Positions 1 to 64,000 of a DNA stretch of 64,000 bases are shown in pieces. Each line of letters begins with the position of its first letter. The stretch's first letter is position 1. The DNA is taken from assembly GCF_008932435.1 (NCBI RefSeq), contig NZ_WBWE01000005.1, positions 124,001 through 188,000 of the forward strand, given 5' to 3'. Under the pieces are notes generated by a model, which was given only the letters and a program-made list of their open reading frames with translations, was not told the DNA's origin and made no database searches. The position numbers were made by a program, and so were the translations under genes. The stretch is from Brucella pseudintermedia (lineage in GTDB: Bacteria > Pseudomonadota > Alphaproteobacteria > Rhizobiales > Rhizobiaceae).

Positions 1-206
1 TTGATCTTGCGGAACACCTGAAACGGCAATCCACACATCATCGCCAACATTCGCATGGTGCGCTCGACCTCTCTCTGCGAGGTCTCCTCGACATCGATCA
101 TCTGGCCGACATCAGGTTCGGTGAAGGCAAGATCGGTTATCTTGCCGCCGTTCTCGTCGTCGATCGGGACAAGCAGGCTGTGATTAATGACCAGTTCATT
201 TTCCAT
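1..206 (-). CDS. Tail assembly chaperone, gpE-like (partial, 3' end outside window)
   Basis: An open frame starts with ATG at 206 (protein begins MENELVINHSLLVP) and runs off the window start after 68 codons. It sits 30 bp downstream of the tail tube gene, where P2-like phages place the small tail assembly chaperone E, which is followed by the tape measure gene. The visible part is hydrophilic and reads like the Phage_TAC family, with a TDLAFTEPDVGQM segment followed by a charged helix. In P2 this gene has a programmed frameshift to E'; any such site would be outside the window. The assignment rests on position and on general resemblance. Confidence 0.7.
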   Translation of the reverse strand, partial: MENELVINHSLLVPIDDENGGKITDLAFTEPDVGQMIDVEETSQREVERTMRMLAMMCGLPFQVFRKI

Positions 207-236
207 TGGGACACCAACAGTATTTTCAGTGAAGGT

Positions 237-749
237 TTAAGCGCCAAGTGCGCGGCGGACATCGGAGAAGCGATCGACACCGCCGGTGCGCAGGATGCGT
301 TCCCAGAAATCGACGTAGAAAAGCTCCTCACCGTTGAGGGTGAATTCGTAGTGGGTCACTTCCTTGAACACATGGTTGCATCCCATGAAGTCTTCCGGCG
401 AACCTTCATCAGGGGTCCATTCGGTGATGGCGCCCTCGATGATGGCGCGGGACGGGACAAGCTTGCCGGTTTTCTTGTCCTTCACGGCACCTGCGAAAAT
501 CCAGCGGCTTACTTCGCCAAGATCGCGGAAGATATCCGTGTCGAACCCCTTGACCTCCATGGCCGGTTCCGGCGCTTCAATGCGCGGCTGGGAGAAGTCG
601 ACGCTCATTACACCGCCGCCCGGATTGTGGGTCGAGGTAATGAATTTTAATGACGGGATGGTGAGCTTGGAGACAAGATTGGCGCGGGAGGAACCGGCTT
701 CTTCTGCGCGGCGAACATCGACCGCCACCATCTGGTAAAGCGTTTGCAT
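237..749 (-). CDS. Major tail tube protein (P2 FII family)
   Basis: The 170-residue product has the length and pattern of P2 gpFII, the protein that polymerises into the inner tube of contractile tails. It has the conserved opening LYQMVAVDVRRAEEAGSS and the central LPSLKFI-type and GGGVMSVDF segments. It lies 35 bp downstream of the sheath gene, the usual FI-FII order. The tube is the conduit for DNA and sits inside the sheath. The gene is intact and matches its neighbours in base composition. Confidence 0.9.
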   Translation of the reverse strand: MQTLYQMVAVDVRRAEEAGSSRANLVSKLTIPSLKFITSTHNPGGGVMSVDFSQPRIEAPEPAMEVKGFDTDIFRDLGEVSRWIFAGAVKDKKTGKLVPSRAIIEGAITEWTPDEGSPEDFMGCNHVFKEVTHYEFTLNGEELFYVDFWERILRTGGVDRFSDVRRALGA

Positions 750-784
750 GAGATTCCCTTTCGGAATTCGAGACAGGATGAAGG

Positions 785-2008
785 TCAGGCGAGCGAATTG
801 AGGCGGGCGACGATTTCGGCAACCAGACCTTCGACCGCAGGCCGGTAGCGGCTCACCTCATGGTTCGCGACTTTGAATGAAGGCGCCGGCTCGATCCCGA
901 TATTGACGGTGAGATGACCGAGCCGAATTTTCTCCGGGCTGTTCTTTTCAGCGACGAACTTGACTTCGGAGCCGAGAATGTCGTCGTCAATCTTGTGATC
1001 GCGCAGCATAAATTTCAGCGAGTTCAGCCACGCTTCCGCAGCGTCCGCTGTGATTTTCGGGCCGAGGAACTGCCGGGTGATCTGCGCCATCTTGACGGTC
1101 AGATAGTCGGCACCGCGAACCTGATGGATTTGCTTCCAGAGTTCACCTGTATCGGTGTTGTCCGTACCGATGAAAACGAAACCGCCATCGGCAATCGCTC
1201 CATCCACGCCGGTTTCGCCGCGCGCCACGATGGAGACATTGCTTTCGAGCAGCATCTGCCCTTCCGACGAGCCGTCGAATAGAGAAAATGGGATGTTGCG
1301 GGAAAGCCCGGCCAGACCCTGAATAGGCTGGTTTGCAATCGGGTCGAATGGCCGGCCCCTGTGGGCATTGTCGACAGCAGCGAAAAGACCGGCGATGCGC
1401 GGTCCCATTGGGCGGGTCACCAGTTCGGTGCCTTCAAACACACGGGCAGCAACGCCGATTGGCATAAGGCGCTGCGAGTTCATCGTCTCGCGGGCCGAAA
1501 TCGCGGCTTCCTTGCTGGTGTCGTCAATATCGACAGGAGCAACAGCCAGCAGCCGCTCACAAGCTGCAGGCAAGGCGGCAACGACAGGGTTCACCGTGCT
1601 ATCGTCCGGGCGCCACGCGGTGCGGCCAGCCCAGACAATGCGTGGGGTTGCGTTCACCGCCGATGGAATATGTCCCACATTGGCGAGAGCTTCGGCAATC
1701 GCTGCGGCCGTTACCGCCGGAGTGGCGCCCTCATTTACGCGGACCACGGTTACGTCGGCACCTGAGTTCAAGCGTGCAACCTGCGCATTGATGGCCTTGA
1801 CCGCGTCGGCAAGATAACCCGTGCCGAGATCCGCAACCGCAGCGGGATCGCTTGTCGAGATGCGAACCGGGTCGCCGATAGGATACGATGATGCCGAAGC
1901 ACCTTCGGATGTTTCGATGAGTAGAATTTTCGAGAAGTCCGCGCCGATTACCGGCAAGGGCTCATCATTTGGACGCGTGAAAGTCATGCCGAAAGTCGGT
2001 GCCGACAT
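785..2008 (-). CDS. Contractile tail sheath protein (P2 FI family)
   Basis: The 407-residue protein is close in length to P2 gpFI. It has the typical N-terminal PTFGMTFTRPNDEPLPVIGADFSKI region and the conserved C-terminal domain with GRPFDPIANQPIQGLAGLSRNIPFSL, then VWKQIHQVRGADYLTVKMAQ-like and FLGPKITADAAEAWLNSL segments. The sheath contracts to drive the tube through the host envelope. The start is supported by an AGGAG ribosome site 8 bp upstream of ATG 2008. A strong leftward terminator lies about 50 bp upstream of the start, so late transcription must read through it or begin just after it. Confidence 0.93.
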   Translation of the reverse strand: MSAPTFGMTFTRPNDEPLPVIGADFSKILLIETSEGASASSYPIGDPVRISTSDPAAVADLGTGYLADAVKAINAQVARLNSGADVTVVRVNEGATPAVTAAAIAEALANVGHIPSAVNATPRIVWAGRTAWRPDDSTVNPVVAALPAACERLLAVAPVDIDDTSKEAAISARETMNSQRLMPIGVAARVFEGTELVTRPMGPRIAGLFAAVDNAHRGRPFDPIANQPIQGLAGLSRNIPFSLFDGSSEGQMLLESNVSIVARGETGVDGAIADGGFVFIGTDNTDTGELWKQIHQVRGADYLTVKMAQITRQFLGPKITADAAEAWLNSLKFMLRDHKIDDDILGSEVKFVAEKNSPEKIRLGHLTVNIGIEPAPSFKVANHEVSRYRPAVEGLVAEIVARLNSLA

Positions 2009-2053
2009 CGGTTGTCTCCTGTCTGTGTCGCCCCTTCTGCGGGCAGACTGTTG

Positions 2054-2090
2054 GAAAAGAAAAAGCCCGGCGCGGAGGCCGGGCTCGGTT
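2054..2090 (-). terminator. Rho-independent terminator after the methyltransferase moron
   Basis: Read on the minus strand there is a 7-bp GC-rich stem (2064-2070 with 2079-2085) with an 8-nt loop, followed by a U-rich tract at 2054-2064. It lies between the methyltransferase stop (2165) and the sheath start (2008), pointing toward the sheath gene. Confidence 0.85.
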
Positions 2091-2164
2091 AAAGAAACCG
2101 CATTATGCGAACAGTGATAGCTTGAGACAGTAACGCTGCCGGAACCGGCAAGCGGTGTTGATTA

Positions 2165-2902
2165 TCAAGCCCTTAATTTGGCGAGGAAGTTAATTTCGGG
2201 ATTGAAGGCTGCACCAAATGCAGGAAATGGACCGCCCTTCATCTGTTCAACCAGAAAATGTTTTTTCAATTCTGATCTAAAAGCCCGGTAGTCAAACCCC
2301 ATGTGGTCAAAATAATATCCGAAGCCAGGCGCTATCTCACTGCACGGCCGTTCCTTGGGCGGCAAGTATGCGAAGGAACGCAATACATTGCCAATGGTGG
2401 CATCATACGCACCGAACCGCCTAACCATTCGAAACAGTCCCTTATAGAGAGATGGGATACCGACCTCGACAGGCAAGCCAATGACGATCCTTCCTTGATC
2501 GGACAGGACCCGCTTGAAAACATTGAACGCGTCTTCTGTCTCCTTAGAAGGAAGGTGCTCGAACACCTCCAGACAGAAAAGCAAATCAACGCTCGATGCG
2601 GCTATCGTTTCAACTGTTTCAGTGAAAACAACGTTTGGAATGCCAATGAGGTTCTTTTTCGCCTCTGCCATTAGGTTTTGTGTAGGTTCAAAACAGATAA
2701 TTTTCGCGTCAGGGTATAGAACGGCAAGCGTCTTTATTATTTCACCGTTGCCAGCCCCATAATCCACAATACAGCGTGGTCGAAAATCAGGATCAACCAA
2801 GCGCAATGAGGTAGTCAACCGCTTGCGTTGCAGCCAGCGCTTAATAATATTTCTGTCGTTGAACGTTATATTCGCATAGTTGGATTGGCTCGCTAGCGAC
2901 AA
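2165..2902 (-). CDS. Class I SAM-dependent methyltransferase (phage moron)
   Basis: The product has a Rossmann methyltransferase core: motif I is VDYGAGNGE, followed by an acidic residue in IICFEPT and the motif IV-like region VDLLFCLEVFEHL, typical of small-molecule, lipid or sugar methyltransferases. I place the start at TTG 2902, which has an AGGGGG ribosome site and lies about 38 nt after the expected transcription start; an earlier TTG at 2938 also opens the frame. Base composition is near 45% GC, clearly below its neighbours. With its own promoter (2947-2975) and terminator (2054-2090) it is a classic moron. A role in changing the host surface or phage resistance of the lysogen is inference; the substrate is unknown. 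Confidence 0.8.
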   Translation of the reverse strand: MSLASQSNYANITFNDRNIIKRWLQRKRLTTSLRLVDPDFRPRCIVDYGAGNGEIIKTLAVLYPDAKIICFEPTQNLMAEAKKNLIGIPNVVFTETVETIAASSVDLLFCLEVFEHLPSKETEDAFNVFKRVLSDQGRIVIGLPVEVGIPSLYKGLFRMVRRFGAYDATIGNVLRSFAYLPPKERPCSEIAPGFGYYFDHMGFDYRAFRSELKKHFLVEQMKGGPFPAFGAAFNPEINFLAKLRA

Positions 2903-2946
2903 CTCGTTCCGCCCCCCTGACGTAAATATATGCCCCAATTAACCGG

Positions 2947-2975
2947 GGCATAACTTTGGCTCATTTGGTTGTCAA
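2947..2975 (-). promoter_or_regulatory. Sigma70-like promoter of the methyltransferase moron
   Basis: On the minus strand a perfect TTGACA (2970-2975) is followed by a 17-bp spacer and TATGCC (2947-2952). It lies directly upstream of the methyltransferase and inside the late operon, so it would allow expression from the silent prophage. The -10 is weak (three of six), so activity is inferred. Confidence 0.6.
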
Positions 2976-3005
2976 TTAATATTAGGGAGCAACCATGATC
3001 GCCCC

Positions 3006-3617
3006 CTATAGCTTTGCAGCTTCGCGCCAGAACTCGTCTCTTTGCTCCAACGTCCATGCCATAGCCTGCCGAACCTTGTCAGTGAGCCAGTGCAAACGGT
3101 TGAAGTTTTGAGCGCCCACCACAAACATTTGGGCTTCAAATCGATCATCTTCTGTTGGAAGCTGGTCGATAATGGCTTGCAGAGGTGCGGGAATTACACC
3201 GCTCTGCATTGCTGCAAGAGCTTCGGCCTTGGTGATGATTGCCATTGCCGCCAGATGCTGGAAGAATTGACGTCGACTGATTTCATCGGGAATTGGCTCT
3301 GGCTCCGGCTCTGGCTCGACGATGGCGGTTCCGTTCCAAAGCTTCCCGTAGACCGTTCCGCCCGGCCCGCGCGTGTATCCATAATCACTATCGATGCCGA
3401 TCAAATGACCGGCGATCTGCGAGCTTTCATGGTGTGGTTCCATAGAACGGACGCGACCGTTTTCATCGACAGCGATGTAAAACGGGTGCGGATGTTCCTT
3501 TGCTAGCTCGAACCAATCCACGCCGTTAGCGTCCCGAAAAACCAGAACGTTGATTTTCGTGCCGTCACCGGTGTCCACCTCTTCTTGCGAGGATGTAAAT
3601 ACTCCGAAATCTTTCAT
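3006..3617 (-). CDS. Phage tail-fibre-associated protein, function unknown
   Basis: A 203-residue protein starting MKDFGVFTSSQEEVDTGDG, with a GGAGG ribosome site before ATG 3617; the frame extends further upstream but would overlap the fibre gene. The N-terminal half is beta-rich and ends in an EPEPEPEP linker (about residues 106-113); the C-terminal half is helical and starts SRRQFFQHLAAMAIITKAEA. This layout resembles small accessory proteins downstream of tail-fibre genes in rhizobial phages. It may be a fibre chaperone or a distal fibre piece. It ends just upstream of the moron promoter. Confidence 0.6.
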   Translation of the reverse strand: MKDFGVFTSSQEEVDTGDGTKINVLVFRDANGVDWFELAKEHPHPFYIAVDENGRVRSMEPHHESSQIAGHLIGIDSDYGYTRGPGGTVYGKLWNGTAIVEPEPEPEPIPDEISRRQFFQHLAAMAIITKAEALAAMQSGVIPAPLQAIIDQLPTEDDRFEAQMFVVGAQNFNRLHWLTDKVRQAMAWTLEQRDEFWREAAKL

Positions 3618-3618
3618 G

Positions 3619-4761
3619 CTACCAACCTCCGATCGCTCGCCAGCCTTGATTTGGGATGAACCGCTGCGGCTGTCTAAGGGCGATATCAAGCACTTCTACC
3701 CCAGCACGCTTGCTTATTACGGTTACAAAATAGCCGGAACCGCCAATGTTAGCGGTGCCCGTACTGCCAGTCGTTCTGCATTCATTTTGAAAATACCCGT
3801 CTACGCGGGTATCGGTGACGCGCCAGTTAAGCTGATCTTGAATTGTTGCCAGCGACCACCCGCCGTTACCAAGCGTGTTGGCATATGCAGCGCCATCGGC
3901 CCAACTCGCGCCGCCGTTCGCCCGACCGCTGATGCTGATCGGCCAATTCGCACCGAAATTTGTAGCGTCAACGTTTAAGACCAGATTGCCCGGACCCCAC
4001 CCGATAGAAACCGTGCTGGCAGTAGCACCCGAAAATCCGCCCTGCCGCACGGGAACAAAACCAAGTGCCTTTTGATAGATCGTGTCGAAGTAAGCTTTCA
4101 AAGCAGCTTTTATATTCGCCCACGTCGTTTTGAACGGGGTCGAACCGCCGGCGAGCACCCCGGCGAAAAAGTCGCCATCATCAGGCGTAGCCTTGCCATT
4201 AGCTCCGGCTAATGCGGCACCGACTGTTGCGGTCGTTGTCAGGGCTGGCAGTTGAGCGGTAGGCACCTTGCCGGTGCTGTCGAGGCTGGCAACCCCGTCA
4301 GCCTTGCCTTTGTCAACGAAACCGAGCGCGTCAAGGTTTGCTCTGCCCTGCGCCTTCTGCGCTGCGGTAAAAGCGCTTGGGGCGTCCACGCGGACCCGCA
4401 CGCCCAAAGCGTTGCCAACGGTCGTCGCAAATTCAGGGTCGTTGCCGAGGGCGTCGGCAAGCTCCTTAAGCGTGTCGAGCGCTGAGCCGGAACCATTGAC
4501 TAAGTCGTCAACCGCCTTCTTGATTGCCTGGGCAACCTCCTCGGCGGTCATTCCGTCCGTGATCCCGTAGCCACCGAGCGTCGTCGGCTTGTCTTCCAAG
4601 TCGGCGAACTTGTGCTTGTGATTGCTAAAGGAAGTCTCGAACGCCTTAATCTTGGTATCGATCGCCGTGAATGAGGTCGCAATTCTTGCGACCTCATTCA
4701 TCTGAATGCCGGACGGGGACGGCAAAGGCCAGTTGTAGTTTGCCGTGTTGGCCATTGTCAC
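3619..4761 (-). CDS. Tail fibre / collar protein
   Basis: The 380-residue product begins MTMANTANYNWPLPSPSG and has fibre-type features: an early HKHKFADLEDKPTTLGGYGITD segment, which is a common phage tail-fibre repeat, a helical coiled region near 60-110, and a glycine- and serine-rich beta C-terminus with QNECRTTGSTG and FIPNQGWRAIGGW. It overlaps the end of the preceding gene by ATGA, so translation is coupled. It probably forms the receptor-binding distal fibre. The C-terminal half is expected to vary among relatives. Confidence 0.8.
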   Translation of the reverse strand: MTMANTANYNWPLPSPSGIQMNEVARIATSFTAIDTKIKAFETSFSNHKHKFADLEDKPTTLGGYGITDGMTAEEVAQAIKKAVDDLVNGSGSALDTLKELADALGNDPEFATTVGNALGVRVRVDAPSAFTAAQKAQGRANLDALGFVDKGKADGVASLDSTGKVPTAQLPALTTTATVGAALAGANGKATPDDGDFFAGVLAGGSTPFKTTWANIKAALKAYFDTIYQKALGFVPVRQGGFSGATASTVSIGWGPGNLVLNVDATNFGANWPISISGRANGGASWADGAAYANTLGNGGWSLATIQDQLNWRVTDTRVDGYFQNECRTTGSTGTANIGGSGYFVTVISKRAGVEVLDIALRQPQRFIPNQGWRAIGGW

Positions 4762-7700
4762 ACCTTTGAAAGCAGCATACGAAGGTTGGAGATTTCCGGC
4801 CGGGCCGCCGGCGTCCCGGTCAGAACAATGCGCGTGCGCGCATCAAGATTGATGGCTGGATAGTCGGAGCGGACAAAAGACTGTTCGACCAGCCCGTCGC
4901 CAAGAGGGGTTGCGCCGGACACGCTGACCGTCTCGTAATTACCCGGAATGCCGATTTGCACCTGCGCCGATGAATTGGCCGGCAGCTTTGCGTCGAACGT
5001 GACAAGCACCCGGTTGGCGTCCGTGGCATCCACGGCGCGGGTGACGTAATCCGCTGTCGTCTGCAATTCGCCGTCAATGATCTGCACGTTCGGAAACACG
5101 AACGGCGTCACCCGTTCGGTTCCGCGCAGCACCGCCGCAACCTGTATGGTTTCGTTCTGAATATACTGGTCGAAGCTGATGATCTGCCGGGGCGCGGCGT
5201 TGATAACCTCACCATTAGGCCGGGTCAGCCGAATGACTACATCGACCGACGTGTCGGGATATTCCACACCAGCCCGGATAACAACATCTGACATCCGCGC
5301 CGGGGTAAAAACGCCGATAGGCACGATCTTTTCCTTTGGCTCAAACTGACAGCCGATCAGTTCAAACCAGAGGTCGGCCTCGTTGTGCACGGTCCAGGTC
5401 GAGGCGTTCGACGACGACAGCAACACACCAACCGTAAAAGGCTGGCCGGTGATAACGGCACTCGTGTCCAAGTCGATCTTGCCGATAGCTGCCACGAAAA
5501 GCTCGTGCTCGCCATCGTCGGTCAGAACGACAAACGCGAACTCACGGCCACCGGGGATGAACACCGGGTATTTGAAATGCGCCGTGAAGATCTCGCCTTC
5601 ACGCAAGGCCGTGCCCGGCACGAAGGCTTCCGCGATCACTTCCGAAGTCGGCAAGCCCACCTCCACCGTCCTGATCTGCACCAGAATGGAATTGGAGGCC
5701 GAACCAACCTTTGCGCACATCAGCCGAATGCCTGCGAGACACCAGGACTGGGCGAGCGTGAATGTTTGTGCCAGCGGATCATGTCCTTCGCCGCGCCCGC
5801 CACCGTCACCGCCACGACTGATCGGGGTCGAGCTATTGGCGTTGGTGACGTTGGTTACATTCGTGACGTTGTTGATCACCGTGTTGTTGATGATCGGCTG
5901 CGGCATGCTTTCGGTGGAAGTTTCCAGCGAACTGGTCAGGCGGTATTCCTCGACCGTAATCTCGCCACGCCCGATATAGGTGCAGCCTGCATCCGTCCCG
6001 ACGCTGCCTTCAAAGAAGACAGATTTCGAGCCTGCCGGAACATTGGCAGGAATGGTGAATTCGCCGGTCATCACTCCGTTGGCATCAGCTGGGCCGGAAA
6101 CAGTGAAGGCGACCTCGATATCGTCAAACCACACTTTGGACAGCGCTTCGTTCTCAATGAAACCTTCCAGGCGGAACTTGACATTGCGCGGGCGGATGAA
6201 CTCGGCGGATATGATCGTCTCGCGGACTTTTTCCACCTGCTGTTCAAGCGAAATCCCCGTGATGTATTCCCCGTCCGACGCTTCAAAGGCTTGCGTTTCC
6301 GGTGACGTCCATGTGGTGCGTTTTTCCGTCCAAAAGTCGGTTGACGGCTCAACGCTGGCGCGCCCCGGCATCGGCGTGAAGGTCTGGTATGGGTTGATCT
6401 TCATCGACCCACTGCGGCGATTCTGGCGGATGACAACCACTTCGCTGTAATCCAGATGCTGGATTCCCATGAAGGCCGGAAACTCGTGAAGCGTCGGCTT
6501 GATAGGCAGGCGGAGCTTGCCGCCAACGATAGCCGCCGTCTGCGCAATGCCCTGATCGCGCAAGTCATCGTCAATGAAAGGATCGACAAACAGCCCGCGC
6601 TTGGCAGCGACCTCACGCGATGAGATATCATTCTTCAGCCGCTCCTGCGCCACGAGATCGTAGACGTCGATCAACATCTTCTCCAGACGCGTGATGCGGT
6701 CATAGGTGAAGTTGCGCACTTGCGTGATCTCGACGCGTGGCGGACGCCCCCAGTCATTATATATGCGCGCGAGTTCCAGTCGGTCGGAGGGCACTTCAGG
6801 AGGTCGGGGCCGCGAAACCGCCGAAACGCCGGTGAGATATACCATGCCACCTGAAGGATCGACCGCGATCACATCAATGCGCGGCAACTTGTAGCGATAA
6901 TCGAACAGGACATTCGTGCCATTGGCGGCACCCGTGACTGTAATAGTATCGCGCCCCACCTGATCGGGCTGGATATTCTCGTTGTAACGGTACTTGACCG
7001 TATAGGAACTGCCCGGTGCAGGTTCCTTGCCGGAAGGCGACCAGTCAATCTGGCCCTGCGAAAGCAGCCAGTCGGCAGGAGTCGTGTAGACGGTAGTGCC
7101 TGCCTTGATTTCGAGAATAGCCGTTACCGACGAATGCGGTAGCGGATCGGTCACACCGGCATAAGGGCCATGAACAATCGTATCCGTCGTTTCCTTTTCG
7201 ACAGTGACACGACGCACCTCGGCTATCGGCGATTTTGACACCGCGAACGCTTGCGTTCCGCCTGTCTCGGCAGTGAAGGGATGCGGCTCGGCATCGACGT
7301 CGCGCAGATCGGGATTTTCTTCCACTTCGAAGCGGAATGACTGGCGTCGAACGACGCGGCGGCCGTTCACATAGGCGGTGCCTTCCGAAACAGAAAATAC
7401 CTGCTTGCCTTCGCCGTTCGGACCAAGTTCCGTGACCAGAAACCCGTTATTGACGAAAGAGCCGTTGCTTTCGCGCGTGACGGTTTCCATCGCCTTGTAG
7501 ATTTCAGAATAATCGACATTTGTGGAAGTCGTGAGGATAACGCCGTCGCGCACCTGGAACACGGAAAGCACCGGCTCCGGATCGCCATCGAGCGAGTGCC
7601 CCCACCTCACTGTGATCTCGATGCGCGCCGGGCCGTCTTCGGCATAGGCTTCCGTGCCGTCGATATCGCCCTTGAGAGTGGCGTCCTCGATATCCGTCAC

Positions 7701-8072
7701 CAACCGGTCGGAATGGCGAACGCCAATGATGATATCGCCTTTGTTCGGAAGGATGAAATCAGCCGCGGCAACATCGTGCACAATCCCGCCGAGATAGATG
7801 GCGCAGGCCGGTATCTGCACACGGATATGATCCTCATCGGGGCCTGCATCGCCTGCGGGAACCGTGACAATAGGATCGGTGCCGTCAACGATACGACCGT
7901 CCTGAAGGATATATTCGGCCACGCGGCGGGTATGGTCGAGCGAAATATCCTGAATTTCGTTCAGGTCTTTCGACTGAAGATAAAGTGTGCGGTCGGGGAA
8001 AGCGATCGCATGACGCTTCTGGGAGCGGTCATAACGGCTTCCATAGCCATCACGCTTGATGATGCTGTTCAT
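4758..8072 (-). CDS. Large DUF4815 tail/fibre protein
   Basis: This 1104-residue protein opens MNSIIKRDGYGSRYDRSQ and has the N-terminal DUF4815 pattern, with a FPDRTLYLQSKDLNEIQDI segment, found in large baseplate-attached fibre proteins of phages with contractile tails. A short asparagine-rich linker with repeated VTN units (about 5837-5897) separates the N-terminal half from a C-terminal beta-rich part. The start is at ATG 8072, preceded by an AAGGGG site, although the frame is open to 8108. It probably links the baseplate (genes I and J upstream) to the distal fibre encoded next. Its length fits the family. Confidence 0.75.
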   Translation of the reverse strand: MNSIIKRDGYGSRYDRSQKRHAIAFPDRTLYLQSKDLNEIQDISLDHTRRVAEYILQDGRIVDGTDPIVTVPAGDAGPDEDHIRVQIPACAIYLGGIVHDVAAADFILPNKGDIIIGVRHSDRLVTDIEDATLKGDIDGTEAYAEDGPARIEITVRWGHSLDGDPEPVLSVFQVRDGVILTTSTNVDYSEIYKAMETVTRESNGSFVNNGFLVTELGPNGEGKQVFSVSEGTAYVNGRRVVRRQSFRFEVEENPDLRDVDAEPHPFTAETGGTQAFAVSKSPIAEVRRVTVEKETTDTIVHGPYAGVTDPLPHSSVTAILEIKAGTTVYTTPADWLLSQGQIDWSPSGKEPAPGSSYTVKYRYNENIQPDQVGRDTITVTGAANGTNVLFDYRYKLPRIDVIAVDPSGGMVYLTGVSAVSRPRPPEVPSDRLELARIYNDWGRPPRVEITQVRNFTYDRITRLEKMLIDVYDLVAQERLKNDISSREVAAKRGLFVDPFIDDDLRDQGIAQTAAIVGGKLRLPIKPTLHEFPAFMGIQHLDYSEVVVIRQNRRSGSMKINPYQTFTPMPGRASVEPSTDFWTEKRTTWTSPETQAFEASDGEYITGISLEQQVEKVRETIISAEFIRPRNVKFRLEGFIENEALSKVWFDDIEVAFTVSGPADANGVMTGEFTIPANVPAGSKSVFFEGSVGTDAGCTYIGRGEITVEEYRLTSSLETSTESMPQPIINNTVINNVTNVTNVTNANSSTPISRGGDGGGRGEGHDPLAQTFTLAQSWCLAGIRLMCAKVGSASNSILVQIRTVEVGLPTSEVIAEAFVPGTALREGEIFTAHFKYPVFIPGGREFAFVVLTDDGEHELFVAAIGKIDLDTSAVITGQPFTVGVLLSSSNASTWTVHNEADLWFELIGCQFEPKEKIVPIGVFTPARMSDVVIRAGVEYPDTSVDVVIRLTRPNGEVINAAPRQIISFDQYIQNETIQVAAVLRGTERVTPFVFPNVQIIDGELQTTADYVTRAVDATDANRVLVTFDAKLPANSSAQVQIGIPGNYETVSVSGATPLGDGLVEQSFVRSDYPAINLDARTRIVLTGTPAARPEISNLRMLLSKV

Positions 8073-8177
8073 ATTTAGAGCGCCCCTTGAGTAAGTTTGC
8101 GCTTGCAACGCGACCGGGAGATTTGCTTATGGGCTGACGTGACAAGTCGACTACCGAAAGCGGGAGACAATGACGAG

Positions 8178-8411
8178 ATGAATGCCCAAGAACTAATTCT
8201 TGCAGAAATGCTGGCTTTACGCTGCTCCATCGCCGCTCTTGCTCGAGAGTTGCTCTTGAGACAGGGATCGGACGCCTTCATTCACGCACAGGCCCAAGCC
8301 GAGAAGTTCGCGTCCAACGCTGCCCACAGTAGCGGAAGCTTTGACGCCCATGTCAGAGAAAGGGCAGTCAGGGTGGTCTCTGATATATTCACCCAGGCAG
8401 ACAGCGTGTGA
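8178..8411 (+). CDS. Candidate small helical protein, antisense alternative to 8217-8480
   Basis: A 77-residue frame starts MNAQELILAEMLALRCSIAAL with a GGGAGA site 9 bp upstream. It is predicted to be largely helical, with alternating hydrophobic positions. It overlaps a minus-strand frame (8217-8480) in the antisense register in which codon triplets coincide, so coding-like composition on one strand is mirrored on the other. The two are probably alternatives. If real, it would be a plus-strand insertion inside a minus-strand late operon with its own promoter. I cannot decide between them by eye. Confidence 0.4.
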   Translation: MNAQELILAEMLALRCSIAALARELLLRQGSDAFIHAQAQAEKFASNAAHSSGSFDAHVRERAVRVVSDIFTQADSV

Positions 8412-8480
8412 ATTAAGAGCCGATGCCACTTCCTGCAGCGAATCGAGAGGCATCGGCTTTCGTTCTGGATTATCGATCAT
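8217..8480 (-). CDS. Candidate small phage protein, function unknown
   Basis: An 87-residue frame starts MIDNPERKPMPLDSLQEV with a GAGGAAAC ribosome site, 10 bp downstream of the preceding tail gene and on the strand of the late operon. That context favours it over the overlapping plus-strand frame at 8178-8411. No domain is recognised. It holds two cysteines in a short helical stretch and a polar C-terminus. It could be a tail accessory protein. Confidence 0.5.
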   Translation of the reverse strand: MIDNPERKPMPLDSLQEVASALNSHAVCLGEYIRDHPDCPFSDMGVKASATVGSVGRELLGLGLCVNEGVRSLSQEQLSSKSGDGAA

Positions 8481-8490
8481 AGTTGTTTCC

Positions 8491-9012
8491 TCACAATTCG
8501 AGATAGGGATTGATTGCCTGACTGATCGTGCCGTCGCGCACGATGGGCGGAAAACGATGCAACTGGAGCAGGGTGCCAAGGCTAGTCACATCGGCAAGCG
8601 GAATGAACATCTGCCCTGCTGGCACGCTTTCGCTGATTTTGGTGTCGAGGTAGACGCCCGTTTCACGCACGGAATCGCCGGTCGCGTCACCAATGTCGAG
8701 CTTGGCTTCCAGCCTGATGGTGTTCGTTTCGGCGGACGAAACCGACCACGCCGAGCCATCGCTGAGGATGATATCGCCGTTCGGGTCCGCCTTCATGTAC
8801 GACCGCGCGCGAACCCGTGTCACGCCAATACAGTTTGTGAGAGCGCTTTCCTGAGACAGCGCTGCCAGTTGCTGCGCTTTTTCTTCGGGTGTGGGTTCCG
8901 GCAAACCATCCCACGCTGCATCGCCAGAGCCAACCGCAACGAAGAGCGGAGCTTGCATGAGATACCGCGCAAAGGCGATGCGGGAGCCTGCGACGAAAAC
9001 GGATAAAGCCAT
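8491..9012 (-). CDS. Phage tail/baseplate protein, function unknown
   Basis: The 173-residue product starts MALSVFVAGSRIAFARYLMQ and is followed by a beta-rich core. It lies between tail protein I and the DUF4815 fibre gene, and its ATG touches the end of gene I. The N-terminus resembles the fibre-to-baseplate attachment segment of tail-collar fibre proteins. It probably joins the fibre to the baseplate, an inference from position. Confidence 0.55.
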   Translation of the reverse strand: MALSVFVAGSRIAFARYLMQAPLFVAVGSGDAAWDGLPEPTPEEKAQQLAALSQESALTNCIGVTRVRARSYMKADPNGDIILSDGSAWSVSSAETNTIRLEAKLDIGDATGDSVRETGVYLDTKISESVPAGQMFIPLADVTSLGTLLQLHRFPPIVRDGTISQAINPYLEL

Positions 9013-9836
9013 TATGAAAACCCTATATGTGCTCTGGAAGCTGGCTTCCCAAAGCGGTCATGGACGAAAGGTGCATTCTGGAACGTCTGGATTGCCGGGT
9101 CCGAATACCGTGCGAGCACACCAGCCGATGCCACGAAGATCGATATGCGCTGGCGCAATGGCAGCTGGTATGTGGCGCGGACAAACGATGTAACGACCGT
9201 AATCGTTCGAACGCGAACGAAAGGCGCTGGCCAGAATTTTGTGCGGACGTTCTGGTTGACGCGCAGCGACAGCACCGGCTCACCCGGCGAGCGACGGATG
9301 CCCGACCAGTTATTGAGGAAGGCATCGCCATTGAGCCGGTGCTTGTTCAACTGAAAAGCCCGCACATCCCAACCCGCAGTGACGCGCGCGAACTCGGAAC
9401 GCAGGGGCTTCGAAGCCTTGACAAGCTGTGTCATCGGCCTGACAAAATCGGTGTTTCTCACTTCAAACGGCAAGTGAACCTGAAACCACCACCATTTGCG
9501 CTTCTTGGCCGGGAACTCCTCTATGTCACCATCATGGTTGATCCACCGCAGCGCCTTATGTACGGCGGCAGGCGTACCGATGAGGCGTTGCCAGCTGACC
9601 CCTTCACGCAGAACAGCACGAAGGTCGGGCAGATAATCCGCAATTTCATTCAGCCCATACTCAGCGACCAAATAGGGCACGATCTGGTCAGGCGGATTGA
9701 ACTTGAAACCCCGCAGCGATTCCACACCCGGCATCAATGACGGGAGCTTGTCGAGGGATTCCGACAGAACACGCTCCAAGGGCGTGGGTGCTGCATCGTC
9801 GCCGAGGAGATGCTGTCTTTCCATCACGCCGGCCAT
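9012..9836 (-). CDS. Tail protein I (baseplate, P2 gpI-like)
   Basis: The 274-residue protein starts MAGVMERQHLLGDDAAPTPLERVLSE and carries the hallmark of the P2 I family: a DQIVPYLVAEYGL segment and AVLREGVSWQRLIGTPAAVHKALRW. The family forms part of the baseplate wedge next to gpJ. It overlaps the end of gene J by one base, as is common for a J-I pair. It is somewhat longer than P2 gpI (176 residues) because of a C-terminal extension rich in arginine and aromatic residues. Confidence 0.85.
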   Translation of the reverse strand: MAGVMERQHLLGDDAAPTPLERVLSESLDKLPSLMPGVESLRGFKFNPPDQIVPYLVAEYGLNEIADYLPDLRAVLREGVSWQRLIGTPAAVHKALRWINHDGDIEEFPAKKRKWWWFQVHLPFEVRNTDFVRPMTQLVKASKPLRSEFARVTAGWDVRAFQLNKHRLNGDAFLNNWSGIRRSPGEPVLSLRVNQNVRTKFWPAPFVRVRTITVVTSFVRATYQLPLRQRISIFVASAGVLARYSDPAIQTFQNAPFVHDRFGKPASRAHIGFS

Positions 9837-10693
9837 TAATAGTCCCGCCCCATATAGTTGAGCTTAATTGCGCCGGGAGTGAGCGCCGCGCCTGCCGATG
9901 CGATAACCGGCGCGGATGGGCTGCGAACATCCACCCGCTTCACGCCGGCGACATGCAGGCGCGCCTCAATCCATGAGGGTTCCAGATCAAACCCTATTCC
10001 GGCTTCCGCCTGCCACGCTTGCCGCAGGATTTCGGGCAGCACGTCCATCAAACCGAAAGCAGCATCCGGCAGAAGCCAAATATCGGCATCGATATCCGTG
10101 CCCGTAGCGACGGCAGGCTCGACAATCAGCGTATCATTGAGAAGCCGTACCCTGTCGCTCATGACCTCGGCAGTAACCGCATCCAGCATCGCTTGATCGG
10201 GAATACCACCGCTTGCGCTGGACAGCACAGCAATATGAATTATCGGCCAGAAAGCTTCCCGATAAACTTTGACGCTGCGAATGCGAACATCTGCTCGCTT
10301 GGCCGCAGCCGCATACCACCATTCCGAACCGCCGGGAGAGCGCGCCTTGATCGCAAGCACTGTGCGATCGCGCAGCGCATTGTCGGTCTCGCCGTCCAGC
10401 CGCTCGACATCATAAAAATGTGCGAGATGATCGAGGTCGCCGCCAAGCGCGAAAGCCAGAAGGTTCGCCATGGCGGCGTCGTTTATTGCAGTGCGCAGGG
10501 TGACCTCGCGCATGCTGTCGGCGAGGTGGACCACTTTCAGGATATCGGTTTCAAGATGGCCGACATCGTAGTCAATTCCTGCGTCTGCCAAACGCAGACG
10601 CAGGTCCGCCATGCGTTCAGCGAGGATGGCTTCAAAATAGAAAGTCTTGATCACCTCTGGCGGTGGCAAGGTGGAAAAATCGAAAGTGCTCAT
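9836..10693 (-). CDS. Baseplate assembly protein J
   Basis: The 285-residue product matches baseplate J proteins: an N-terminal helical part (LAERMADLRLRLADAGIDYDVG), the conserved LAFALGGDLDHLAHFYDVERLDGETDNALRDR region around residues 77-108, with the LRDR segment seen in most members, then ARSPGGSEWWYAAAAKRAD. The protein forms the wedge periphery of contractile baseplates. It overlaps gp25/W upstream by ATGA and gene I downstream, so the three are translated together. Confidence 0.9.
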   Translation of the reverse strand: MSTFDFSTLPPPEVIKTFYFEAILAERMADLRLRLADAGIDYDVGHLETDILKVVHLADSMREVTLRTAINDAAMANLLAFALGGDLDHLAHFYDVERLDGETDNALRDRTVLAIKARSPGGSEWWYAAAAKRADVRIRSVKVYREAFWPIIHIAVLSSASGGIPDQAMLDAVTAEVMSDRVRLLNDTLIVEPAVATGTDIDADIWLLPDAAFGLMDVLPEILRQAWQAEAGIGFDLEPSWIEARLHVAGVKRVDVRSPSAPVIASAGAALTPGAIKLNYMGRDY

Positions 10694-11088
10694 AACGGTT
10701 TCACCACGACAGTGCCGGAGGAAATGCCAAGCCCGAAGGTGAGGACGCGCTCGACGGTCATATCGCCCAGGTGACCACGGGGACGGTAGTCCACCAAAAT
10801 CTGGAAACCTGCATGCCCCAAACGAATCTGGTCAACGGTGCCGGTTAGGATGATGCGACGGACCAGAAAGCGCGGCTCCCAAAGGTCGATCGCCGTGGCA
10901 ATAAGCGATTGGAAGGCAGCAAACAGGTGCGGGGTCATCTTGCGGCCCAGCAATTCGACAATGCCGGCCCCGAACTCGCGGCGCCCGACAAGCGAACCGA
11001 TGCGGCGCATCAGGATCACCTCCACGGACTGGTAGGCCGATTCCAGATTGGAGATTGGCAGGCCAGTGAAGCGGCTAATTCCCACCAT
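10690..11088 (-). CDS. Baseplate wedge protein, gp25/gpW family
   Basis: The 132-residue protein begins MVGISRFTGLPISNLESAYQ with a GAGG site upstream; the family typically has 110-140 residues. The conserved core is SVEVILMRRIGSLVGRREFG followed by LWEPRFLVRR, close to the T4 gp25/P2 W EPR motif that ties wedges to the sheath. The frame is open further upstream, but a start at 11088 gives the family length and overlaps the preceding small gene by only 14 bp. Confidence 0.87.
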   Translation of the reverse strand: MVGISRFTGLPISNLESAYQSVEVILMRRIGSLVGRREFGAGIVELLGRKMTPHLFAAFQSLIATAIDLWEPRFLVRRIILTGTVDQIRLGHAGFQILVDYRPRGHLGDMTVERVLTFGLGISSGTVVVKPL

Positions 11089-11266
11089 CGTTTTCGGCCT
11101 CGCCGCGTTCTGTCGACCTGGGCTTGGGGGCAACCGGCTCGATCCGCCCATGGTCGAGATCAAACCGGGCTTCCGACGCCGTGAGGGACACCTTGCCGGA
11201 ACTTGGCACACGTGTGCCATTCACCCAGCCCACGCCGGGCCGGACGCGATAGGTATTCTTGCTCAT
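11075..11266 (-). CDS. Small baseplate-region protein, function unknown
   Basis: A 63-residue protein (starts MSKNTYRVRPGVGWVNGTRV) lies between the gpV and gp25 genes and overlaps the gp25 start. It is hydrophilic, with a beta-like N-terminal half and a charged C-terminus. Small proteins at this position are common in contractile-tailed prophages, but no function is assigned here. It ends within the gp25 start region, which suggests coupled translation. Confidence 0.65.
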   Translation of the reverse strand: MSKNTYRVRPGVGWVNGTRVPSSGKVSLTASEARFDLDHGRIEPVAPKPRSTERGEAENDGGN

Positions 11267-11277
11267 GATGGGTTCTT

Positions 11278-11799
11278 TCAGTTCGCAGGTTCGTCGGTTG
11301 TCGCGCCGCCACGATCGACGCCGCCATGAATGTGCGTGTCGCCGATATTGGCTTCATTGTGCTTGACGTGGCCGTCCATGAAATCGACGTTGCCTTTGAC
11401 GACAAGATTGCCGTCGATTGTTACAGTCCCGTTCTTGACGGTCACCGTGACACCAAATGCCTTCAAGACATTGGCGAGCAGATCGGCACTCGGCGGCTGG
11501 TTGACGTCGGAAAAGCCGCCGCGCAGCAAAATACCTTGCCGTGCATCGCCGGTCGGATTGATCATCCCGACAATCTGGCCCTTCGATAGCGGCGCCCATG
11601 TACTGGTTGCGCCGCCCGATTCTGGATGCGGGTACCATGGCGACAGAAACGGCTCGCCATTTTCGTCCTCGCCAAGTTTGATCCGGTAGCCCTTCTTCGC
11701 ATCGACCTGTTCGATGGGGCCGACTTTCAGGGATTTACCGAAGGCTGTCTTCAGCATCTCTATGTCGATCTTCATTGCGAGCAGGTCGCGATACATCAT
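11278..11799 (-). CDS. Baseplate spike protein V
   Basis: The 173-residue product resembles P2 gpV. An N-terminal OB-like region includes VGPIEQVDAKKGYRIKLG and FLSPWYPHPESGG. It is followed by a repeated beta-helix stretch (TVTVKNGTVTIDGNLVVKGNVDF) and a C-terminal HxH (GDTHIHGGV), which in P2 gpV coordinates an iron ion at the needle tip. The trimeric spike punctures the outer membrane. The start overlaps the previous gene by ATGA. Confidence 0.88.
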   Translation of the reverse strand: MMYRDLLAMKIDIEMLKTAFGKSLKVGPIEQVDAKKGYRIKLGEDENGEPFLSPWYPHPESGGATSTWAPLSKGQIVGMINPTGDARQGILLRGGFSDVNQPPSADLLANVLKAFGVTVTVKNGTVTIDGNLVVKGNVDFMDGHVKHNEANIGDTHIHGGVDRGGATTDEPAN

Positions 11800-12614
11800 G
11801 GCACCTCTGCTGTTGGCGACAGGTCATCAATTTCGATTGTGCTGCCGGTCCATTCCGGTGTTACCCGATCCACGTCCGACGCATGCGGACCAAGTCCCAG
11901 CGCAAGCAGTTCCTGCGCGGTCATCCCGTGCACCTGCTGCAGTCGTTCCCAAGGCTCGCGGTTTCCGGTGATGATGGCCTCCATGAAGGTGGCCTTCTTT
12001 TGCAAGCTCTTATCCTCGCTTGCCAGCGCAAGGGCGATAAAGCGCGCGAATGGTGCGTCGGGATCGAGCGGACATCTGGGTTCCGGGTCATCGATAAGGT
12101 CGACGATGATTTTCGTTTGATGGGCTGCAAGGCGAATACCATCGGCAATATTGCCGACACGGGTTCGCTCTGTCGAAACGGTGCGGTAGATGAAACTAAG
12201 GAATAGCTGCCCCCAGGCATTGTCCGGATCGGTCAGCGCCTGCACGATTTCCCGTGAAATCAGGTCGAGCGTGAATTCAAAATTCCCGTCGGTGCCGGGA
12301 ATGCCAATTTCAGGAAGTCTGTTCTCACCAGTTTCCGGATCGGTAACGCCCATACTGGCCGTTACCCCTGTTTCGAACATGATTTCCGTTCGCCCGTTCA
12401 ACAGCAGGGAGCGCAATTCATTATCGCCCACCTGCGTTTTCCCGGCATCGGTATAGATCGCGATGAAATACTGATCGGATTCTATGGTAACAGTGCCGCC
12501 ACTATCGCTGTCGATAATGCCGATTTCGCTGTCCAACACATTCTTCAAGGCGCGGGTGCGGCCCTTGAGCGCCTCGACCGCAGTAGTGCGCAGTGCGATG
12601 CGGGCAAGACTCAT
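11796..12614 (-). CDS. Phage tail/head completion protein, function unknown
   Basis: A 272-residue protein (MSLARIALRTTAVEALKGRT) lies between the spike gene V and a small head-tail joining candidate. It has a beta-rich first half (GGTVTIESDQYFIAIYTDAGK) and a helical second half ending ALGLGPHASDVDRVTPEW. The position at the head-tail junction suggests a connector or tail completion role. No motif supports a specific assignment. Confidence 0.6.
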   Translation of the reverse strand: MSLARIALRTTAVEALKGRTRALKNVLDSEIGIIDSDSGGTVTIESDQYFIAIYTDAGKTQVGDNELRSLLLNGRTEIMFETGVTASMGVTDPETGENRLPEIGIPGTDGNFEFTLDLISREIVQALTDPDNAWGQLFLSFIYRTVSTERTRVGNIADGIRLAAHQTKIIVDLIDDPEPRCPLDPDAPFARFIALALASEDKSLQKKATFMEAIITGNREPWERLQQVHGMTAQELLALGLGPHASDVDRVTPEWTGSTIEIDDLSPTAEVP

Positions 12615-12616
12615 GA

Positions 12617-13021
12617 TTAGGCATCCTTTGGTTTCAACGACGCGGATTCGCCCAAAATCGCATAGAGGCGCCGGTGTGAGCGCGCATCCACGAATTGCAC
12701 CTCGAACATCGGCTGGCCCTTGCGAGTAAGCGCGCAGACGCGGAAGCCTTTGGCGAGTTCAAGTTCCGGATACGCGGCGCGGTCAATCGCCAGTGTCGCC
12801 TTGCCGGCGGCAAGCTTGATATTCCAATCGGCGTTGTTGCCGCCATCGGGCTGGAACGCATCGCGGCCCGCCTTTCGCAGGACGGCATTAATGTCGGCTG
12901 GTTTGCGCCCCAAAATCGTCTGTCCCTTTTCGAGGAAGAAGATGCGCAGCGGTTCGGCGAACTCCGCATCCACTTCGTCGTATAGCGCGTCCCGGTGTTC
13001 TTCGAAGGGCGACGGGCTCAT
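12617..13021 (-). CDS. Head-tail joining-like protein
   Basis: A 134-residue protein starts MSPSPFEEHRDALYDEVDAEF. Its size and its place after the capsid block fit a lambda FII-type or neck protein that joins head and tail, but the sequence gives no unique motif. It overlaps the start of the gene below by four bases, so the pair is coupled. The assignment is from context. Confidence 0.5.
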   Translation of the reverse strand: MSPSPFEEHRDALYDEVDAEFAEPLRIFFLEKGQTILGRKPADINAVLRKAGRDAFQPDGGNNADWNIKLAAGKATLAIDRAAYPELELAKGFRVCALTRKGQPMFEVQFVDARSHRRLYAILGESASLKPKDA

Positions 13022-13584
13022 TTCGCTTTGCCGCTGTCGCCGTCCATTTTCAGGGATTCTTGCGTCTGGGCGGGAGGCTTCGTGGCTTCGGCCAGTTGCT
13101 CGGTCAGCATGGCGACATTATTGCGTTCCGCTTCCAGTTCCTTGCCGAGCCTGTCGCGTTCATCCGCAAGGGCCTTGTCTGCATCTGTCAAATCGGCCTG
13201 CAGGGAGCCGATCTCGCCGGAAAGCTTGACCTTGTCCGATTCCAGTGCGGAAATCTTCTTGTCGGCCTCATCCAGATTGGCAATCAGCTTTTCGTTCTCG
13301 GAGGTGAGCCGGGCGATTTGCTCGTTGAGCGATTCCAACATTTCCGCATCCGCCCGCGCGGTTTCGGCGTCCCTTGCTGCCGATGCGGCGTCCGCCTTCT
13401 TCCGTTTCTCTGCCTCGACATAATCATAGGCGATGCGGTCGGAAATCAGATGCTCGCCGTAAAATTTCGGCACTTCGATCGGCTCGTGAGGGAGAACGGA
13501 AACGTTTGCAGGCTTTTCCAGAACCCCGGCAGGGATTATGCCGCCGTGCGGGAATGCGACGACGATAGTGGATTTCTTCGACAT
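13018..13584 (-). CDS. Coiled-coil structural protein, function unknown
   Basis: The 188-residue protein starts MSKKSTIVVAFPHGGIIPAG. A short beta-rich N-terminus is followed by a long coiled coil (about residues 50-165), with regular leucine and acidic/basic heptads (LNEQIARLTSENEKLIANL). It lies just downstream of the capsid gene. It may be a head-completion or scaffold-like protein, but this cannot be shown from sequence alone. Confidence 0.6.
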   Translation of the reverse strand: MSKKSTIVVAFPHGGIIPAGVLEKPANVSVLPHEPIEVPKFYGEHLISDRIAYDYVEAEKRKKADAASAARDAETARADAEMLESLNEQIARLTSENEKLIANLDEADKKISALESDKVKLSGEIGSLQADLTDADKALADERDRLGKELEAERNNVAMLTEQLAEATKPPAQTQESLKMDGDSGKAK

Positions 13585-13651
13585 GGGTGAACCTCATGCA
13601 TGAACACTGCGGCCCGCTTTGACGGACGCGGGCCTGTGCTCCTAATGCTGG

Positions 13652-14662
13652 TTAGAGGGTGATCCTGCGCAGGGCGCCGGGCTTGGTGCAAAGCGAAATT
13701 GGATTCGACTGCACTTCGATATCGATACCTTTGCCGTTGAGCATCGGAATCTGTTTCATGTAGCGCGGCAGACCCTTGGTATTGACCGTCTCCATGTAAT
13801 CAGCCGGAGCAAAGCGAGTGATAAAGAGACCCGGTGCACCCATCGGCGTGACGCGGCCCTCGTTATGGTCGATATATGCTGCGCCCAGATTGGCCGTGGC
13901 GCGCGAACCCGTCTTGTACCGTTCGAACACGAACTTGCCGACCGTGAACTTGTCGGGGATTGCTTCGCGAAGCTGAGCCGCACCATTGGTGGCGAGGAAA
14001 GTTTCGCGGATGCGCTTATGTCCCCAAAGCTTGAGGTGAAGATTGCGCCCGGTCCAGACATGGAAATGGTCGTAAAAGCCGTCGAGGTCATCTTCGATGG
14101 ACCATGCAACATCCTTTTCCAGGATTTCGTCGACCTTGGCCGCATCGTTCCCCAGATCAAGCGATACTGGAGCCGGAACGGCAATTCCGAAGCGGTTGTA
14201 CAGATCGTGCAGAACGCGTCCCGATTTCGAGGTTACGATACCCTTGATCGCGCCGACGCGCTGATGTTCGAGCGTCATGTCAAGGTCGAGCAAATGTCGG
14301 TCGGCTTTGCTCATGACGCGATCGGTGACCTGTTCGACTTCGTTTTCAGTGCCGAAAGCGCGAATATTCTGAACTTCGTCCGCTTTAACAGAGTCGTTTC
14401 GCTCGTAGTGGTCCACATTGAATGGGATCAGGTTGCGGCTCTCGCCGGTAGCAGTTTCGCCGGGCCCGCCGCGTTCGGTCGGTTCGACGAGGCTGAGGGT
14501 GCCGTCACGCTCCTCGACAGATACAATCGTGGTGGTGACGCCATCTTCCTCGAACATACCGGAAGCGCCGATCTGGCCGGGGCGGTAGGGCTGATTGTTG
14601 ACGGCTGCGGTCAGCGTCTGCACCGAAAACGCGTCATCGTTGAAAATATCAAGTCCTGGCAT
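13652..14662 (-). CDS. Major capsid protein (lambda gpE family)
   Basis: The 336-residue product has the length and layout of lambda gpE-type capsids: the start MPGLDIFNDDAFSVQTLTAAVNN, then the long helix EVEQVTDRVMSKADRHLLDLDMTLEHQRVGAIKG, then GYDHFHVWTGRNLHLK-type strands and a C-terminal FITRFAPADYMETVNTKGLPRY. The protein builds the icosahedral shell. It follows the decoration protein gene by 12 bp, the lambda D-E order. The gene is intact. Confidence 0.92.
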   Translation of the reverse strand: MPGLDIFNDDAFSVQTLTAAVNNQPYRPGQIGASGMFEEDGVTTTIVSVEERDGTLSLVEPTERGGPGETATGESRNLIPFNVDHYERNDSVKADEVQNIRAFGTENEVEQVTDRVMSKADRHLLDLDMTLEHQRVGAIKGIVTSKSGRVLHDLYNRFGIAVPAPVSLDLGNDAAKVDEILEKDVAWSIEDDLDGFYDHFHVWTGRNLHLKLWGHKRIRETFLATNGAAQLREAIPDKFTVGKFVFERYKTGSRATANLGAAYIDHNEGRVTPMGAPGLFITRFAPADYMETVNTKGLPRYMKQIPMLNGKGIDIEVQSNPISLCTKPGALRRITL

Positions 14663-14674
14663 GTGGGGTTCTCC

Positions 14675-15058
14675 TTAGCGGGCCTTGATATGAACGGCGC
14701 GCAACTGTTCGAGTTTTGCCGCCTGCTTGGCAGCGTCGTTGACGGAAGCGTCGAACACCAGCAGCGACGTTTTCACCTCGGCGTGCACATTGATGATGAC
14801 GGCTTCTTCGTCGTGGTCTGTGGCATCGACGGCATAGCAAAGGATCGCCTTTGCAGTTTCCGCGCCTTCCTTCCCGGCGACTTCGGCGGCAGGGGAGGGA
14901 ATGAAGCTGCCCTTGGTCGCAGTCAGTTCACCGAGAACGGTGCCGGGCTTGAGCTTGCCGGTGCCAGCGGGGATTTTCGCAACATCGCGCGAGATATGAC
15001 CGTCGCCTTCATGCAGGATGAATTCGAGCGGGCGCGGACCCATAACCTTGTTCTCCAT
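14675..15058 (-). CDS. Head decoration protein (lambda gpD family)
   Basis: The 127-residue protein matches the family length. It contains GDGHISRDVAKIPAGTGKLKPGTVLG near the N-terminus and the alternating FIPSPAAEVAGKEGAETAKAIL segment that follows. gpD trimers bind the expanded capsid and stabilise it around packaged DNA. It lies between the protease and capsid genes, the lambda C-D-E order. The start ATG 15058 lies 12 bp after the protease stop. Confidence 0.9.
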   Translation of the reverse strand: MENKVMGPRPLEFILHEGDGHISRDVAKIPAGTGKLKPGTVLGELTATKGSFIPSPAAEVAGKEGAETAKAILCYAVDATDHDEEAVIINVHAEVKTSLLVFDASVNDAAKQAAKLEQLRAVHIKAR

Positions 15059-15070
15059 GGGTGGTTTCTC

Positions 15071-15442
15071 CTACTTGGCCGCTTGACGCCGCGAGGCGTA
15101 AATCTCGCCGGTGTTGATCTTTGCGGTTGGTGTTCCGGGCTTGCGCGGTGGCTGCGGTTGCGATTGACCCGAAGCGAGCATCCGTCGCTTTTCATAATCC
15201 TGCGCGGGATCCGGTTCGGCCTGGCCTGCGGCCTCTGCCTTCGGCGCCACGGTCAACGCCTTGATGGCATCTTCTGCCGACATCGTGGTGTCGTAGGCAA
15301 AATGGCTGGCCAGTTGTTCGCGCCCCGACGCTTCGGGGCTGGTCATGATGGCCTTGATCCGCTCCTTGGTTGCCTTCTCGGCATTGGCTGTGGCAGTAGC
15401 GATATCGACGGGAGGCTGTCCCGCCGGCTTATTGTCAGTCAT
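15071..15442 (-). CDS. Nested scaffold candidate inside the protease gene
   Basis: Within the protease frame an ATG at 15442 (MTDNKPAGQPPVDIATATA) is preceded by AAAAGGA with a 7-nt spacer, a better ribosome site than most real starts nearby. The resulting 123-residue product would be the C-terminal helical, charged part of the protease polypeptide, which matches lambda Nu3, the scaffold translated from inside gene C. The function is inference, but site and frame are directly visible. Confidence 0.6.
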   Translation of the reverse strand: MTDNKPAGQPPVDIATATANAEKATKERIKAIMTSPEASGREQLASHFAYDTTMSAEDAIKALTVAPKAEAAGQAEPDPAQDYEKRRMLASGQSQPQPPRKPGTPTAKINTGEIYASRRQAAK

Positions 15443-16111
15443 GTCGTCATCCTTTTGACAGGTTGGCGCGGCGGCGGGTGCGGCCGCAGGTTTTGTAGGG
15501 TCAAGCGACCAGGAATTTGCCTGCGCCAGACGCTTCAGATTGTCGGGTGCGTTTGCATAAAGCGGATAGTTGAAGGCCGAGAAGGCTACGGCGTTGAGCT
15601 TTTCAGTTTTTGTGGCGAACCCACGGGACACGGCCTCCTCGCCAGTGAGCCAGATTTCCTTGCGCATATCTGCGCGGATCGTGGCGGCATCCTCGCCTGT
15701 GCGATCGGAATAGATACCGGCCATCTGGTCGCCAAGTTTTTCCAGATAGTCGCGGGATTTTTCATGGTCCCCCGCCGTTCCCCATGTCCCAGACGAAGGA
15801 TCGTGGATCATCATCATGGCTCCGGTTCGCATGATGCGTTCCTCGCCGGCCATGGCGATGATCGATGCGGCTGATGCGGCTACACCATCAACATAGACTG
15901 TGACTGTGCCCTTGTGGGACTTGAAGGCGTTGTAGATGGATATGCCATCATCGGTGTAGCCGCCCGGCGAATTGATGCGCACTGTGATATCCGTGTCGCG
16001 CCCCACCTCGGCGAGCGCGTAAAGAACGTCTTTCGCCGTAAAGCCTTCATCGTAATAGTTAGCGCCGACGAACCCGTAGAGCACAAGTTCGCCGTTCTGA
16101 AGAACGGGCAT
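15071..16111 (-). CDS. ClpP-like head maturation protease
   Basis: The 346-residue protein begins MPVLQNGELVLYGFVGANYY; ATG 16111 has an AGGAG site 8 bp upstream. The N-terminal half is a ClpP-fold serine protease. NSPGG (47-51) forms the oxyanion region, the nucleophile is S80 in GVAASAAS, and H103 lies in MMMIHDP. The C-terminal part is a helical, Pro- and Gln-rich segment typical of a fused scaffold. In lambda the equivalent gpC contains the scaffold Nu3 nested in frame, and an internal start at 15442 with a strong ribosome site suggests the same here. Confidence 0.9.
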   Translation of the reverse strand: MPVLQNGELVLYGFVGANYYDEGFTAKDVLYALAEVGRDTDITVRINSPGGYTDDGISIYNAFKSHKGTVTVYVDGVAASAASIIAMAGEERIMRTGAMMMIHDPSSGTWGTAGDHEKSRDYLEKLGDQMAGIYSDRTGEDAATIRADMRKEIWLTGEEAVSRGFATKTEKLNAVAFSAFNYPLYANAPDNLKRLAQANSWSLDPTKPAAAPAAAPTCQKDDDMTDNKPAGQPPVDIATATANAEKATKERIKAIMTSPEASGREQLASHFAYDTTMSAEDAIKALTVAPKAEAAGQAEPDPAQDYEKRRMLASGQSQPQPPRKPGTPTAKINTGEIYASRRQAAK

Positions 16112-16130
16112 TGTGGAAACTCCTGTTAGG

Positions 16131-16388
16131 TCAGCAGAAGCGCATGCGCTTCGCGTACCGGCGGCGAGGACCGCCACTGATGTTCTGGCATTCCGCCGTC
16201 AGGCGTTCGATTTCCTGATCGAGTGCCGCGATATTGGTTTTGCCATACCGGACTTCATCATCACCGAAGCGCACCACTTCGGTTTGTCCGCCGGCGGCGA
16301 TCTGGATTCGCAGACCGCGGAGTTTTTTGGCTGCGGCGCACGGGTCATCGAGATCGATTTCCGTTTTTCTGATGCGGATCGTGTTCAT
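16131..16388 (-). CDS. gpW-like head-tail joining protein
   Basis: The 85-residue product (MNTIRIRKTEIDLDDPCAAA) has the size of lambda gpW, a small alpha/beta protein added to the portal vertex before tail attachment. It lies between the portal and protease genes, as in lambda, where W precedes B. It contains a short beta hairpin near GGQTEVVRFGDDEVRYG and a helical region LDQEIERLTAEC. It overlaps the portal stop by four bases. Confidence 0.8.
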   Translation of the reverse strand: MNTIRIRKTEIDLDDPCAAAKKLRGLRIQIAAGGQTEVVRFGDDEVRYGKTNIAALDQEIERLTAECQNISGGPRRRYAKRMRFC

Positions 16389-17986
16389 GCGGCAGCCTTC
16401 TTCTTGGTTGTTTCATCTACCGCAAGCGGAGGTTGGTTCGGGCGCTCGTAGGGCGAACGCATACCGGCCGCGACATAACGCTGATGCTCGCGTAGCTGCT
16501 GATTGAACAGTTCATCGGTATCGATGCCCTTCAGCCCGCCTTCTATCGCAATGCTCGATGTGCCGTTCGCCAGCCGCTCAGAAACGGCTCGCTCACTTTT
16601 GTAATCGTCTGCAGTCGGCGCCGCCGGCCCTTGCCACTGTGCCCAGGTGAACTTTTCCCGGTTAGCAGCGAAAACCTCGTAAGAGACCTTGAGCTTGATG
16701 CGGCCTTCGCCGACCATCTCGTCAAACCAGCTTTCGTAAACTGCCTGCAACATCGGTGCTGCAAGACGCTCGCGGCGGCGAACAGCAATCGGCCAGATGG
16801 TGGCGTTTTCCATACGAACCGACGAATAGGTCGCGTCCGAATGGTCCATGGCGTAGCTGCTGTACGTGACGCCGATGGCACGGGCGGTTTCGCGGTCAAG
16901 GCTGCTTGCGAAGGGCAGATATTCCTTGCCGGGCGTAGCAGATGTTCGGAATTGAAGATCTTCTCCCGGCCCCAGCTGCGCGACAGTGGGTGTACCATTG
17001 ATGCCAATGGTGCTTTCCCGCGCCTTGTCCATTTTGGCTTGCAAAAAGCCTACGAACTCGTCCCGGAGTTCTTCATCCTCCAGTGCTTCCAGTGCCTCGA
17101 ATGCGTCCTTCGAAGGGTTCTCGCTTGTCAGCACAGCCGCAAAGATTGTTTGCAGGATGGCGGTTTGCAGGGTCGCTTCGTCCAGAACCTCTTTCTGGGC
17201 GTGCTTTCGGATCGCAGACGAAAGAACGGAAATGCCGCGAACGTCTGTTGCGTCGGTTGGGTCGAACAGATGCAGGACGGTCGGTCGCCCTTCCGCGTCA
17301 AAAGCTGGATAGCGAACTTTCTGGACAACGCCGTTGACCTTTTCCTCGAACAGATAGCCGATCGGGCGCCCGTCCTCGTCGTGGTAGACGCCCTGAAACA
17401 GGTTTTCGAACTCGTTGGTGTCCTGCACCAGCCTGCTCGGCGGGGTCATACAGACTTTCAGTCCGGTCCTGATCCCCTTCGCCCGGCGCTTGGCGCGAGG
17501 CATGTAATCCAGAATGCCGGTGATTTCGCCGTAGGCCATATACCAACGCAGACCGATATCCACTAACTGCGGCAAGGTGAATTTGCCCCGCATGTCGCAT
17601 TCACGCGGGTTCCACGCGTAGCGCTTCCATTCCCGCTTTATCTGCGCGACGAGAGCGGCAACTTCGTCCGGCGAATAACCGAGTTCTGCGAGTTCCGGCT
17701 GTGGCTGCAAGACAAGCTCGACGCCAACAGTATCGACGAGAACCTGATCGCAGGCCCCTTTGAGTTTGCCGGAATTCTGGATGAAATCCAGTGCATAGGC
17801 GGCGGCACGCCGCCAGCTTCGCCGGATTTCCTCGCGATTGTCGACAATGGAAACCTGTTGTGCGGCCAGAACACCGCTCTTGGAATCACGCAACATGCGT
17901 GCGGTTGGTCGCGTCGAAACGCCCGACAGCACTGTGCCGGAGCGCAGCGCACGGCCTACCCCTTTAATGCGGTCGAGCAACTTCAT
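16385..17986 (-). CDS. Portal protein (lambda gpB family)
   Basis: The 533-residue portal has the length of lambda gpB. I choose ATG 17986, which overlaps the terminase stop by ATGA; an alternative ATG lies at 17998. Recognisable portions are the N-terminal RRSWRRAAAYALDFIQNSGKLKGAC, the QPQPELAELGYSPDEV wing and the helical LIARTATPGKEYLPF-type clip. The portal ring forms the DNA entry vertex and the docking site of terminase. The gene order terminase-portal-W-protease is typical of lambda-type heads. Confidence 0.9.
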   Translation of the reverse strand: MKLLDRIKGVGRALRSGTVLSGVSTRPTARMLRDSKSGVLAAQQVSIVDNREEIRRSWRRAAAYALDFIQNSGKLKGACDQVLVDTVGVELVLQPQPELAELGYSPDEVAALVAQIKREWKRYAWNPRECDMRGKFTLPQLVDIGLRWYMAYGEITGILDYMPRAKRRAKGIRTGLKVCMTPPSRLVQDTNEFENLFQGVYHDEDGRPIGYLFEEKVNGVVQKVRYPAFDAEGRPTVLHLFDPTDATDVRGISVLSSAIRKHAQKEVLDEATLQTAILQTIFAAVLTSENPSKDAFEALEALEDEELRDEFVGFLQAKMDKARESTIGINGTPTVAQLGPGEDLQFRTSATPGKEYLPFASSLDRETARAIGVTYSSYAMDHSDATYSSVRMENATIWPIAVRRRERLAAPMLQAVYESWFDEMVGEGRIKLKVSYEVFAANREKFTWAQWQGPAAPTADDYKSERAVSERLANGTSSIAIEGGLKGIDTDELFNQQLREHQRYVAAGMRSPYERPNQPPLAVDETTKKKAAA

Positions 17987-20085
17987 CGATTTTTCCATGC
18001 ATTGCGCCGCGCTTCGGTATCGCGTGGCTTTTTCGGTTTCTCAGGCTTGTCGAAGACAGATTGCTCGGCATGGCCGAACAAATCATTCTCGGCTGGCACG
18101 CCATGAACCTTGACCAGCAGGTCGGCCCACCGCTCGGCGGTCAGGCGGAGTTTGCGTTCAAGATGCCAGCCGAGTGCGAAGGCGTAAACGGTGGCATCAA
18201 ACCAGTCGTTTTTGCGCCCTGCGATCTTTTTCCAGATGCGGCCCGCCTTTGACGGAATAAGCTTTCGCTTGCCCCGTGACGGCTTGGACAGAGCCTCTTC
18301 ATCCGGATCAACGAGACTTTCGGCGGTCAACTCCTTGGCGAAGTCTTCGTCGCAAATATCGTTGGCGATATGCAGCGTGTTGCGCGGCCATTGCCCGCTC
18401 TCATCGGCCCCCAGCACGAGATTGGCGAGGGAGGCGACGACAGCGGTTTTCACATCGAACAGGCCAACCGGATAGAGAAGAACCTTTGCAATGATGCGCC
18501 GGTGCTTGTCCTTGATGTCCCGCTTGACTGGTGTTCCAAGCCAGGGGAGCCCCTGCGGTGCGCGGCCATCGAGCGCATAAACGTTCGCGCGTGGTGCGCA
18601 AAAACGATAAACGCGGTCGGTCGCGAAGCCGGAGTCGACACCGGAAAGGTCGATGCCTTTCATACCGCCGCCGGCGGTCGGATATTCTCGCCCAAAAGCA
18701 TCGGACAATTTGATCCACGGCTCGTCGCTTTGGTCAGGGGCTCCCTCGAAAATCTCCCGGTCGATGATCTGGTATTGGCCGCGCGGTCCAATGGCTATGA
18801 CCATCCACTTGATGCCATAGCCCTGCACGTCGGCAGCGGAAACCACGAGACCAGCCCATGATGGTATGACCCGTGAAGGCTGCAATTCCTTGCGCACCGC
18901 CTCGACGATCTTCTCATGTTCGACTGCGACGCCGGCAGGGTCATAGGGCAGCGCCAAATCCTGCTGGAAGAATGTGCGCAGCTTGGTGACGTTACCTTGT
19001 GCGTCCGTCCAGCGGGACCAGATATCGGCCCAACGCTCGCGCGGCGCATATGCCGCCCACAGGTGCCACGACGGTTGCCAGTCCCTGCAACGACCCTCGC
19101 AGGGATTGCAGCGCCATAGCTCAATATCGGCCTCAGGGATCGCAAGAGGAATAGGCGGCTCGCCTTCGCGAACCCGGCGCGCTATCCATTTTCCTTGCGG
19201 CAGCATTTCATGTTTGTGGCCGTCAAGGATGACCTCGTTGCAGGAAATGCAGCGGAAGTGCACCGGCAGACTTCTTTCAGAGTCTGCTGGCGACATGTTG
19301 TCGAATTCCAGTGCCTGATAGGTGCGGCAGTGCGGGCAAGGCAGGTAATAGTAACGCTGATCCCCAGCCTCGAAATCGTCGCTGATCGCACATGCGCCTG
19401 CAATTCCGGGCGTCGATCCCTGCCATTCCTTAGCAGTGTCGCCATGCATCTTCTGGCGGGCGCGGGCCTGATCGCGAGGACTGCCGCGACCGTCAACATC
19501 GCTCTGGTAGCCGGTGATCTCGTCCATGGCGAGATACTTGATCGAAACCATCTGCAGGCCCTTGGACGAACCTGCATTGACGATCTGGCAGAAGCCGCCG
19601 GCGAAACGTTTGAATGCCGTGGTCGAGCCTTGTTCATCGCGGCTGTTGACCGGGAGCACCTTGTGCTTGATGCGAGGTGTCGCCTCAATGGTCGGATGAA
19701 GCTTGATGCGGTTGAACTTCGTCGCTTCTTCCAGCGTCGGCAGCACGATCATCATCGAGCCGGGAGCCTGATCGACGATAAAGCAAAACCAGTTCTCGAT
19801 TGCGGTCGACTTGCCAAGCTGCGCGGCCCAACGGGCAGTGCAACGGCGCGCCGGGTGATCCGGATGCAGGCAATCTTGCGGCTCGCGCAGATAAGGCACA
19901 CGGTCAGTGCGGAAGTCGCCCGGCCAAGGCGAGCCGGATTCTGGCGAAACCTTGCGATAGCGGTCCGCATGCTCGGAAATGGTCAGATTCTCAATAGGGC
20001 GGCTGGCAGCTTCCAGCCCCCGGAACAACACCAGTTCGCCACGGGGCAATTCCATGAATTGCTCGCGCGGCTGCGGGGCGTTCAT
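17983..20085 (-). CDS. Terminase large subunit (GpA family)
   Basis: The 700-residue ATPase-nuclease belongs to the lambda gpA family. A Walker A-like AAQLGKS lies at 87-93 and the Walker B-type YLAMDEITGY near 190; a cysteine-rich zinc-binding segment (PCPHC and RCISC) lies in the middle. The C-terminal part holds the nuclease region with VSAADVQGYGIKW. The protein packages DNA and cuts at the packaging site. It is preceded by the small subunit gene with a four-base overlap. Confidence 0.93.
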   Translation of the reverse strand: MNAPQPREQFMELPRGELVLFRGLEAASRPIENLTISEHADRYRKVSPESGSPWPGDFRTDRVPYLREPQDCLHPDHPARRCTARWAAQLGKSTAIENWFCFIVDQAPGSMMIVLPTLEEATKFNRIKLHPTIEATPRIKHKVLPVNSRDEQGSTTAFKRFAGGFCQIVNAGSSKGLQMVSIKYLAMDEITGYQSDVDGRGSPRDQARARQKMHGDTAKEWQGSTPGIAGACAISDDFEAGDQRYYYLPCPHCRTYQALEFDNMSPADSERSLPVHFRCISCNEVILDGHKHEMLPQGKWIARRVREGEPPIPLAIPEADIELWRCNPCEGRCRDWQPSWHLWAAYAPRERWADIWSRWTDAQGNVTKLRTFFQQDLALPYDPAGVAVEHEKIVEAVRKELQPSRVIPSWAGLVVSAADVQGYGIKWMVIAIGPRGQYQIIDREIFEGAPDQSDEPWIKLSDAFGREYPTAGGGMKGIDLSGVDSGFATDRVYRFCAPRANVYALDGRAPQGLPWLGTPVKRDIKDKHRRIIAKVLLYPVGLFDVKTAVVASLANLVLGADESGQWPRNTLHIANDICDEDFAKELTAESLVDPDEEALSKPSRGKRKLIPSKAGRIWKKIAGRKNDWFDATVYAFALGWHLERKLRLTAERWADLLVKVHGVPAENDLFGHAEQSVFDKPEKPKKPRDTEARRNAWKNR

Positions 20086-20699
20086 ATCTGTTCGCTTTCC
20101 TCTTTTGGTTCGTCGGTCGTGTCGGCCTCATCCCGCTGGCGCATGGCATCGATCCGTCCGAGAATTGTCTGATTGAAAACTTCCAGTCCCTTGCGGACAA
20201 ACGCCTTGAGGACCATACGCGTGGCGCGTTCGTCGAACCCGTATTTCACAGAGGCGTTTGCGGCCTCCGTTTCCAGTGCGCGTTCGAACGCACTCTGCAT
20301 CAGTGCGACTGCATCGCGGCCTGCACGATCCACTTCCGACACTTTGGTCAGTGTCTTGCGGCGTTCCGCCAAGTCCATTTCGCGCAGTTCGGCGTCGGCC
20401 TGGGCCTTTCGCGCTGCGCCATCGGACTGACTTCCCGAAAAGCGCGGCGCAGGGTTGAAGTTTCCCTGCGCCGCAATGGTCCGCGTCGTGGGAGGAGCCA
20501 CGCGGATACGGATATTCTCGTTTCGGTGGGCGACCAGAGTATTGAACTCGACCAGTCGCGCCTTTCCGTCGTCGCGAAGCTCAATCGCTTCGGAATGTTG
20601 CTTCAGGTATCGCGACAAGGTCGAGCGCTCGACCAGATCGCCCATCGCGGTCAGCCGCGCGGCGGCTTCCGAAATCGAAATCCAATCACCGTCCGCCAT
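20082..20699 (-). CDS. Terminase small subunit
   Basis: A 205-residue protein begins MADGDWISISEAAARLTAMG. The N-terminus is a winged-helix-type DNA-binding region (SEAAARLTAMGDLVERSTLSRYLKQH) and the C-terminus is helical, as in lambda gpNu1. The small subunit recognises the packaging site. The start is uncertain because the frame is open to 20741, but the earlier ATG would lie inside a palindrome. It is coupled to the large subunit by a four-base overlap. Confidence 0.75.
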   Translation of the reverse strand: MADGDWISISEAAARLTAMGDLVERSTLSRYLKQHSEAIELRDDGKARLVEFNTLVAHRNENIRIRVAPPTTRTIAAQGNFNPAPRFSGSQSDGAARKAQADAELREMDLAERRKTLTKVSEVDRAGRDAVALMQSAFERALETEAANASVKYGFDERATRMVLKAFVRKGLEVFNQTILGRIDAMRQRDEADTTDEPKEESEQI

Positions 20700-20727
20700 G
20701 GCGTCCCGCTTTGCGTTGTGTGTATGC

Positions 20728-20745
20728 ACACGTGCAAGCACGTGT
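20728..20745. repeat. Perfect inverted repeat upstream of the terminase genes
   Basis: ACACGTGC, two bases, GCACGTGT forms a perfect 8-bp inverted repeat upstream of the small terminase start. Positions 20742-20849 between the two late genes hold no gene. It may be a packaging (cos or pac) or regulatory site; nothing else supports that. Confidence 0.45.
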
Positions 20746-20849
20746 ATCTGTGTATCGCTTTCAAAACGACCTACTGGCGAAAACCGGCAGTCGAGCCCGC
20801 CCGTCCGGTGGATTAGACGGGGATACGGTCCCTAAAAGGGGGGGAGGGG

Positions 20850-21422
20850 TCACCCGAGGAGCTTGCGGATGACGGCCTCGACCCGAGGGGGCATGGTCAC
20901 GGTCGCCTCACGCTCGAATGCATCGCGGGTCTCGCCGCGCACCATCTCATCAGGGATGCGAACGTCCGACTTCACCTGCGTGACGCGTCGTTGCGAAGCA
21001 CGCCCAATTCGTCGGTAAACATGCCCCTCCAAATTCCAGTGCTTAACGTGGCGGTAGGGGAACTGCCCGCCCATGATGAAGGTGCCGGGGAATACGCGGC
21101 GCTTCCCAAATGGCTGTGCGGCTACACCCTGGCGGGTTTCCCTTGCCCTGAAATACTTGAGGCGGATGAACCCGCCACGCGATTGCAGCGAATAGAACAG
21201 TTTTCCCGGTTTCGCGGTATCAACGTTCTTGACTGCCCGAACGATGACCTGCCGTTCCAGTCCTGTTTGTTTCGTGAGGTTGCGCACTACGCGGGTGCGG
21301 GCACGCCGCCCAACCTGATTGACGATGCGCGGCAAAACTTTCGGAAATTCCGTTTGCAGCCGCTTGATGCCGCCGGCGTATCGGCGCAGCCCTTCGATGT
21401 TTTCCCACCGATAGACAAGCAT
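20850..21422 (-). CDS. Minor tail protein Z-like / phage tail completion protein
   Basis: The 190-residue protein starts MLVYRWENIEGLRRYAGGIK. It has the basic, arginine-rich pattern of the lambda gpZ family, with KVLPRIVNQVGRRARTRVVR and a KKRVFPGTFIMGGQFPYRHVKHWN segment close to family signatures. gpZ-type proteins join the tail to the head. Finding it upstream of the terminase, apart from the tail genes, is unusual but is seen in some prophages. A terminator lies between it and the gene upstream. Confidence 0.65.
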   Translation of the reverse strand: MLVYRWENIEGLRRYAGGIKRLQTEFPKVLPRIVNQVGRRARTRVVRNLTKQTGLERQVIVRAVKNVDTAKPGKLFYSLQSRGGFIRLKYFRARETRQGVAAQPFGKRRVFPGTFIMGGQFPYRHVKHWNLEGHVYRRIGRASQRRVTQVKSDVRIPDEMVRGETRDAFEREATVTMPPRVEAVIRKLLG

Positions 21423-21440
21423 CGCGAATTCCGCCCCATG

Positions 21441-21475
21441 AAACGAAAAACCCCGGTCGCGGGTGCGCCGGGGTT
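21441..21475 (-). terminator. Terminator after the replication module
   Basis: An 8-bp stem (21449-21456 with 21468-21475, AACCCCGG) is followed on the minus strand by TTTTTCGTTT. It is placed after the 279-residue gene and before the gpZ-like gene, so it probably separates early and late transcripts. The opposite direction also has a U-rich tail (TAATCTTTTTT), so it may act both ways. Confidence 0.75.
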
Positions 21476-21526
21476 CTGTCTAATCTTTTTTAGCATCCAA
21501 GGTGTAAGTCAAGTTTCTGCAGCAGG

Positions 21527-22366
21527 TCAACACTTATTTTGGGCCTCCACACGTTTGGTGTCCCCAAAAGCCCGGCAAAGCTGGATGCCGACCATATCGC
21601 GATCCTCCAACCATGGCGTTGCCGAGCGGTGCGAAAATGTCAATTTGCGGCCTACGAGCCGATCAATGAGTGCTGATTCCAGCTTCGCGAGTGCCGCAAC
21701 CCAAATCTGATAGTCAATCCGTCCCAAGATATCGGCAGTCGGGTCAGGCGTCAGAACAAACTTGCGATAGGCGCCAGGATAGGGCCGATGGGCGCGGCGA
21801 TTAAATCCGTCAACCTCAACCGAATATTCACGCCCAAAGGCATCGACGGCTGGCCTACGGACGAACCATGACGGGGTTCCCTCGCGGCGCGCGAACACAA
21901 CGCATTCCGGTTCTGGCGCGGTATAATCGGGCGCTCGCCCCAACACGGCGCTGGAGATGACAAGCGATGCGATGCCAGCGCTGCGCGAACGGGCAGGACG
22001 CAGCATAAGACGTTCGGTCGCCCGCGCCACCGCATCTGCCGTCAGCCCGTCGAAATCCTGCCAGTCGGCAACCGGGTTCCAGCCATCCGGAAAAGAAACA
22101 TCAAAGCGGGCAAGATCGGCAACCGCCTTACCCACCTCAAGTGCATCCTCGTGCGGCGCACCCTGTTCGACCCACATACCGGGTTCTGGACGGTCGCGGT
22201 CTACAAGCGTCATGAGTTCTGCATAGCCCAGAACTTTTCCCCAAGACGAAGCCTCCAGTTGCCGCCATGCAGAGTGAATGCTATCCAGACCATCAACGCC
22301 ACCGCCTTTTGGCAGTTCGTGGACGAAAGCCCAGACGAGAAGTTCATCAATCGTTACAGTTTTCAT
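21527..22366 (-). CDS. Phage protein of unknown function
   Basis: The 279-residue product starts MKTVTIDELLVWAFVHELPKG. No known domain is recognised. It has a central PTPGMWVEQGAPHEDALEVG-like stretch and a C-terminal helical SHRSATPWLEDRDMVGIQLC. Such proteins often follow phage primase genes and may aid replication, which is inference. Upstream lies the 10-bp repeat block, so the promoter or origin for this gene may be there. Confidence 0.6.
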   Translation of the reverse strand: MKTVTIDELLVWAFVHELPKGGGVDGLDSIHSAWRQLEASSWGKVLGYAELMTLVDRDRPEPGMWVEQGAPHEDALEVGKAVADLARFDVSFPDGWNPVADWQDFDGLTADAVARATERLMLRPARSRSAGIASLVISSAVLGRAPDYTAPEPECVVFARREGTPSWFVRRPAVDAFGREYSVEVDGFNRRAHRPYPGAYRKFVLTPDPTADILGRIDYQIWVAALAKLESALIDRLVGRKLTFSHRSATPWLEDRDMVGIQLCRAFGDTKRVEAQNKC

Positions 22367-22370
22367 ATTT

Positions 22371-22624
22371 TACACCACTTGCGATAGTTTGCACCAGTTT
22401 GCACCACTTAGAAAACTGGAAATCGAATAACAAAATCAAATATTTGCACCAGTTTGCACCAGTTTTGGCTTGTGCATATAATAAGCTTTTTCCCCCATCC
22501 CCCTTTTTCCCTTATGTATACACAAGGAAAACTGGTGCAAACTGGTGCAAGTTGTTGAAATCATTTCATTTATCCCGTTGTTCCAACTGGTGCAGAGTGG
22601 TGCAAACTGGTGCAAACTACTGCA
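22371..22624. repeat. 10-bp tandem repeat block (iteron-like), two opposed groups
   Basis: Units of TTTGCACCAG appear in tandem with a 10-bp period: two at 22387-22406 (plus a degenerate ACACCACTT copy just before), two at 22443-22462, then in reverse orientation (AACTGGTGCA) two at 22531-22550 and four at 22585-22624 (the second and fourth with changes). Between the opposed groups is an AT-rich and poly-pyrimidine stretch (about 22463-22530). The block lies downstream of the D5-type helicase-primase and upstream of the 279-residue gene. It resembles the iteron array of a replication origin or the binding site of a regulator. Confidence 0.8.
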
Positions 22625-22717
22625 CAGCATAAGTTCAATCATATCAAAGGGTTGCCGGTTTTCAGGGGCGAAAGCCGTGCCAAAGGCGGGGTTGCGGGGA
22701 CGGAGAGCGAGCATCAT
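22436..22717 (-). CDS. Possible small gene coupled to the primase and running through the repeats
   Basis: A 93-residue frame starts with ATG 22717, overlapping the primase stop by ATGA. The first 33 codons look coding (MMLALRPRNPAFGTAF), and the rest is the translation of the 10-bp repeats. The repeats may encode a short, degenerate tail or the frame may be accidental. No ribosome site was seen. Confidence 0.3.
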   Translation of the reverse strand: MMLALRPRNPAFGTAFAPENRQPFDMIELMLCSSLHQFAPLCTSWNNGINEMISTTCTSLHQFSLCIHKGKRGMGEKAYYMHKPKLVQTGANI

Positions 22718-24519
22718 CGCATGTGCGCCTCGTAATCATCAGAGCCGGACGTGTGAGCGGGTTTCGGGACCTCGATCAGGCGCAAGCCATGGTATTTGAC
22801 CGCGCGCCCATCCTCGCGCCGGTACTTCTTTTTCATGATCAGCCCGAATCTCGTCAGCGATATAGGCTTGCCGCCCTGATCGACGGTGAAGTCAACATAA
22901 GCCTGATAGAAATCCTTGGCGGTCACCTCGCCACGCTCATCAGCTTCTATACATCGGGCGCAGAAAGCGGACGTGGGGTCCATTTCGTCGCGGTATTCCT
23001 GCGTTTTCGCCTCGACCGATGCTGGAATGACGAGCCCTTCACGCAGGAAGATCAGCACACCCTCTATGAGCCAGTTCAGTATTCCCGGATATTCCGGCTG
23101 GAATTCCGAAACCACCTCCTCAAATTCGCGCTGTTCCTCCTTTTTCAGCGTCACAGGCCAATGCACCACGACCATGCGTCGCCAGATGCCGTTGTCTGTG
23201 CCGGTGATGCGTGGATAGCCGTTGCCGGACATGTGCCCGGTGAAGATGGGCTTGAAGTCGAAATAGCCTTGAAACAGGTCGCGGACGGTGAAGTCTTCAC
23301 CGCCAGTCAAATCCTTGACCAGATTTTCGCGCAAATCCTCACCTTCGGGCAATTCCTTGACGCGAAGGAAGCGTCGGCCATAGAGCCGCGCCATATCAGG
23401 CGAGGCGGCACCGCCGGAATTGCCTTCACCTATGAAGGATTCGGACGGCAGCGTAACAGAAACATCGCCAAGCAGGCGGCAAAGCGTTTCCATGTAGACG
23501 GACTTGCCATTGGCGCCGAAGCCGTAATGGAAGAACAATTTCTGTACGGTGAGGCCCACCAAACCCAAACCGGACGCTACCTGCACCATACGGCGCACAT
23601 CGTCGCTCGGCAGCATGCGTTTGAGAAAAGCATCCCATTTCGGGCATTTGGCGTTCTTTTGATAAGCGACGGGGATGATCTGGGTTATGAGGTCGCCACG
23701 GCGGTGCCCTTTGATCGCCTTGACGCTGGCGATTTTGCGCTCGATGGTTTCGGGTATATCCTCGCGGTTGTCGTCGGGATCGTCAAAGGCCGGGTTTCGC
23801 ACGTGCTCGACCTCACGCGAGAAAACCAGCGTATGGTCCAGAAGCGCCACCTTGAGCGGGTCGGCGTTGAAATCATCTGGCGAGCGCATCACATGCGGCG
23901 CCAGACAGGTCAGCATCGCTTCCAACCGCGCCCGGTTTTTTGACGTGACCGCATGATCCATGCGCCTTTTTTTGCGCTTGGCGAGGTTCGCTTTTGCATT
24001 CAGCGCCGCGTCGGCCAACTTCTTTTCCGGTCGGGATCGCTCATCCTCCGGTTTAGCCAAGGCTTCCTTTCCAGCCTTAACCGCCTCCTCTTCGGCGGGA
24101 GTGTATTGCAGGAACTCGGTTTCCATGGCGATGCGTCCGCCCAACTGCTGCGCAATGGCGAGTGAGCGCGGGTCGCCCGTGTCGATATCCCAATGCGTGC
24201 CATCCCATATCGCATAGGTCGCCTTGCGGGCCTTACTTTGGGCGAGCACGAGCATATCCTCGCCAAAATGGCGCTGCAGGCGTTCCGCGTTATCCGTGTC
24301 GGAATGGTCTAGCGCAGCACAGGCCCTCACCACTTCGCGGTCAACGCTCCGATCACCACGCGCGGTAGCAGCCGGTTCACCGTCATCCGGGGAGTGCGCA
24401 TCAGGCAGACCATCGGTGGCGGGGTTGCGGGGATCAATTTCAGCAGCTTCCGCCTGCCGTGAAGCTTCAGCCATGATTGCGCGCACTGCGGCCGGTATGT
24501 CTTGGGTATTCTTTGTCAC
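22714..24519 (-). CDS. D5-type helicase-primase
   Basis: The 601-residue protein has a D5/SF3 helicase C-terminal domain: Walker A GFGANGKS at 333-340, followed by Walker B and sensor regions (EDFTVRDLFQGYFDFKPIF, then TNGNGYPRITGTDNGIWRRM). These P4-type replication proteins unwind and prime the origin in many phages and plasmids. It overlaps the preceding Toprim gene by four bases, so the pair is a split primase-helicase system. The iteron-like block follows immediately. The family assignment is confident; action at the block is inference. Confidence 0.92.
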   Translation of the reverse strand: MTKNTQDIPAAVRAIMAEASRQAEAAEIDPRNPATDGLPDAHSPDDGEPAATARGDRSVDREVVRACAALDHSDTDNAERLQRHFGEDMLVLAQSKARKATYAIWDGTHWDIDTGDPRSLAIAQQLGGRIAMETEFLQYTPAEEEAVKAGKEALAKPEDERSRPEKKLADAALNAKANLAKRKKRRMDHAVTSKNRARLEAMLTCLAPHVMRSPDDFNADPLKVALLDHTLVFSREVEHVRNPAFDDPDDNREDIPETIERKIASVKAIKGHRRGDLITQIIPVAYQKNAKCPKWDAFLKRMLPSDDVRRMVQVASGLGLVGLTVQKLFFHYGFGANGKSVYMETLCRLLGDVSVTLPSESFIGEGNSGGAASPDMARLYGRRFLRVKELPEGEDLRENLVKDLTGGEDFTVRDLFQGYFDFKPIFTGHMSGNGYPRITGTDNGIWRRMVVVHWPVTLKKEEQREFEEVVSEFQPEYPGILNWLIEGVLIFLREGLVIPASVEAKTQEYRDEMDPTSAFCARCIEADERGEVTAKDFYQAYVDFTVDQGGKPISLTRFGLIMKKKYRREDGRAVKYHGLRLIEVPKPAHTSGSDDYEAHMR

Positions 24520-25730
24520 GCGGCACCTGCCATCATTTCAGAAAAATCAGTGCCAGCCGGAGGCCACGCAATTGCTACCTTCCGATCTGGTCTCAAGATA
24601 CGTGCACGCGCTCGCGCCATGGCGGCGGAAGTCATGACGCGCTCGGAATCGCCGTCGCCCAAAAGCACGATCTCGCGCACATGGTCGCCGATCCAGAAAG
24701 CGTCATCCGGGCCTTGGTCGGCGCGGGGAACCGGCCCCTGCACCATGACGGTGCGCAAACGCCCCTTGGCGTCTTCCTTCTTTAGGGTCGGGTGCGCGAA
24801 GCGTGATGCGGGGTCGGCGGGGCCGGAAAGATTGCCGAGGTCGCCGGCGGCGAAGTAAAACGTATCTGGGCGAAGGCTCTCAGCGCGTGCAACGGCCAGC
24901 GTGTTTTCTATGCCTTCGCCGCCTACCCAACGTTCCATACTTGGATGACCGGCAAGTGGGATAAGCCCGCCTTTTTTGCTGCCGCGCATCTTTTTCGTTG
25001 GCAACACTTCGCCGGTCGCGGTGTCAATGATTTCCGGTCGGCATTTCGGACGGCGGGCGAGATCAATCCAGGTGATGTGGCAGCCGATGACGCCGAGGTC
25101 AGGGCCAACGATCGGCGCGATCATGGCAGGTCCTTCATGCAGGCTCGCGTCACCATGCCAATAGGTTACAGATGTATCGACACGCAGCCATTCGGATTCC
25201 GGGGCACAGGCGCCCCGCGCCATTAGATAAAATCGGCCATGTGGTGCCGAGGATGAATAGAGCGTGGAAGCACGACGATATATACCCCGCGCCTTGTTTC
25301 GCTCGATCTCGCGATAGTCAGCCTGGCTTTTCGCGTGTTCTTCCTGCAATTCGGCATTGCGCTGGCGCTGTTCTTCCAGTCGCTGCAAGCGTGCAGTCCT
25401 GTCGGCGTCCGATTCCCGCTCGCCACCTTCCGGGATGGACTTGTCAAGGAGGATCGAGCAGGCTTCCAGCAAACCTTCGCGGCTGCGAACATTGAGGCCA
25501 CGCACATGCGCCGCCATGCCTATCGCATCATTCCCGCCTATACCGCCTTGACGGCAGTTCCATTTATTCTTCTGGGTGTTGAAGGCGAACGTATCCTTGC
25601 CGCCGCAGGCGGGGCAGGGTTGCGGGTGTTCGCTTCCGCGCGGATTGCATTTCAGGTTGAGGCGCTGCGCAGCATCCGCGATCGTGATGGCACGCGCATC
25701 CTCGACAAAGAGTTTCAGCGCGGCGCTCAT
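24516..25730 (-). CDS. Toprim primase with zinc-binding domain
   Basis: The 404-residue protein begins MSAALKLFVEDARAITIADAA. Near residues 39-59 is a CHC2-like zinc-binding site (C39, C42, C59 in PCPACGGKDTF and WNCRQGGIGG). The second half is Toprim-like: EGIENTLAVARAES and DLGNLSG, with a conserved acidic GDGDSERVMTSA region. It would synthesise primers, with the D5 helicase gene coupled downstream. It ends at ATGA with that gene. Homologues are commonly found beside D5 helicases in prophages. Confidence 0.88.
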   Translation of the reverse strand: MSAALKLFVEDARAITIADAAQRLNLKCNPRGSEHPQPCPACGGKDTFAFNTQKNKWNCRQGGIGGNDAIGMAAHVRGLNVRSREGLLEACSILLDKSIPEGGERESDADRTARLQRLEEQRQRNAELQEEHAKSQADYREIERNKARGIYRRASTLYSSSAPHGRFYLMARGACAPESEWLRVDTSVTYWHGDASLHEGPAMIAPIVGPDLGVIGCHITWIDLARRPKCRPEIIDTATGEVLPTKKMRGSKKGGLIPLAGHPSMERWVGGEGIENTLAVARAESLRPDTFYFAAGDLGNLSGPADPASRFAHPTLKKEDAKGRLRTVMVQGPVPRADQGPDDAFWIGDHVREIVLLGDGDSERVMTSAAMARARARILRPDRKVAIAWPPAGTDFSEMMAGAA

Positions 25731-26110
25731 TCGTCACCGCCCTGAGCCGTTCGTCCCCGTTCCAATGACGAGGCGTGCTTTCTAAAAAGGCCAGCCTGTG
25801 CTTCGTAGAAATTCTGCAATCCACGTAAAGCGCTGGCGAGCGTGATATCGGTGTTGGCATGCAACCATCTTGCCCGCCGCCCGTATCCTGCTGACTTGGC
25901 CGAATAGGTAACCACGCCTTGACCATGAACTGATCTGACGACGGATAGGGTCGAGAGACGGTTGAAGCCGCTTGACTGAATTCCTGTTGCCTCAAGCCTG
26001 TTTTCGTTTGTGGACTTATGAACAGTCCATTGGTAGCCCGGCATGAGCCGGGTGAGCTCTTTGCGAAAGTGAGCGGATGTGAATTCGTTACTGAACGTGG
26101 GAACAGTCAT
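25727..26110 (-). CDS. Small phage protein of unknown function
   Basis: A 127-residue protein starts MTVPTFSNEFTSAHFRKELTRL. It has a basic N-terminal half and a stretch (SAGYGRRARWLHANTDITLASAL) that may bind nucleic acid. It overlaps the Toprim gene and the small gene upstream by four bases each. The operon position suggests a role in replication or regulation. No domain is recognised. Confidence 0.6.
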   Translation of the reverse strand: MTVPTFSNEFTSAHFRKELTRLMPGYQWTVHKSTNENRLEATGIQSSGFNRLSTLSVVRSVHGQGVVTYSAKSAGYGRRARWLHANTDITLASALRGLQNFYEAQAGLFRKHASSLERGRTAQGGDE

Positions 26111-26292
26111 TCTGCACCTACATCTTTCCGGCGCGCAAGCGCATTGCGGCTTGTCACCATGGTGTATCCATCGGGGAAACGGACCAGACAGGAGTTCATG
26201 ACCTTGGCGCGTATATCGACAGCGCATGGCTGACCTTTGCGGCCCTGCCGGTTCCATCGGTAAACATAGGGGAATTGGACAGGAGAGGTCAT
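26107..26292 (-). CDS. Small conserved phage protein
   Basis: A 61-residue protein starts MTSPVQFPYVYRWNRQGRKGQPC. It is basic, with a charged C-terminus (NALARRKDVGAE). Proteins of this kind, with an YVYRWNRQGRKGQ opening, are typical between the C5 methyltransferase and the primase of rhizobial prophages. It overlaps the methyltransferase stop at one end and the next gene at the other. The function is unknown. Confidence 0.65.
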   Translation of the reverse strand: MTSPVQFPYVYRWNRQGRKGQPCAVDIRAKVMNSCLVRFPDGYTMVTSRNALARRKDVGAE

Positions 26293-28427
26293 TCTGCTGC
26301 CTCCATCCGTAGTGCCAGATGGCTGCAATTGGCGGCAACGAGTGCGGCGGCAACGGGTGGCGAAACGCTGTTGCCACAACAGGAAACCTGCACCGATTTT
26401 GAGAACAGATCTCCATTGATGCCGCGCTCAATCTCATAATCAGCCGGGAAACCTTGCGCGAGATAAAGCTCGCGCGGCACCAACATGCGCATGCCAATGT
26501 CGACGATGACATAGAGAATGCCGCCCGCTTCTATGGTGACGAACTCGCGCTCATCCCAGAAACCGTAGGCGCGGAGAAATGCGGCCACTTCACGCGCCCG
26601 TTCGGCCTGTGCTGGCGTGAAAGGTGGCACGTCGAGCGTGGCCTCGACATGGCCGTGACGGTCTTTGGTGGTTACGGTCCTGACAGGCTGGTTTTCTTCA
26701 CCGCCATCGCCGGTACCGTAATAGGCTTGAAGATATGGCGCCACGACACTTTGCTGCGATCCGGTTTGCGTGACCGTCGAGACCGGCTCATCGATAGAAC
26801 GACCGGGATTGACGCCGCCCTTGCGGCGGCTGTCATTATTATGCTGCGCCATGTAAGCCGTAATCAGGCGCGACTTGCCTTGGCCATCCGGCATTACCGT
26901 GTGGGATGGCTCATCAATGCGGTGGCCGGTCGACGTCCCGAAATCGCGAGCGACGAAGGCAGTTGCTATACAGGTGTCCGCCTTGGCCGTGGTTGTGTGC
27001 ATTGGTTCGCCAGCACCACGTGGGCGGCTCTGGCCGGCGCGGCCACCGCAACCAACCAACGTAGGCACAATAACGCTGTTCTGATCTTTCGTGCTGGCAG
27101 TGATGGTATGCGCCGGGCTGTCAATCGAACGGGTCGAGCCGCCATGCTGGGCGGCGGTAAGCACCGGCGCGACAACCGTCAGCCCGGCTCCGCCTGCAGT
27201 GATCGTGTGTGTAGGCTCATCGGCACCATTGAAAGGCTTACCCGCATTGCGCATCGTCATCAGATGCGGGGCGACAACACCCAAAGGGGCCGCGCCGCCG
27301 GGCCGCTTGATAAAGCTGTTCGCAGTAACGGTAGACAGCGGCTCGCGGGCATCCTGCCCCGTGGCTCCGGTGTTGAAACGGATAACGGACGGCGCAATTA
27401 GCGCGTGCCGGTTTTCAGTTACGACGGTTGCGAGTGGTCCGTCGATTTCCGAAACTCGTTCCGAGCGCCCCTTATCGTGACTGTAGTACGATGCGAGGTG
27501 CGGCGACACGAGAGCCTTTTCGCCGCGATGCGCGCCGGTGATTGTCTTGAACGGCTCGTCGACTGCCTCGACGCGCCCGCCGTGGGTGAGATTAACAAGG
27601 AATGGGCGCTCGGCATCCAGCACATAGCGCTTCATGCCACGCGCGACACGAGCCATGGTATTATCAGCAAGCGGGCGAACCGACCGAAGCCCATGCTTTT
27701 CCATAATCTGTTCGGACGTGTCGAAAATGGAAGGGCAGGGCAGCGACCAGTCGATAATTTCCGCTGCGGTGCGCCATGGTAGCTTGTGCCCGGATATAAC
27801 GTCGGGATCGGTAGGCGCACCATGTGTCGGTTTCGGCCACACAATGGGCTGACCGTCGAAGCGGATAACGGCGAAGAACCGCTTGCGGATAGTCGGCGCC
27901 CCATAATCGCAAGCGCGCAACTCCCGCCACTCGATCTTGCCGCCAAGCGAGCGAATCTTGCGGCACCATTTTTTGAAGTATTCGCCCTTTCGTTCCGGGT
28001 CGGGCATCAAACCGCGTGCGGTTTCCATCAACGGGCCGTAATCCTGAAACTCCTCGACGTTTTCGAGAATGACAACATCGACTTTGCCGCCGCTTTTCTG
28101 AATGCGCTCGATCCAGCCGGGGATTATCCATGCGAGGTCGCGAATGTTGCGTTCGACAGGCTTGCCGCCCTTTGCCTTGGAAAAATGCTTGCAGTCCGGT
28201 GAAAACCAGCCCAGCCCAACATGCGCACCGCGCAGGTAATCAAGCGGGTCAATCTTGTAGACGTTTTCGGACAGATGCAGTGTTTGCGGATGGTTCGCTT
28301 CGTGCAGCGCCAGCGCGGCCGCATTGTGGTTGATGGCAATATCCGGTGAACGGCCCAAAGCCATTTCAATGCCGGTGGATGCACCTCCACCGCCGGCGAA
28401 GGAATCGACGATCAGGGGCAGGTTCAT
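26289..28427 (-). CDS. DNA cytosine-5 methyltransferase with nine internal repeats
   Basis: The 712-residue protein starts MNLPLIVDSFAGGGGASTG. C5 methyltransferase motifs are clear: motif I DSFAGGGGAS (8-17), catalytic C79 in FSPDCKHFS (motif IV; the usual PPC is SPDC here), ENV at 122-124 (motif VI), RKRFFAVIR near 181-189, and GNSVSPP near 685-691. Between the last two lies a region with nine repeat units, each starting with a xDEPxxTxT-type motif (VDEPFKTIT, ADEPTHTIT, IDEPSHTVM and others). This is where the target recognition domain belongs. Such phage methyltransferases protect phage DNA against host restriction. An earlier start at 28469 is possible. Confidence 0.9.
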   Translation of the reverse strand: MNLPLIVDSFAGGGGASTGIEMALGRSPDIAINHNAAALALHEANHPQTLHLSENVYKIDPLDYLRGAHVGLGWFSPDCKHFSKAKGGKPVERNIRDLAWIIPGWIERIQKSGGKVDVVILENVEEFQDYGPLMETARGLMPDPERKGEYFKKWCRKIRSLGGKIEWRELRACDYGAPTIRKRFFAVIRFDGQPIVWPKPTHGAPTDPDVISGHKLPWRTAAEIIDWSLPCPSIFDTSEQIMEKHGLRSVRPLADNTMARVARGMKRYVLDAERPFLVNLTHGGRVEAVDEPFKTITGAHRGEKALVSPHLASYYSHDKGRSERVSEIDGPLATVVTENRHALIAPSVIRFNTGATGQDAREPLSTVTANSFIKRPGGAAPLGVVAPHLMTMRNAGKPFNGADEPTHTITAGGAGLTVVAPVLTAAQHGGSTRSIDSPAHTITASTKDQNSVIVPTLVGCGGRAGQSRPRGAGEPMHTTTAKADTCIATAFVARDFGTSTGHRIDEPSHTVMPDGQGKSRLITAYMAQHNNDSRRKGGVNPGRSIDEPVSTVTQTGSQQSVVAPYLQAYYGTGDGGEENQPVRTVTTKDRHGHVEATLDVPPFTPAQAERAREVAAFLRAYGFWDEREFVTIEAGGILYVIVDIGMRMLVPRELYLAQGFPADYEIERGINGDLFSKSVQVSCCGNSVSPPVAAALVAANCSHLALRMEAAE
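26670..27563 (-). repeat. Nine-unit protein repeat in the C5 methyltransferase
   Basis: Core motifs lie at residues 289, 328, 360, 402, 435, 472, 504, 545 and 579, about 25-43 residues apart. The shared pattern is [IAV]-[DG]-[EGS]-P-x-x-T-[IVT]-[TVM]. The units are diverged, so this is an old repeat rather than a recent duplication. It occupies the target recognition region. Confidence 0.85.
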
Positions 28428-28669
28428 TGCGCACCCCCGGTTTCTTCTCGGCCACGCATGCCCCAGCACTGGTCTATGCTCCAGGTGCGGCAGATGGTGT
28501 TCAAATAGGAGCGGACCTTATAGACCGACATGCCAGAAGCCTTGGCGATTTCGCTCTGGGTCATTCCCATTTCGCGAAGGAGCGCCAGCCCTTCGATAGT
28601 CATGACTGTCGGCAGGTCAGGCGTGAAACTTTGAGGCGTAATGCTGCCGGGCTGGCCGAATGTGATCAT
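28424..28669 (-). CDS. Helix-turn-helix protein
   Basis: The 81-residue product starts MITFGQPGSITPQSFTPD. The region at residues 23-55 (MTIEGLALLREMGMTQSEIAKASGMSVYKVRSYL) is a good helix-turn-helix. It overlaps the methyltransferase by four bases and probably regulates the early operon. The rest is short and basic. Confidence 0.65.
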   Translation of the reverse strand: MITFGQPGSITPQSFTPDLPTVMTIEGLALLREMGMTQSEIAKASGMSVYKVRSYLNTICRTWSIDQCWGMRGREETGGAQ

Positions 28670-28914
28670 GGATAAACCTCTCGTCTGGTGGCGAGTTCGT
28701 TGCTGTCGAAAAATGAGGGGGAGCGCTCCAGCCATTCGCAGAGCGCGAGAAAGGATTCCGTCGATATGCTCTTGCCGTGGATCGCGCGGCGAACATCGTC
28801 CCTTGGAATATCGCAAAGCCGAGCAACGTCGATCTCCCGCAGATGCGAGCAGATGCGCTTGCGGTCGACATACATGCCGAAAATCGTGAAGTCGGTGGAA
28901 AAAGCGGCGGTCAT
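28666..28914 (-). CDS. Small helix-turn-helix regulator
   Basis: An 82-residue protein starts MTAAFSTDFTIFGMYVDRKR. Residues 15-45 (ICSHLREIDVARLCDIPRDDVRRAIH) fit a helix-turn-helix. It overlaps the downstream gene by four bases. Its start faces the hicA gene, with the repeated palindromes between the two, so both may be controlled from the same site. Confidence 0.6.
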   Translation of the reverse strand: MTAAFSTDFTIFGMYVDRKRICSHLREIDVARLCDIPRDDVRRAIHGKSISTESFLALCEWLERSPSFFDSNELATRREVYP

Positions 28915-28937
28915 CGGCCCGCCCTGTCGATTGTGAA

Positions 28938-28988
28938 ATTCGGACAAAAATATCCGAAAGCTATTGACATTCGGACAAAAATATCCGA
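28938..28988. promoter_or_regulatory. Twin palindromic operators and promoter of hicAB
   Basis: The 20-bp sequence ATTCGGACAAAAATATCCGA occurs twice, at 28938-28957 and 28969-28988, each with TCGGA/TCCGA arms, 31 bp apart. A TTGACA (28964-28969) with a 17-bp spacer and GATATT (28987-28992) overlaps the second copy, so a repressor bound here would cover the promoter of hicA. By analogy with other hicAB loci, HicB is the likely repressor. Confidence 0.7.
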
Positions 28989-29016
28989 TATTGTCTTTGT
29001 CAAAGCGGAGAACCCG

Positions 29017-29214
29017 ATGGACAAGAGAGACCGCTTCATAGCCGAGCTAAGGAATGAAGCAAAAGCGCAAGGGCTGGCCTTTCGGGTTAGCAAGAGCAAA
29101 GGAAAAGGCGGGCACGCAACAGTATGGGTAGGAGATCGCTTCACCACACTGCCGAGCCGGGAAATCGATCCCAAGACCGCCGCGAAGATCAAGAAAGGGT
29201 TGGGGCTCATTTGA
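29017..29214 (+). CDS. hicA: HicA-type mRNA interferase toxin
   Basis: The 65-residue toxin starts MDKRDRFIAELRNEAKAQGL. It has the double-stranded RNA binding fold of HicA, with H33 in SKGKGGHATVWVG as the likely catalytic residue. The toxin cleaves mRNA and is neutralised by HicB. It is upstream of hicB with a 38-bp gap, both on the plus strand, opposite to the surrounding early genes. Its own promoter and operators lie just upstream. Confidence 0.88.
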   Translation: MDKRDRFIAELRNEAKAQGLAFRVSKSKGKGGHATVWVGDRFTTLPSREIDPKTAAKIKKGLGLI

Positions 29215-29252
29215 GCCCCTCCCGCCACACAAAGGAGCAAAGGACTGGACGA

Positions 29253-29681
29253 ATGAGAACATACGCTTACGCAGCCGTGTTCGAGCCTACCGAGCGGGAA
29301 GGCGGCTTCGTTGTTACATTTCCGGATGTGCCGGAAGCTATCACCGAGGGTGATGATATGGCGGATGCCCGCGAACAGGCTGCTGACGCGCTTGGTGTGG
29401 CGCTGCTCACCTATCTGGAGATGGGACGAAGCCTGCCCGAAGCGAAGGCAAAGGGAGAATTGATCTGGCCGGATGCGGAAGTCGCAACCAAGATTGCCGT
29501 GATCGAGACTTTCCGCGCTTCGGGCCTTTCCAGAACTGAACTCGCCCGCAGGCTTGGCAAGGACGAGAAGGAGGCGCGCCGCCTGCTTGATCCGGACACT
29601 GCGACCAAGCTTCCCCTCATGACGGCAGCACTTGCGGCCATGGGGCAGAAGCTGGTCATCGGATTGGAGGCGGCTGAATAG
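29253..29681 (+). CDS. hicB: HicB-type antitoxin
   Basis: The 142-residue antitoxin starts MRTYAYAAVFEPTEREGGFVV, the partially degraded RNase H fold of HicB, and carries a C-terminal helix-turn-helix (SGLSRTELARRLGKDEKEAR) that would bind the operators upstream of hicA. Start ATG 29253 has an AAGGAG region upstream. The pair would stabilise the prophage or act as anti-phage defence; both are inference. Its stop lies 11 bp from the stop of the convergent methyltransferase gene. Confidence 0.9.
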   Translation: MRTYAYAAVFEPTEREGGFVVTFPDVPEAITEGDDMADAREQAADALGVALLTYLEMGRSLPEAKAKGELIWPDAEVATKIAVIETFRASGLSRTELARRLGKDEKEARRLLDPDTATKLPLMTAALAAMGQKLVIGLEAAE

Positions 29682-29692
29682 ACCAATCGTCA

Positions 29693-30919
29693 TCATAACA
29701 CCTCTGCACTGAACAAAGGGCCGTGATCGGTCGTTGCGGATGGCGCGTCAGCGATGACGCGCCATTCTCTTTCTATGCGGCGCCTGGCAATGTCGGCATA
29801 ATCTGGATTGAGTTCTATCAACATGGCGCGGCGGTTATGGCGAGCAGCCACAAGCCCCGTGGTTCCGGCCCCGCCGAATGGATCGAGGACAACGCCGTCT
29901 TTCGGGCATCCGGCAAGAATGCAGCGTTCCGCCAATTCCGGCGGGAATGTCGCAAAATGCGCTTCGGAAAACGGCTTGGTGGCAATCGGCCAGACGGAAA
30001 GAGGCGCAGGCTCGAAATTGCGAAGAAAGCGCCCGTTTGCGCCTTGCTCTTCCTTCGTCATTTGACCCCAACGACCCTTGAAACCATCATGGCATCGATC
30101 GTGACCGCGCTGCTTGTCTTTTCGCACGCGGTTATGAGCGACGGGCGAGTGCGGAGTGTCGCTTCCTGTTGCCCAACCTTGAACCGGGTGAGCTAGTCCC
30201 GTGGCACTAACCTGCCGTACGGCCTCGGCATCATAATAAGCGCCGATGCGTATCCAGCGCGCACCTTCGCGTGACGGGTCGGTGATGAAGGGGCAGCGCT
30301 CTGTCAGATCAGGCGAAAAGGAAATCTCGCCCGTATCGCGCGCACGCCATACGTCCCCATCGTCTGATTTCGTCAACATGAAGATTTTCTCATGCGCGGC
30401 AGAAGGGCGGTATGCACCGGAGGAATCCGGCATGGGATTGGATTTGCCCCAAATGATTTCCGAGCGAACCCACCAGCCTGAATCCTGCAGGGCGATGGCA
30501 AGCCGGTTCGGGATCATCAGCAGGTCTTTGGGCTTTATGCCGCCGCCGATGGTCGAGAAAGGCTTGTCCCGAAACGTGCGATCGTCGGTGCCTTCCGCCT
30601 TGTAATCGGCAGCAGATTTACCGTTCGGCGTGGTGGCGTAGCAGTCGCCATAGTTGATCCAGCACGTGCCAGTGGGCTTCAGGACACGACGCACCTGCTC
30701 GAACACGGCTACCATCGTTTCCAGATGCGAAGCGAGCGTCGGTTCAAGGCCGATTTCCAGCGGCTTCAACGGGTCGCCATCGGCGATATAGGATCGCAAA
30801 CCCCAATAAGGGGGGGAGCTAACGACACAGTCGATTGAATTACCTTCGATCTGTGCAAGACGTTCGAAGACATCGCCGATCAATATTGAAATACGACCAT
30901 CTAAGATATTTATGTTCAT
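29693..30919 (-). CDS. Site-specific DNA methyltransferase (N4-cytosine or N6-adenine)
   Basis: The 408-residue protein starts MNINILDGRISILIGDVFERL. It has a catalytic motif SSPPYWGLRSY, which resembles DPPY/SPPY in beta-class methyltransferases, and a downstream SAM-binding motif DPFGGAGTTG at the C-terminus, so motif order is catalytic before SAM. SPPY leaves open N4-cytosine methylation. The enzyme has no restriction endonuclease partner nearby. It starts with ATGA overlapping the LAGLIDADG gene stop. The methylation probably protects phage DNA. Confidence 0.88.
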   Translation of the reverse strand: MNINILDGRISILIGDVFERLAQIEGNSIDCVVSSPPYWGLRSYIADGDPLKPLEIGLEPTLASHLETMVAVFEQVRRVLKPTGTCWINYGDCYATTPNGKSAADYKAEGTDDRTFRDKPFSTIGGGIKPKDLLMIPNRLAIALQDSGWWVRSEIIWGKSNPMPDSSGAYRPSAAHEKIFMLTKSDDGDVWRARDTGEISFSPDLTERCPFITDPSREGARWIRIGAYYDAEAVRQVSATGLAHPVQGWATGSDTPHSPVAHNRVRKDKQRGHDRCHDGFKGRWGQMTKEEQGANGRFLRNFEPAPLSVWPIATKPFSEAHFATFPPELAERCILAGCPKDGVVLDPFGGAGTTGLVAARHNRRAMLIELNPDYADIARRRIEREWRVIADAPSATTDHGPLFSAEVL

Positions 30920-31398
30920 GACACGCCAACCTCGTTGAGGTGGCGAGCGCGCTGATAGCAACCTTCCATCGCTGCAGAGAGAGTTGCGGAGCGAGGCTTA
31001 GAACCCATATGGCCCCGATTTTTTGCTACCCTTTCGACTTTGCTCCTATCCTTTATTGTCCGGAGATCTAGGCAGTTTTCAGCTTGCGATTTTTGTATGC
31101 GTAGAAATGGAAGAAGTGCACGCAACGCAGATACGGCCTTTTTGTCCGTAACTTGCCAAACGAATAGCGGCTTACCACGCCGCACAGACGCGGAGCAGGT
31201 ATAGAAGGTGCCGCCGAAAGTATGGTGCAATAGATCAATTGCCGACCGCTCAACCTGCTTAACGCAGATACGCTCGCTATAGATAGGCTGGCTGCAATCG
31301 CCAACTATCCGCATGTTGTAGGTATCTCTTTTGATACCGATAGTCCCATCGCTATCAATCACGCCTGCGAGATAAGCCAAGTTCACAGCATCACTCAT
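30916..31398 (-). CDS. LAGLIDADG-type homing endonuclease, single motif
   Basis: The 160-residue protein starts MSDAVNLAYLAGVIDSDGTIG, with the single LAGLIDADG motif LAYLAGVIDSDG near residue 8. Members with one motif act as homodimers and cut long target sites. Its GC content is lower than that of its neighbours, a sign of recent entry. It overlaps the preceding 41-residue gene and the downstream methyltransferase by four bases each, so it has replaced or joined the operon neatly. The target site is not known. Confidence 0.8.
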   Translation of the reverse strand: MSDAVNLAYLAGVIDSDGTIGIKRDTYNMRIVGDCSQPIYSERICVKQVERSAIDLLHHTFGGTFYTCSASVRRGKPLFVWQVTDKKAVSALRALLPFLRIQKSQAENCLDLRTIKDRSKVERVAKNRGHMGSKPRSATLSAAMEGCYQRARHLNEVGVS

Positions 31399-31520
31399 CG
31401 CGTCACCGCCCAATAGAGAAACGCAGCATAAGCGCCGCCGATGGTCACCCCTGCGCAAAGTGAGGCGAGCAGAAGAACGATGTGGCTGGGGCGCTGTGCG
31501 GGAGAGGATCGGCGCGCCAT
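31395..31520 (-). CDS. 41-residue single-span membrane peptide
   Basis: A short frame (MARRSSPAQRPSHIVLLLAS start) has basic residues first, then one hydrophobic span, then a short tail. It lies between the CII-like regulator and the LAGLIDADG gene with tight spacing (stop overlaps the next start by ATGA). Such peptides in phage early operons can be membrane-acting or superinfection exclusion factors, which is inference. The strand and spacing support the call. Confidence 0.6.
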   Translation of the reverse strand: MARRSSPAQRPSHIVLLLASLCAGVTIGGAYAAFLYWAVTR

Positions 31521-31521
31521 A

Positions 31522-32025
31522 TCAGTCATCCCCGATGACGCGCAGCGCAGGGTCGCCGCGGCGTGCATTGGCAATGTGGCCGGAAAGCTCGCGACGCAGG
31601 CCCGAAATATTGCGCTCGGCCTCGCTCGCCACCTTGTCGAGCTGCATGGCTTCGGTGCCTGTGACCTTGCCGTCTGCGAAAACGCGGGCGCCGATGCTCA
31701 TCACCTCGCCAACGCTGGCCACGACTTCGGAGTGGGCCGCGAGCAGATTGCCGGCTGCGCGAACATCCTCATCCGGTTCGGCCAGACGGCGGTTGTTGAG
31801 CGATGCCATCACCGACGTGACGCAAAGCACGCCGCATTCGTTTTCCAGCTTGTAGACCACATTGAGCGGCATCAGGTCGGTTTCGGTCGACAGGTTCCAG
31901 CGTCCGACCTGGCTTTTAGAGAAGCCGGATAGCTCGACGACACGCTCGATACCGCCGCAATATTTGATGAGGTCGCGCTGTGCCGACTTGATCCTTTGGA
32001 ACCATGCGTCTGTCAGTTGCGTCAT
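31522..32025 (-). CDS. CII-like phage regulatory protein (CP76 family)
   Basis: The 167-residue protein starts MTQLTDAWFQRIKSAQRDLI. The region YCGGIERVVELSGFSKSQVGRWNL is a helix-turn-helix characteristic of phage regulatory CII/CP76 proteins. The C-terminal part is helical (SEAERNISGLRRELSGHIANA). It sits after Cro in the early leftward operon, as CII does in P22-like phages. Two palindromes lie upstream (32049-32093). Confidence 0.75.
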   Translation of the reverse strand: MTQLTDAWFQRIKSAQRDLIKYCGGIERVVELSGFSKSQVGRWNLSTETDLMPLNVVYKLENECGVLCVTSVMASLNNRRLAEPDEDVRAAGNLLAAHSEVVASVGEVMSIGARVFADGKVTGTEAMQLDKVASEAERNISGLRRELSGHIANARRGDPALRVIGDD

Positions 32026-32048
32026 GGGGAAGTCCTTAAAAGGCAGAG

Positions 32049-32093
32049 TTTTCCCGTGGCGGGAAAAGCCGCTGTTTTTTCCCGTTAAGGGAA
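32049..32093. promoter_or_regulatory. Twin TTCCC-type palindromes before the CII-like gene
   Basis: TTTTCCCG-TGG-CGGGAAAA (32049-32067, perfect) and TTCCC-GTTAA-GGGAA (32079-32093) are centred 28 bp apart. They lie upstream of the CII-like gene start (32025), inside a stretch that is otherwise non-coding. They may be sites for CII or another regulator; binding is not shown. Confidence 0.6.
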
Positions 32094-32128
32094 TGCATTT
32101 TTGGTGTCAGTTTGCCGGGGTCAGATCA

Positions 32129-32689
32129 CTACGGCGGACCGCTAACCTTCACACGCTGAAGGGGGCGCACCAGCCACCGGAAAAACGGAGTAACAGCGCG
32201 ATGCCAATGCCGAATGCGGAGACCGCCCTTGTCATGGAACGGATCAAAAATGCGGCGGTCACCAAGGCCCTTGAAGAGCTTGCCGTATTGCTCGCTGGCA
32301 GGATCGATTATCGGCATTACCGGGCAGTGAATGCGCGCCTTGTTGAAGTCGTCGAGCGAATGCCAGTAATCCCACTGAAATTTGCGGCGGGCGTGCAGGT
32401 TGACGCGCTCGATATGGAGATGATCCAGCAGAATACGGTAGGCCTCACAATCAACGCTATTGACGACGCCTTCAAGGCGGCTCGCAAGCGACTGCGCTAG
32501 AGAACGGCAGAAGGTTGCACGGAATGAGAAATATTCATGCTCTCGCGCTTCGCGCTCCAGCCGGGCAATTTCCCGGCGAACAAGGATTTTCAGGCGGCGC
32601 AGGCGCACCCGGTCCAGATCGCGGCGCGAATGGCCGATCAGCAGTGCACAAGCAGCATCATCGAGACGGCGGAAGAGGTTCTGCATCAT
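32129..32689 (-). CDS. Early phage protein, function unknown
   Basis: A 186-residue protein starts MMQNLFRRLDDAACALLIGH, coupled to the Cro gene by a four-base overlap. It is arginine-rich and helical, with a long charged segment (ILVRREIARLEREAREHEYF). The coding strand was chosen because it is coupled to the operon; a plus-strand frame over its second half is an in-register mirror image. The function is unknown. Confidence 0.6.
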   Translation of the reverse strand: MMQNLFRRLDDAACALLIGHSRRDLDRVRLRRLKILVRREIARLEREAREHEYFSFRATFCRSLAQSLASRLEGVVNSVDCEAYRILLDHLHIERVNLHARRKFQWDYWHSLDDFNKARIHCPVMPIIDPASEQYGKLFKGLGDRRIFDPFHDKGGLRIRHWHRAVTPFFRWLVRPLQRVKVSGPP

Positions 32690-32928
32690 GCGGCCTCATC
32701 GCTCCTGTTTTGGCGGAGCCAGTCGAGGCGGGTGCGATGCATATCGAGAGGCGAAACTTCACCGTTTGTCAGAATCTCGATCTTGTCGATGATGTCGGCG
32801 TCAGCGCGTGCTCGTCCGGTTTCCCAATTCCACACGCTGGAACCGCCTCGCGCTGCAGCGATCTCAAGTCTGCGCGCGACCTCGTCGCAGGAAAGCCCTT
32901 CTCGTTTACGCCAATCTGCAAGTTTCAT
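32686..32928 (-). CDS. Cro-like repressor
   Basis: The 80-residue product starts MKLADWRKREGLSCDEVARRL, an XRE-type helix-turn-helix close to its N-terminus. It is the first gene of the leftward operon and faces the CI-like repressor gene, the arrangement of cro and cI. The likely partner operators lie between the two (32951-33021). It probably represses cI transcription and switches to lytic growth, by analogy with lambda. Confidence 0.75.
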   Translation of the reverse strand: MKLADWRKREGLSCDEVARRLEIAAARGGSSVWNWETGRARADADIIDKIEILTNGEVSPLDMHRTRLDWLRQNRSDEAA

Positions 32929-32948
32929 AGCGTGCTCCTTTTCGCCCC

Positions 32949-32979
32949 TATATCGCACAAAATGCGATATGAATGTCAA
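32949..32979 (-). promoter_or_regulatory. Leftward early promoter
   Basis: On the minus strand TTGACA (32974-32979) is followed by a spacer of 17-19 bp and GCGATA or GATATA (32949-32956). The first 19-bp palindrome overlaps its spacer and -10 region, which fits direct repression by CI or Cro. Confidence 0.6.
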
Positions 32980-33021
32980 GGGCTTTATCGCATATTTTTC
33001 GATAACGCAGATTTAGCGATA
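32951..33021. promoter_or_regulatory. Operator cluster 1: three 19-bp palindromes
   Basis: Three sites have arms TATCGCA/TGCGATA with a 5-bp centre: 32951-32969 (perfect), 32986-33004 (TATCGCA-TATTT-TTCGATA) and 33003-33021 (TAACGCA-GATTT-AGCGATA). The first overlaps the leftward promoter and the others lie closer to cI. The arrangement mirrors lambda OR. Confidence 0.85.
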
Positions 33022-33038
33022 CTGATAAGATGTGCGCC

Positions 33039-33665
33039 ATGAAGAACAGGATCAGGGAAATCAGGGAAGCTAAGGGACTTTCGCAGGGGGCACTCGGCGA
33101 GAAGTTGGGCGTGCATTGGCAAACGGTTCATCGCGCGGAAAGCTCCAAAAGCGCGTTGTCCGAGCAGAAGCTGCAAGCCTATGCAAAGGCGTTGGGTGTT
33201 TCGACAGCAGAACTCGTGGGCAGTGAGGGCGGTCGAACCGTAACTGTTAAGGGGCAGATTCAAGCTGGGGCTTGGGCGGAAACTTGGGAATGGCCGATCG
33301 AAGATCAGTACGAAGTTCCTGTGCCGGATGACCCGGCGCTGTCGAATTTCTCGCTGCATGCGGCTGAAACCAGGGGGCCGTCGATGAATAAACGCTATCC
33401 GGATGGCACAGTTCTTGTGTTTACCGACGCACTGGAACGCCCGGAAGACCTGATTGCGGGCAAGCGTTATATCGTTGAACGTGAAAGAGCCGATGGGCTG
33501 CGCGAGGCAACTGTCAAAAAGCTCTGGCAAGACGAATACGGGGCAATGTGGCTTTTGCCTGAGTCTGACGATCCAAGATTTCAGGAAGCAATCCCCATCA
33601 ACGGTGAGGATGGTGATATGGTCCGTATCCTCGGTCGCGTCAGATTCTCAGTCACCCGCGAATAA
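33039..33665 (+). CDS. CI-like repressor (XRE helix-turn-helix plus S24 peptidase)
   Basis: The 208-residue protein starts MKNRIREIREAKGLSQGALG; an alternative start is 33030. Residues 5-50 form an XRE helix-turn-helix, and the C-terminal domain is LexA/S24-like (SMNKRYPDGTVLVF with the likely Ser nucleophile in GPSMN and the Lys in GKRYIVE region). RecA-driven self-cleavage would induce the phage. Operators flank the gene on both sides and a terminator follows. The architecture fits the lysogeny repressor. Confidence 0.88.
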   Translation: MKNRIREIREAKGLSQGALGEKLGVHWQTVHRAESSKSALSEQKLQAYAKALGVSTAELVGSEGGRTVTVKGQIQAGAWAETWEWPIEDQYEVPVPDDPALSNFSLHAAETRGPSMNKRYPDGTVLVFTDALERPEDLIAGKRYIVERERADGLREATVKKLWQDEYGAMWLLPESDDPRFQEAIPINGEDGDMVRILGRVRFSVTRE

Positions 33666-33690
33666 CAATCTCTGTTCATCCATCAAATCA

Positions 33691-33716
33691 GCCCGGCCAT
33701 GTGCCGGGTTTTTTTG
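33691..33716 (+). terminator. Rho-independent terminator after cI
   Basis: CCCGGC (33692-33697) pairs with GCCGGG (33703-33708) across a 5-nt loop, followed by seven T at 33709-33715. It is 25 bp downstream of the repressor stop and insulates it from the rightward operon. Confidence 0.88.
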
Positions 33717-33723
33717 TTTGATG

Positions 33724-33818
33724 ATTCGCATAATTTGCGATGTTAAGTATTTCAAATCGTTGAGTATCGCAAAAAATGCGATAAAGGTGATTGACAGAAT
33801 ATCGCAAATTATTCGATA
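33724..33818. promoter_or_regulatory. Operator cluster 2: three 19-bp palindromes
   Basis: The same motif recurs at 33724-33742 (ATTCGCA-TAATT-TGCGATG, diverged), 33765-33783 (TATCGCA-AAAAA-TGCGATA, perfect) and 33800-33818 (TATCGCA-AATTA-TTCGATA). The third lies between the -35 and -10 of the rightward promoter. A shared repressor would control both sides, as in lambda OL/OR. Confidence 0.85.
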
Positions 33819-33820
33819 TT
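33791..33820 (+). promoter_or_regulatory. Rightward early promoter
   Basis: TTGACA (33791-33796), an 18-bp spacer, then GATATT (33815-33820). It points at the gene starting at 33849, with an operator over the spacer. The -10 matches that of the hicA promoter. Confidence 0.65.
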
Positions 33821-33848
33821 AGCCTCATCCTTACCGATGGAGGCATTC

Positions 33849-34412
33849 ATGAATTTTCAAAATTCGCAGTTTGTCCGGCGTCTTTCGCGCCCGGCCAATC
33901 CGATCCGCAACGCCGACCCACGCGAATTGGAGCACACCCCGCATCTTCGTGCGATCGAAATGGCGAAGACGATGCAGGACATTGCAGCGTCGTCTGGCGC
34001 CGCGACCTTCAAAGACCTGGTCCGGGCCGGGTTTACCTCTGCCGAAATCATCGAGTTTGGGACACAGGCCCAGCAGATGGCTGCGGAATGGAAATCGGAA
34101 AGCCGGAAAGCGGGTCACGATAACCTTGCTGACATGGTCATGAAGGTGAAACAGCCAGTTCCCAACCGTCCGCCCATGACTGTCGATCTGATCGCCTCAA
34201 CGCCGTTTTTTGAGGCTTGGGGTCGGTACTGCGCCAGCCGCGCAGCCTTGATGCTGGACCCGTGGACACCGCAGCGCGAGCGCTGCATCTGTGTGCTGCA
34301 GGAGTTCTTGAACCTGCTACCCTTGCTGCCAGTCGAGCGCGCGAAGCTCACCATAGCAGCCGAGCAGACTTTGCCGAAAATCCCGGTGCGTAACGGGCGG
34401 ACGCTGTCATGA
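33849..34412 (+). CDS. First gene of the rightward operon, unknown function
   Basis: A 187-residue protein starts MNFQNSQFVRRLSRPANPIR, with a GGAGG site 6 bp before ATG 33849. The segment FKDLVRAGFTSAEIIEFG suggests a helical DNA- or protein-binding module. The N-terminal half is hydrophilic. No domain is recognised. It leads the early rightward operon, so it may counter host functions or regulate. Confidence 0.6.
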   Translation: MNFQNSQFVRRLSRPANPIRNADPRELEHTPHLRAIEMAKTMQDIAASSGAATFKDLVRAGFTSAEIIEFGTQAQQMAAEWKSESRKAGHDNLADMVMKVKQPVPNRPPMTVDLIASTPFFEAWGRYCASRAALMLDPWTPQRERCICVLQEFLNLLPLLPVERAKLTIAAEQTLPKIPVRNGRTLS

Positions 34413-34492
34413 CCACGACAGAGGCCATCGCCGCAAGCGTCATCGCTTTTGCGCTCCCGTTTTTCTCGCTCGTAATCGGTATTCCGCTATGA
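34409..34492 (+). CDS. 27-residue hydrophobic peptide
   Basis: The frame reads MTTTEAIAASVIAFALPFFS and continues hydrophobic to the stop, with one likely membrane span. Its ATG overlaps the upstream stop by ATGA, and its stop overlaps the next start in the same way. The coupling on both sides makes it likely to be translated. The function is unknown. Confidence 0.5.
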   Translation: MTTTEAIAASVIAFALPFFSLVIGIPL

Positions 34493-35109
34493 CTTCCGAA
34501 ATTCTCTCGTTCCGTCCGGACGGCTCCGTCATGGATCTCGCTAAGCCTCTGGAAAGCGATATCCATTGGCCCACAATTGCTAGTTCCCTCTCGAAGCTGG
34601 CCCGTTTCAACGGCATCAACAGAGGGCCGATGTATTCGGTTGCGCAGCATTGCGTGATGGGGGCCGATGCATTGGCCAATGAAACGGGCGATACGACTCT
34701 ATGTGCCTATTTTCTTCTGCACGATGCCCACGAGGCGTTCATAGGTGAATGGCCCAGACCGGCCGTTTTGTTTCTCGCCGATGCACTCTATCGCATGCAC
34801 GACATTCCGATGCATTTCGTTCGTGATGCTGTCGAGGCCGTCAAGGCGCGGCTTGACCAGACGATTTATCGAAAGGCTGGCCTGCCACCTGTTGTTCCTT
34901 ACGGTGTCAAAGAGATGGACGAGCGGATGCTTCGCGCCGAAACAGCGCTGCTCTTTGGCAATAACGGCCTGAAAAACTTGGCAGTCCGGGAGTTGCCAAT
35001 GCCGAAGCTAACCGGCGCAATCAAACCTTGGGCGCCGATGAAGGCCGAGGAAGCATGGCTTGATCGCCTCTCCCGCTATCTGGGCATCGATTGCCGGGCG
35101 GCGGCATAA
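34489..35109 (+). CDS. HD-domain phosphohydrolase
   Basis: The 206-residue protein has an HD-type catalytic pattern: H54 in YSVAQHC, and H78-D79 in FLLHDAHEAF, followed by a distal Asp in EMDERMLR. Related proteins are YfbR-type 5'-nucleotidases acting on dNMPs; a nucleotide-pool role suits phage replication. It starts with ATGA overlapping the short peptide gene. The substrate cannot be read from the sequence. Confidence 0.82.
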   Translation: MTSEILSFRPDGSVMDLAKPLESDIHWPTIASSLSKLARFNGINRGPMYSVAQHCVMGADALANETGDTTLCAYFLLHDAHEAFIGEWPRPAVLFLADALYRMHDIPMHFVRDAVEAVKARLDQTIYRKAGLPPVVPYGVKEMDERMLRAETALLFGNNGLKNLAVRELPMPKLTGAIKPWAPMKAEEAWLDRLSRYLGIDCRAAA

Positions 35110-35600
35110 TGTACAATCGTCATGAAATCATGGGCCGTCTTGGTGCCGATCCCGAGGTTCGTCGCTCCAACAATGGTGACGTCATTGTCACCATGCGCGT
35201 GGTCACCTCCGATTACTGGCGCGACAAGCAGACAGGCGAGCGCAAAGAAAAGGCTGAGTGGCATACGGTTGTGATCTTCAACCAGGCGCTGGCCAAGACT
35301 GCCGAACAATATCTGTCCAAGGGAAACATCGTTTTCGTCGCCGGCAAAAGCCGTACACGCAAGTGGGAAGATCAGCAGGGCAACACCCGCTATTCCACGG
35401 AACTCGTGCTGGAAAGCTTCGGTGGCGAATTGAAGCTCATGCCGCAGGGCAATGGCGGCGGGCGGGGCCCTTCCAGTCAGGACGATTATGGCGAGAAGAG
35501 TTCCCGCGATCAGTCGAGCCAGACCGCGAGCCAGCAAGGCGGCGGCTACAACCCAGCTTTGGATGACGAAATCCCCTTCGCGCCCGAATGGCGCGGATAA
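35109..35600 (+). CDS. ssb: Single-stranded DNA-binding protein
   Basis: The 163-residue SSB has an OB-fold with the typical EIMGRLGADPEVR start, then WHTVVIFNQALAKTAEQYLSKG and the YSTELVLESFGGEL strand. The C-terminal half is a glycine-, serine- and glutamine-rich linker. The acidic tip appears as DDEIPF but is followed by APEWRG, so it is not at the extreme end as in E. coli. It binds ssDNA during phage replication and recombination. ATG 35109 overlaps the HD gene stop by one base. Confidence 0.93.
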   Translation: MYNRHEIMGRLGADPEVRRSNNGDVIVTMRVVTSDYWRDKQTGERKEKAEWHTVVIFNQALAKTAEQYLSKGNIVFVAGKSRTRKWEDQQGNTRYSTELVLESFGGELKLMPQGNGGGRGPSSQDDYGEKSSRDQSSQTASQQGGGYNPALDDEIPFAPEWRG

Positions 35601-35636
35601 CGGGCGAATTGCGCCCATCAACCAGCAGAGGAAACC

Positions 35637-35993
35637 ATGCAACGCATCCGCGATTCCAACACCATCATCGGCCTTCTGGAAAATGGCGAACTGGCGCAGC
35701 GCCTGACCACCGAAATGATGGATACCCTTGCCGCCTTGCAGGAACACACCGGCGGACGCCCAAAGGTCAAGGCCAAAGGTTCTGTCACGCTGAAGCTCAA
35801 TATCGAAGTGGTTGACGGCACCGTCACCATTGAAGCGGAAACCAGTTCCAAGCGTCCGAAACCGGTTCACGGTTCATCGTTCTACTGGCTTCTGGATGAC
35901 GGCTCTCTTTCCACCCAGCACCCCAAGCAAATCGACATGTTCGGCGGTCCTCGCGATGCATCGCGCGGCTTCACCGACGTGATCCACGGCTAA
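35637..35993 (+). CDS. Phage protein of unknown function
   Basis: A 118-residue protein starts MQRIRDSNTIIGLLENGELA. It has a helical N-terminus and a beta strand pair (GSVTLKLNIEVVDGTVTIEAE) that resembles small nucleic-acid-binding or recombination accessory proteins near SSB. It is part of the rightward operon, between SSB and the DUF2303 gene. No domain is recognised. Confidence 0.55.
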   Translation: MQRIRDSNTIIGLLENGELAQRLTTEMMDTLAALQEHTGGRPKVKAKGSVTLKLNIEVVDGTVTIEAETSSKRPKPVHGSSFYWLLDDGSLSTQHPKQIDMFGGPRDASRGFTDVIHG

Positions 35994-36018
35994 ATCACTC
36001 CAACCAACAGGATCTATT

Positions 36019-36975
36019 ATGTCCGAGAATACCGCAACTTCCGAACTTCTGCCGATTACTCCCAAGGGCTTCGATATTCGAGCCGCAGCCGAACTTGGCG
36101 CGCGCGCAGAAGGTGCCGAACTGGTCACTATCCAGACCAACGAGCAGATGGTCGGCCTGCCGAAATCAGTCCCGGCTTTATTGACGCGGGGTGAAGAGCC
36201 CGGCATCGAAAGCGTTTCCAAGCTGCTCGAAGAGCACCGTTTGCACCCGGTGCGCAAAAAGGGCACGGCCCACGCGCAGACGCTGGAATCGCTGATTGGT
36301 CTCTCCAATCGCCATAAGACCGAAAATTCCGTCGTGTTTGTCGATCTCAATTGGAAGAAGCCATCCATGACGACTGTCATCGACTATCACGAAGCCAAAA
36401 ACGGCGGCATTGCTGACTTTCTATCCCATCGCATCCATTACGAGTTCCCGCTGTCCGAAGAGTGGAAAATCTGGCTCAGCAAGGATGGCGAGTTCATGGA
36501 GCAGGAGAAATTCGCCTACTTCCTTGAAGATCGTATTCCCGATCTGGCGTCACCGTCCGACGCTGATGTCGCCAGTATCCAACGTGATTTCTCCTGCACC
36601 GTCGCCAACCCCAACCAGTTGGTCGAGCTTTCACGCAAGATGCAGATCAATGTGGAGTCCAAGGTCAAGGTCAATCACACCCTGCAATCTGGTGAGCGCC
36701 AGCTGCAATGGGAAGAAAACCACGTCGGTTCGGACGGTAAGGCCGTAACCGTGCCTGGCATGTTTATCCTGTCGATCCCGGTTTTCTTCATGGGTGACAA
36801 GGTGCGCATCCCGGTTCGCCTGCGCTATCGTGTCAGCGGCGGCAGTGTCTATTGGTGTTATCAGATTTACCGCCCTGACCAGATCATTACCGAGCACCTG
36901 GAGCAGTCGGTCACCGACATTAAAAAGGCAACCGAACTGCCATGCTTCGCGGGCAAGCCGGAGGGTTCGGCGTGA
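36019..36975 (+). CDS. DUF2303 family protein (YfdQ-like)
   Basis: A 318-residue protein resembles the DUF2303 family from phage recombination regions, with FVDLNWKKPSMTTVIDYHEA and FLSHRIHYEFPLSEEWKIW. The role is not defined; family members lie near recombination and replication genes. The sliding clamp gene begins inside its stop codon. Confidence 0.85.
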   Translation: MSENTATSELLPITPKGFDIRAAAELGARAEGAELVTIQTNEQMVGLPKSVPALLTRGEEPGIESVSKLLEEHRLHPVRKKGTAHAQTLESLIGLSNRHKTENSVVFVDLNWKKPSMTTVIDYHEAKNGGIADFLSHRIHYEFPLSEEWKIWLSKDGEFMEQEKFAYFLEDRIPDLASPSDADVASIQRDFSCTVANPNQLVELSRKMQINVESKVKVNHTLQSGERQLQWEENHVGSDGKAVTVPGMFILSIPVFFMGDKVRIPVRLRYRVSGGSVYWCYQIYRPDQIITEHLEQSVTDIKKATELPCFAGKPEGSA

Positions 36976-38099
36976 CTGCGGTTTCATTCGCCATAGAAAG
37001 GGGAGCTTTGCTCCCCGCCCTTGCGGCGGTTAATCGCGCCGTTGAAAAGCGCAACACGATCCCGATTCTCGGTAACGTGTTGCTTAAGGTCGAGGACGGC
37101 CACCTGTGCGTCACCGGCACGAACCTTGATATCGAGGTCCAGGCGGTCGCAAAGCAGGAAGGCTTGCCCAACATCGCGCCATTCACCGTGCAATCGGGCT
37201 TGCTGCACGATGCCGTCAAGAAATTCGCCGATGGCAGCAAGGTCGAATTTGAAGGCGACCAGACCCATGTAAATATCAAGTCCGGACGCTCGCGCTTTCG
37301 TTTGCAGGTGCTGCCGGCTTCGGACTTCCCAGAAATGGCAGTGGATGATTTCACCCACGAGTTTTCCATCGCAGGTAGCATGCTCGCACGTGTCCTTGCC
37401 ACGGTCGGCTTCGCAATCTCGACCGAGGAAACGCGCTATTATCTCAATGGCGTGTTCATGCACCGCGACGGGGAACACCTGGCGTTCGTTGCGACGGATG
37501 GCCACCGGCTCGCGCTCATGAAACTGGACGCCCCGGCGGGAAGCGACGGCGTTCCCGGCATCATCATTCCGCGCCGCACCGTTGCCTTGCTTCAGCACTT
37601 CGCTGAAGGTGATGAGAATATCGTTCTTAAACTGTCCGAACGCAAGATGCGCATCGTCCTGCCGGATGGCACTGCCATCACATCAAAGCTGATTGACGGC
37701 ACCTATCCGGACTATCAGCGCGTGATTCCGACGAGCAACGACAAATCCTACACCGTTGACCGCGCCGGACTTGCGGATGCCATCAATCGGGTCAGCACGG
37801 TTTCGAGCGAGCGCGGGCGCGCCGTGAAATTTAGCTTCGGCCAGTCCGAATTGAAAATGGAAGTCAACAATCCCGACAGCGGTCAGGCCGAGGACAGCAT
37901 TGTTATAAGCGAAGGTCACGACGATGAAGTGACCATCGGATTCAATCACAAGTACTGCCTCGACGTTCTGGGCGCCGTGACAGCCAAGGAAATGCGGTTC
38001 GACCTGAGCGACCCCGGCGCGCCCTGCAAGGTTTCGCCTATCGGGGCCGAGGATGGCGACATGCCACCGCTTTTCGTCATCATGCCGATGCGGGTTTAG
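36972..38099 (+). CDS. Phage-encoded DNA polymerase III beta sliding clamp
   Basis: The 375-residue protein starts at GTG 36972 (MTAVSFAIERGALLPALAAV), coupled to the DUF2303 stop. It shows the three-domain clamp pattern: AVEKRNTIPILGNVLLKV, FAISTEETRYYLNGVFM with the DGHRLAL segment, and IDGTYPDYQRVIP, then the ending MPMR near the C-terminus. It is the length of a host DnaN. It would form the ring clamp at the phage replication fork. It is not the host dnaN, whose normal neighbours are absent. Confidence 0.93.
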   Translation: MTAVSFAIERGALLPALAAVNRAVEKRNTIPILGNVLLKVEDGHLCVTGTNLDIEVQAVAKQEGLPNIAPFTVQSGLLHDAVKKFADGSKVEFEGDQTHVNIKSGRSRFRLQVLPASDFPEMAVDDFTHEFSIAGSMLARVLATVGFAISTEETRYYLNGVFMHRDGEHLAFVATDGHRLALMKLDAPAGSDGVPGIIIPRRTVALLQHFAEGDENIVLKLSERKMRIVLPDGTAITSKLIDGTYPDYQRVIPTSNDKSYTVDRAGLADAINRVSTVSSERGRAVKFSFGQSELKMEVNNPDSGQAEDSIVISEGHDDEVTIGFNHKYCLDVLGAVTAKEMRFDLSDPGAPCKVSPIGAEDGDMPPLFVIMPMRV

Positions 38100-38108
38100 G
38101 GGGCCATT

Positions 38109-38564
38109 ATGAAATTCATTCTTCCAGAAGAGCTACCTCAGCTGGCGCTGTCGGTTCGCCAGCCTTGGGTTCACTGTATTTTTCATCTTGGAAAGCCGGT
38201 CGAAAATCGCACCTGGAACACACGCATTCGCGGGACCGTTTGCATCCACGCTTCCAAGGGAATGACGCAGGACGAGTATGAAGATTGCCGGTCCTTCTCC
38301 TATCAAATAGGCCAGAAGGATGACGCAACCCGCGAATTGCTGCGTCAGCATCCCGTGCCCGCGCTTCGCTCGATCCCGCGCGGCTTCATCATTGGCACTG
38401 TTGATATCGTGGACGTCGTTCGCCGCTCAAACGATCCGTGGTTTTTCGGTCCCTATGGCTTCGTGCTGGAAAATCGGCGCCTGTTAGAAAAGCCAATTCC
38501 CTGCAACGGAGCGTTAGGGTTCTTCGATTGGCGCCAGAAACGATCCATGGGAGTCTCGCGATGA
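38109..38564 (+). CDS. ASCH domain protein
   Basis: The 151-residue protein has the ASCH-type pattern: LALSVRQPWVHCIFHLGKPVENRTW near the N-terminus, then RGTVCIHASKGM and the conserved GFIIGTVDIVDV. ASCH proteins bind RNA or act as hydrolases of modified nucleosides; phage versions are common but of unclear role. It lies 9 bp after the clamp gene. Confidence 0.85.
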   Translation: MKFILPEELPQLALSVRQPWVHCIFHLGKPVENRTWNTRIRGTVCIHASKGMTQDEYEDCRSFSYQIGQKDDATRELLRQHPVPALRSIPRGFIIGTVDIVDVVRRSNDPWFFGPYGFVLENRRLLEKPIPCNGALGFFDWRQKRSMGVSR

Positions 38565-38962
38565 ATCTGTCACAAACTCAGATATGGGTCGAACACGAGA
38601 ACCCCAACGACTGGTCGGTCGATACCGGCGGCAGCAACACCTATACGTTCATAGGCCCAGAGGACGGCCATCCAGTCGCGGCCGTCATCATACCGCGTGC
38701 CTTCGGTGCGGATCACATACTGGATAGGTATGTCGAGCGCATTCTGACCTCATGTAATTCACACGATACGCTTTTGAGAGCGCTGCGAAGTGCAAGAGCG
38801 GTTATTCAAGAGGATAGGGACGAAGTCCATGCAAGCGTCACCGTAGGTGGCGACTCTTCGACGATCACCGATACTGACCAGCCATCCATTGATAGGTTGG
38901 ACGCTGTGCTTTCAGAGATCGACGCGGCCCTTTCTCAAGGGGAGTTGACCGCTCATGGCTGA
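38561..38962 (+). CDS. Phage protein of unknown function
   Basis: A 133-residue protein starts MNLSQTQIWVEHENPNDWSV. ATG 38561 overlaps the ASCH stop by ATGA, and the frame is acidic in its C-terminal half. It has no recognised motif. It overlaps the next small gene by eight bases. Confidence 0.55.
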   Translation: MNLSQTQIWVEHENPNDWSVDTGGSNTYTFIGPEDGHPVAAVIIPRAFGADHILDRYVERILTSCNSHDTLLRALRSARAVIQEDRDEVHASVTVGGDSSTITDTDQPSIDRLDAVLSEIDAALSQGELTAHG

Positions 38963-39134
38963 TCGATCCCGAAAAATCAGGCCGGGCAGTCGGCTGCAAA
39001 ACCGTGAAACGAAACACCCTGCACGTGTGATGACGATAGCCGAGGGGTGGGCCATGGTGCGCCCAACGAGCGCACAGCCCATCCTTGTCAATATGCGTGA
39101 GATACTTCTGAAATATGAGGTGACGAAATGGTAG
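38955..39134 (+). CDS. Small basic phage protein, 59 residues
   Basis: The product starts MADRSRKIRPGSRLQNRETK and is strongly basic at the N-terminus, with a helix-rich second half (ILVNMREILLKYEVTKW). It overlaps its neighbours at both ends (8 bp and 7 bp). It may be a regulator, but no motif supports it. Confidence 0.5.
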   Translation: MADRSRKIRPGSRLQNRETKHPARVMTIAEGWAMVRPTSAQPILVNMREILLKYEVTKW

Positions 39135-39538
39135 CGAATAACGCTCTCACGCGCTTTGAGGAACTGCTAACCGAAGGTGAAATTTGCAAACGGTTTTCTG
39201 CACTGCTCGGTTTGCGAGAACTTCGTCGAGCCCGCCAGAACGGGGAAATCGCCTACGTGTCTGGCAAGAAGGGGGCCGTGCTTTATCATCCGTCCGCCGT
39301 TGCCGCCTATTTATCTCGTAAGGAAAAAGAATGTCAGGACGCCTCTGGGAGTATGGAGATTATTGGATCGGCACCGAGGGCAATTCCGACAACCTCTATG
39401 CCTACTGGTACAACAAGCGAAAGCGAAAAGTTGCTCGCCGATCACTTGGCACGAAAGTTCTCAGCGAAGCCCAAGACAAGCTCATCGAAATTGTCGGAAC
39501 GTTCCAGGCAGATTCGGGACGTGCGCCCGAACGCGTGA
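39128..39538 (+). CDS. Excisionase-like DNA-binding protein
   Basis: The 136-residue frame starts MVANNALTRFEELLTEGEIC. Residues 15-66 look like a winged-helix excisionase domain (KRFSALLGLRELRRARQNGEI then VLYHPSAVAAYLSRKEKE). It lies directly before the integrase, the usual xis position. Its last 69 codons overlap the integrase frame by 208 bp, so the C-terminal part may be an unimportant read-through tail. Confidence 0.65.
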   Translation: MVANNALTRFEELLTEGEICKRFSALLGLRELRRARQNGEIAYVSGKKGAVLYHPSAVAAYLSRKEKECQDASGSMEIIGSAPRAIPTTSMPTGTTSESEKLLADHLARKFSAKPKTSSSKLSERSRQIRDVRPNA

Positions 39539-40598
39539 TGATGCTGGCGGCGCTTGACCACTATTACGAGAATGACGTTAAGGCCAAGCCGTCCGGAGAG
39601 CAGGCGTTTCGCGCCATTTCAATCATTCGGGAGTTCCTGTCGGAGAAAATGCTTCCGACCGCCAACGTCGCTTCTTTCGGGCCAATCCGTCAGCGAGAGT
39701 TCATGCAATGGAGTCAGGAGAAATTCGGCCACAGCCCTGCCTACATCGCTCGAAATCTGTCTGTGGTTTCCGCTGCTTTTCAGATTGGGAAAAAGTTGCT
39801 CGTTGTCCGTGATGGCCTTGGCAACGAACACGAGGTTCAATTGCTCGACAGCGCGCCGGAGGTGATCACCCAGGCAAAACAGGTTGCAGAGCTTCTTAAC
39901 GTACCGGAACCGAAGCCGCGCGACTGGCTGCCCACCTTTGATGAGTTCGGCCACTTTATCGATATGATCGGCAAACGGCAGGAGAACCTCTTTCGGTTTG
40001 TCATCCTCTCGCTTAACACGTGGGCCCGTCCTGATACCATCATCGACTTTCGAGACACCGAAGATCGGGTCAATCGGAGATTTGGCGTCCTCGATCTAAA
40101 TCCGACAGGTCGTCGACAGACCAATAAGTATAGGCCGAAAATCCGGCTGACCCAGAACCTGCACGGATGGTTGGATAGATGGAAAGCAGAGGAAGAGGCA
40201 GAAGAAGCCAAGAGAACGGCCGATGCAATCGGCGCGCCGATGGTTTGGAATGGTCAGCCGGTCACCACTATGAAACGGACATTCAAACGCCATGCCGAGG
40301 AATGCGGGCTTCCGCAATTCACCCAAGGCACGATACGGCATTTCATGGCCACGATGGTTCGTCGTGAAAAGCCTCGCGTAGACAGAGAGCAGCGTGACGT
40401 TTGGCTGGGGCACGACGAAGCCCGAACCGCAGACGCATATGAAGCGTTTGATCCCGAGTATCTCTCTGACGCGATGCACGCCACTGATTCAGTTATCGAA
40501 AAACTGCAAAAATGCACCCGTAGACCACTTTTTGCACCCAAGGTGCACCCAAGTGAACAAACGGAAAAGGAAGCGGACCGGGGAGGATTTGCTGAAAA

Positions 40599-40605
<7 letters not shown>
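39331..40605 (+). CDS. int: Tyrosine site-specific integrase
   Basis: The 424-residue recombinase starts MSGRLWEYGDYWIGTEGNSD with an AAGGAAAAAGA site. The catalytic domain has R233 (WARPDT), R336-H337 (TIRHF), G360-H361 (WLGH) and the tyrosine nucleophile Y370 (TADAYEAF). The usual HxLR position reads GTIR, so the first His is replaced. It integrates the phage into the tRNA-Val gene 17 bp away. The C-terminus is short and basic. Confidence 0.93.
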
Positions 40606-40696
<91 letters not shown>

Positions 40697-40719
40697 ATTC
40701 GATGTGGCGCATACACCAT

Positions 40720-40738
40720 ATCGCGTTACGCCCGTCAA
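40720..40738 (-). promoter_or_regulatory. Possible tRNA-Val promoter
   Basis: On the minus strand TTGACG (40733-40738) lies upstream of the tRNA with a TGTATG-like -10 about 17 bp later. The -10 is a weak match, and the exact -10 coordinate is approximate. Confidence 0.35.
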
Positions 40739-40809
40739 TGCCCTTTTATGAAGTTTTTTCGTCTTTTTGTTGATGACAAAACAAAGGACCGCAATTCTGC
40801 GGGATCGCC

Positions 40810-41172
40810 TCAGGCGGCGATCAGCATTTTTTCGATTTCGTTCACCAGGTCACGCAGGTGGAACGGCTTGGAGAGCACCTTTGCATCGCGGGGTGCGTCC
40901 GAATCGGGGTTGAGCGCGACAGCAGCGAAGCCCGTAATGAACATGATCTTCAGGTCGGGGTCGATTTCCGTCGCGCGGCGCGCCAGCTCGATACCGTCCA
41001 TTTCCGGCATGACGATGTCGGTCAGCAGAAGCGAGAAGGGCTCTTCCTGCAATCTTTCGTAGGCGCTCGCACCATTATCGAAATGCGTAACGTGATAACC
41101 GGCTTTTTCCAGCGCCTTGACGAGGAAGCGGCGCATATCATTGTCATCTTCAGCTAGAAGGATTCTCTTCAT
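40810..41172 (-). CDS. cpdR: CpdR-like single-domain response regulator
   Basis: The 120-residue receiver starts MKRILLAEDDNDMRRFLVKA; phosphorylation residue D52 lies in LLTDIVMPEMDG, with acidic D9-D10 and Lys in LSKPFH. It ends in IEKMLIAA as in rhizobial and Brucella CpdR. Unphosphorylated CpdR acts with RcdA to direct ClpXP to CtrA and other targets, controlling the cell cycle. ATG 41172 is chosen because it gives the family length; longer starts upstream add no conserved sequence. Confidence 0.93.
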   Translation of the reverse strand: MKRILLAEDDNDMRRFLVKALEKAGYHVTHFDNGASAYERLQEEPFSLLLTDIVMPEMDGIELARRATEIDPDLKIMFITGFAAVALNPDSDAPRDAKVLSKPFHLRDLVNEIEKMLIAA

Positions 41173-41458
41173 TGTTCCGTCCGAATTCTGTGTCGTGTTC
41201 ATCGCTCTAAAGCCGACCCTTAACGACTCAATATCCACCGTAGAAAACGCTTCTTTGGTAAATATGGAATGAATGCTCGCATGAATGTTAATTGTTATGG
41301 CGCGCATTTGGCAACAAGCTGTTCAGTGTGACAGGATTGTCGCATATGCAAGTCATGCAACGGCTCGAAAGATTCGTGTTCCTGCCGTTTGCGCCTGCGA
41401 ACTGTATGACGTAATTTGTTGCGTTACTGGCGTGGTGTTGGTCGAAAACGGGTGAAGA
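41173..41458. other. Divergent spacer between cpdR and the amidohydrolase gene
   Basis: This 286-bp spacer holds the promoters of two divergent genes. No repeat, RNA gene or short frame with a good ribosome site was seen. Confidence 0.6.
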
Positions 41459-42349
41459 ATGAGTTTGGAGCGCGATTTTAGTCTGATTCCGCCCTTCGAG
41501 ATATGCGCTCCGGCGGAACAGCGCATTCCGTTCGTGTTTAATTCACCGCATAGCGGGCGTTATTATCCCCATTCCTTTGTCGAGGCATCGCGCCTCGATG
41601 CCTTGAGCATACGCCATTCGGAAGACTGCTATGTCGATGAGCTTTTTGCTTCGGCGGTGCGGCTCGGGGCGCCTTTGCTGAAGGCGCATTTTCCGCGCGC
41701 TTTTCTGGATGTGAATCGTGAAGCCTATGAGCTCGATCCGCGCATGTTCGCCGAGCCGTTGCCGCCCTTCGTCAACAGCCAGTCGGCGCGCGTCGCTGGC
41801 GGGCTTGGCACGGTGCCGCGTCTGGTCGGGGAAGGCCAAGCGATTTATCCGGGCCGAATTGCGCTCGCGGAAGCATTCTACCGAATTGAAGATCTCTACA
41901 AGCCATATCACCGGACGCTCGATGCGCTGCTCCAGTCCACGCGGCAGCGTTTCGGTTATGCGGTGCTGATCGATTGCCATTCGATGCCGGGAGGGGCTCG
42001 CCCCGGTGAAGTCGGTTCGCGACCGGATTTTATCGTCGGCGACCGTTTCGGGCGTTCGTGCAGCGAAAGGCTGACACAGGCTGCCATCGATCTGTTGCAA
42101 GATCTGGGCTACACCGTTGCACACAACAAACCCTATGCGGGCGGGTTCAATACCGAGCATTATGGACGCCCGGCCATGGCCTGCCATGCCTTGCAAATTG
42201 AAATCAACCGAAGCCTTTATGTGAACGAGCAGAACCTTCACAAGCTTGCCGGTTTTGAAACGCTCTGCGCCGATCTGTATGGATTTTTGAGCGACCTGAC
42301 ATCCCTGCCGGATGATCTCTTTGTCGCGCCGCCGCTGGCCGCGGAATAG
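41459..42349 (+). CDS. N-formylglutamate amidohydrolase
   Basis: The 296-residue enzyme has the family pattern: IPFVFNSPHSGRYYP near residue 25, then DVNREAYELDP and LIDCHSMPGG, with the conserved HYGRPAMACHALQIEIN region. It hydrolyses N-formylglutamate to glutamate and formate in histidine use (HutG-like). It is followed by the mmgR sRNA and hisN, as in other Rhizobiales. Start ATG 41459 is clear, with a GAAGA site upstream. Confidence 0.9.
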   Translation: MSLERDFSLIPPFEICAPAEQRIPFVFNSPHSGRYYPHSFVEASRLDALSIRHSEDCYVDELFASAVRLGAPLLKAHFPRAFLDVNREAYELDPRMFAEPLPPFVNSQSARVAGGLGTVPRLVGEGQAIYPGRIALAEAFYRIEDLYKPYHRTLDALLQSTRQRFGYAVLIDCHSMPGGARPGEVGSRPDFIVGDRFGRSCSERLTQAAIDLLQDLGYTVAHNKPYAGGFNTEHYGRPAMACHALQIEINRSLYVNEQNLHKLAGFETLCADLYGFLSDLTSLPDDLFVAPPLAAE

Positions 42350-42376
42350 CCCGTTCCGCAACTGCATTCTCACGGA

Positions 42377-42463
42377 TAAAAAGAACCGCGCCCGAGTAAT
42401 ACGAGCGCGGCCAAAGACTAGGGAGGAAATGCCCCGAAAGGCATCGACAGGAAAACCTGTCTG
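42377..42463 (-). ncRNA. mmgR: mmgR-like trans-acting sRNA (alpha-r8/suhB family)
   Basis: The minus-strand RNA has a 5' hairpin GACAGG/CCTGTC (42446-42461), a second hairpin ATGCC/GGCAT (42429-42444), an unpaired TTTCCTCCCT stretch (42420-42429), and a terminator stem CCGCGC/GCGCGG (42386-42410) followed by TTCTTTTTA. The C/U-rich single-stranded segment between hairpins is typical of mmgR, which in Sinorhizobium limits polyhydroxybutyrate storage. Synteny also agrees, since it lies between the N-formylglutamate amidohydrolase and an inositol-phosphatase-like gene. A CTTGAC -35 (42494-42499, complement) lies upstream. Confidence 0.87.
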
Positions 42464-42604
42464 AGATTTAAGTTACGTCTGAACGGGGCAAAGGTCAAGA
42501 AAACGCGCATATTTTTTGAGCTAATTTTGGTATGCTCATTATCTAGGCAAAATTAGCATGGTTTGCGCAATTCTGCGCCATGAATTGAAAACAGGAGTTC
42601 GGGG

Positions 42605-43387
42605 TTGCTGATCGACAAGGCATTTTTTTCCGAAGTGGCTGCTGCAGCTGCCGCTGAAACGTTGCCGCGCTTTCGTCAGATGACGGAAATAGACAACAAA
42701 TATAGCGTTGGTTTCGATCCGGTGACCGAAGCGGACCGGGCGGCGGAGCGCGCGATTCGCGCGGTTATCGGGAGCGCCTTTCCGGATCACGGTATTCTTG
42801 GGGAAGAATATGGGCCGGAAAATATCGACCGCAGCCATGTCTGGGTCATCGATCCGATCGACGGAACCCGTGCCTTCATTTCCGGCCTGCCGGTGTGGGG
42901 GACGCTTCTGGGCCTCACTGTCGATGGCGACGCCAAGGCGGGAATGATGTCGCAACCCTTTACCGGCGAGCTTTTCTATAGCGACGGCAATGGCGCCTAC
43001 CTCGCGCGCCATGGCGGCGAAGATACGCCGCGCCGTTTGTCGGTGCGCAAGAATGCCGCTTTGGCCGATGCGACCATGTTCACGACGACGCCTGCTCTCT
43101 TCAAGGGAGATAGCCGCAAGGGTTTCGACCGGCTGGAAAATGCTGTCCGTCTTTCGCGTTATGGGGTCGATTGTTATGCCTTCGCGATGCTGGCCAGCGG
43201 CTTTGCCGATATCGTGGTCGAGTCGGGCTTGCAGCCCTATGATATTGTTGCCCTCATTCCGCTGATCGAACAGGCCGGCGGCGTGGTGACGCAACGCGAT
43301 GGCGGCCCGGCGGAAAAGGGCGGCGACATCGTTGCTGCCGCGTCTGCTGAACTGCACCGGGCAGCGCTTGATCTGCTCAACGGTTAG
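42605..43387 (+). CDS. hisN: Histidinol-phosphatase, inositol monophosphatase family (HisN)
   Basis: The 260-residue protein starts at TTG 42605 (MLIDKAFFSEVAAAAAAETL) with AGGAG upstream. The family metal-binding motifs are GFDPVTEADRAAE, then GEEYG and VWVIDPIDGTRAF, and DCYAFAMLASGFADIVVE. HisN-type enzymes remove phosphate from histidinol phosphate, but general inositol-phosphatase activity cannot be excluded. The stop is close to the convergent hydrolase gene. Confidence 0.85.
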   Translation: MLIDKAFFSEVAAAAAAETLPRFRQMTEIDNKYSVGFDPVTEADRAAERAIRAVIGSAFPDHGILGEEYGPENIDRSHVWVIDPIDGTRAFISGLPVWGTLLGLTVDGDAKAGMMSQPFTGELFYSDGNGAYLARHGGEDTPRRLSVRKNAALADATMFTTTPALFKGDSRKGFDRLENAVRLSRYGVDCYAFAMLASGFADIVVESGLQPYDIVALIPLIEQAGGVVTQRDGGPAEKGGDIVAAASAELHRAALDLLNG

Positions 43388-44380
43388 CTAAATACCGGAG
43401 ACCATGGGCTCAATGGTCTCCGGCATGGTTTCCACTTCCGACGAACCTGGAATGAAGGCATCGAAGGCAGCCCAGAACTGCTCCCGATAAAAATCGGCTT
43501 CCTGCAGCATTTCATGGCGGGCGCCAGCAATCGTCGTCAGCGAGACATTGCGCGTTCGCGCGACAAAACGCTCGATCACCGGCGTGGAAACCACGCGGTC
43601 GGCGCCCGCTGCAACAATGAGGACAGGTACGGTCGGCCCTTCATAAAAATCAGGCTGGTTGATGCGGCGCGATGTTTCGAGTGCACTCCAGAGCCACCGG
43701 GCTGTCGGACCGCCAAGCGCAAGGGCGGGGTGAAGGCGTGGAATTTCCATGTTGCGCATGAAGCGCGCCGGGTCGCTGGTCAGCGGATTGCCTGCAAAGG
43801 GTCGCGAAGCCAGCCTGCGTCCGCCGGAGGCGTAAACCCGGCCGAGGCCGAGCCATCGAAAGGCAGAAGCGATGCGGCGCACGGTGTCGTCGCTGAGTTT
43901 TTGCCCATCGAGCCCCATGAACGGAGCGCACAGCACCATGCGGCTGATGCGGGATGTCAGCCTGCCCATGGCGGCGAGCGCGACCAGCGCCCCTGCGGAG
44001 TGGCCGAGAATGTAGAAAGGAGGGGGACAGTCAGGCAAGGCAATCTGTTCCAGGATCAGATCGAGATCGCTGGAATAGTCGTCGAAACTGCGAACATAGC
44101 CGCGCTGGGGGTCCTTCAGGAGCCGGGTCGAGCCGCCTTGTCCGCGCCAGTCGAAAGTCAGGACCGTGAAACCGCGTGCACGCAGATCGGCCATGGTTTC
44201 AAAGTATTTTTCAATGAACTCATTGCGCCCCTGAAGCAGGACCACCGTTCCCTGTATCGGCCTTGCTTCGGCTTTTACAATGGCATAGCGCAGCGTCTTG
44301 CCGTCATGCGCTTCAAGCAATCCGGCTTTTATCCCCTGCGGAAAGGGATTCGCATCGGTTTCGAAAAGCAGTTCCGACAT
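43388..44380 (-). CDS. Alpha/beta hydrolase, lysophospholipase (PldB-like)
   Basis: The 330-residue hydrolase has the nucleophile elbow GHSAG (YILGHSAGALVAL), an oxyanion loop VVLLQGRNEFIEKY and the catalytic Asp and His regions (VLIVAAGADRVVS, GARHEML). It belongs to the monoacylglycerol lipase/lysophospholipase group. A perfect 11-bp inverted repeat (43395-43405 with 43413-43423) lies in its last codons. Confidence 0.8.
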   Translation of the reverse strand: MSELLFETDANPFPQGIKAGLLEAHDGKTLRYAIVKAEARPIQGTVVLLQGRNEFIEKYFETMADLRARGFTVLTFDWRGQGGSTRLLKDPQRGYVRSFDDYSSDLDLILEQIALPDCPPPFYILGHSAGALVALAAMGRLTSRISRMVLCAPFMGLDGQKLSDDTVRRIASAFRWLGLGRVYASGGRRLASRPFAGNPLTSDPARFMRNMEIPRLHPALALGGPTARWLWSALETSRRINQPDFYEGPTVPVLIVAAGADRVVSTPVIERFVARTRNVSLTTIAGARHEMLQEADFYREQFWAAFDAFIPGSSEVETMPETIEPMVSGI

Positions 44381-44445
44381 CCGATTGCGGGCCTTTCTGT
44401 TCAGTCGGGATTTGCGCTAACAGCATAATGGAGCAATTGATGACA

Positions 44446-44481
44446 AAAAGTAACCGGAAGTTCGAGAGCGAACTTCCGGTT
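44446..44481 (-). terminator. Terminator after the PepSY-like gene
   Basis: A perfect 13-bp stem (44452-44464 with 44469-44481) and 4-nt loop is followed on the minus strand by ACTTTTTG. It lies about 60 bp downstream of the secreted protein gene. Confidence 0.85.
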
Positions 44482-44538
44482 CAGAGAACAGCCGGTGCAA
44501 GGGACGTTACGCCAGCTGCCTGTTCACATGAAGAAAGA

Positions 44539-44937
44539 TCAGTAGCCGCCCGGGCGACGTTCGCCGACGATGCGACCTGAATAGGCGTCCACCATGACGA
44601 TGACACGACGGCCGTTTGGCCTTGTGGCGCGCACGAAATAAGTGTCACGGTTAAGGCGCATATCGCCAACATCATAGCCGCGGCGTTCCAGCGAGCGCGC
44701 TATCCGGCGCGGGCTCATAATGACGCGACGGCCGTAATCATCGCCCCAGTTCGGGCGGCGGTCTGGACCGCCATCCCAACCGGGACGCGGTCCGGGATAT
44801 GGACGTGGCGGGCGATAGCCGTCATCGTCGTAATATTGAACCTGAACGCGCAGGCCGCTATCGGCTGCGAGGGTGGGTGTCGCAAGACCGGTCGCGACGG
44901 TGGCAAGTGCGGCAAAAGCAAGAACAGCTTTTTTCAT
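44539..44937 (-). CDS. Secreted PepSY-like small protein
   Basis: The 132-residue protein starts MKKAVLAFAALATVATGLAT, a signal peptide cleaved after about TLA. The middle is proline- and glycine-rich (GYRPPRPYPGPRPGWDGG), and the C-terminus (residues 70-125) has a PepSY-like strand pattern (VRATRPNGRRVIVMVDAYSG). The mature protein is probably periplasmic. Similar proteins are common in Brucella; function is unknown. The frame upstream of 44937 lacks a ribosome site. Confidence 0.75.
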   Translation of the reverse strand: MKKAVLAFAALATVATGLATPTLAADSGLRVQVQYYDDDGYRPPRPYPGPRPGWDGGPDRRPNWGDDYGRRVIMSPRRIARSLERRGYDVGDMRLNRDTYFVRATRPNGRRVIVMVDAYSGRIVGERRPGGY

Positions 44938-45310
44938 AACCGTGATCCTTTGATAAACCCGCTTTGCAGCAGGCATGGTGGGACAGTAGCCCCAAGCGGC
45001 TGAACGCTCACCGAAGATGATGTTCATTTTGGGTTCATTGTGCGGCGAATCCCAAAAATGTAGCCCCCTATCGATCAGGAGTTATTACGCAGCGTGACAG
45101 CCCGTGTTTCGCAATCTTCGCGCGCTAGCGGCCTTGAAATGAAAAAGAACCATTCCCAAATGAGTTTTGCGGTCGCCTGGAAGGGACCGCCGGCATCAAG
45201 GAATTCGCCATAAGGGAATTTCGCCGCCGTGTATGGTCTTGAGCGCGCCCCGGCGTTCTCGGAAGATCATGCTGAAACAAGCATCTGTCGCTCTAAAGGA
45301 GGGCTAATAC
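44938..45310. other. Spacer before hsp20 with ROSE-like leader
   Basis: This 373-bp spacer holds no gene. It contains a near-perfect inverted repeat (TTTTGGGTTC... near 45028-45057), and its last 120 bp form the hsp20 leader described separately. Confidence 0.55.
45190..45310 (+). promoter_or_regulatory. ROSE-like RNA thermometer upstream of hsp20
   Basis: The leader before the Hsp20 start ends with TCGCT (45288-45292), about 5 bp before AAGGAGG. This is the short anti-Shine-Dalgarno element (U[U/C]GCU) typical of ROSE thermometers, which mask the ribosome site at low temperature. A preceding hairpin (ATGCT/AGCAT) lies at 45269-45284. Class members occur upstream of rhizobial small heat shock genes. 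Confidence 0.65.
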
Positions 45311-45781
45311 ATGCGTCACGTAGATTTTTCCCCGCTTTATCGTTCCACGGTCGGTTTCGATCGTCTCTTCACCATGCTTGACACGCTCGCTTCGCCGGAA
45401 GGTAACCAGTCCTATCCGCCGTATAATATCGAGCGCACGGGTGAAAACACCTATCGCATTACCATGGCGGTTGCGGGCTTTTCCGAAAGCGAACTCGAAA
45501 TCGAAGCACATCGCAACCAGTTGACCGTCAAGGGTCAGAAGGCCGATGAGAATGCTTCCGACGTAGGCGAAGTGCTCTATCGCGGCATCGCCTCGCGTGC
45601 TTTCGAGCGCCGCTTCCAGCTTGCCGACTTTGTGGAAGTTGCCGGTGCAAGCCTCAAGAATGGTCTCCTGCACATCGATCTCAAGCGCGAGATTCCAGAA
45701 CAGATGAAACCGCGCAAGATCGAAGTCACCAAGGCTGGTTCTGACAGCACCCAGCAGATCGAGGCAAAGACCGCGCACTAA
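45311..45781 (+). CDS. Small heat shock protein, Hsp20 family
   Basis: The 156-residue chaperone has an alpha-crystallin domain (residues 36-133): [20 protein letters not shown] and the conserved strands, followed by the [14 protein letters not shown] end typical of IbpA-type proteins. It binds unfolding proteins under stress. AGGAGG lies 8 bp upstream of ATG. The ROSE-like leader suggests thermal control of translation. Confidence 0.93.
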
Positions 45782-45845
45782 ATGTTTTTGCTGCATTTCC
45801 GAACGCAAAACCGTTTCACACTTTTGCTGGAAATGCTCTAAATCC
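45782..45845. repeat. Dispersed intergenic repeat after hsp20
   Basis: CCGTTTCACACTTTTGCTGG (near 45813-45832), then AAATGCTCTAAA, is the reverse complement, with changes, of a sequence at 61062-61090. This is a Rhizobiales-type intergenic repeat, and it holds no gene. It may fold as a hairpin and terminate the hsp20 transcript. Confidence 0.6.
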
Positions 45846-45913
45846 GGTTGATCGCGAATGAAGAGGCGGCGCTCAGAGCGCCGCCTTTTTTCGTCGTTAC
45901 TCGTGTTAAGGCG

Positions 45914-46963
45914 TCAGGCAATCAGTTCGGCGAAACGGTCCACGTCTTCTTCCGTATTGGCGAAGCTCGTCACGAAACGGGCGAAAATTTCGCCGTCGCT
46001 GATGCGGTTCACTTCCGAATGCGGCGGGTTCCAGTCGTAGAAGATCGCCCCGGCATTGCGCAAGCGGTCATAGACCGACTGTTTCATGATGGCGAACACC
46101 TCGTTGGCTTCCGGCTTCCAGGCAAGGCGCATCTGGCTCGACGCGTTGATATGACCAGCAAGGCGCGTTGCAAGCGCATTGGAATGGCGGGCGAGGTCCA
46201 GCCAGAGATTGTCCTGCAGATAAGCATCGAACTGGGCCGCGACGAACCGCGTCTTGGAAAAGAGCTGCGCCGCGCGCTTGCGGATGAAGGGCAGATCTTT
46301 GGCGCGGGCAGGGTCCATGAAGACCAGCGCTTCGGCGCACCAGCAGCCATTTTTCGTTCCGCCGAAGGAAACAATGTCCACGCCCTGTTTCCAGGTCATT
46401 TCAGCAGGTGTCATGTCCAGAGAAACGAGTGCATTGGCAAAGCGCGCGCCGTCCATGTGCAGCGGCAAGCCCGCATCGCGGCAGATTTTAGAGATAGCGG
46501 CGATATGCTCGGGTTGATAAAGCGTGCCGACTTCGGTCGCCTGTGTGATGCTGACGGCCATGGGTTGCCCGGCATGGACGAAGGCCGGATTGAACCGCTT
46601 CAGTTCGCGCTTGAGAAGCTCGGGGTCGATGCGGCCATGGGCGCCGTCAATCGGATGAAGACGGGCCCCGCCGGTAAAATATTCAGGCGCGCCGCATTCG
46701 TCCTCGATCACATGCGCCTCGCGGTGTACCAGCGAAACGCCGCCGGGCCGGTTGACGCTTGCAAGCGCCAGAGAGTTGGCTGCGGTTCCGGTTCCGACGA
46801 AGAAGACGGCCACTTCGCGCTCGAACAGTTCGTTGAACCGTTGCTCGACGCGCTTGTCGATTTCACTCGCGCCATAGGCTGCCGCAAAACCCGCAGCATG
46901 CAATGAAAGGCTCTCGGCGATTTTCGGATGGGCACCTGCCCAGTTGTCTGACGCAAAATGCAC
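45914..46963 (-). CDS. ltaE: Low-specificity L-threonine aldolase
   Basis: The 349-residue PLP enzyme opens MHFASDNWAGAHPKIAESL. The PLP lysine lies in SFGGTKNGC and the ring-stacking and phosphate sites in FFVGTGTAANSLA and DGARFANAL. It splits threonine to glycine and acetaldehyde. It could also be a related beta-eliminating lyase, but the SFGGTKN context favours the aldolase. The gene is monocistronic. Confidence 0.85.
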   Translation of the reverse strand: MHFASDNWAGAHPKIAESLSLHAAGFAAAYGASEIDKRVEQRFNELFEREVAVFFVGTGTAANSLALASVNRPGGVSLVHREAHVIEDECGAPEYFTGGARLHPIDGAHGRIDPELLKRELKRFNPAFVHAGQPMAVSITQATEVGTLYQPEHIAAISKICRDAGLPLHMDGARFANALVSLDMTPAEMTWKQGVDIVSFGGTKNGCWCAEALVFMDPARAKDLPFIRKRAAQLFSKTRFVAAQFDAYLQDNLWLDLARHSNALATRLAGHINASSQMRLAWKPEANEVFAIMKQSVYDRLRNAGAIFYDWNPPHSEVNRISDGEIFARFVTSFANTEEDVDRFAELIA

Positions 46964-47710
46964 GTGTTCCTCCGGATGCGTTCAATCGGGCCGTTCGCGC
47001 AGCCCTGGTGTCCATGGCTGTCTACAGCATCGCTTCGAGAATCGGAATCAATTTTCGGAAAGCGCGCTGCGTGGAATTCATGAGGCGTGCGCGCCCGGGC
47101 ATCCGCGTGCAGATAGATAGTGTGCGAAAGGGGTTCGGACTGCTTTGATAAAAATGCCACCATCTTGCCTATTTTTTAGGCATAAGCGAAGCGAGTGGTG
47201 CCGTGCCGAATTGACGCAATGGCCTCCAAACGTAATTTAAAGCCCATAAAATCGCAGTCTTTGATATTTTATTACGGAAGTTGCCGAGAAAAATTGCGTT
47301 TCCATCTTGTGAGGCAATTTGAATTCTGTCATACGTAATTAGGACAGCAATGCTGTCCAATTAAAGGCTGATGCGAACGGAAGCGACACAACGCTCTCCG
47401 AAAAGTTTCAGAAAGAGGCGCCGGAACCGGCAGGCACATGGCCTGGCGGCAACAGGCGCCCCGACCGCGACAGGAGGAATTCGAGTGCGCCGTTTTCTGG
47501 CGGGCTGGGTGTCGTCTGTCCAAGCCTGATGAGAATAAGGCGCTAAACATCGTTCCTCGCACCGGCTTTTGCCGCTCGTCCGGAACCTCGTCCAACGCCT
47601 TGTCGATAAGGCTTCCTTTATATGTAAAGCAACGGCGGGATGGTTGTCACATCATCTCGGTATATACTGATCGCGCACCTCATGAAGAGGGCCAAACGGA
47701 GGGAATGACG
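46964..47710. other. Long spacer upstream of gltB
   Basis: This 747-bp region has no convincing gene. It includes a perfect palindrome, GGACAGC-AAT-GCTGTCC, at 47342-47358, in AT-rich surroundings, which may be a regulatory site for gltB. The true gltB promoter is not visible to me. Frames here lack ribosome sites. Confidence 0.55.
47342..47358. promoter_or_regulatory. Palindrome upstream of gltB
   Basis: GGACAGC, three bases, GCTGTCC is a perfect 7-bp inverted repeat, 353 bp before the gltB start. Such sites often bind dimeric regulators, but no specific regulator is shown. Confidence 0.35.
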
Positions 47711-50700
47711 ATGACGCATTTGACGCCATCTGTATCGAATGTGGTTTCTCACAACGTACAGAACGGAACGGTCAAAGCTGCGACGGCCGCTCCCAACCGA
47801 ACGACGCGAAAAACGAAAGCGGCGGGTTTGCCCGCAGCGCAAGGACTTTACGATCCGCGCAACGAACATGATGCGTGCGGCGTTGGCTTTATTGCGCATA
47901 TGAAGGGCAAGAAGTCGCATCAGGTCGTGGAAAACGGCCTGAAGATGCTGGAAAACCTCACTCATCGCGGCGCTGTCGGCGCCGATCCGCTGATGGGCGA
48001 CGGCGCTGGCATTCTGGTGCAGATTCCAGATCGCTTCTTCCGCGAGGAAATGGCGCGCCAGGGCATTGACCTGCCGCAGCCGGGCTCTTACGGCGTCGGC
48101 TATCTGTTCATGCCGCGCGACGCGGCGCTGCGCGCTCATATTGAAGAAATCGTCAAGGAAGTGATCGCCGCCGAAGGACAGACCTTCATCGGCTTCCGCG
48201 AGGTGCCCGTCGACAATTCGTCGCTTTCCAAGGCTCCGGACATTGCCGCAACCGAACCGTTTCACGTCCAGGTATTCATCGGGCGTAACCCGATGCTGGA
48301 GACGGATGACGATTTCGAGCGCCGCCTGTTCGTGCTGCGCAAGGTCATCTCCAACCGCATCTATCAGGAAAATGACGGCGACGATAAGGGCTTCTATGTC
48401 GTGTCCATGTCGGCGCGCACGGTTGTCTACAAGGGCATGTTCCTCGCCTATCAGGTCGGGGCCTATTATCAGGACCTGAAAGACCCGCGTTTTGAAAGCG
48501 CAGTAGCGCTGGTGCACCAGCGCTTTTCCACCAACACTTTTCCGTCATGGCGTCTGGCGCATCCATACCGCATGGTTGCGCATAATGGCGAGATCAACAC
48601 GCTGCGCGGCAATGTCAACTGGATGGCGGCGCGTCAGGCTTCGGTCGATAGCGAACTGTTCGGCAACGATATTTCCAAGCTGTGGCCGATTTCCTATGAG
48701 GGCCAGTCGGATACGGCCTGCTTCGACAATGCGCTCGAGTTCCTGCATCAGGGCGGCTACAGCCTGGCGCATGCGATGATGATGCTGATCCCGGAAGCAT
48801 GGTCGGGCAACAAGCTGATGTCGGATGAGCGCCGCGCGTTCTACGAATATCACGCAGCACTGATGGAACCATGGGACGGCCCTGCCGCGGTCGCCTTCAC
48901 CGATGGCCGCCAGATTGGCGCGACGCTCGACCGTAACGGCCTGCGTCCCGCACGCTATATCGTGACGGACGACGATTTCGTCATTCTGGCGTCGGAAGCA
49001 GGTGTCCTGCCGGTCGAGGAAAAGAAGGTTGTCAAGAAGTGGCGTCTTCAGCCGGGCCGTATGCTGCTCATCGATATGGAAGAAGGCCGCATCGTCTCGG
49101 ATGAGGAAATCAAATCGCAGATCGCGCAGAAGCACCCTTACAAGCAGTGGCTGGCCAATACGCAGCTCATTCTGGAAGAGCTCAATCCAGTCGAGCCGCG
49201 GGCGCTCCGCAAGGATGTGAGCCTTCTCGACCGTCAGCAGAGCTTTGGCTACACGCAGGAAGACACCCGGATTCTGATGGCTCCCATGGCGACGACCGGC
49301 CAGGAAGCCATCGGTTCGATGGGGACGGACACTCCGATCTCGGCCATGTCCGACAAGTCGAAGCTGCTCTATACCTATTTCAAGCAGAATTTCGCGCAGG
49401 TGACGAACCCGCCGATCGATCCGATCCGTGAAGAACTGGTGATGAGCCTTGTCTCCTTCATCGGCCCGCGCCCAAACATCTTCGATCTTGTCGGCACCTC
49501 GCGCCGCAAGCGTCTGGAAGTGCGCCAGCCGATCCTGACCAATGGCGATCTGGAGAAGATCCGCTCCATCGGCCATACGGAAGACCGCTTCGACACCAAG
49601 ACGCTCGACATCACCTATAATGTCGGCGAAGGCGCCGCCGGCATGCATGGCGCCATCGAGCGTCTGTGCGACCGCGCCGAAGCAGCGGTTCATGGCGGCT
49701 ACAACATCGTCATCCTGTCGGATCGTCAGGTTGGTCCGGACCGCATTCCGATCCCGGCCCTTCTGGCGACGGCAGCCGTGCATCACCACTTGATCCGCAA
49801 GGGGCTGCGCACTTCGGTCGGCCTCGTGGTGGAATCGGGCGAGCCGCGCGAAATCCATCATTTCTGCTGTCTTGCCGGTTATGGCGCCGAGGCAATCAAT
49901 CCGTATCTCGCCTTCGACACGTTGCTCGACATGCATCGCCGTCGCGAATTTCCGCCGGAAGTCGATGAAAACGAAGTGGTCAAGCGCTACATCAAGTCGA
50001 TCGGCAAGGGCATGCTCAAGGTCATGTCCAAGATGGGAATTTCGACCTACCAGTCCTATTGCGGCGCGCAGATTTTCGATGCGGTCGGCTTGCAGTCGGA
50101 TTTCGTCGACAAGTTCTTCTTCGGCACCGCCACCAGCATCGAAGGTGTCGGCCTGGACGAGATTGCGGAAGAGACCGTACGCCGGCACACCGACGCATTC
50201 GGCAGCGACCCGGTTCTGCTGACCTCACTGGAAGTTGGCGGCGAATATGCCTACCGCATGCGCGGCGAGGCACATTTGTGGTCGCCGGATGCGGTTGCCA
50301 GGCTGCAGCACGCGGTGCGCACCTCAAACCCGGAGACCTTCACCGAATATACGCGTATGCTCGATTCCAAGGCGGCGCAGGCCAAGACCATTCGCGGCCT
50401 GTTCGATATCCGCTTTGCCGAAGAGCGCGGCCTCAAGCCGGTTTCCATCGATGAAGTCGAACCGGCGACGGAAATCGTCAAGCGGTTCTCGACCGGCGCG
50501 ATGTCCTTCGGCTCGATTTCGCGTGAAGCGCATACCACGCTTGCCCGCGCCATGAATGCCATTGGCGGGAAGTCGAACACGGGCGAGGGCGGCGAGGAGC
50601 CGGATCGCTTCTATCCGCTGCCCGACGGCACGCCGAACCCGGAACGCTCCGCCATCAAGCAGGTGGCATCGGGCCGTTTCGGCGTGACGACGGAATATCT

Positions 50701-52462
50701 GGTCAATTCCGACCTGATCCAGATCAAGGTTGCGCAGGGCGCGAAGCCCGGTGAGGGCGGTCAGTTGCCGGGCCACAAGGTCGATGCCACCATCGCCAAG
50801 ACCCGTCACTCGACGCCGGGCGTTGGCCTCATTTCGCCGCCGCCGCACCATGACATCTATTCGATCGAGGACCTGGCGCAGCTCATCTACGACCTGAAAA
50901 ACGTCAACCCGGCTGCCGATATTTCGGTCAAGCTGGTATCGGAAGTGGGCGTCGGCACGGTCGCCGCCGGTGTTGCCAAGGCGCGAGCCGATCACATCAC
51001 CGTGTCGGGATATGATGGCGGCACGGGCGCTTCGCCGCTGACCTCGCTCAAACATGCCGGTTCCCCTTGGGAAATCGGCCTTGCCGAAACCCACCAGACG
51101 CTGGTGCTGAACGGACTGCGCTCCCGCGTGGCGCTTCAGGTCGATGGCGGTTTGCGGACCGGGCGCGATGTCATCATCGGCGCGCTGCTCGGCGCCGACG
51201 AGTTCGGTTTCTCGACCGCTCCGCTGATTGCGGCTGGCTGCATCATGATGCGCAAGTGCCATCTGAACACCTGTCCGGTGGGCGTGGCGACGCAGGACCC
51301 GGTTCTGCGCAAACGCTTCAAGGGCACGCCGGAGCACGTCATCAACTTCTTCTTCTATCTGGCGGAGGAAGTGCGGGCGCTTTTGGCCGAGATGGGCTTC
51401 ACCAGGCTGGAACAGATCATCGGCGAGACCGAGCTTCTGGAAAAGCAGGCAATGATCGACCATTGGAAGGCCAAGGGTCTCGATTTCAGCCGTATCTTCT
51501 ATAAGCCTGAGGCCGAAAAGCACGAGATTTACTGGACGGAACGGCAGCATCACCCGATTGAAGATGTTCTTGACCGTAAGCTGATTGCGGAGGCAATGCC
51601 AGCGCTGGAAGACCGCCAGCCGGTCAAGATCGACGTGGAGATCAAGAATGTTGATCGTTCTGCCGGTGCGATGCTTTCCGGCGAGGTGGCAAAACGCTTC
51701 CGCCACAAGGGACTGCCGGAAGACACCATCGCTGTCACGCTTCGTGGCACGGCTGGCCAGTCCTTCGGCGCGTTTCTGGCTCGCGGCATTTCGTTCGAGC
51801 TGATCGGCGACGGCAATGATTATGTGGGCAAGGGCCTTTCGGGTGGCCGCATCGTCATTCGTCCGCCGGAAGACACGCGCATCGTCGCCGAGGATTCGAT
51901 TATCGTCGGCAATACCGTTCTCTACGGTGCGCTTGAAGGCGAGTGCTACTTCCGCGGCGTGGCGGGCGAGCGTTTCGCCGTGCGAAACTCTGGCGCGGTG
52001 ACGGTCGTTGAAGGCGTGGGCGATCATGGCTGCGAATATATGACCGGCGGCGTGGTTGTTGTCATCGGGCAGACGGGGCGCAACTTCGCAGCGGGCATGT
52101 CGGGCGGTGTTGCCTATGTGCTCGATGAGGAAGGCGATTTCGCCCAGCGTTGCAACATGGCGATGGTCGAACTGGAGCCGGTGCCGGAAGAAGACGACAT
52201 TCTGGAAAAGCTGCATCACCATGGCGGCGATCTCATGCACAAGGGCCGTGTGGACGTTTCCGCCAACATGACCCATCATGACGAGGAACGTCTGGTGCAG
52301 CTGATCGCCAACCATCTGCATTACACGGGCTCGACGCGGGCAAAGGACATTCTCGATAATTGGGAGAGCTATCGCCCCAAATTCGTGAAAGTCATGCCTG
52401 TCGAATATCGCCGCGCTCTGGAAGAGATGGAGCGTATGCAGATCGGTGTCGCGGCTGAATAA
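47711..52462 (+). CDS. gltB: Glutamate synthase (NADPH) large subunit
   Basis: The 1583-residue enzyme converts glutamine and 2-oxoglutarate to two glutamates. It has a class II glutaminase domain after a propeptide; the nucleophile C56 lies in [10 protein letters not shown]. The 3Fe-4S site is [16 protein letters not shown], and the central FMN-binding synthase domain and the C-terminal beta-helix ([11 protein letters not shown]) follow. ATG 47711 has GGAGG 8 bp upstream; an ATG at 47705 is too close to it. The small subunit gene follows 81 bp later. Confidence 0.97.
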
Positions 52463-52543
52463 GAGCCATCGTTAAAACGCAGTGCTTGTGCGCCTGGGAT
52501 GGCGCACGGCACCGCGAGCCTCGCACAGCGAGAGGAGAATAAT

Positions 52544-53998
52544 ATGGGTAAGGTAACTGGTTTTCTGGAAATCGACCGGCAGGTGGCAAAGTACCAGCCA
52601 GCGTCGGATCGTATCCGCCACTTCCGCGAATTCACCATTCCAATGACGGATGGCGAAGTGCAGAAGCAGGCAGCGCGCTGCATGGATTGCGGCATTCCAT
52701 TCTGCCATGGGCCAACGGGCTGCCCCGTGCACAACCAGATCCCGGACTGGAACGATCTTGTCTATAACAACAACTGGGATCAGGCGATCCGCAACCTGCA
52801 TCTGACCAATAATTTCCCGGAATTTACGGGTCGCATCTGCCCCGCCCCTTGCGAGGAAGCCTGCACGCTGAACCTTGAAGATATGCCGGTTGCGATCAAG
52901 ACGGTCGAACAGGCGCTGGGCGACAAGGCTTATGAGCTCGGCCATATCGTTCCGCAACCGGCCGCCAACAAGACCGGCAAGTCGGTCGCGATCATCGGTT
53001 CCGGCCCGGCCGGTCTCGCGGCTGCGCAGCAGCTTGCGCGCGCCGGTCACATGGTCGATGTCTATGAGCGCGAGAGCCGGCCCGGCGGGTTGCTGCGCTA
53101 CGGCATTCCCGATTTCAAGATGGAAAAGCACCTCATTGACCGCCGCGTGGCGCAAATGGAAGGCGAGGGCGTTCGCTTCCTGTGCGGCGTGAATATCGGC
53201 GTGGACAAGCCGTTGCGCGGTCTCCTCGATACTTACGATGCCGTGCTTTACAGCGGTGGATCGGAAACCCCGCGTCCGGCGGGCATTCCCGGCGCCGATC
53301 TTGAAGGCGTGCACGACGCGATGCCTTATCTGGTCCAGCAGAACCGTCGCGTGGGGCGCGAAAATATCGAATCCGTTGCCTGGGCTTCGGCTCCGATCCT
53401 GGCTGGCGGCAAGCATGTCGTGGTGGTCGGCGGCGGCGATACGGCGTCGGATTGCGTCGGCACGGCTTTCCGTCAGGGTGCGGTCAACGTCACCCAGCTC
53501 GATATCCGTCCGCAGCCGCCGGAAAAGGAAGACAAGCTCAGCGTCTGGCCCTATTGGGCAACCAAGATGCGCACCTCTTCCAGCCAGGCGGAAGGCGCAT
53601 CGCGCGAATTTCAGGTGGCGACATTGGAATTCATCGGCGAGGACGGGCGTCTGACCCACGTCAAGTGCTGTCAGGTCGATGAAAAGCGCAAGCCGATTGC
53701 CGGAACCGAGTTCTTCATCAAGGCCGATCTTGCCTTCATCGCCATCGGCTTTGCCGGCCCGGCGGAAAACAGCGTGGTCAAGGAACTGGGCGACAAGCTC
53801 GATATCGTAACCGACCGTCGCGGCTCCAAGTCGGTCAAGGCCAATGAGCGGGATTACCGCACCAATGTCGACAAGCTCTATGCCGCAGGCGACGTGCGTC
53901 GCGGCCAGTCGCTGGTCGTCTGGGCAATCCGCGAAGGCCGTCAGGCGGCCCATGCCATCGACGCCGACTTGATGGGCAGCTCTGTCCTGCCTCGTTGA
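52544..53998 (+). CDS. gltD: Glutamate synthase small subunit
   Basis: The 484-residue flavoprotein passes electrons from NADPH through FAD to GltB. The N-terminal cysteine clusters CMDCGIPFCHGPTGCPV and CPAPCEEAC bind 4Fe-4S groups. The FAD-binding site is IIGSGPAGLAAAQ and the NADPH-binding site VVVGGGDTASDC. ATG 52544 follows AGGAGA. It is followed by a bidirectional terminator and a convergent gene. Confidence 0.96.
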   Translation: MGKVTGFLEIDRQVAKYQPASDRIRHFREFTIPMTDGEVQKQAARCMDCGIPFCHGPTGCPVHNQIPDWNDLVYNNNWDQAIRNLHLTNNFPEFTGRICPAPCEEACTLNLEDMPVAIKTVEQALGDKAYELGHIVPQPAANKTGKSVAIIGSGPAGLAAAQQLARAGHMVDVYERESRPGGLLRYGIPDFKMEKHLIDRRVAQMEGEGVRFLCGVNIGVDKPLRGLLDTYDAVLYSGGSETPRPAGIPGADLEGVHDAMPYLVQQNRRVGRENIESVAWASAPILAGGKHVVVVGGGDTASDCVGTAFRQGAVNVTQLDIRPQPPEKEDKLSVWPYWATKMRTSSSQAEGASREFQVATLEFIGEDGRLTHVKCCQVDEKRKPIAGTEFFIKADLAFIAIGFAGPAENSVVKELGDKLDIVTDRRGSKSVKANERDYRTNVDKLYAAGDVRRGQSLVVWAIREGRQAAHAIDADLMGSSVLPR

Positions 53999-54016
53999 GA
54001 GACAAGCGATTAAACT

Positions 54017-54049
54017 GAAAAAGCCCGGAGGAAATTCCGGGCTTTTTGC
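54017..54049. terminator. Bidirectional terminator between gltD and the permease gene
   Basis: AAAAAGCCCGG and CCGGGCTTTTT pair with an 8-nt loop, giving a U-run in both directions. It lies between the convergent gltD and cycA genes. Confidence 0.92.
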
Positions 54050-54064
54050 GTTGTGATATCCGGC

Positions 54065-55468
54065 TTAACCTTGGCTTCGCCGTGATTTCATCACCAGATA
54101 AGCGACGGCGAGAAGCACGAACCACAGCGGCGTGATTTTCAGTGCTGCAGCAGTATCCGGCTTTTGCGCCAGTGCCCACAGAATGAAGGCGAAGAAGGCG
54201 AAGACCATCGCGACGGCGGCGCGACCGCCGGGCATCTTGAAGGTGGACTTTTCATGCAGGTCCGGGCGCTTGCGGCGATATTGCAGATAAGACGCCAGAA
54301 TGATTGACCAGATGAAGATGAAAAGCAGCGCCGAAATAGTCGTCACGATGGTGAAGGCTTCAATGATGCTCTGGCCCGCATAAAGCAGCACCACACCTGC
54401 AAGCAGGAAAACGCACGAGAAGAACAGGGAATTAACCGGTACTTTTCGCTTGTTCAGCTTGCCAAGCGCCTTTGGCGCCAGTTTGGAAGTCGCCAGACCG
54501 TAGATCATGCGCGAGGTCGAATAGATGCCCGAATTGGCGCTCGACGTTGCCGAGGTCAACACGACGAAATTCACCACATGCGCCGCAATGCCAAGACCGG
54601 CAAGCGAGAACATGGCGACGAAGGGGCTCGAATTCGGGTCCACTTGGTCCCACGGAATGACCGTGATGATGACGAACAGCGCCCCGAGATAGAACAGCAC
54701 CACGCGGATCGGGATGGAGTTGATCGCCTTGGGCAGATTGCGCACCGGGTCCTTGGTTTCCGCAGCCGCAGTGCCGACGAGTTCAATGCCGACGAAGGCA
54801 AAGACCGCGATCTGGAAACCGGCGACGAAGCCAAGGAAACCGTTGGGGAAGAAGCCGCCATGGTTCCAGAGATGCGCAACCGATGCCTGGCTGCCGTTCG
54901 GAAGCGTGAAGCCAGTCGAGAGCATGTAGACGCCAGCGATAATCAGCGCGACGATGGCCACGATCTTGATGAGGGCGAACCAGAATTCGATTTCACCGAA
55001 ATTGCGCACGGTTGGCAGATTGAGCGCCAGAAGCGTGAAGATCAGGCCCAGCGCCGGTATCCAGAGCGCCAGTTCAGGGAACCAGAACGAGACGTAGCCT
55101 GAAACGGCAACGACGTCCGCTACACCAGTCACAATCCAGCAGAGCCAGTAGGTCCAGCCGGTGAAGAACTGCGCCCATGGCCCCAGATAATCGCCCGCGA
55201 AATCCGCAAAGGAGCGATATTCCAGATTGGACAGCAGGATTTCGCCCAGTGCGCGCATGACGAAGAACAGCATGAAGCCGATCACCGCATAGACGAGCAG
55301 GATCGAAGGACCTGCCAGCGAAATCGTCTTTCCCGAGCCCATGAAAAGGCCGGTGCCGATGGCCCCGCCAATGGCAATCAGCTGAAGGTGCCGGTTGGAC
55401 AAATTGCGTGCAAGATGGGGTTCCTCCTCCCGATGTGGATCGACAGAAGGCTTTGATGCAATATTCAT
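54065..55468 (-). CDS. cycA: Amino-acid permease, AAT family (CycA-like)
   Basis: The 467-residue transporter has 12 hydrophobic segments. The first, IAIGGAIGTGLFMGSGKTIS, is the signature of the AAT family, which includes CycA for D-serine, D-alanine and glycine. A conserved FAFVGIELVGTAAAETKDP lies near the middle. The substrate is inferred from the family. The gene is monocistronic and faces gltD. Confidence 0.82.
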   Translation of the reverse strand: MNIASKPSVDPHREEEPHLARNLSNRHLQLIAIGGAIGTGLFMGSGKTISLAGPSILLVYAVIGFMLFFVMRALGEILLSNLEYRSFADFAGDYLGPWAQFFTGWTYWLCWIVTGVADVVAVSGYVSFWFPELALWIPALGLIFTLLALNLPTVRNFGEIEFWFALIKIVAIVALIIAGVYMLSTGFTLPNGSQASVAHLWNHGGFFPNGFLGFVAGFQIAVFAFVGIELVGTAAAETKDPVRNLPKAINSIPIRVVLFYLGALFVIITVIPWDQVDPNSSPFVAMFSLAGLGIAAHVVNFVVLTSATSSANSGIYSTSRMIYGLATSKLAPKALGKLNKRKVPVNSLFFSCVFLLAGVVLLYAGQSIIEAFTIVTTISALLFIFIWSIILASYLQYRRKRPDLHEKSTFKMPGGRAAVAMVFAFFAFILWALAQKPDTAAALKITPLWFVLLAVAYLVMKSRRSQG

Positions 55469-55691
55469 TCAAATGCCTCTTGTTTTCTGACGGGCGCTCA
55501 AAGCATCTCGCAATCGCGGGAGTACAGCGCCCTTCCTGTCCAGCCTTTTTCAGGCAGACGGTGCCTTCTGATAGACGATGCAAACGCCCGTGTGAACAGG
55601 GGGGAATGTAGCATTTAGAATTATGTGGACAGCGAAAATCTTCCCACTATCCGGAAAGTGATAGTTCAATCACGCTGATGCGGCCAAAAAA

Positions 55692-56852
55692 CTAGGGATT
55701 TGCGCTCTTCTGCGGCCAGGAAAAATCATCTGCCCGACCGGGGGACGGCTTGCCGTCATTTCGGGGGAGGCGTGCAGCTTGCGGGCGCGCTGCGAGGTTG
55801 CCGCCAAGCAGGACGCCGCTTTCATCCTTGTCGATATCGCGAATGCTGACCGGCGCTACGCGATCAACCGGCTTTGACGGATCATGCGCGCCTGCTGCGG
55901 GCAAGGGCTGATCCTCTTCCTTTGCTCCGCCGAGATAGGCGCGAAGCGGCTTTTCGGCATAGAAAGCAAGCTTGCGCTTGCCCGCCGAAGTTATGTTGAT
56001 GCCATCATTCCCGCGAAGGCGCGCGGTCTGGCCGTTTATATCGAAGCCGGTCTGGGTAAAATTGCCTTCTTCATCGACGAAACCATCCCAGACATCGGCG
56101 AATTTGCCCCCTGCCTTTTCCGTAGCGGTGCGGTGGATTTCGTTGAGCGCCAGCATATCCTGCGACATGCCCTTCGGACGAAAAGGCGGCTGGCCGATCC
56201 AGGCGAACGGGACGTGCCGGTCACCGATCACCTTGATGAAAGCCGCGACGCGCTTCTGGTATTCCTCGTTCCATTCCGGCGACCGGGGCGGCAGGCTCAC
56301 GCCCTTCTCGGTCATCGCCTGTCTGTCATTCGCGCCGATCATCACCACGAGGGCAGCAGGCTTCTCCTCATCCAGTATCTTGCCAATATTGCTGGGCCAG
56401 TCGAAATGGTCATTGCGGACAAAGCCGGATGAGCCGTTGATGCGCGATACGACCTTGAGGTCGGGATCCGAAGCGAAGGCAAGGTCAAGCCCTTCGGCAA
56501 GACCGTTTCCAATGAAATCTCCGACAACCAGAATCTTCTTGGCATCCGGCTTCTTGTCCACCACTTCGACAGCGGGACTCGCCGCCGGCGGCGGCGCCGG
56601 ACGCGAAGCCGGGGAAGCCGCCTTGGGCCGTTTCGGTTTGGGCCGCGCGCGCTGCGGCGCGGGCTGCTGGTATTGCCGCTGTGGTTGCGCTTGCCGGGGG
56701 CCGAACAACAGATCGAAAAGCGTGCGCGGGCGCTCCTGCGCAGATGCCGTGGCGATGGCTGAAAACAGAAGCGCTGCGAGAGCGAGCACCGTGCCAGCAG
56801 CCTTCACCAGCTTCCGCAATTTTCGACTTTCGTGCATTCGTCTCGCCTTCAT
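55692..56852 (-). CDS. SGNH-hydrolase, DUF459 family
   Basis: The 386-residue protein has an N-terminal hydrophobic signal (TVLALAALLFSAIATASA), then a proline- and arginine-rich linker (PKPKRPKAASPASRPAPPPA). The hydrolase domain has the SGNH blocks VVGDFIGNGLAEG and VVMIGANDRQ, with the first block reading GDF rather than GDS, so the nucleophile Ser seems replaced. It may still be active or serve a structural role. The start could be 56840. Confidence 0.7.
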   Translation of the reverse strand: MKARRMHESRKLRKLVKAAGTVLALAALLFSAIATASAQERPRTLFDLLFGPRQAQPQRQYQQPAPQRARPKPKRPKAASPASRPAPPPAASPAVEVVDKKPDAKKILVVGDFIGNGLAEGLDLAFASDPDLKVVSRINGSSGFVRNDHFDWPSNIGKILDEEKPAALVVMIGANDRQAMTEKGVSLPPRSPEWNEEYQKRVAAFIKVIGDRHVPFAWIGQPPFRPKGMSQDMLALNEIHRTATEKAGGKFADVWDGFVDEEGNFTQTGFDINGQTARLRGNDGINITSAGKRKLAFYAEKPLRAYLGGAKEEDQPLPAAGAHDPSKPVDRVAPVSIRDIDKDESGVLLGGNLAARPQAARLPRNDGKPSPGRADDFSWPQKSANP

Positions 56853-56877
56853 GCCTGTATATTAGCTCGACGATGTT

Positions 56878-56917
56878 GAAAAACAAAATGGGCGCACTTC
56901 CGTTCAAGTGCGCCCAT
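56878..56917 (-). terminator. Terminator after the transglycosylase gene
   Basis: A perfect 12-bp stem (56888-56899 with 56906-56917) is followed on the minus strand by TTTTGTTTTTC. It lies between the transglycosylase stop and the SGNH gene start. Confidence 0.87.
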
Positions 56918-56934
56918 TGGATCAATCCGTCAGC

Positions 56935-58170
56935 TTAACGGCGGCGCAGGACCGACAGAACTTCCTTGCTCGGATGGCCGTCCGGCTGAAGTCCGTTCCG
57001 TTGCTGGAAGGCTTCGATGGCCGCGCGCGACGTGGAGCCGATCTTGCCGTCTATATTGCCGTCATAGTAGCCGAGTGCCTTCAAATGGGTCTGCAACTCC
57101 AGCCGTTCGTCCATTGAGATGGGCGTGAACGGGCGGTTCCAGTCCTGCCGCAGGCCCTGATAGCCACCGATCCGGTCCGCAAGCAGGCCGACGGCCAGCG
57201 CATATTTGTCGGCATTATTATAGCGTTTCAACACGAAGAAGTTCTTCGTCATCAGGAAGGCAGGTCCCTGACGGCCGTCCGGCACTTTCAGTGTTGCCTT
57301 TTCATTCGGATCGGGGAAGGCGCGTCCATTGGCCCGGACAATCCCGATCTTCTGCCATTCGGCGATCGAGAGCGAGCCGCTAGGGAACTTGCGTCCCGCT
57401 GGAAGCGAAACTTCATAGCCCCAGGTACGGCCCGGCTGCCAACCATTGCGATGCAATAGATTCGCAGCGGTGCCAAGCGCATCGGGTACCGAGTTCCAGA
57501 TATCGCGCTTGCCATTGCCGTCCACGTCAACGGCATAAGCATGATAGCTGGTCGGGATGAATTGTGTGTGCCCAAGCGCACCGGCCCAGGAACCGGAAAG
57601 ATGGCCGCGGTCGATATCCCCGGTCTGGAGAATCTTCATTGCGGCAATAAGCTGTGTGCGGCCATACTTGGCGCGGCGCTGGTCCGCATAGGCAAGCGTG
57701 GCGAGCGAACGCACGGCGTCACGCATGACATCGTCGCGCTTGAGGATTTCGCCGTAATTGCTTTCCATCGACCAGATGGCGAGCAGGATATTGCGATCGA
57801 CCGAGAAATGCTGCTCGATGCGCTTGAGCCACGGCCCCCATTTGCGCGCCATGCTCTGGCCGACTGCGACGGACTGCTCGTTTACCCGGTTATCGATGTA
57901 GTTCCAGACGGGCTCGGTAAATTCAGGCTGGTAGCGGGCCTTTTGCAGGACTACCGGGTCCGGCGCATCCACGCCGCGAAACGCGCGGTCGAACGTGGAG
58001 GGCGAAACACCTGCCTTTATGGCGTCAGGACGGAAGCTGGCGACCCATTGGCGAAATTGCGCATCGGCCAGCGCAGAACCGGTTGTCAGCGTTGAGGCGA
58101 GCGCAGCTATCGCAACCGTTGCAGCTTTCAGCTTCATTGACGGGCTCACCGTGAATGGAAATCGCAGCAT
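56935..58170 (-). CDS. Lytic murein transglycosylase, MltB-type, with peptidoglycan-binding domain
   Basis: The 411-residue protein starts MLRFPFTVSPSMKLKAATVA; a GAAGGGA site precedes ATG 58170. It has a signal peptide, an MltB-like catalytic domain with the Glu in IWSMESNYGEI, and the pattern SWAGALGHTQFIPTSYHAYA. A C-terminal peptidoglycan-binding domain (LKALGYYDGNIDGKIGSTSRAAI) follows. It cleaves the glycan strand during wall growth. It lacks a lipobox, so it is probably periplasmic. Confidence 0.88.
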   Translation of the reverse strand: MLRFPFTVSPSMKLKAATVAIAALASTLTTGSALADAQFRQWVASFRPDAIKAGVSPSTFDRAFRGVDAPDPVVLQKARYQPEFTEPVWNYIDNRVNEQSVAVGQSMARKWGPWLKRIEQHFSVDRNILLAIWSMESNYGEILKRDDVMRDAVRSLATLAYADQRRAKYGRTQLIAAMKILQTGDIDRGHLSGSWAGALGHTQFIPTSYHAYAVDVDGNGKRDIWNSVPDALGTAANLLHRNGWQPGRTWGYEVSLPAGRKFPSGSLSIAEWQKIGIVRANGRAFPDPNEKATLKVPDGRQGPAFLMTKNFFVLKRYNNADKYALAVGLLADRIGGYQGLRQDWNRPFTPISMDERLELQTHLKALGYYDGNIDGKIGSTSRAAIEAFQQRNGLQPDGHPSKEVLSVLRRR

Positions 58171-58546
58171 TCTGTGTTTCCCTTCTGCAATCAAATTTAG
58201 CCGATACCGGCGCGTTTCCCTTCGATTTGGATCTGCTTGCTCCGGATTGCATCAAGAAATTAATACCATCCTGTGTTGAATTTGAGCCAGCAGAAAATTC
58301 CTAGTCGAATGTTGAACGATCAAATTAGGACCTTTCGGTTAGCAATTGGTTTACCATGGCCAATCCGGATAAAAATTCGCTGCAAGTTTCCGGAATTTTT
58401 GAATCAAGCAAGATTAAGGTCCGGTCATGGAATGTGATGGGACCAGCCTCGCAATTTCGTCGTTCCTTAATGAAAACGCCTTATTTGAAATTCAGTCGTT
58501 TCAATGCTTTGATAGCAAACCTGAAATAGTGAAATCGAGGAGAGGA
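58171..58546. other. Spacer upstream of galU
   Basis: This 376-bp AT-rich spacer holds divergent promoters for the transglycosylase and galU. No short gene was seen. The frame open from 58427 adds 40 codons before the real start of GalU but has no ribosome site. Confidence 0.5.
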
Positions 58547-59440
58547 ATGAGTTCGATCCGAAAAATTCGCAAGGCCGTGTTCCCTGTCGCAGGTCTTGGC
58601 ACCCGTTTCCTGCCCGCCACCAAATCGATCCCGAAAGAAATGCTGACGGTCGTGGACAAGCCCGTCATCCAATATGTAGTCGATGAGGCGCGCGAAGCTG
58701 GTATCGAACATCTGATTTTCGTCACCGGACGCAACAAAGCAGTTATCGAAGACTATTTCGATGCGCAGGTCGAACTCTATTCCACGCTCGCAGAGCGCGG
58801 CAAGACGGCGGAACTGGAGCATCTTCAGGATATCCAGCCACAGCCGGGAACGACCAGCTTCACCCGCCAGCAGGTGCCGCTCGGCCTTGGCCATGCAGTC
58901 TGGTGCGCGCGCGAGCTCGTCGGTGACGAGCCGTTTGCCTTGCTGCTGCCGGATATGGTCATGCAGTCCAAGAAAGGCTGCCTGAAGGAAATGGTCGAGC
59001 TTTACGAAAAGACCGGCGGCAATGTTATTGCCGTGCAGGAATGCGACCCGGAAGAGGCCCATAAATATGGCATCGTCGGCAAGGGCGAGACCATCGGCAG
59101 CGGTTTCGAGATCACCCAGATGGTCGAAAAGCCCGCCAAGGGAACAGCGCCCTCCAATCTTTATATCAATGGCCGCTATATCCTGCAGCCGGAAATCTTC
59201 GAGCTTCTGAGCAAGCAGGAAAAAGGCGCCGGCAATGAAATCCAGCTGACCGATGCGATGCTCAAGCTTGCCGACGCGCAGAAATTCTTCGGCTTCAACT
59301 ATCAGGGCCTGACATTCGACTGCGGCTCCAAGGCCGGCTTTATCGAGGCCAATGTCGCTTTTGCCTTGTGGCGCAACGATATTCGCCCTTCGGTCGAAGG
59401 CTCGATTGGCCATCTGCTGAATACCATCAAGCCAGCCTGA
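58547..59440 (+). CDS. galU: UTP-glucose-1-phosphate uridylyltransferase
   Basis: The 297-residue enzyme starts [20 protein letters not shown] with GAGGAGAGGA just upstream. It has the nucleotide-binding start [22 protein letters not shown], the activity Lys region VEKPAKG and [13 protein letters not shown]. It makes UDP-glucose for surface polysaccharides and glycolipids. A terminator follows. Confidence 0.95.
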
Positions 59441-59464
59441 TAAATCCGGCATGGTCTCTGGTCA

Positions 59465-59491
59465 CGCCCCCTGAAAAGGGGGCGTTTTTTT
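59465..59491 (+). terminator. Terminator after galU
   Basis: CGCCCCCT pairs with AGGGGGCG across GAAA, followed by seven T. It lies 25 bp after the galU stop. Confidence 0.93.
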
Positions 59492-59539
59492 GTGATTGAA
59501 GCACTATTTCGTGTAATTTGCTTTTCCGCACGACGATGA

Positions 59540-59554
59540 TAGGTAATTTACCTA
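59540..59554. promoter_or_regulatory. Palindrome upstream of the GntP gene
   Basis: TAGGTAA-T-TTACCTA is a perfect 15-bp palindrome about 78 bp before the permease start. It may be an operator for a sugar-acid regulator; none is encoded nearby. Confidence 0.4.
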
Positions 59555-59631
59555 ATATGTAACCCCTAAAAGTGTGAAACAGCTTTTGGGTGCATGGATC
59601 AAACGGGCTCCTCCCACAAAAGGAATAAAGC

Positions 59632-61011
59632 ATGCAGGAATTCCAGCAGACGATGGGGGCAGGTGCGCTCATCTCGATAGCGGTTGGCGCTGTCCTCTTA
59701 TTGCTTTTGCTCATTATCCGGTTTCGTGTTCACGCCTTCGTCGCGCTTGTGATCGTCAGTCTTCTGACGGCGCTTGCGACCGGCATTCCGGCGGGCAACA
59801 TCCTGACCACCATCACATCTGCCTTCGGTTCGACCCTTGGCGGGGTGGCGCTTCTGGTGGGGCTTGGCGCAATGCTGGGCCGATTGCTTGAAATATCGGG
59901 CGGCGCACAGGCGCTCGCCGATGATCTCATCAGGCGGTTCGGCGAAGAACGCGCACCTATGGCGCTGGGCATCGCATCGCTGATTTTCGGCTTCCCCATC
60001 TTTTTCGATGCCGGACTGGTCGTGATGCTCCCGGTGGTCTTCACTGTCGGGCGGCGACTCAAGGGAAGTCTGCTGCTCTATGGCATCCCGGTTGCCGCAG
60101 CCTTTTCGGTGATGCATGTTTTCGTGCCCCCGCATCCGGGCCCGGTCGCGGCATCGGAACTGCTCGGCGCGGATGTGGGACTTCTTGTGCTCGTCGGGAT
60201 CGTCGTCGTCATCCCCGTCTGGTTTATCGCCGGGCACCTTTTCGGCGCCTGGATCGGCAAGCGGATCAATCTCCCCATTCCGGACAGTTTCGATGCGGGG
60301 AAGAAAGCGGATGAAGCTGTAAATCCCCCAAGTTCCAGTCTGGTCATTTTGCTTCTTCTTCTGCCGCTGGTTCTTATCTTCATCAATACGGGCCTCGATT
60401 TTGCCCGTGCGCAGGGCTGGGTCAGCGCTGATACAAACTGGTATCAGCTGGCGCGAATGATCGGGTCAACTCCGGTTGCGCTTCTGGTGGCAGTGCTGGT
60501 GGCCTCCTATGTGCTCGGGCCGCGGCGCGGCAGGGATGCAGCCAGCGTGGAACGCGTTCTCGATTCAGCGCTCGGTCCGGTCTGCTCCATTATCCTGATC
60601 ACGGGCGCAGGCGGAATGTTCGGCGGCGTGCTGCGCGCTTCCGGCATTGGCGACGCCCTGTCCACCGCGTTCGCGAATACGGGACTGCCCGTCATCGCGG
60701 CGGGCTTCCTGCTCGCAACGATTTTGCGCGTGGCGCAAGGCTCCGCAACCGTCGCGCTGATCACTGCTGCCGGACTTGTTCAGCCAGCCGTACAGGCCGC
60801 CGGATATCATGGGCTTGAGACTGCGGCGGTGGTGATTGCCCTTGCTGCGGGGTCTGTCATGCTGTCCCACGTCAATGATTCCGGTTTCTGGCTGGTCGGA
60901 CGTTTCTTCAACATGGATGTCAAGACGACATTGAAAACGTGGACGGTTCTTGAAACCCTTATCGGGCTTCTGGGATTTGCCATTGCCTGTTTGTTGTTCT
61001 GGCTCGCCTGA
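59632..61011 (+). CDS. GntP family permease
   Basis: The 459-residue protein has about 12 hydrophobic spans and the GntP signature region GFPIFFDAGLVVMLPVVF, followed by HVFVPPHPGPVAA. The family imports gluconate and related sugar acids by proton symport. The substrate cannot be told from sequence. No kinase or other catabolic gene lies beside it. Confidence 0.88.
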   Translation: MQEFQQTMGAGALISIAVGAVLLLLLLIIRFRVHAFVALVIVSLLTALATGIPAGNILTTITSAFGSTLGGVALLVGLGAMLGRLLEISGGAQALADDLIRRFGEERAPMALGIASLIFGFPIFFDAGLVVMLPVVFTVGRRLKGSLLLYGIPVAAAFSVMHVFVPPHPGPVAASELLGADVGLLVLVGIVVVIPVWFIAGHLFGAWIGKRINLPIPDSFDAGKKADEAVNPPSSSLVILLLLLPLVLIFINTGLDFARAQGWVSADTNWYQLARMIGSTPVALLVAVLVASYVLGPRRGRDAASVERVLDSALGPVCSIILITGAGGMFGGVLRASGIGDALSTAFANTGLPVIAAGFLLATILRVAQGSATVALITAAGLVQPAVQAAGYHGLETAAVVIALAAGSVMLSHVNDSGFWLVGRFFNMDVKTTLKTWTVLETLIGLLGFAIACLLFWLA

Positions 61012-61056
61012 TCTCGATCCGAAACGGCATCCCGAAAGGGGTACCGTTCTCTTTTC

Positions 61057-61207
61057 TAGCGCATTTCCAGTAAAAGTTTGAAACGCCTATACGGGGAAAT
61101 CAGTTCGCTGGACTGATTTCCAATCCCGCTTCGATGCGTTCTGAAATGCGGAAAAGACAAGCAGATAGAGCGGTTCCAACGATTTCGATAAAAACAGGAA
61201 CCGCTCT
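61057..61207. repeat. Composite intergenic repeat region
   Basis: The spacer includes a dispersed unit (AGCGCATTTCCAGTAAAAGT at about 61059, followed by TTGAAACGC), a perfect 10-bp inverted repeat GGAAATCAGT/ACTGATTTCC (61095-61121) and a perfect 11-bp inverted repeat AGAGCGGTTCC/GGAACCGCTCT (61167-61207). The last overlaps the stop of the outer-membrane gene and may act as a terminator. Confidence 0.7.
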
Positions 61208-62792
61208 AGCGCTGAACCTTCACGCCGAGATAGATGCTGTCGGCTTTATATTCGCGGTCAGAAATCCTGCTCGCCAGGAATTCGTGACGCAGGCGCGCGT
61301 CCAGGCCGACAAAACGATTGATCCAGTAGGTCGCGCCGATCTGTGCGCCGATGGTGTAGTCGGTTCCGGTCCCGTCCTTGTTCTGCCGGATATTCGCATC
61401 GAGCCTGCCGTTGAGGCTGAGGTCGGAACGTATGCGGCGGGTCACGTCAAGGCTCGCAAAATGCAGGAGCGATCCGGCAACGCCCGGCGTAGTCGAGGTA
61501 TCGACTGTTGTTTGCGCATAAAGGCGCATATCGGTTCCGCGCAGCGGCGACCAGTTGAGCGCAGCATTGATCGACGGGCCGCTAATGTTACCGAGGCGGG
61601 AATCATCGCTATTGGCACGCATGTATCCGGCGGCGAACTCGCCGTTCAGTTTCTCGCCCATGTCGAGCATCATGCCGCCGCGCAGCGCAAATTGCGATCC
61701 GCTGCGCTCATATCCATTGCTGTCCACCTTCTCGTCGAAGATGCGCTTGCCGAGTTCGATTTCGGTAAAGGGTTTGATCGCCGATGACAGGCTGAAGCCG
61801 CCGCGCAGCGTAATACTGGCATAGGTGTTGTCGCGGTCCTTCTGACTGACCGTGCCGCCGGATGACAGTTCGGCGTCGCCATATATATTGTGCTCGACCC
61901 GTCCGGTGGCGCTACCAAACACCAGCCCCATATCGCGTTCGACGCCGAGACTGCCGTTGAAGGTATGAACCAGTGGCCGCTTCAAGGCGCCAACAACCCC
62001 GTAGGGGCTCGATGCGCTTTCGCGGCGCAACTGGTAACCGGCACCCGTATTGACCGTTGTCTGGTCGCCGAGATCGAGCCGCAGATTGCCCTGAATGTCG
62101 ACCCGCGGTTCGGAGACGTCTTCTCCCGAAATGGATTTGGACCAGGTGCCCGAAGCGTCGAGCGTTGCCTGATGGCGCGCCCAATCCGACTGCGCATTGA
62201 GCCGCAACGTTGTTTCGTTGAGAACAGCGCTGGAACCGGTTGCGCTATTGTCACCATTGGTCGTGGCCCGGATACCCTGCTCAAGCGAAGGCCGCAGGAT
62301 AAAGGAACCGGTGCGGATGCCGATCGGCGCAAACGGATCGGCTTCCTGTGCGGAACCGCGCCCCTGCTCAGGCAACTGCCGCAGATTTTCGCGCTGTGCC
62401 CGGCCCGTATCTTCGCTTGCCTCGGCATCGACCGAACCGACACGCATATTGTCGGATTGAAGCGGCTGGCGATCCTGCGGCAAGGGAACAGTCGGAGCGG
62501 TTTGCGTAGTGGTAGCCGGGTCTGTCGCTACGGTGTTTTCGGGCGGGGTGTAACTGTCGTCGGTCGTCTCGCCAGCGCCGTTATCGTATCCCGGTGCGGC
62601 AAGTCCGCGGTTTGCGAGCGTCTCTGGCGAAGAGGCTGAAAGCACATCCTCAGCGACGCTTCCACGCAGATAAGCTTCCTGTGCAAATGCGGAACCATGA
62701 CAAATTGCCATCGCCACGCCCGATAGGAACAGGCATCGCAGCCTGCGGGCAATGGGCGTCGAACCGCCAGATGGGGTCTTGGCAAAATGCAT
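61206..62792 (-). CDS. Outer-membrane beta-barrel protein
   Basis: The 528-residue protein starts MHFAKTPSGGSTPIARRLRC and has a signal sequence ending ... HGSAFA. After a linker rich in Thr and Pro (residues 60-130) it has alternating amphipathic strands and ends with aromatic-rich strand DSIYLGVKVQR, a typical barrel ending. It is of the BBP2/OMP-type family. Proline-rich linkers may span the periplasm. The function is not defined. Confidence 0.75.
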   Translation of the reverse strand: MHFAKTPSGGSTPIARRLRCLFLSGVAMAICHGSAFAQEAYLRGSVAEDVLSASSPETLANRGLAAPGYDNGAGETTDDSYTPPENTVATDPATTTQTAPTVPLPQDRQPLQSDNMRVGSVDAEASEDTGRAQRENLRQLPEQGRGSAQEADPFAPIGIRTGSFILRPSLEQGIRATTNGDNSATGSSAVLNETTLRLNAQSDWARHQATLDASGTWSKSISGEDVSEPRVDIQGNLRLDLGDQTTVNTGAGYQLRRESASSPYGVVGALKRPLVHTFNGSLGVERDMGLVFGSATGRVEHNIYGDAELSSGGTVSQKDRDNTYASITLRGGFSLSSAIKPFTEIELGKRIFDEKVDSNGYERSGSQFALRGGMMLDMGEKLNGEFAAGYMRANSDDSRLGNISGPSINAALNWSPLRGTDMRLYAQTTVDTSTTPGVAGSLLHFASLDVTRRIRSDLSLNGRLDANIRQNKDGTGTDYTIGAQIGATYWINRFVGLDARLRHEFLASRISDREYKADSIYLGVKVQR

Positions 62793-62893
62793 GTCGTGTT
62801 TTCAAACCGTCGCAACGTGGTAGATGAACGGTAAAGGCACATGGTTAATTCTTGGTTGCTGCGGCCGGCACCGGGACGATTCGCGGCACACAA
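62793..62893. other. Divergent spacer between the barrel gene and kdsD
   Basis: This roughly 100-bp region carries two divergent promoters. No repeat or small gene was seen. Confidence 0.5.
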
Positions 62894-63937
62894 ATGTTTG
62901 GACAATCGCCTGCGAAGAAGTTAACCCTTGCCGCCATGGAAAAGCTCGATCAGATCATCCCTCCGGCAAACGCAGAAGCGGCCATCGCCTCGGCGTTGCG
63001 CACCATAAAAACCGAAAATGCGGGCCTCGCCGCGCTGGAAGAGGCGCTGAACAATGGCCTTTCCGGTCCATTCGTCGAAGCGGTGAAGCTGATCGTGGCC
63101 TCGCGCGGGCGGCTGGTCGTAACGGGCGTCGGCAAAAGCGGCCATATCGGTTCCAAGCTTGCCGCCACCTTTGCCTCGACTGGTACATCGGCATTCTTCG
63201 TGCATTCGGCAGAAGCCAATCATGGCGATCTCGGCATGATCGGTCGCGATGATGTCATTCTGGCCATCTCGTGGTCGGGTGAGACGGCGGAACTGAAGGG
63301 CATCGTCAATTATTCGCAGCGTTTCCGCATTCCGCTAATCGCGATTACCGCAGGCGAAAATTCGGCGCTCGGCCGCGCGGCGGATGTCGTGCTGCTTTTG
63401 CCAAAAACCGCTGAGGCCTGCCCGCATGGTCTGGCGCCCACAACCTCAACCATGATGCAGCTTGCTATCGGCGACGCGCTGGCAATCGCGCTGCTCGAAG
63501 CGCGCGGCTTTACCCCGAGCGACTTCAAGACGTTTCATCCCGGCGGTTCGCTCGGCGCAAGTCTGATCCATATCCGCGATATCATGCACCGGGGCGAACG
63601 CCTGCCGCTGGTAAAGACAGGCACATCCATGCCTGATGCGATGAAGATATTGGCCCAAAAGAGCTTTGGCTGCGTGGTGATTGTCGATGATGGCGGCAAT
63701 CTGGCGGGTATCGTCACGGACGGCGATATTTCGCGCAATCTGAGCCGTAACCTTGCGGCATTGACGGTCGATGAAATCATGACGCGCAAGCCCAAGACGG
63801 TTGACCAGAATATGCTGGCGACCGCCGCGCTCAATACGATCAACGAAAATCACATCGGCGCGCTGATCGTCGTCGAGGCCGGACGCCCGATCGGGCTCGT
63901 ACATTTCCACGATCTGTTGCGGATAGGCGCGGCCTGA
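62894..63937 (+). CDS. kdsD: Arabinose-5-phosphate isomerase (KdsD/KpsF family)
   Basis: The 347-residue enzyme has an N-terminal SIS domain with GRLVVTGVGKSGHIG, AEANHGDLGMI and ISWSGETAELKG, then two CBS domains (IRDIMHRGERLP and VDEIMTRKPKTV). It converts ribulose-5-phosphate to arabinose-5-phosphate for KDO in lipopolysaccharide. Starts at 62852, 62894 and 62936 (MEKLDQII) are possible; none has a strong ribosome site. Confidence 0.9.
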   Translation: MFGQSPAKKLTLAAMEKLDQIIPPANAEAAIASALRTIKTENAGLAALEEALNNGLSGPFVEAVKLIVASRGRLVVTGVGKSGHIGSKLAATFASTGTSAFFVHSAEANHGDLGMIGRDDVILAISWSGETAELKGIVNYSQRFRIPLIAITAGENSALGRAADVVLLLPKTAEACPHGLAPTTSTMMQLAIGDALAIALLEARGFTPSDFKTFHPGGSLGASLIHIRDIMHRGERLPLVKTGTSMPDAMKILAQKSFGCVVIVDDGGNLAGIVTDGDISRNLSRNLAALTVDEIMTRKPKTVDQNMLATAALNTINENHIGALIVVEAGRPIGLVHFHDLLRIGAA

Positions 63938-63958
63938 TTGGCCTTTGAGCCGGTCCGT

Positions 63959-64000
63959 TTATTCAGCGACTTCGATTTCCAGCGACAGCGGATCGAAGGC
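63959..64000 (-). CDS. Partial minus-strand frame at window end
   Basis: From 64000 the minus strand reads AFDPLSLEIEVAE then a stop at 63959. This is only the last 13 codons of a possible gene that begins beyond the window. It is convergent to kdsD. Nothing more can be said. Confidence 0.35.
   Translation of the reverse strand, partial: AFDPLSLEIEVAE

What the first reader, a model, noticed from the sequence alone, without database searches (positions are those of the whole stretch)
22371..22624. Opposed 10-bp tandem repeat arrays next to a split primase-helicase pair
Seen: TTTGCACCAG occurs in tandem units with an exact 10-bp period, two plus two in one orientation and two plus four (partly diverged) in the other, around an AT- and pyrimidine-rich centre. 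The period is close to one helical turn, so bound proteins would line one face of DNA. The array follows a Toprim/zinc primase and a D5 helicase. Established: D5-type replicons often use nearby iterons as origins. Inference: this is the replication origin, with the helicase-primase or another phage protein as its binder. It could instead be a regulatory block for the next gene. The repeats also fall within a short frame coupled to the primase.
Basis: partly seen in the sequence, partly recalled or inferred. Interest (0 to 1): 0.8.

Follow-up and report, generated by a model that had tools for sequence, protein, structure and literature searches.

The report
Mirrored phage origin with switchable dialect
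Right behind its helicase gene a prophage carries a mirror-image set of twelve 10-base repeats, some worn, that is likely its DNA replication start site, and across 97 related arrays the repeat sequence varies in step with residues in the helicase's predicted DNA-reading domain.

Summary
The repeats are real (score 26; 500 dinucleotide shuffles peak at 10) and better ordered than described: six 10-bp units in each orientation, some diverged, facing each other across a centre with two G-runs, directly behind a D5-type helicase gene. Of 165 distinct loci with a related helicase (the window's own included), 131 have an array within 420 bp of the gene. The layout is conserved (83 of 96 arrays at least 80% mirrored, shuffles at most 16); the repeat is not (37 consensus versions in 97 arrays). 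Repeat sequence tracks residues of the helicase's predicted C-terminal winged helix, 555-556 and 569-574. Lactobacillus phage A2 has a mirrored array in the same place inside its annotated rep_origin. The best VIA-align match is the SaPI5 primase-helicase. I read it as a self-loading-helicase origin of the SaPI/SCCmec/P4 kind. New: the mirrored layout, the strand-polar centre and a partly readable recognition code. Nothing was tested at the bench; tree tests support the wing, but not the helix contacts or iteron position 5.

The parts
22585..22624 (+). Helicase-proximal outer block: four 10-bp iterons (AACTGGTGCA type, the second and last diverged)
22530..22549 (+). Helicase-proximal inner pair: two perfect iterons; the innermost (22530-22539) is the slot that keeps the GGT core in 12 of 14 placed relatives of the same clade whose majority core is not GGT
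22465..22529 (.). Centre between the two inner pairs
22492..22503 (-). Strand-polar paired G-run (GGGGGATGGGGG on the helicase-sense strand); the pattern GGGG-N1-6-GGGG is in 60 of 90 related centres, the C version in 0 of 90
22445..22464 (-). Helicase-distal inner pair: two perfect iterons in the opposite orientation
22410..22444 (.). AT-rich stretch (0.77) between the distal inner and outer blocks, candidate first melting site (inferred)
22371..22409 (-). Helicase-distal outer block: four units, including AACTATCGCA at 22380-22389, which carries the core typical of the sister lineages
22714..24519 (-). D5-type hexameric helicase, 601 aa (Pfam D5_N; phrog_1156), predicted initiator
22777..22920 (-). 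C-terminal winged helix of the helicase (residues 534-581; recognition helix 555-565, strands 567-569 and 575-581), predicted iteron reader
24516..25730 (-). Toprim / zinc-ribbon primase (phrog_510), separate gene upstream of the helicase
21527..22366 (-). phrog_9306 gene of unknown function on the far side of the array; tested as rival binder

Best explanation
The block is likely the prophage's replication origin: a mirrored 6+6 array of 10-bp iterons that the D5 helicase encoded just upstream would bind through its predicted C-terminal winged helix, so that two hexamers would be loaded facing each other across the centre. Shown: the array, its mirror layout, its conservation behind the helicase gene, the many repeat dialects, and their covariation with winged-helix residues. 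Predicted: the winged helix itself (AlphaFold model), with recognition-helix residues 555-556 reading iteron positions 3-4 and wing residues 569-574 reading positions 6-10. Inferred: the hexamers open the AT-rich helicase-distal arm, and the strand-polar G-run centre gives one strand a preferred start for the separate Toprim primase. Inferred: when a phage's winged helix changes, the array is re-homogenised to a new dialect, which would make phages with different dialects blind to each other's origins.
Against: No binding or replication was measured. The C-terminal codons lie next to the array, so part of the covariation could be hitch-hiking in recombination. The tree test is not significant for positions 3-4 (null reaches the domain difference in 686 of 1999) or position 5 (797 of 2000), and the domain-wide mean is only modest (67 of 2000 for any position, 198 of 2000 for positions 6-10). 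Position 5 covaries with primase G209 and several phrog_9306 columns instead. 22 of the 40 best mutual-information pairs lie outside the domain (P455, H189, A518 and others). In 38 matched close pairs, 3 of the 20 that change dialect change none of the ten contact columns (L156/L121, L116/L055, L021/L020), while 14 of the 18 that keep it change at least one; for six key columns (555, 556, 570, 572, 573, 574; chosen afterwards) it is 15 of 20 against 5 of 18. The pairs that change dialect are also the more diverged (mean 0.20 against 0.12). Mixed arrays show that one helicase coexists with two cores. Five of 122 close relatives show no array, 16 of 43 more distant ones were not called, and of 14 named phages checked 3 show none, 1 is weak and 1 is not mirrored. 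A start codon overlapping the helicase stop is kept in 13 of 13 loci, which a purely noncoding block would not need.
Confidence: 0.84

Rival explanations
1. Regulatory block: the array is an operator for phrog_9306 and the late genes, bound by a phage regulator.
For: It lies in the gap upstream of phrog_9306 (21527-22366); a phrog_9306 relative is found in 77 of 97 related loci, so that neighbour is conserved too. Opposed repeats are common in operators (recalled). Some phrog_9306 columns covary with iteron position 5.
Against: About six units on each side over 250 bp, with a similar layout in Lactobacillus, Listeria, cyanobacterial and archaeal viruses, is unlike an operator. In PSA and CL2 the gene behind the array is annotated as a Holliday junction resolvase. 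For positions 6-10 the covariation is with the helicase. phrog_9306 has no Pfam match and no PDB structural match at E<=0.001.
Confidence: 0.07
2. Origin, but another phage or host protein is the sequence-specific binder and the helicase is recruited by it.
For: Position 5 does not follow the helicase's winged helix. Aurantimonas phage AmM-1 encodes a protein annotated with a DnaA C-terminal domain between primase and helicase.
Against: In the combined scan of helicase, primase and phrog_9306 the winged-helix columns rank first for positions 6-10. The SCCmec relative binds directly through its own C-terminal domain (PMC7581432). Only these three proteins were scanned; no other gene was tested.
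Confidence: 0.06
3. Coding repeat: the array encodes a repetitive peptide in the 93-aa frame coupled to the helicase.
For: An overlap of start and helicase stop in 13 of 13 loci checked, and frames of 92-102 aa in 5 of them.
Against: Frame length varies from 33 to 102 aa in those 13 loci, single-base gaps occur in the alignment, a 10-bp period does not keep frame, and no Pfam or PHROG family matches.
Confidence: 0.02

Closest known systems
SaPI (SaPI5, SaPIbov1) Rep origins
   Different: Here the primase is a separate Toprim protein, units are about 10 bp in a mirrored 6+6 array, and the centre carries a strand-polar paired G-run. SaPI iterons were not compared here.
SCCmec Cch2 origin
   Same: D5_N-type helicase whose isolated C-terminal domain binds direct repeats downstream of its gene (PMC7581432, passages).
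   Different: Cch2's site has three iterons (AAGTG); here there are about twelve 10-bp units in mirror arrangement.
Lactobacillus phage A2 rep_origin
   Same: Annotated origin begins at the 3' end of a D5-family primase-helicase gene and holds a mirrored iteron array.
   Different: Different iteron; longer primase-helicase gene; 32.5% identity to the window helicase over 55% of it. The paper behind the annotation is recalled (Moscoso and Suarez 2000) and was not read.
Satellite phage P4 alpha protein and its origin
   Same: Toprim primase plus helicase plus winged helix that binds origin repeats (PMC4234260, passage).
   Different: P4 alpha is one multifunctional protein; here primase and helicase are separate genes. 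P4 was not compared by sequence here.
pRN1-type origin
   Same: Origin downstream of a primase/SF3 helicase/winged-helix gene (PMC4234260, passages).
   Different: pRN1 uses a large stem-loop; no consistent hairpin is found in these centres (mean z -0.44 against -0.21 in control windows).

Membership tests
SaPI/SCCmec-type self-loading helicase origin | Hexameric SF3/D5-type initiator helicase | tested here: met
SaPI/SCCmec-type self-loading helicase origin | Iterons directly downstream of the helicase gene | tested here: met
   22371-22624, first unit 90 bp after the stop; 131 of 165 loci
SaPI/SCCmec-type self-loading helicase origin | C-terminal dsDNA-binding domain on the helicase | tested here: inconclusive
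   Predicted winged helix, mean pLDDT 81-91 per 10-residue block over 531-580 in the best of five models (the other four had lower overall confidence); prediction only
SaPI/SCCmec-type self-loading helicase origin | That domain binds the iterons | not testable with these tools
   Indirect: covariation
SaPI/SCCmec-type self-loading helicase origin | The sequence supports replication | not testable with these tools
   Only the annotated rep_origin of the distant phage A2
P4 alpha-type replicon | Toprim primase and helicase fused in one polypeptide | tested here: not met
   Separate genes 24516-25730 and 22714-24519; some relatives have longer open frames of 875-1080 aa
P4 alpha-type replicon | Iterons also at a second cis region (recalled) | tested here: inconclusive
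   No second cluster of the window's own two-unit pattern with up to 2 mismatches in the genome; a diverged one would be missed
Transcriptional operator | A regulator that covaries with the array or a promoter it controls | tested here: inconclusive
   Only position 5 tracks phrog_9306 columns; no promoter test was made

The most novel reading that the evidence does not exclude
D5-type phages share one ancient mirrored origin design but speak dozens of natural iteron dialects (37 consensus versions among 97 arrays), read by a decodable two-part code: residues 555-556 at the start of the recognition helix for the centre-facing half-site, and wing residues 569-574 for the outer half-site. Dialects switch when the array is homogenised, possibly from a fixed 'seed' slot: in the window's clade the innermost helicase-proximal unit keeps the GGT core in 12 of 14 placed arrays of other dialects, and the window's own array looks like that seed spread to 10 of 12 units. 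Dialects would define replication-compatibility groups among prophages, and the strand-polar G-run centre would set which strand is primed first.
Probability: 0.4. Interest if true: 0.8.

Novelty: new variant of a known kind. Interest (0 to 1): 0.64.

Why it matters
How self-loading helicases of the D5 family recognise and open an origin is poorly known, and this family includes the replicative helicases of poxviruses and of many phages and satellites. About a hundred natural helicase-origin pairs with one layout and dozens of dialects give a ready-made experiment for the recognition code, the number of subunits bound and the loading geometry. It also gives a simple way to look for origins in other D5 phages: search just behind the helicase gene for mirrored 9-12 bp repeats.

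Tried and rejected
Central hairpin: rejected as a general feature. DNA folding of 90 centres gave mean z -0.44 (13 below -2) against -0.21 (6 of 89 below -2) in control windows.

Coding repeat: disfavoured, although the start-stop overlap is kept in 13 of 13 loci. Operator for phrog_9306: disfavoured. BLAST of the array DNA against the phage collection found only short chance-level matches (7 records, E about 4): the layout is shared at distance, the sequence is not.

Helix contacts on the tree: the 555/556 signals are strong in mutual information and contingency but not significant in the branch test; position 4 changed on only 8 branches and position 3 on 5. A matched-pair test (20 pairs with and 18 without iteron change) gave column 555 changed in 10 of 20 against 0 of 18, p 0.0004 uncorrected, the lowest of all columns tested between 61 and 600, which would not survive strict correction. 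Any change among the ten contact columns does not separate the two groups (17 of 20 against 14 of 18; 13 of 13 among the unchanged pairs above 5% divergence).

Rows dropped: of 131 arrays, 27 with under 37% helicase identity were left out of the code. Of the remaining 104, 7 were removed before counting (L139, L204, L206 out of register; L009, L024, L050 partial helicases; L051 the window's own copy, its protein being identical to L001), leaving 97. Loci were collapsed only if the first 350 bp behind the helicase matched exactly, so close relatives remain and counts of loci are not counts of events; weights were used only. Array calls used the threshold score 12 and 4 above the best of ten mononucleotide shuffles. 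The scan for displaced arrays took the best of many windows per locus, with 3 shuffles per window. The 14 named phages were picked by me from the 60 listed of 952 matching records.

Literature: nine searches of one open-access library listed no title or abstract start reporting mirrored iteron arrays behind D5 helicases or such a dialect code; two of them returned nothing. Three papers were read in passages only. Subscription papers are missing from that library.

Full report
WHAT IS THERE. Between the stop of a D5-type helicase gene (22714-24519, - strand) and the start of the next gene (phrog_9306, 21527-22366) lies a 347-bp gap with the repeats. The 10-bp unit AACTGGTGCA occurs on the + strand in a block of four (22585-22624) and a pair (22530-22549), and on the - strand in a pair (22445-22464) and a block of four (22371-22409), some copies diverged. 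The repeat score is 26, while 500 dinucleotide shuffles reach 10 at most. A two-unit pattern with up to two mismatches is found five times in the 4.39-Mb genome, all here. Single 10-mers with two mismatches are not enriched over the window, so the arrangement is the signal.

NEIGHBOURS. The helicase matches Pfam D5_N and phrog_1156. The upstream gene is a Toprim/zinc-ribbon primase (both domains below their Pfam cut-offs; phrog_510 at E 3.5e-66). phrog_9306 has no Pfam match, and its model (mean pLDDT 81) has no PDB match at E<=0.001. Two genomes of its genus carry helicases 96% and 84% identical; the regions behind them are the same as those in records titled Brucella daejeonensis and Brucella pituitosa, so the host is inferred to be a Brucella of the former Ochrobactrum type.

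RELATIVES. The scans gave 247 loci, of which 165, the window's own included, have a distinct and long enough region behind a helicase relative. An automatic motif finder calls an array in the first 420 bp in 131 of 165: 104 of 122 with at least 37% helicase identity and 27 of 43 below that. Of the 18 misses in the closer group, 8 have a mirrored array in a window starting 150-1650 bp further on (L042, L126, L130, L135, L140, L148, L190, L213), 2 have a weaker one (L041, L199), 3 have weak traces in place (L015, L016, L119) and 5 show none (L162, L202, L203, L211, L212). Among 14 named phages that I picked, 9 have a mirrored array behind the helicase: A2, CL2, Listeria PSA (with reversed extra units), RcapNL, AmM-1, Pthi1, Pan4, Sc-Yong805 and a Methanoculleus virus; Wintermute is mirrored but weak (11 against 10 in shuffles), DshS-R4C is not mirrored, and RR1-A, TG1 and RcRhea show none by this method. 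In phage A2 the record annotates a rep_origin from the 3' end of the primase gene, and the array lies inside it.

LAYOUT. Of 97 registered arrays, 96 have a central gap of 55-130 bp, with 5.5 and 4.9 units on average on the two sides, a median of 80 bp between the starts of the two innermost units (quartiles 75 and 87) and neighbouring units mostly 9-12 bp apart. Of their 1003 units 909 point the way a mirror would have it, and 83 of 96 arrays are at least 80% concordant; strand shuffles scored the same way reach 670 units and 16 arrays. 41 arrays are perfectly mirrored; part of the rest have reversed extra units. Over all loci AT content rises to 0.62-0.63 in the helicase-distal arm, against 0.47 at the centre. 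The centre is strand-polar: the helicase-sense strand has a G run of four or more in 81 of 96 centres and a C run in 14; the pattern GGGG-N1-6-GGGG is in 60 of 90 centres, its C version in none, and mononucleotide shuffles reach 6 at most. Where found, the pair sits about 5 bp from the array centre. TATA lies on both sides in 24 of 90 (shuffles at most 5). No consistent hairpin was found.

DIALECTS AND THE CODE. The 97 arrays have 37 different consensus iterons at positions 3-10, 20 of them seen once, such as (with position 2) ACTGGTGCA, ACTATCGCA, ACTGTCAGA, ACCCTCGCA and AATGGTGCA. The same GGTGC dialect occurs in the window's group (96-100% identity) and in a group at 55-62%. Mutual information between all helicase columns and iteron positions puts L555 with position 4 on top (z 6.8); 18 of the 40 best pairs lie in residues 534-581. 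The AlphaFold model (mean pLDDT 81 for the best of five, 67-73 for the others) starts a helix exactly at 555 and has strands 567-569 and 575-581, a winged helix with recognition helix 555-565 and a wing whose turn is 570-574. The tables are simple: E555 goes with C at position 4 in 25 of 25 and L/V/I/S/W/R with T in 52 of 52, while N (2 C, 8 T) and Q (6 C, 2 T) are mixed; Q556 goes with A at position 3 in 3 of 3; R572 goes with G at position 8 and C at position 9 in 51 of 53 each; A573 goes with GT at positions 6-7 in 4 of 4 and I573 with TC in 28 of 28. Counts are loci, not independent events.

CONTROLS. On a tree from helicase residues 61-540, changes were counted per branch for 1017 columns of helicase, primase and phrog_9306. 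For iteron positions 6-10 the top six columns are all in residues 534-580, and 6 of the top 10, which 0 of 2000 random branch sets reach; for any position 5 of the top 10 (1 of 2000). The domain mean is less striking (67 and 198 of 2000), and positions 3-4 and 5 are not significant. As a prediction test, ten winged-helix columns, chosen after seeing the data, recover 4.90 of 8 iteron positions between loci with under 50% backbone identity, against 3.64 for the nearest backbone, 3.90 for random partners and at best 4.84 in 60 entropy-matched sets; at under 70% identity the figures are 5.94, 5.56, 4.16 and 5.36. On the 69 loci with all three proteins, random ten-column sets of the primase reach 5.29 and of phrog_9306 5.06 at best in 40 draws each, against 6.03 for the winged helix (under 70% identity). 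Against a complete code, L156/L121, L116/L055 and L021/L020 change dialect with no contact change, and 14 of 18 pairs that keep their dialect change a contact column. Of the 8 displaced arrays, the 6 with E555 all have C at position 4 (read by eye).

A FIXED SLOT. In the window's clade, 12 of 14 arrays of other dialects that the script could place keep a GGT-core unit at the innermost helicase-proximal slot and none at the innermost distal slot. The window's array is GGT in 10 of 12 units and keeps one ATC unit at 22380-22389. A likely history is spread of the fixed unit over the array together with the change at wing residue 573.

JUDGEMENT. That this is the origin and that the helicase reads it is well supported but untested. 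It belongs by mechanism with SaPI/SCCmec/P4 origins. What is added is the mirrored layout shared over very distant phages, the polar centre, the dialects and the partial code.

Noticed in passing
window 29124-29681 +: HicB-like antitoxin (PF15919); the overlapping frame 28777-29214 + looks like its HicA partner by eye but has no Pfam match.
   Followed up: partly
window 26289-28469 - and 29693-30961 -: Two DNA methyltransferase genes near the replication genes: a C5 cytosine methylase (two matched stretches in 726 aa) and an N4/N6 methylase.
   Followed up: partly
window 33030-33665 + and 31522-32025 -: Prophage repressor with HTH and S24 peptidase domains and a CII-like regulator (PF06892).
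   Followed up: no
L250 1373-2563: Aurantimonas phage AmM-1 carries a protein annotated with a DnaA C-terminal domain between primase and helicase; it could be a second origin-binding protein.
   Followed up: no
iteron position 5 in 97 arrays: Most variable position (23 branch changes), which does not follow the winged helix but covaries with primase G209 and several phrog_9306 columns. Unexplained.
   Followed up: partly
L040, L048, L058, L136 and other AACCC-dialect arrays: These arrays have one extra unit in reversed orientation inside each arm, at mirror-symmetric places, not seen in the window's array.
   Followed up: no
G093:C3:245032-246586: A helicase relative is interrupted by a TGA stop.
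   Followed up: no
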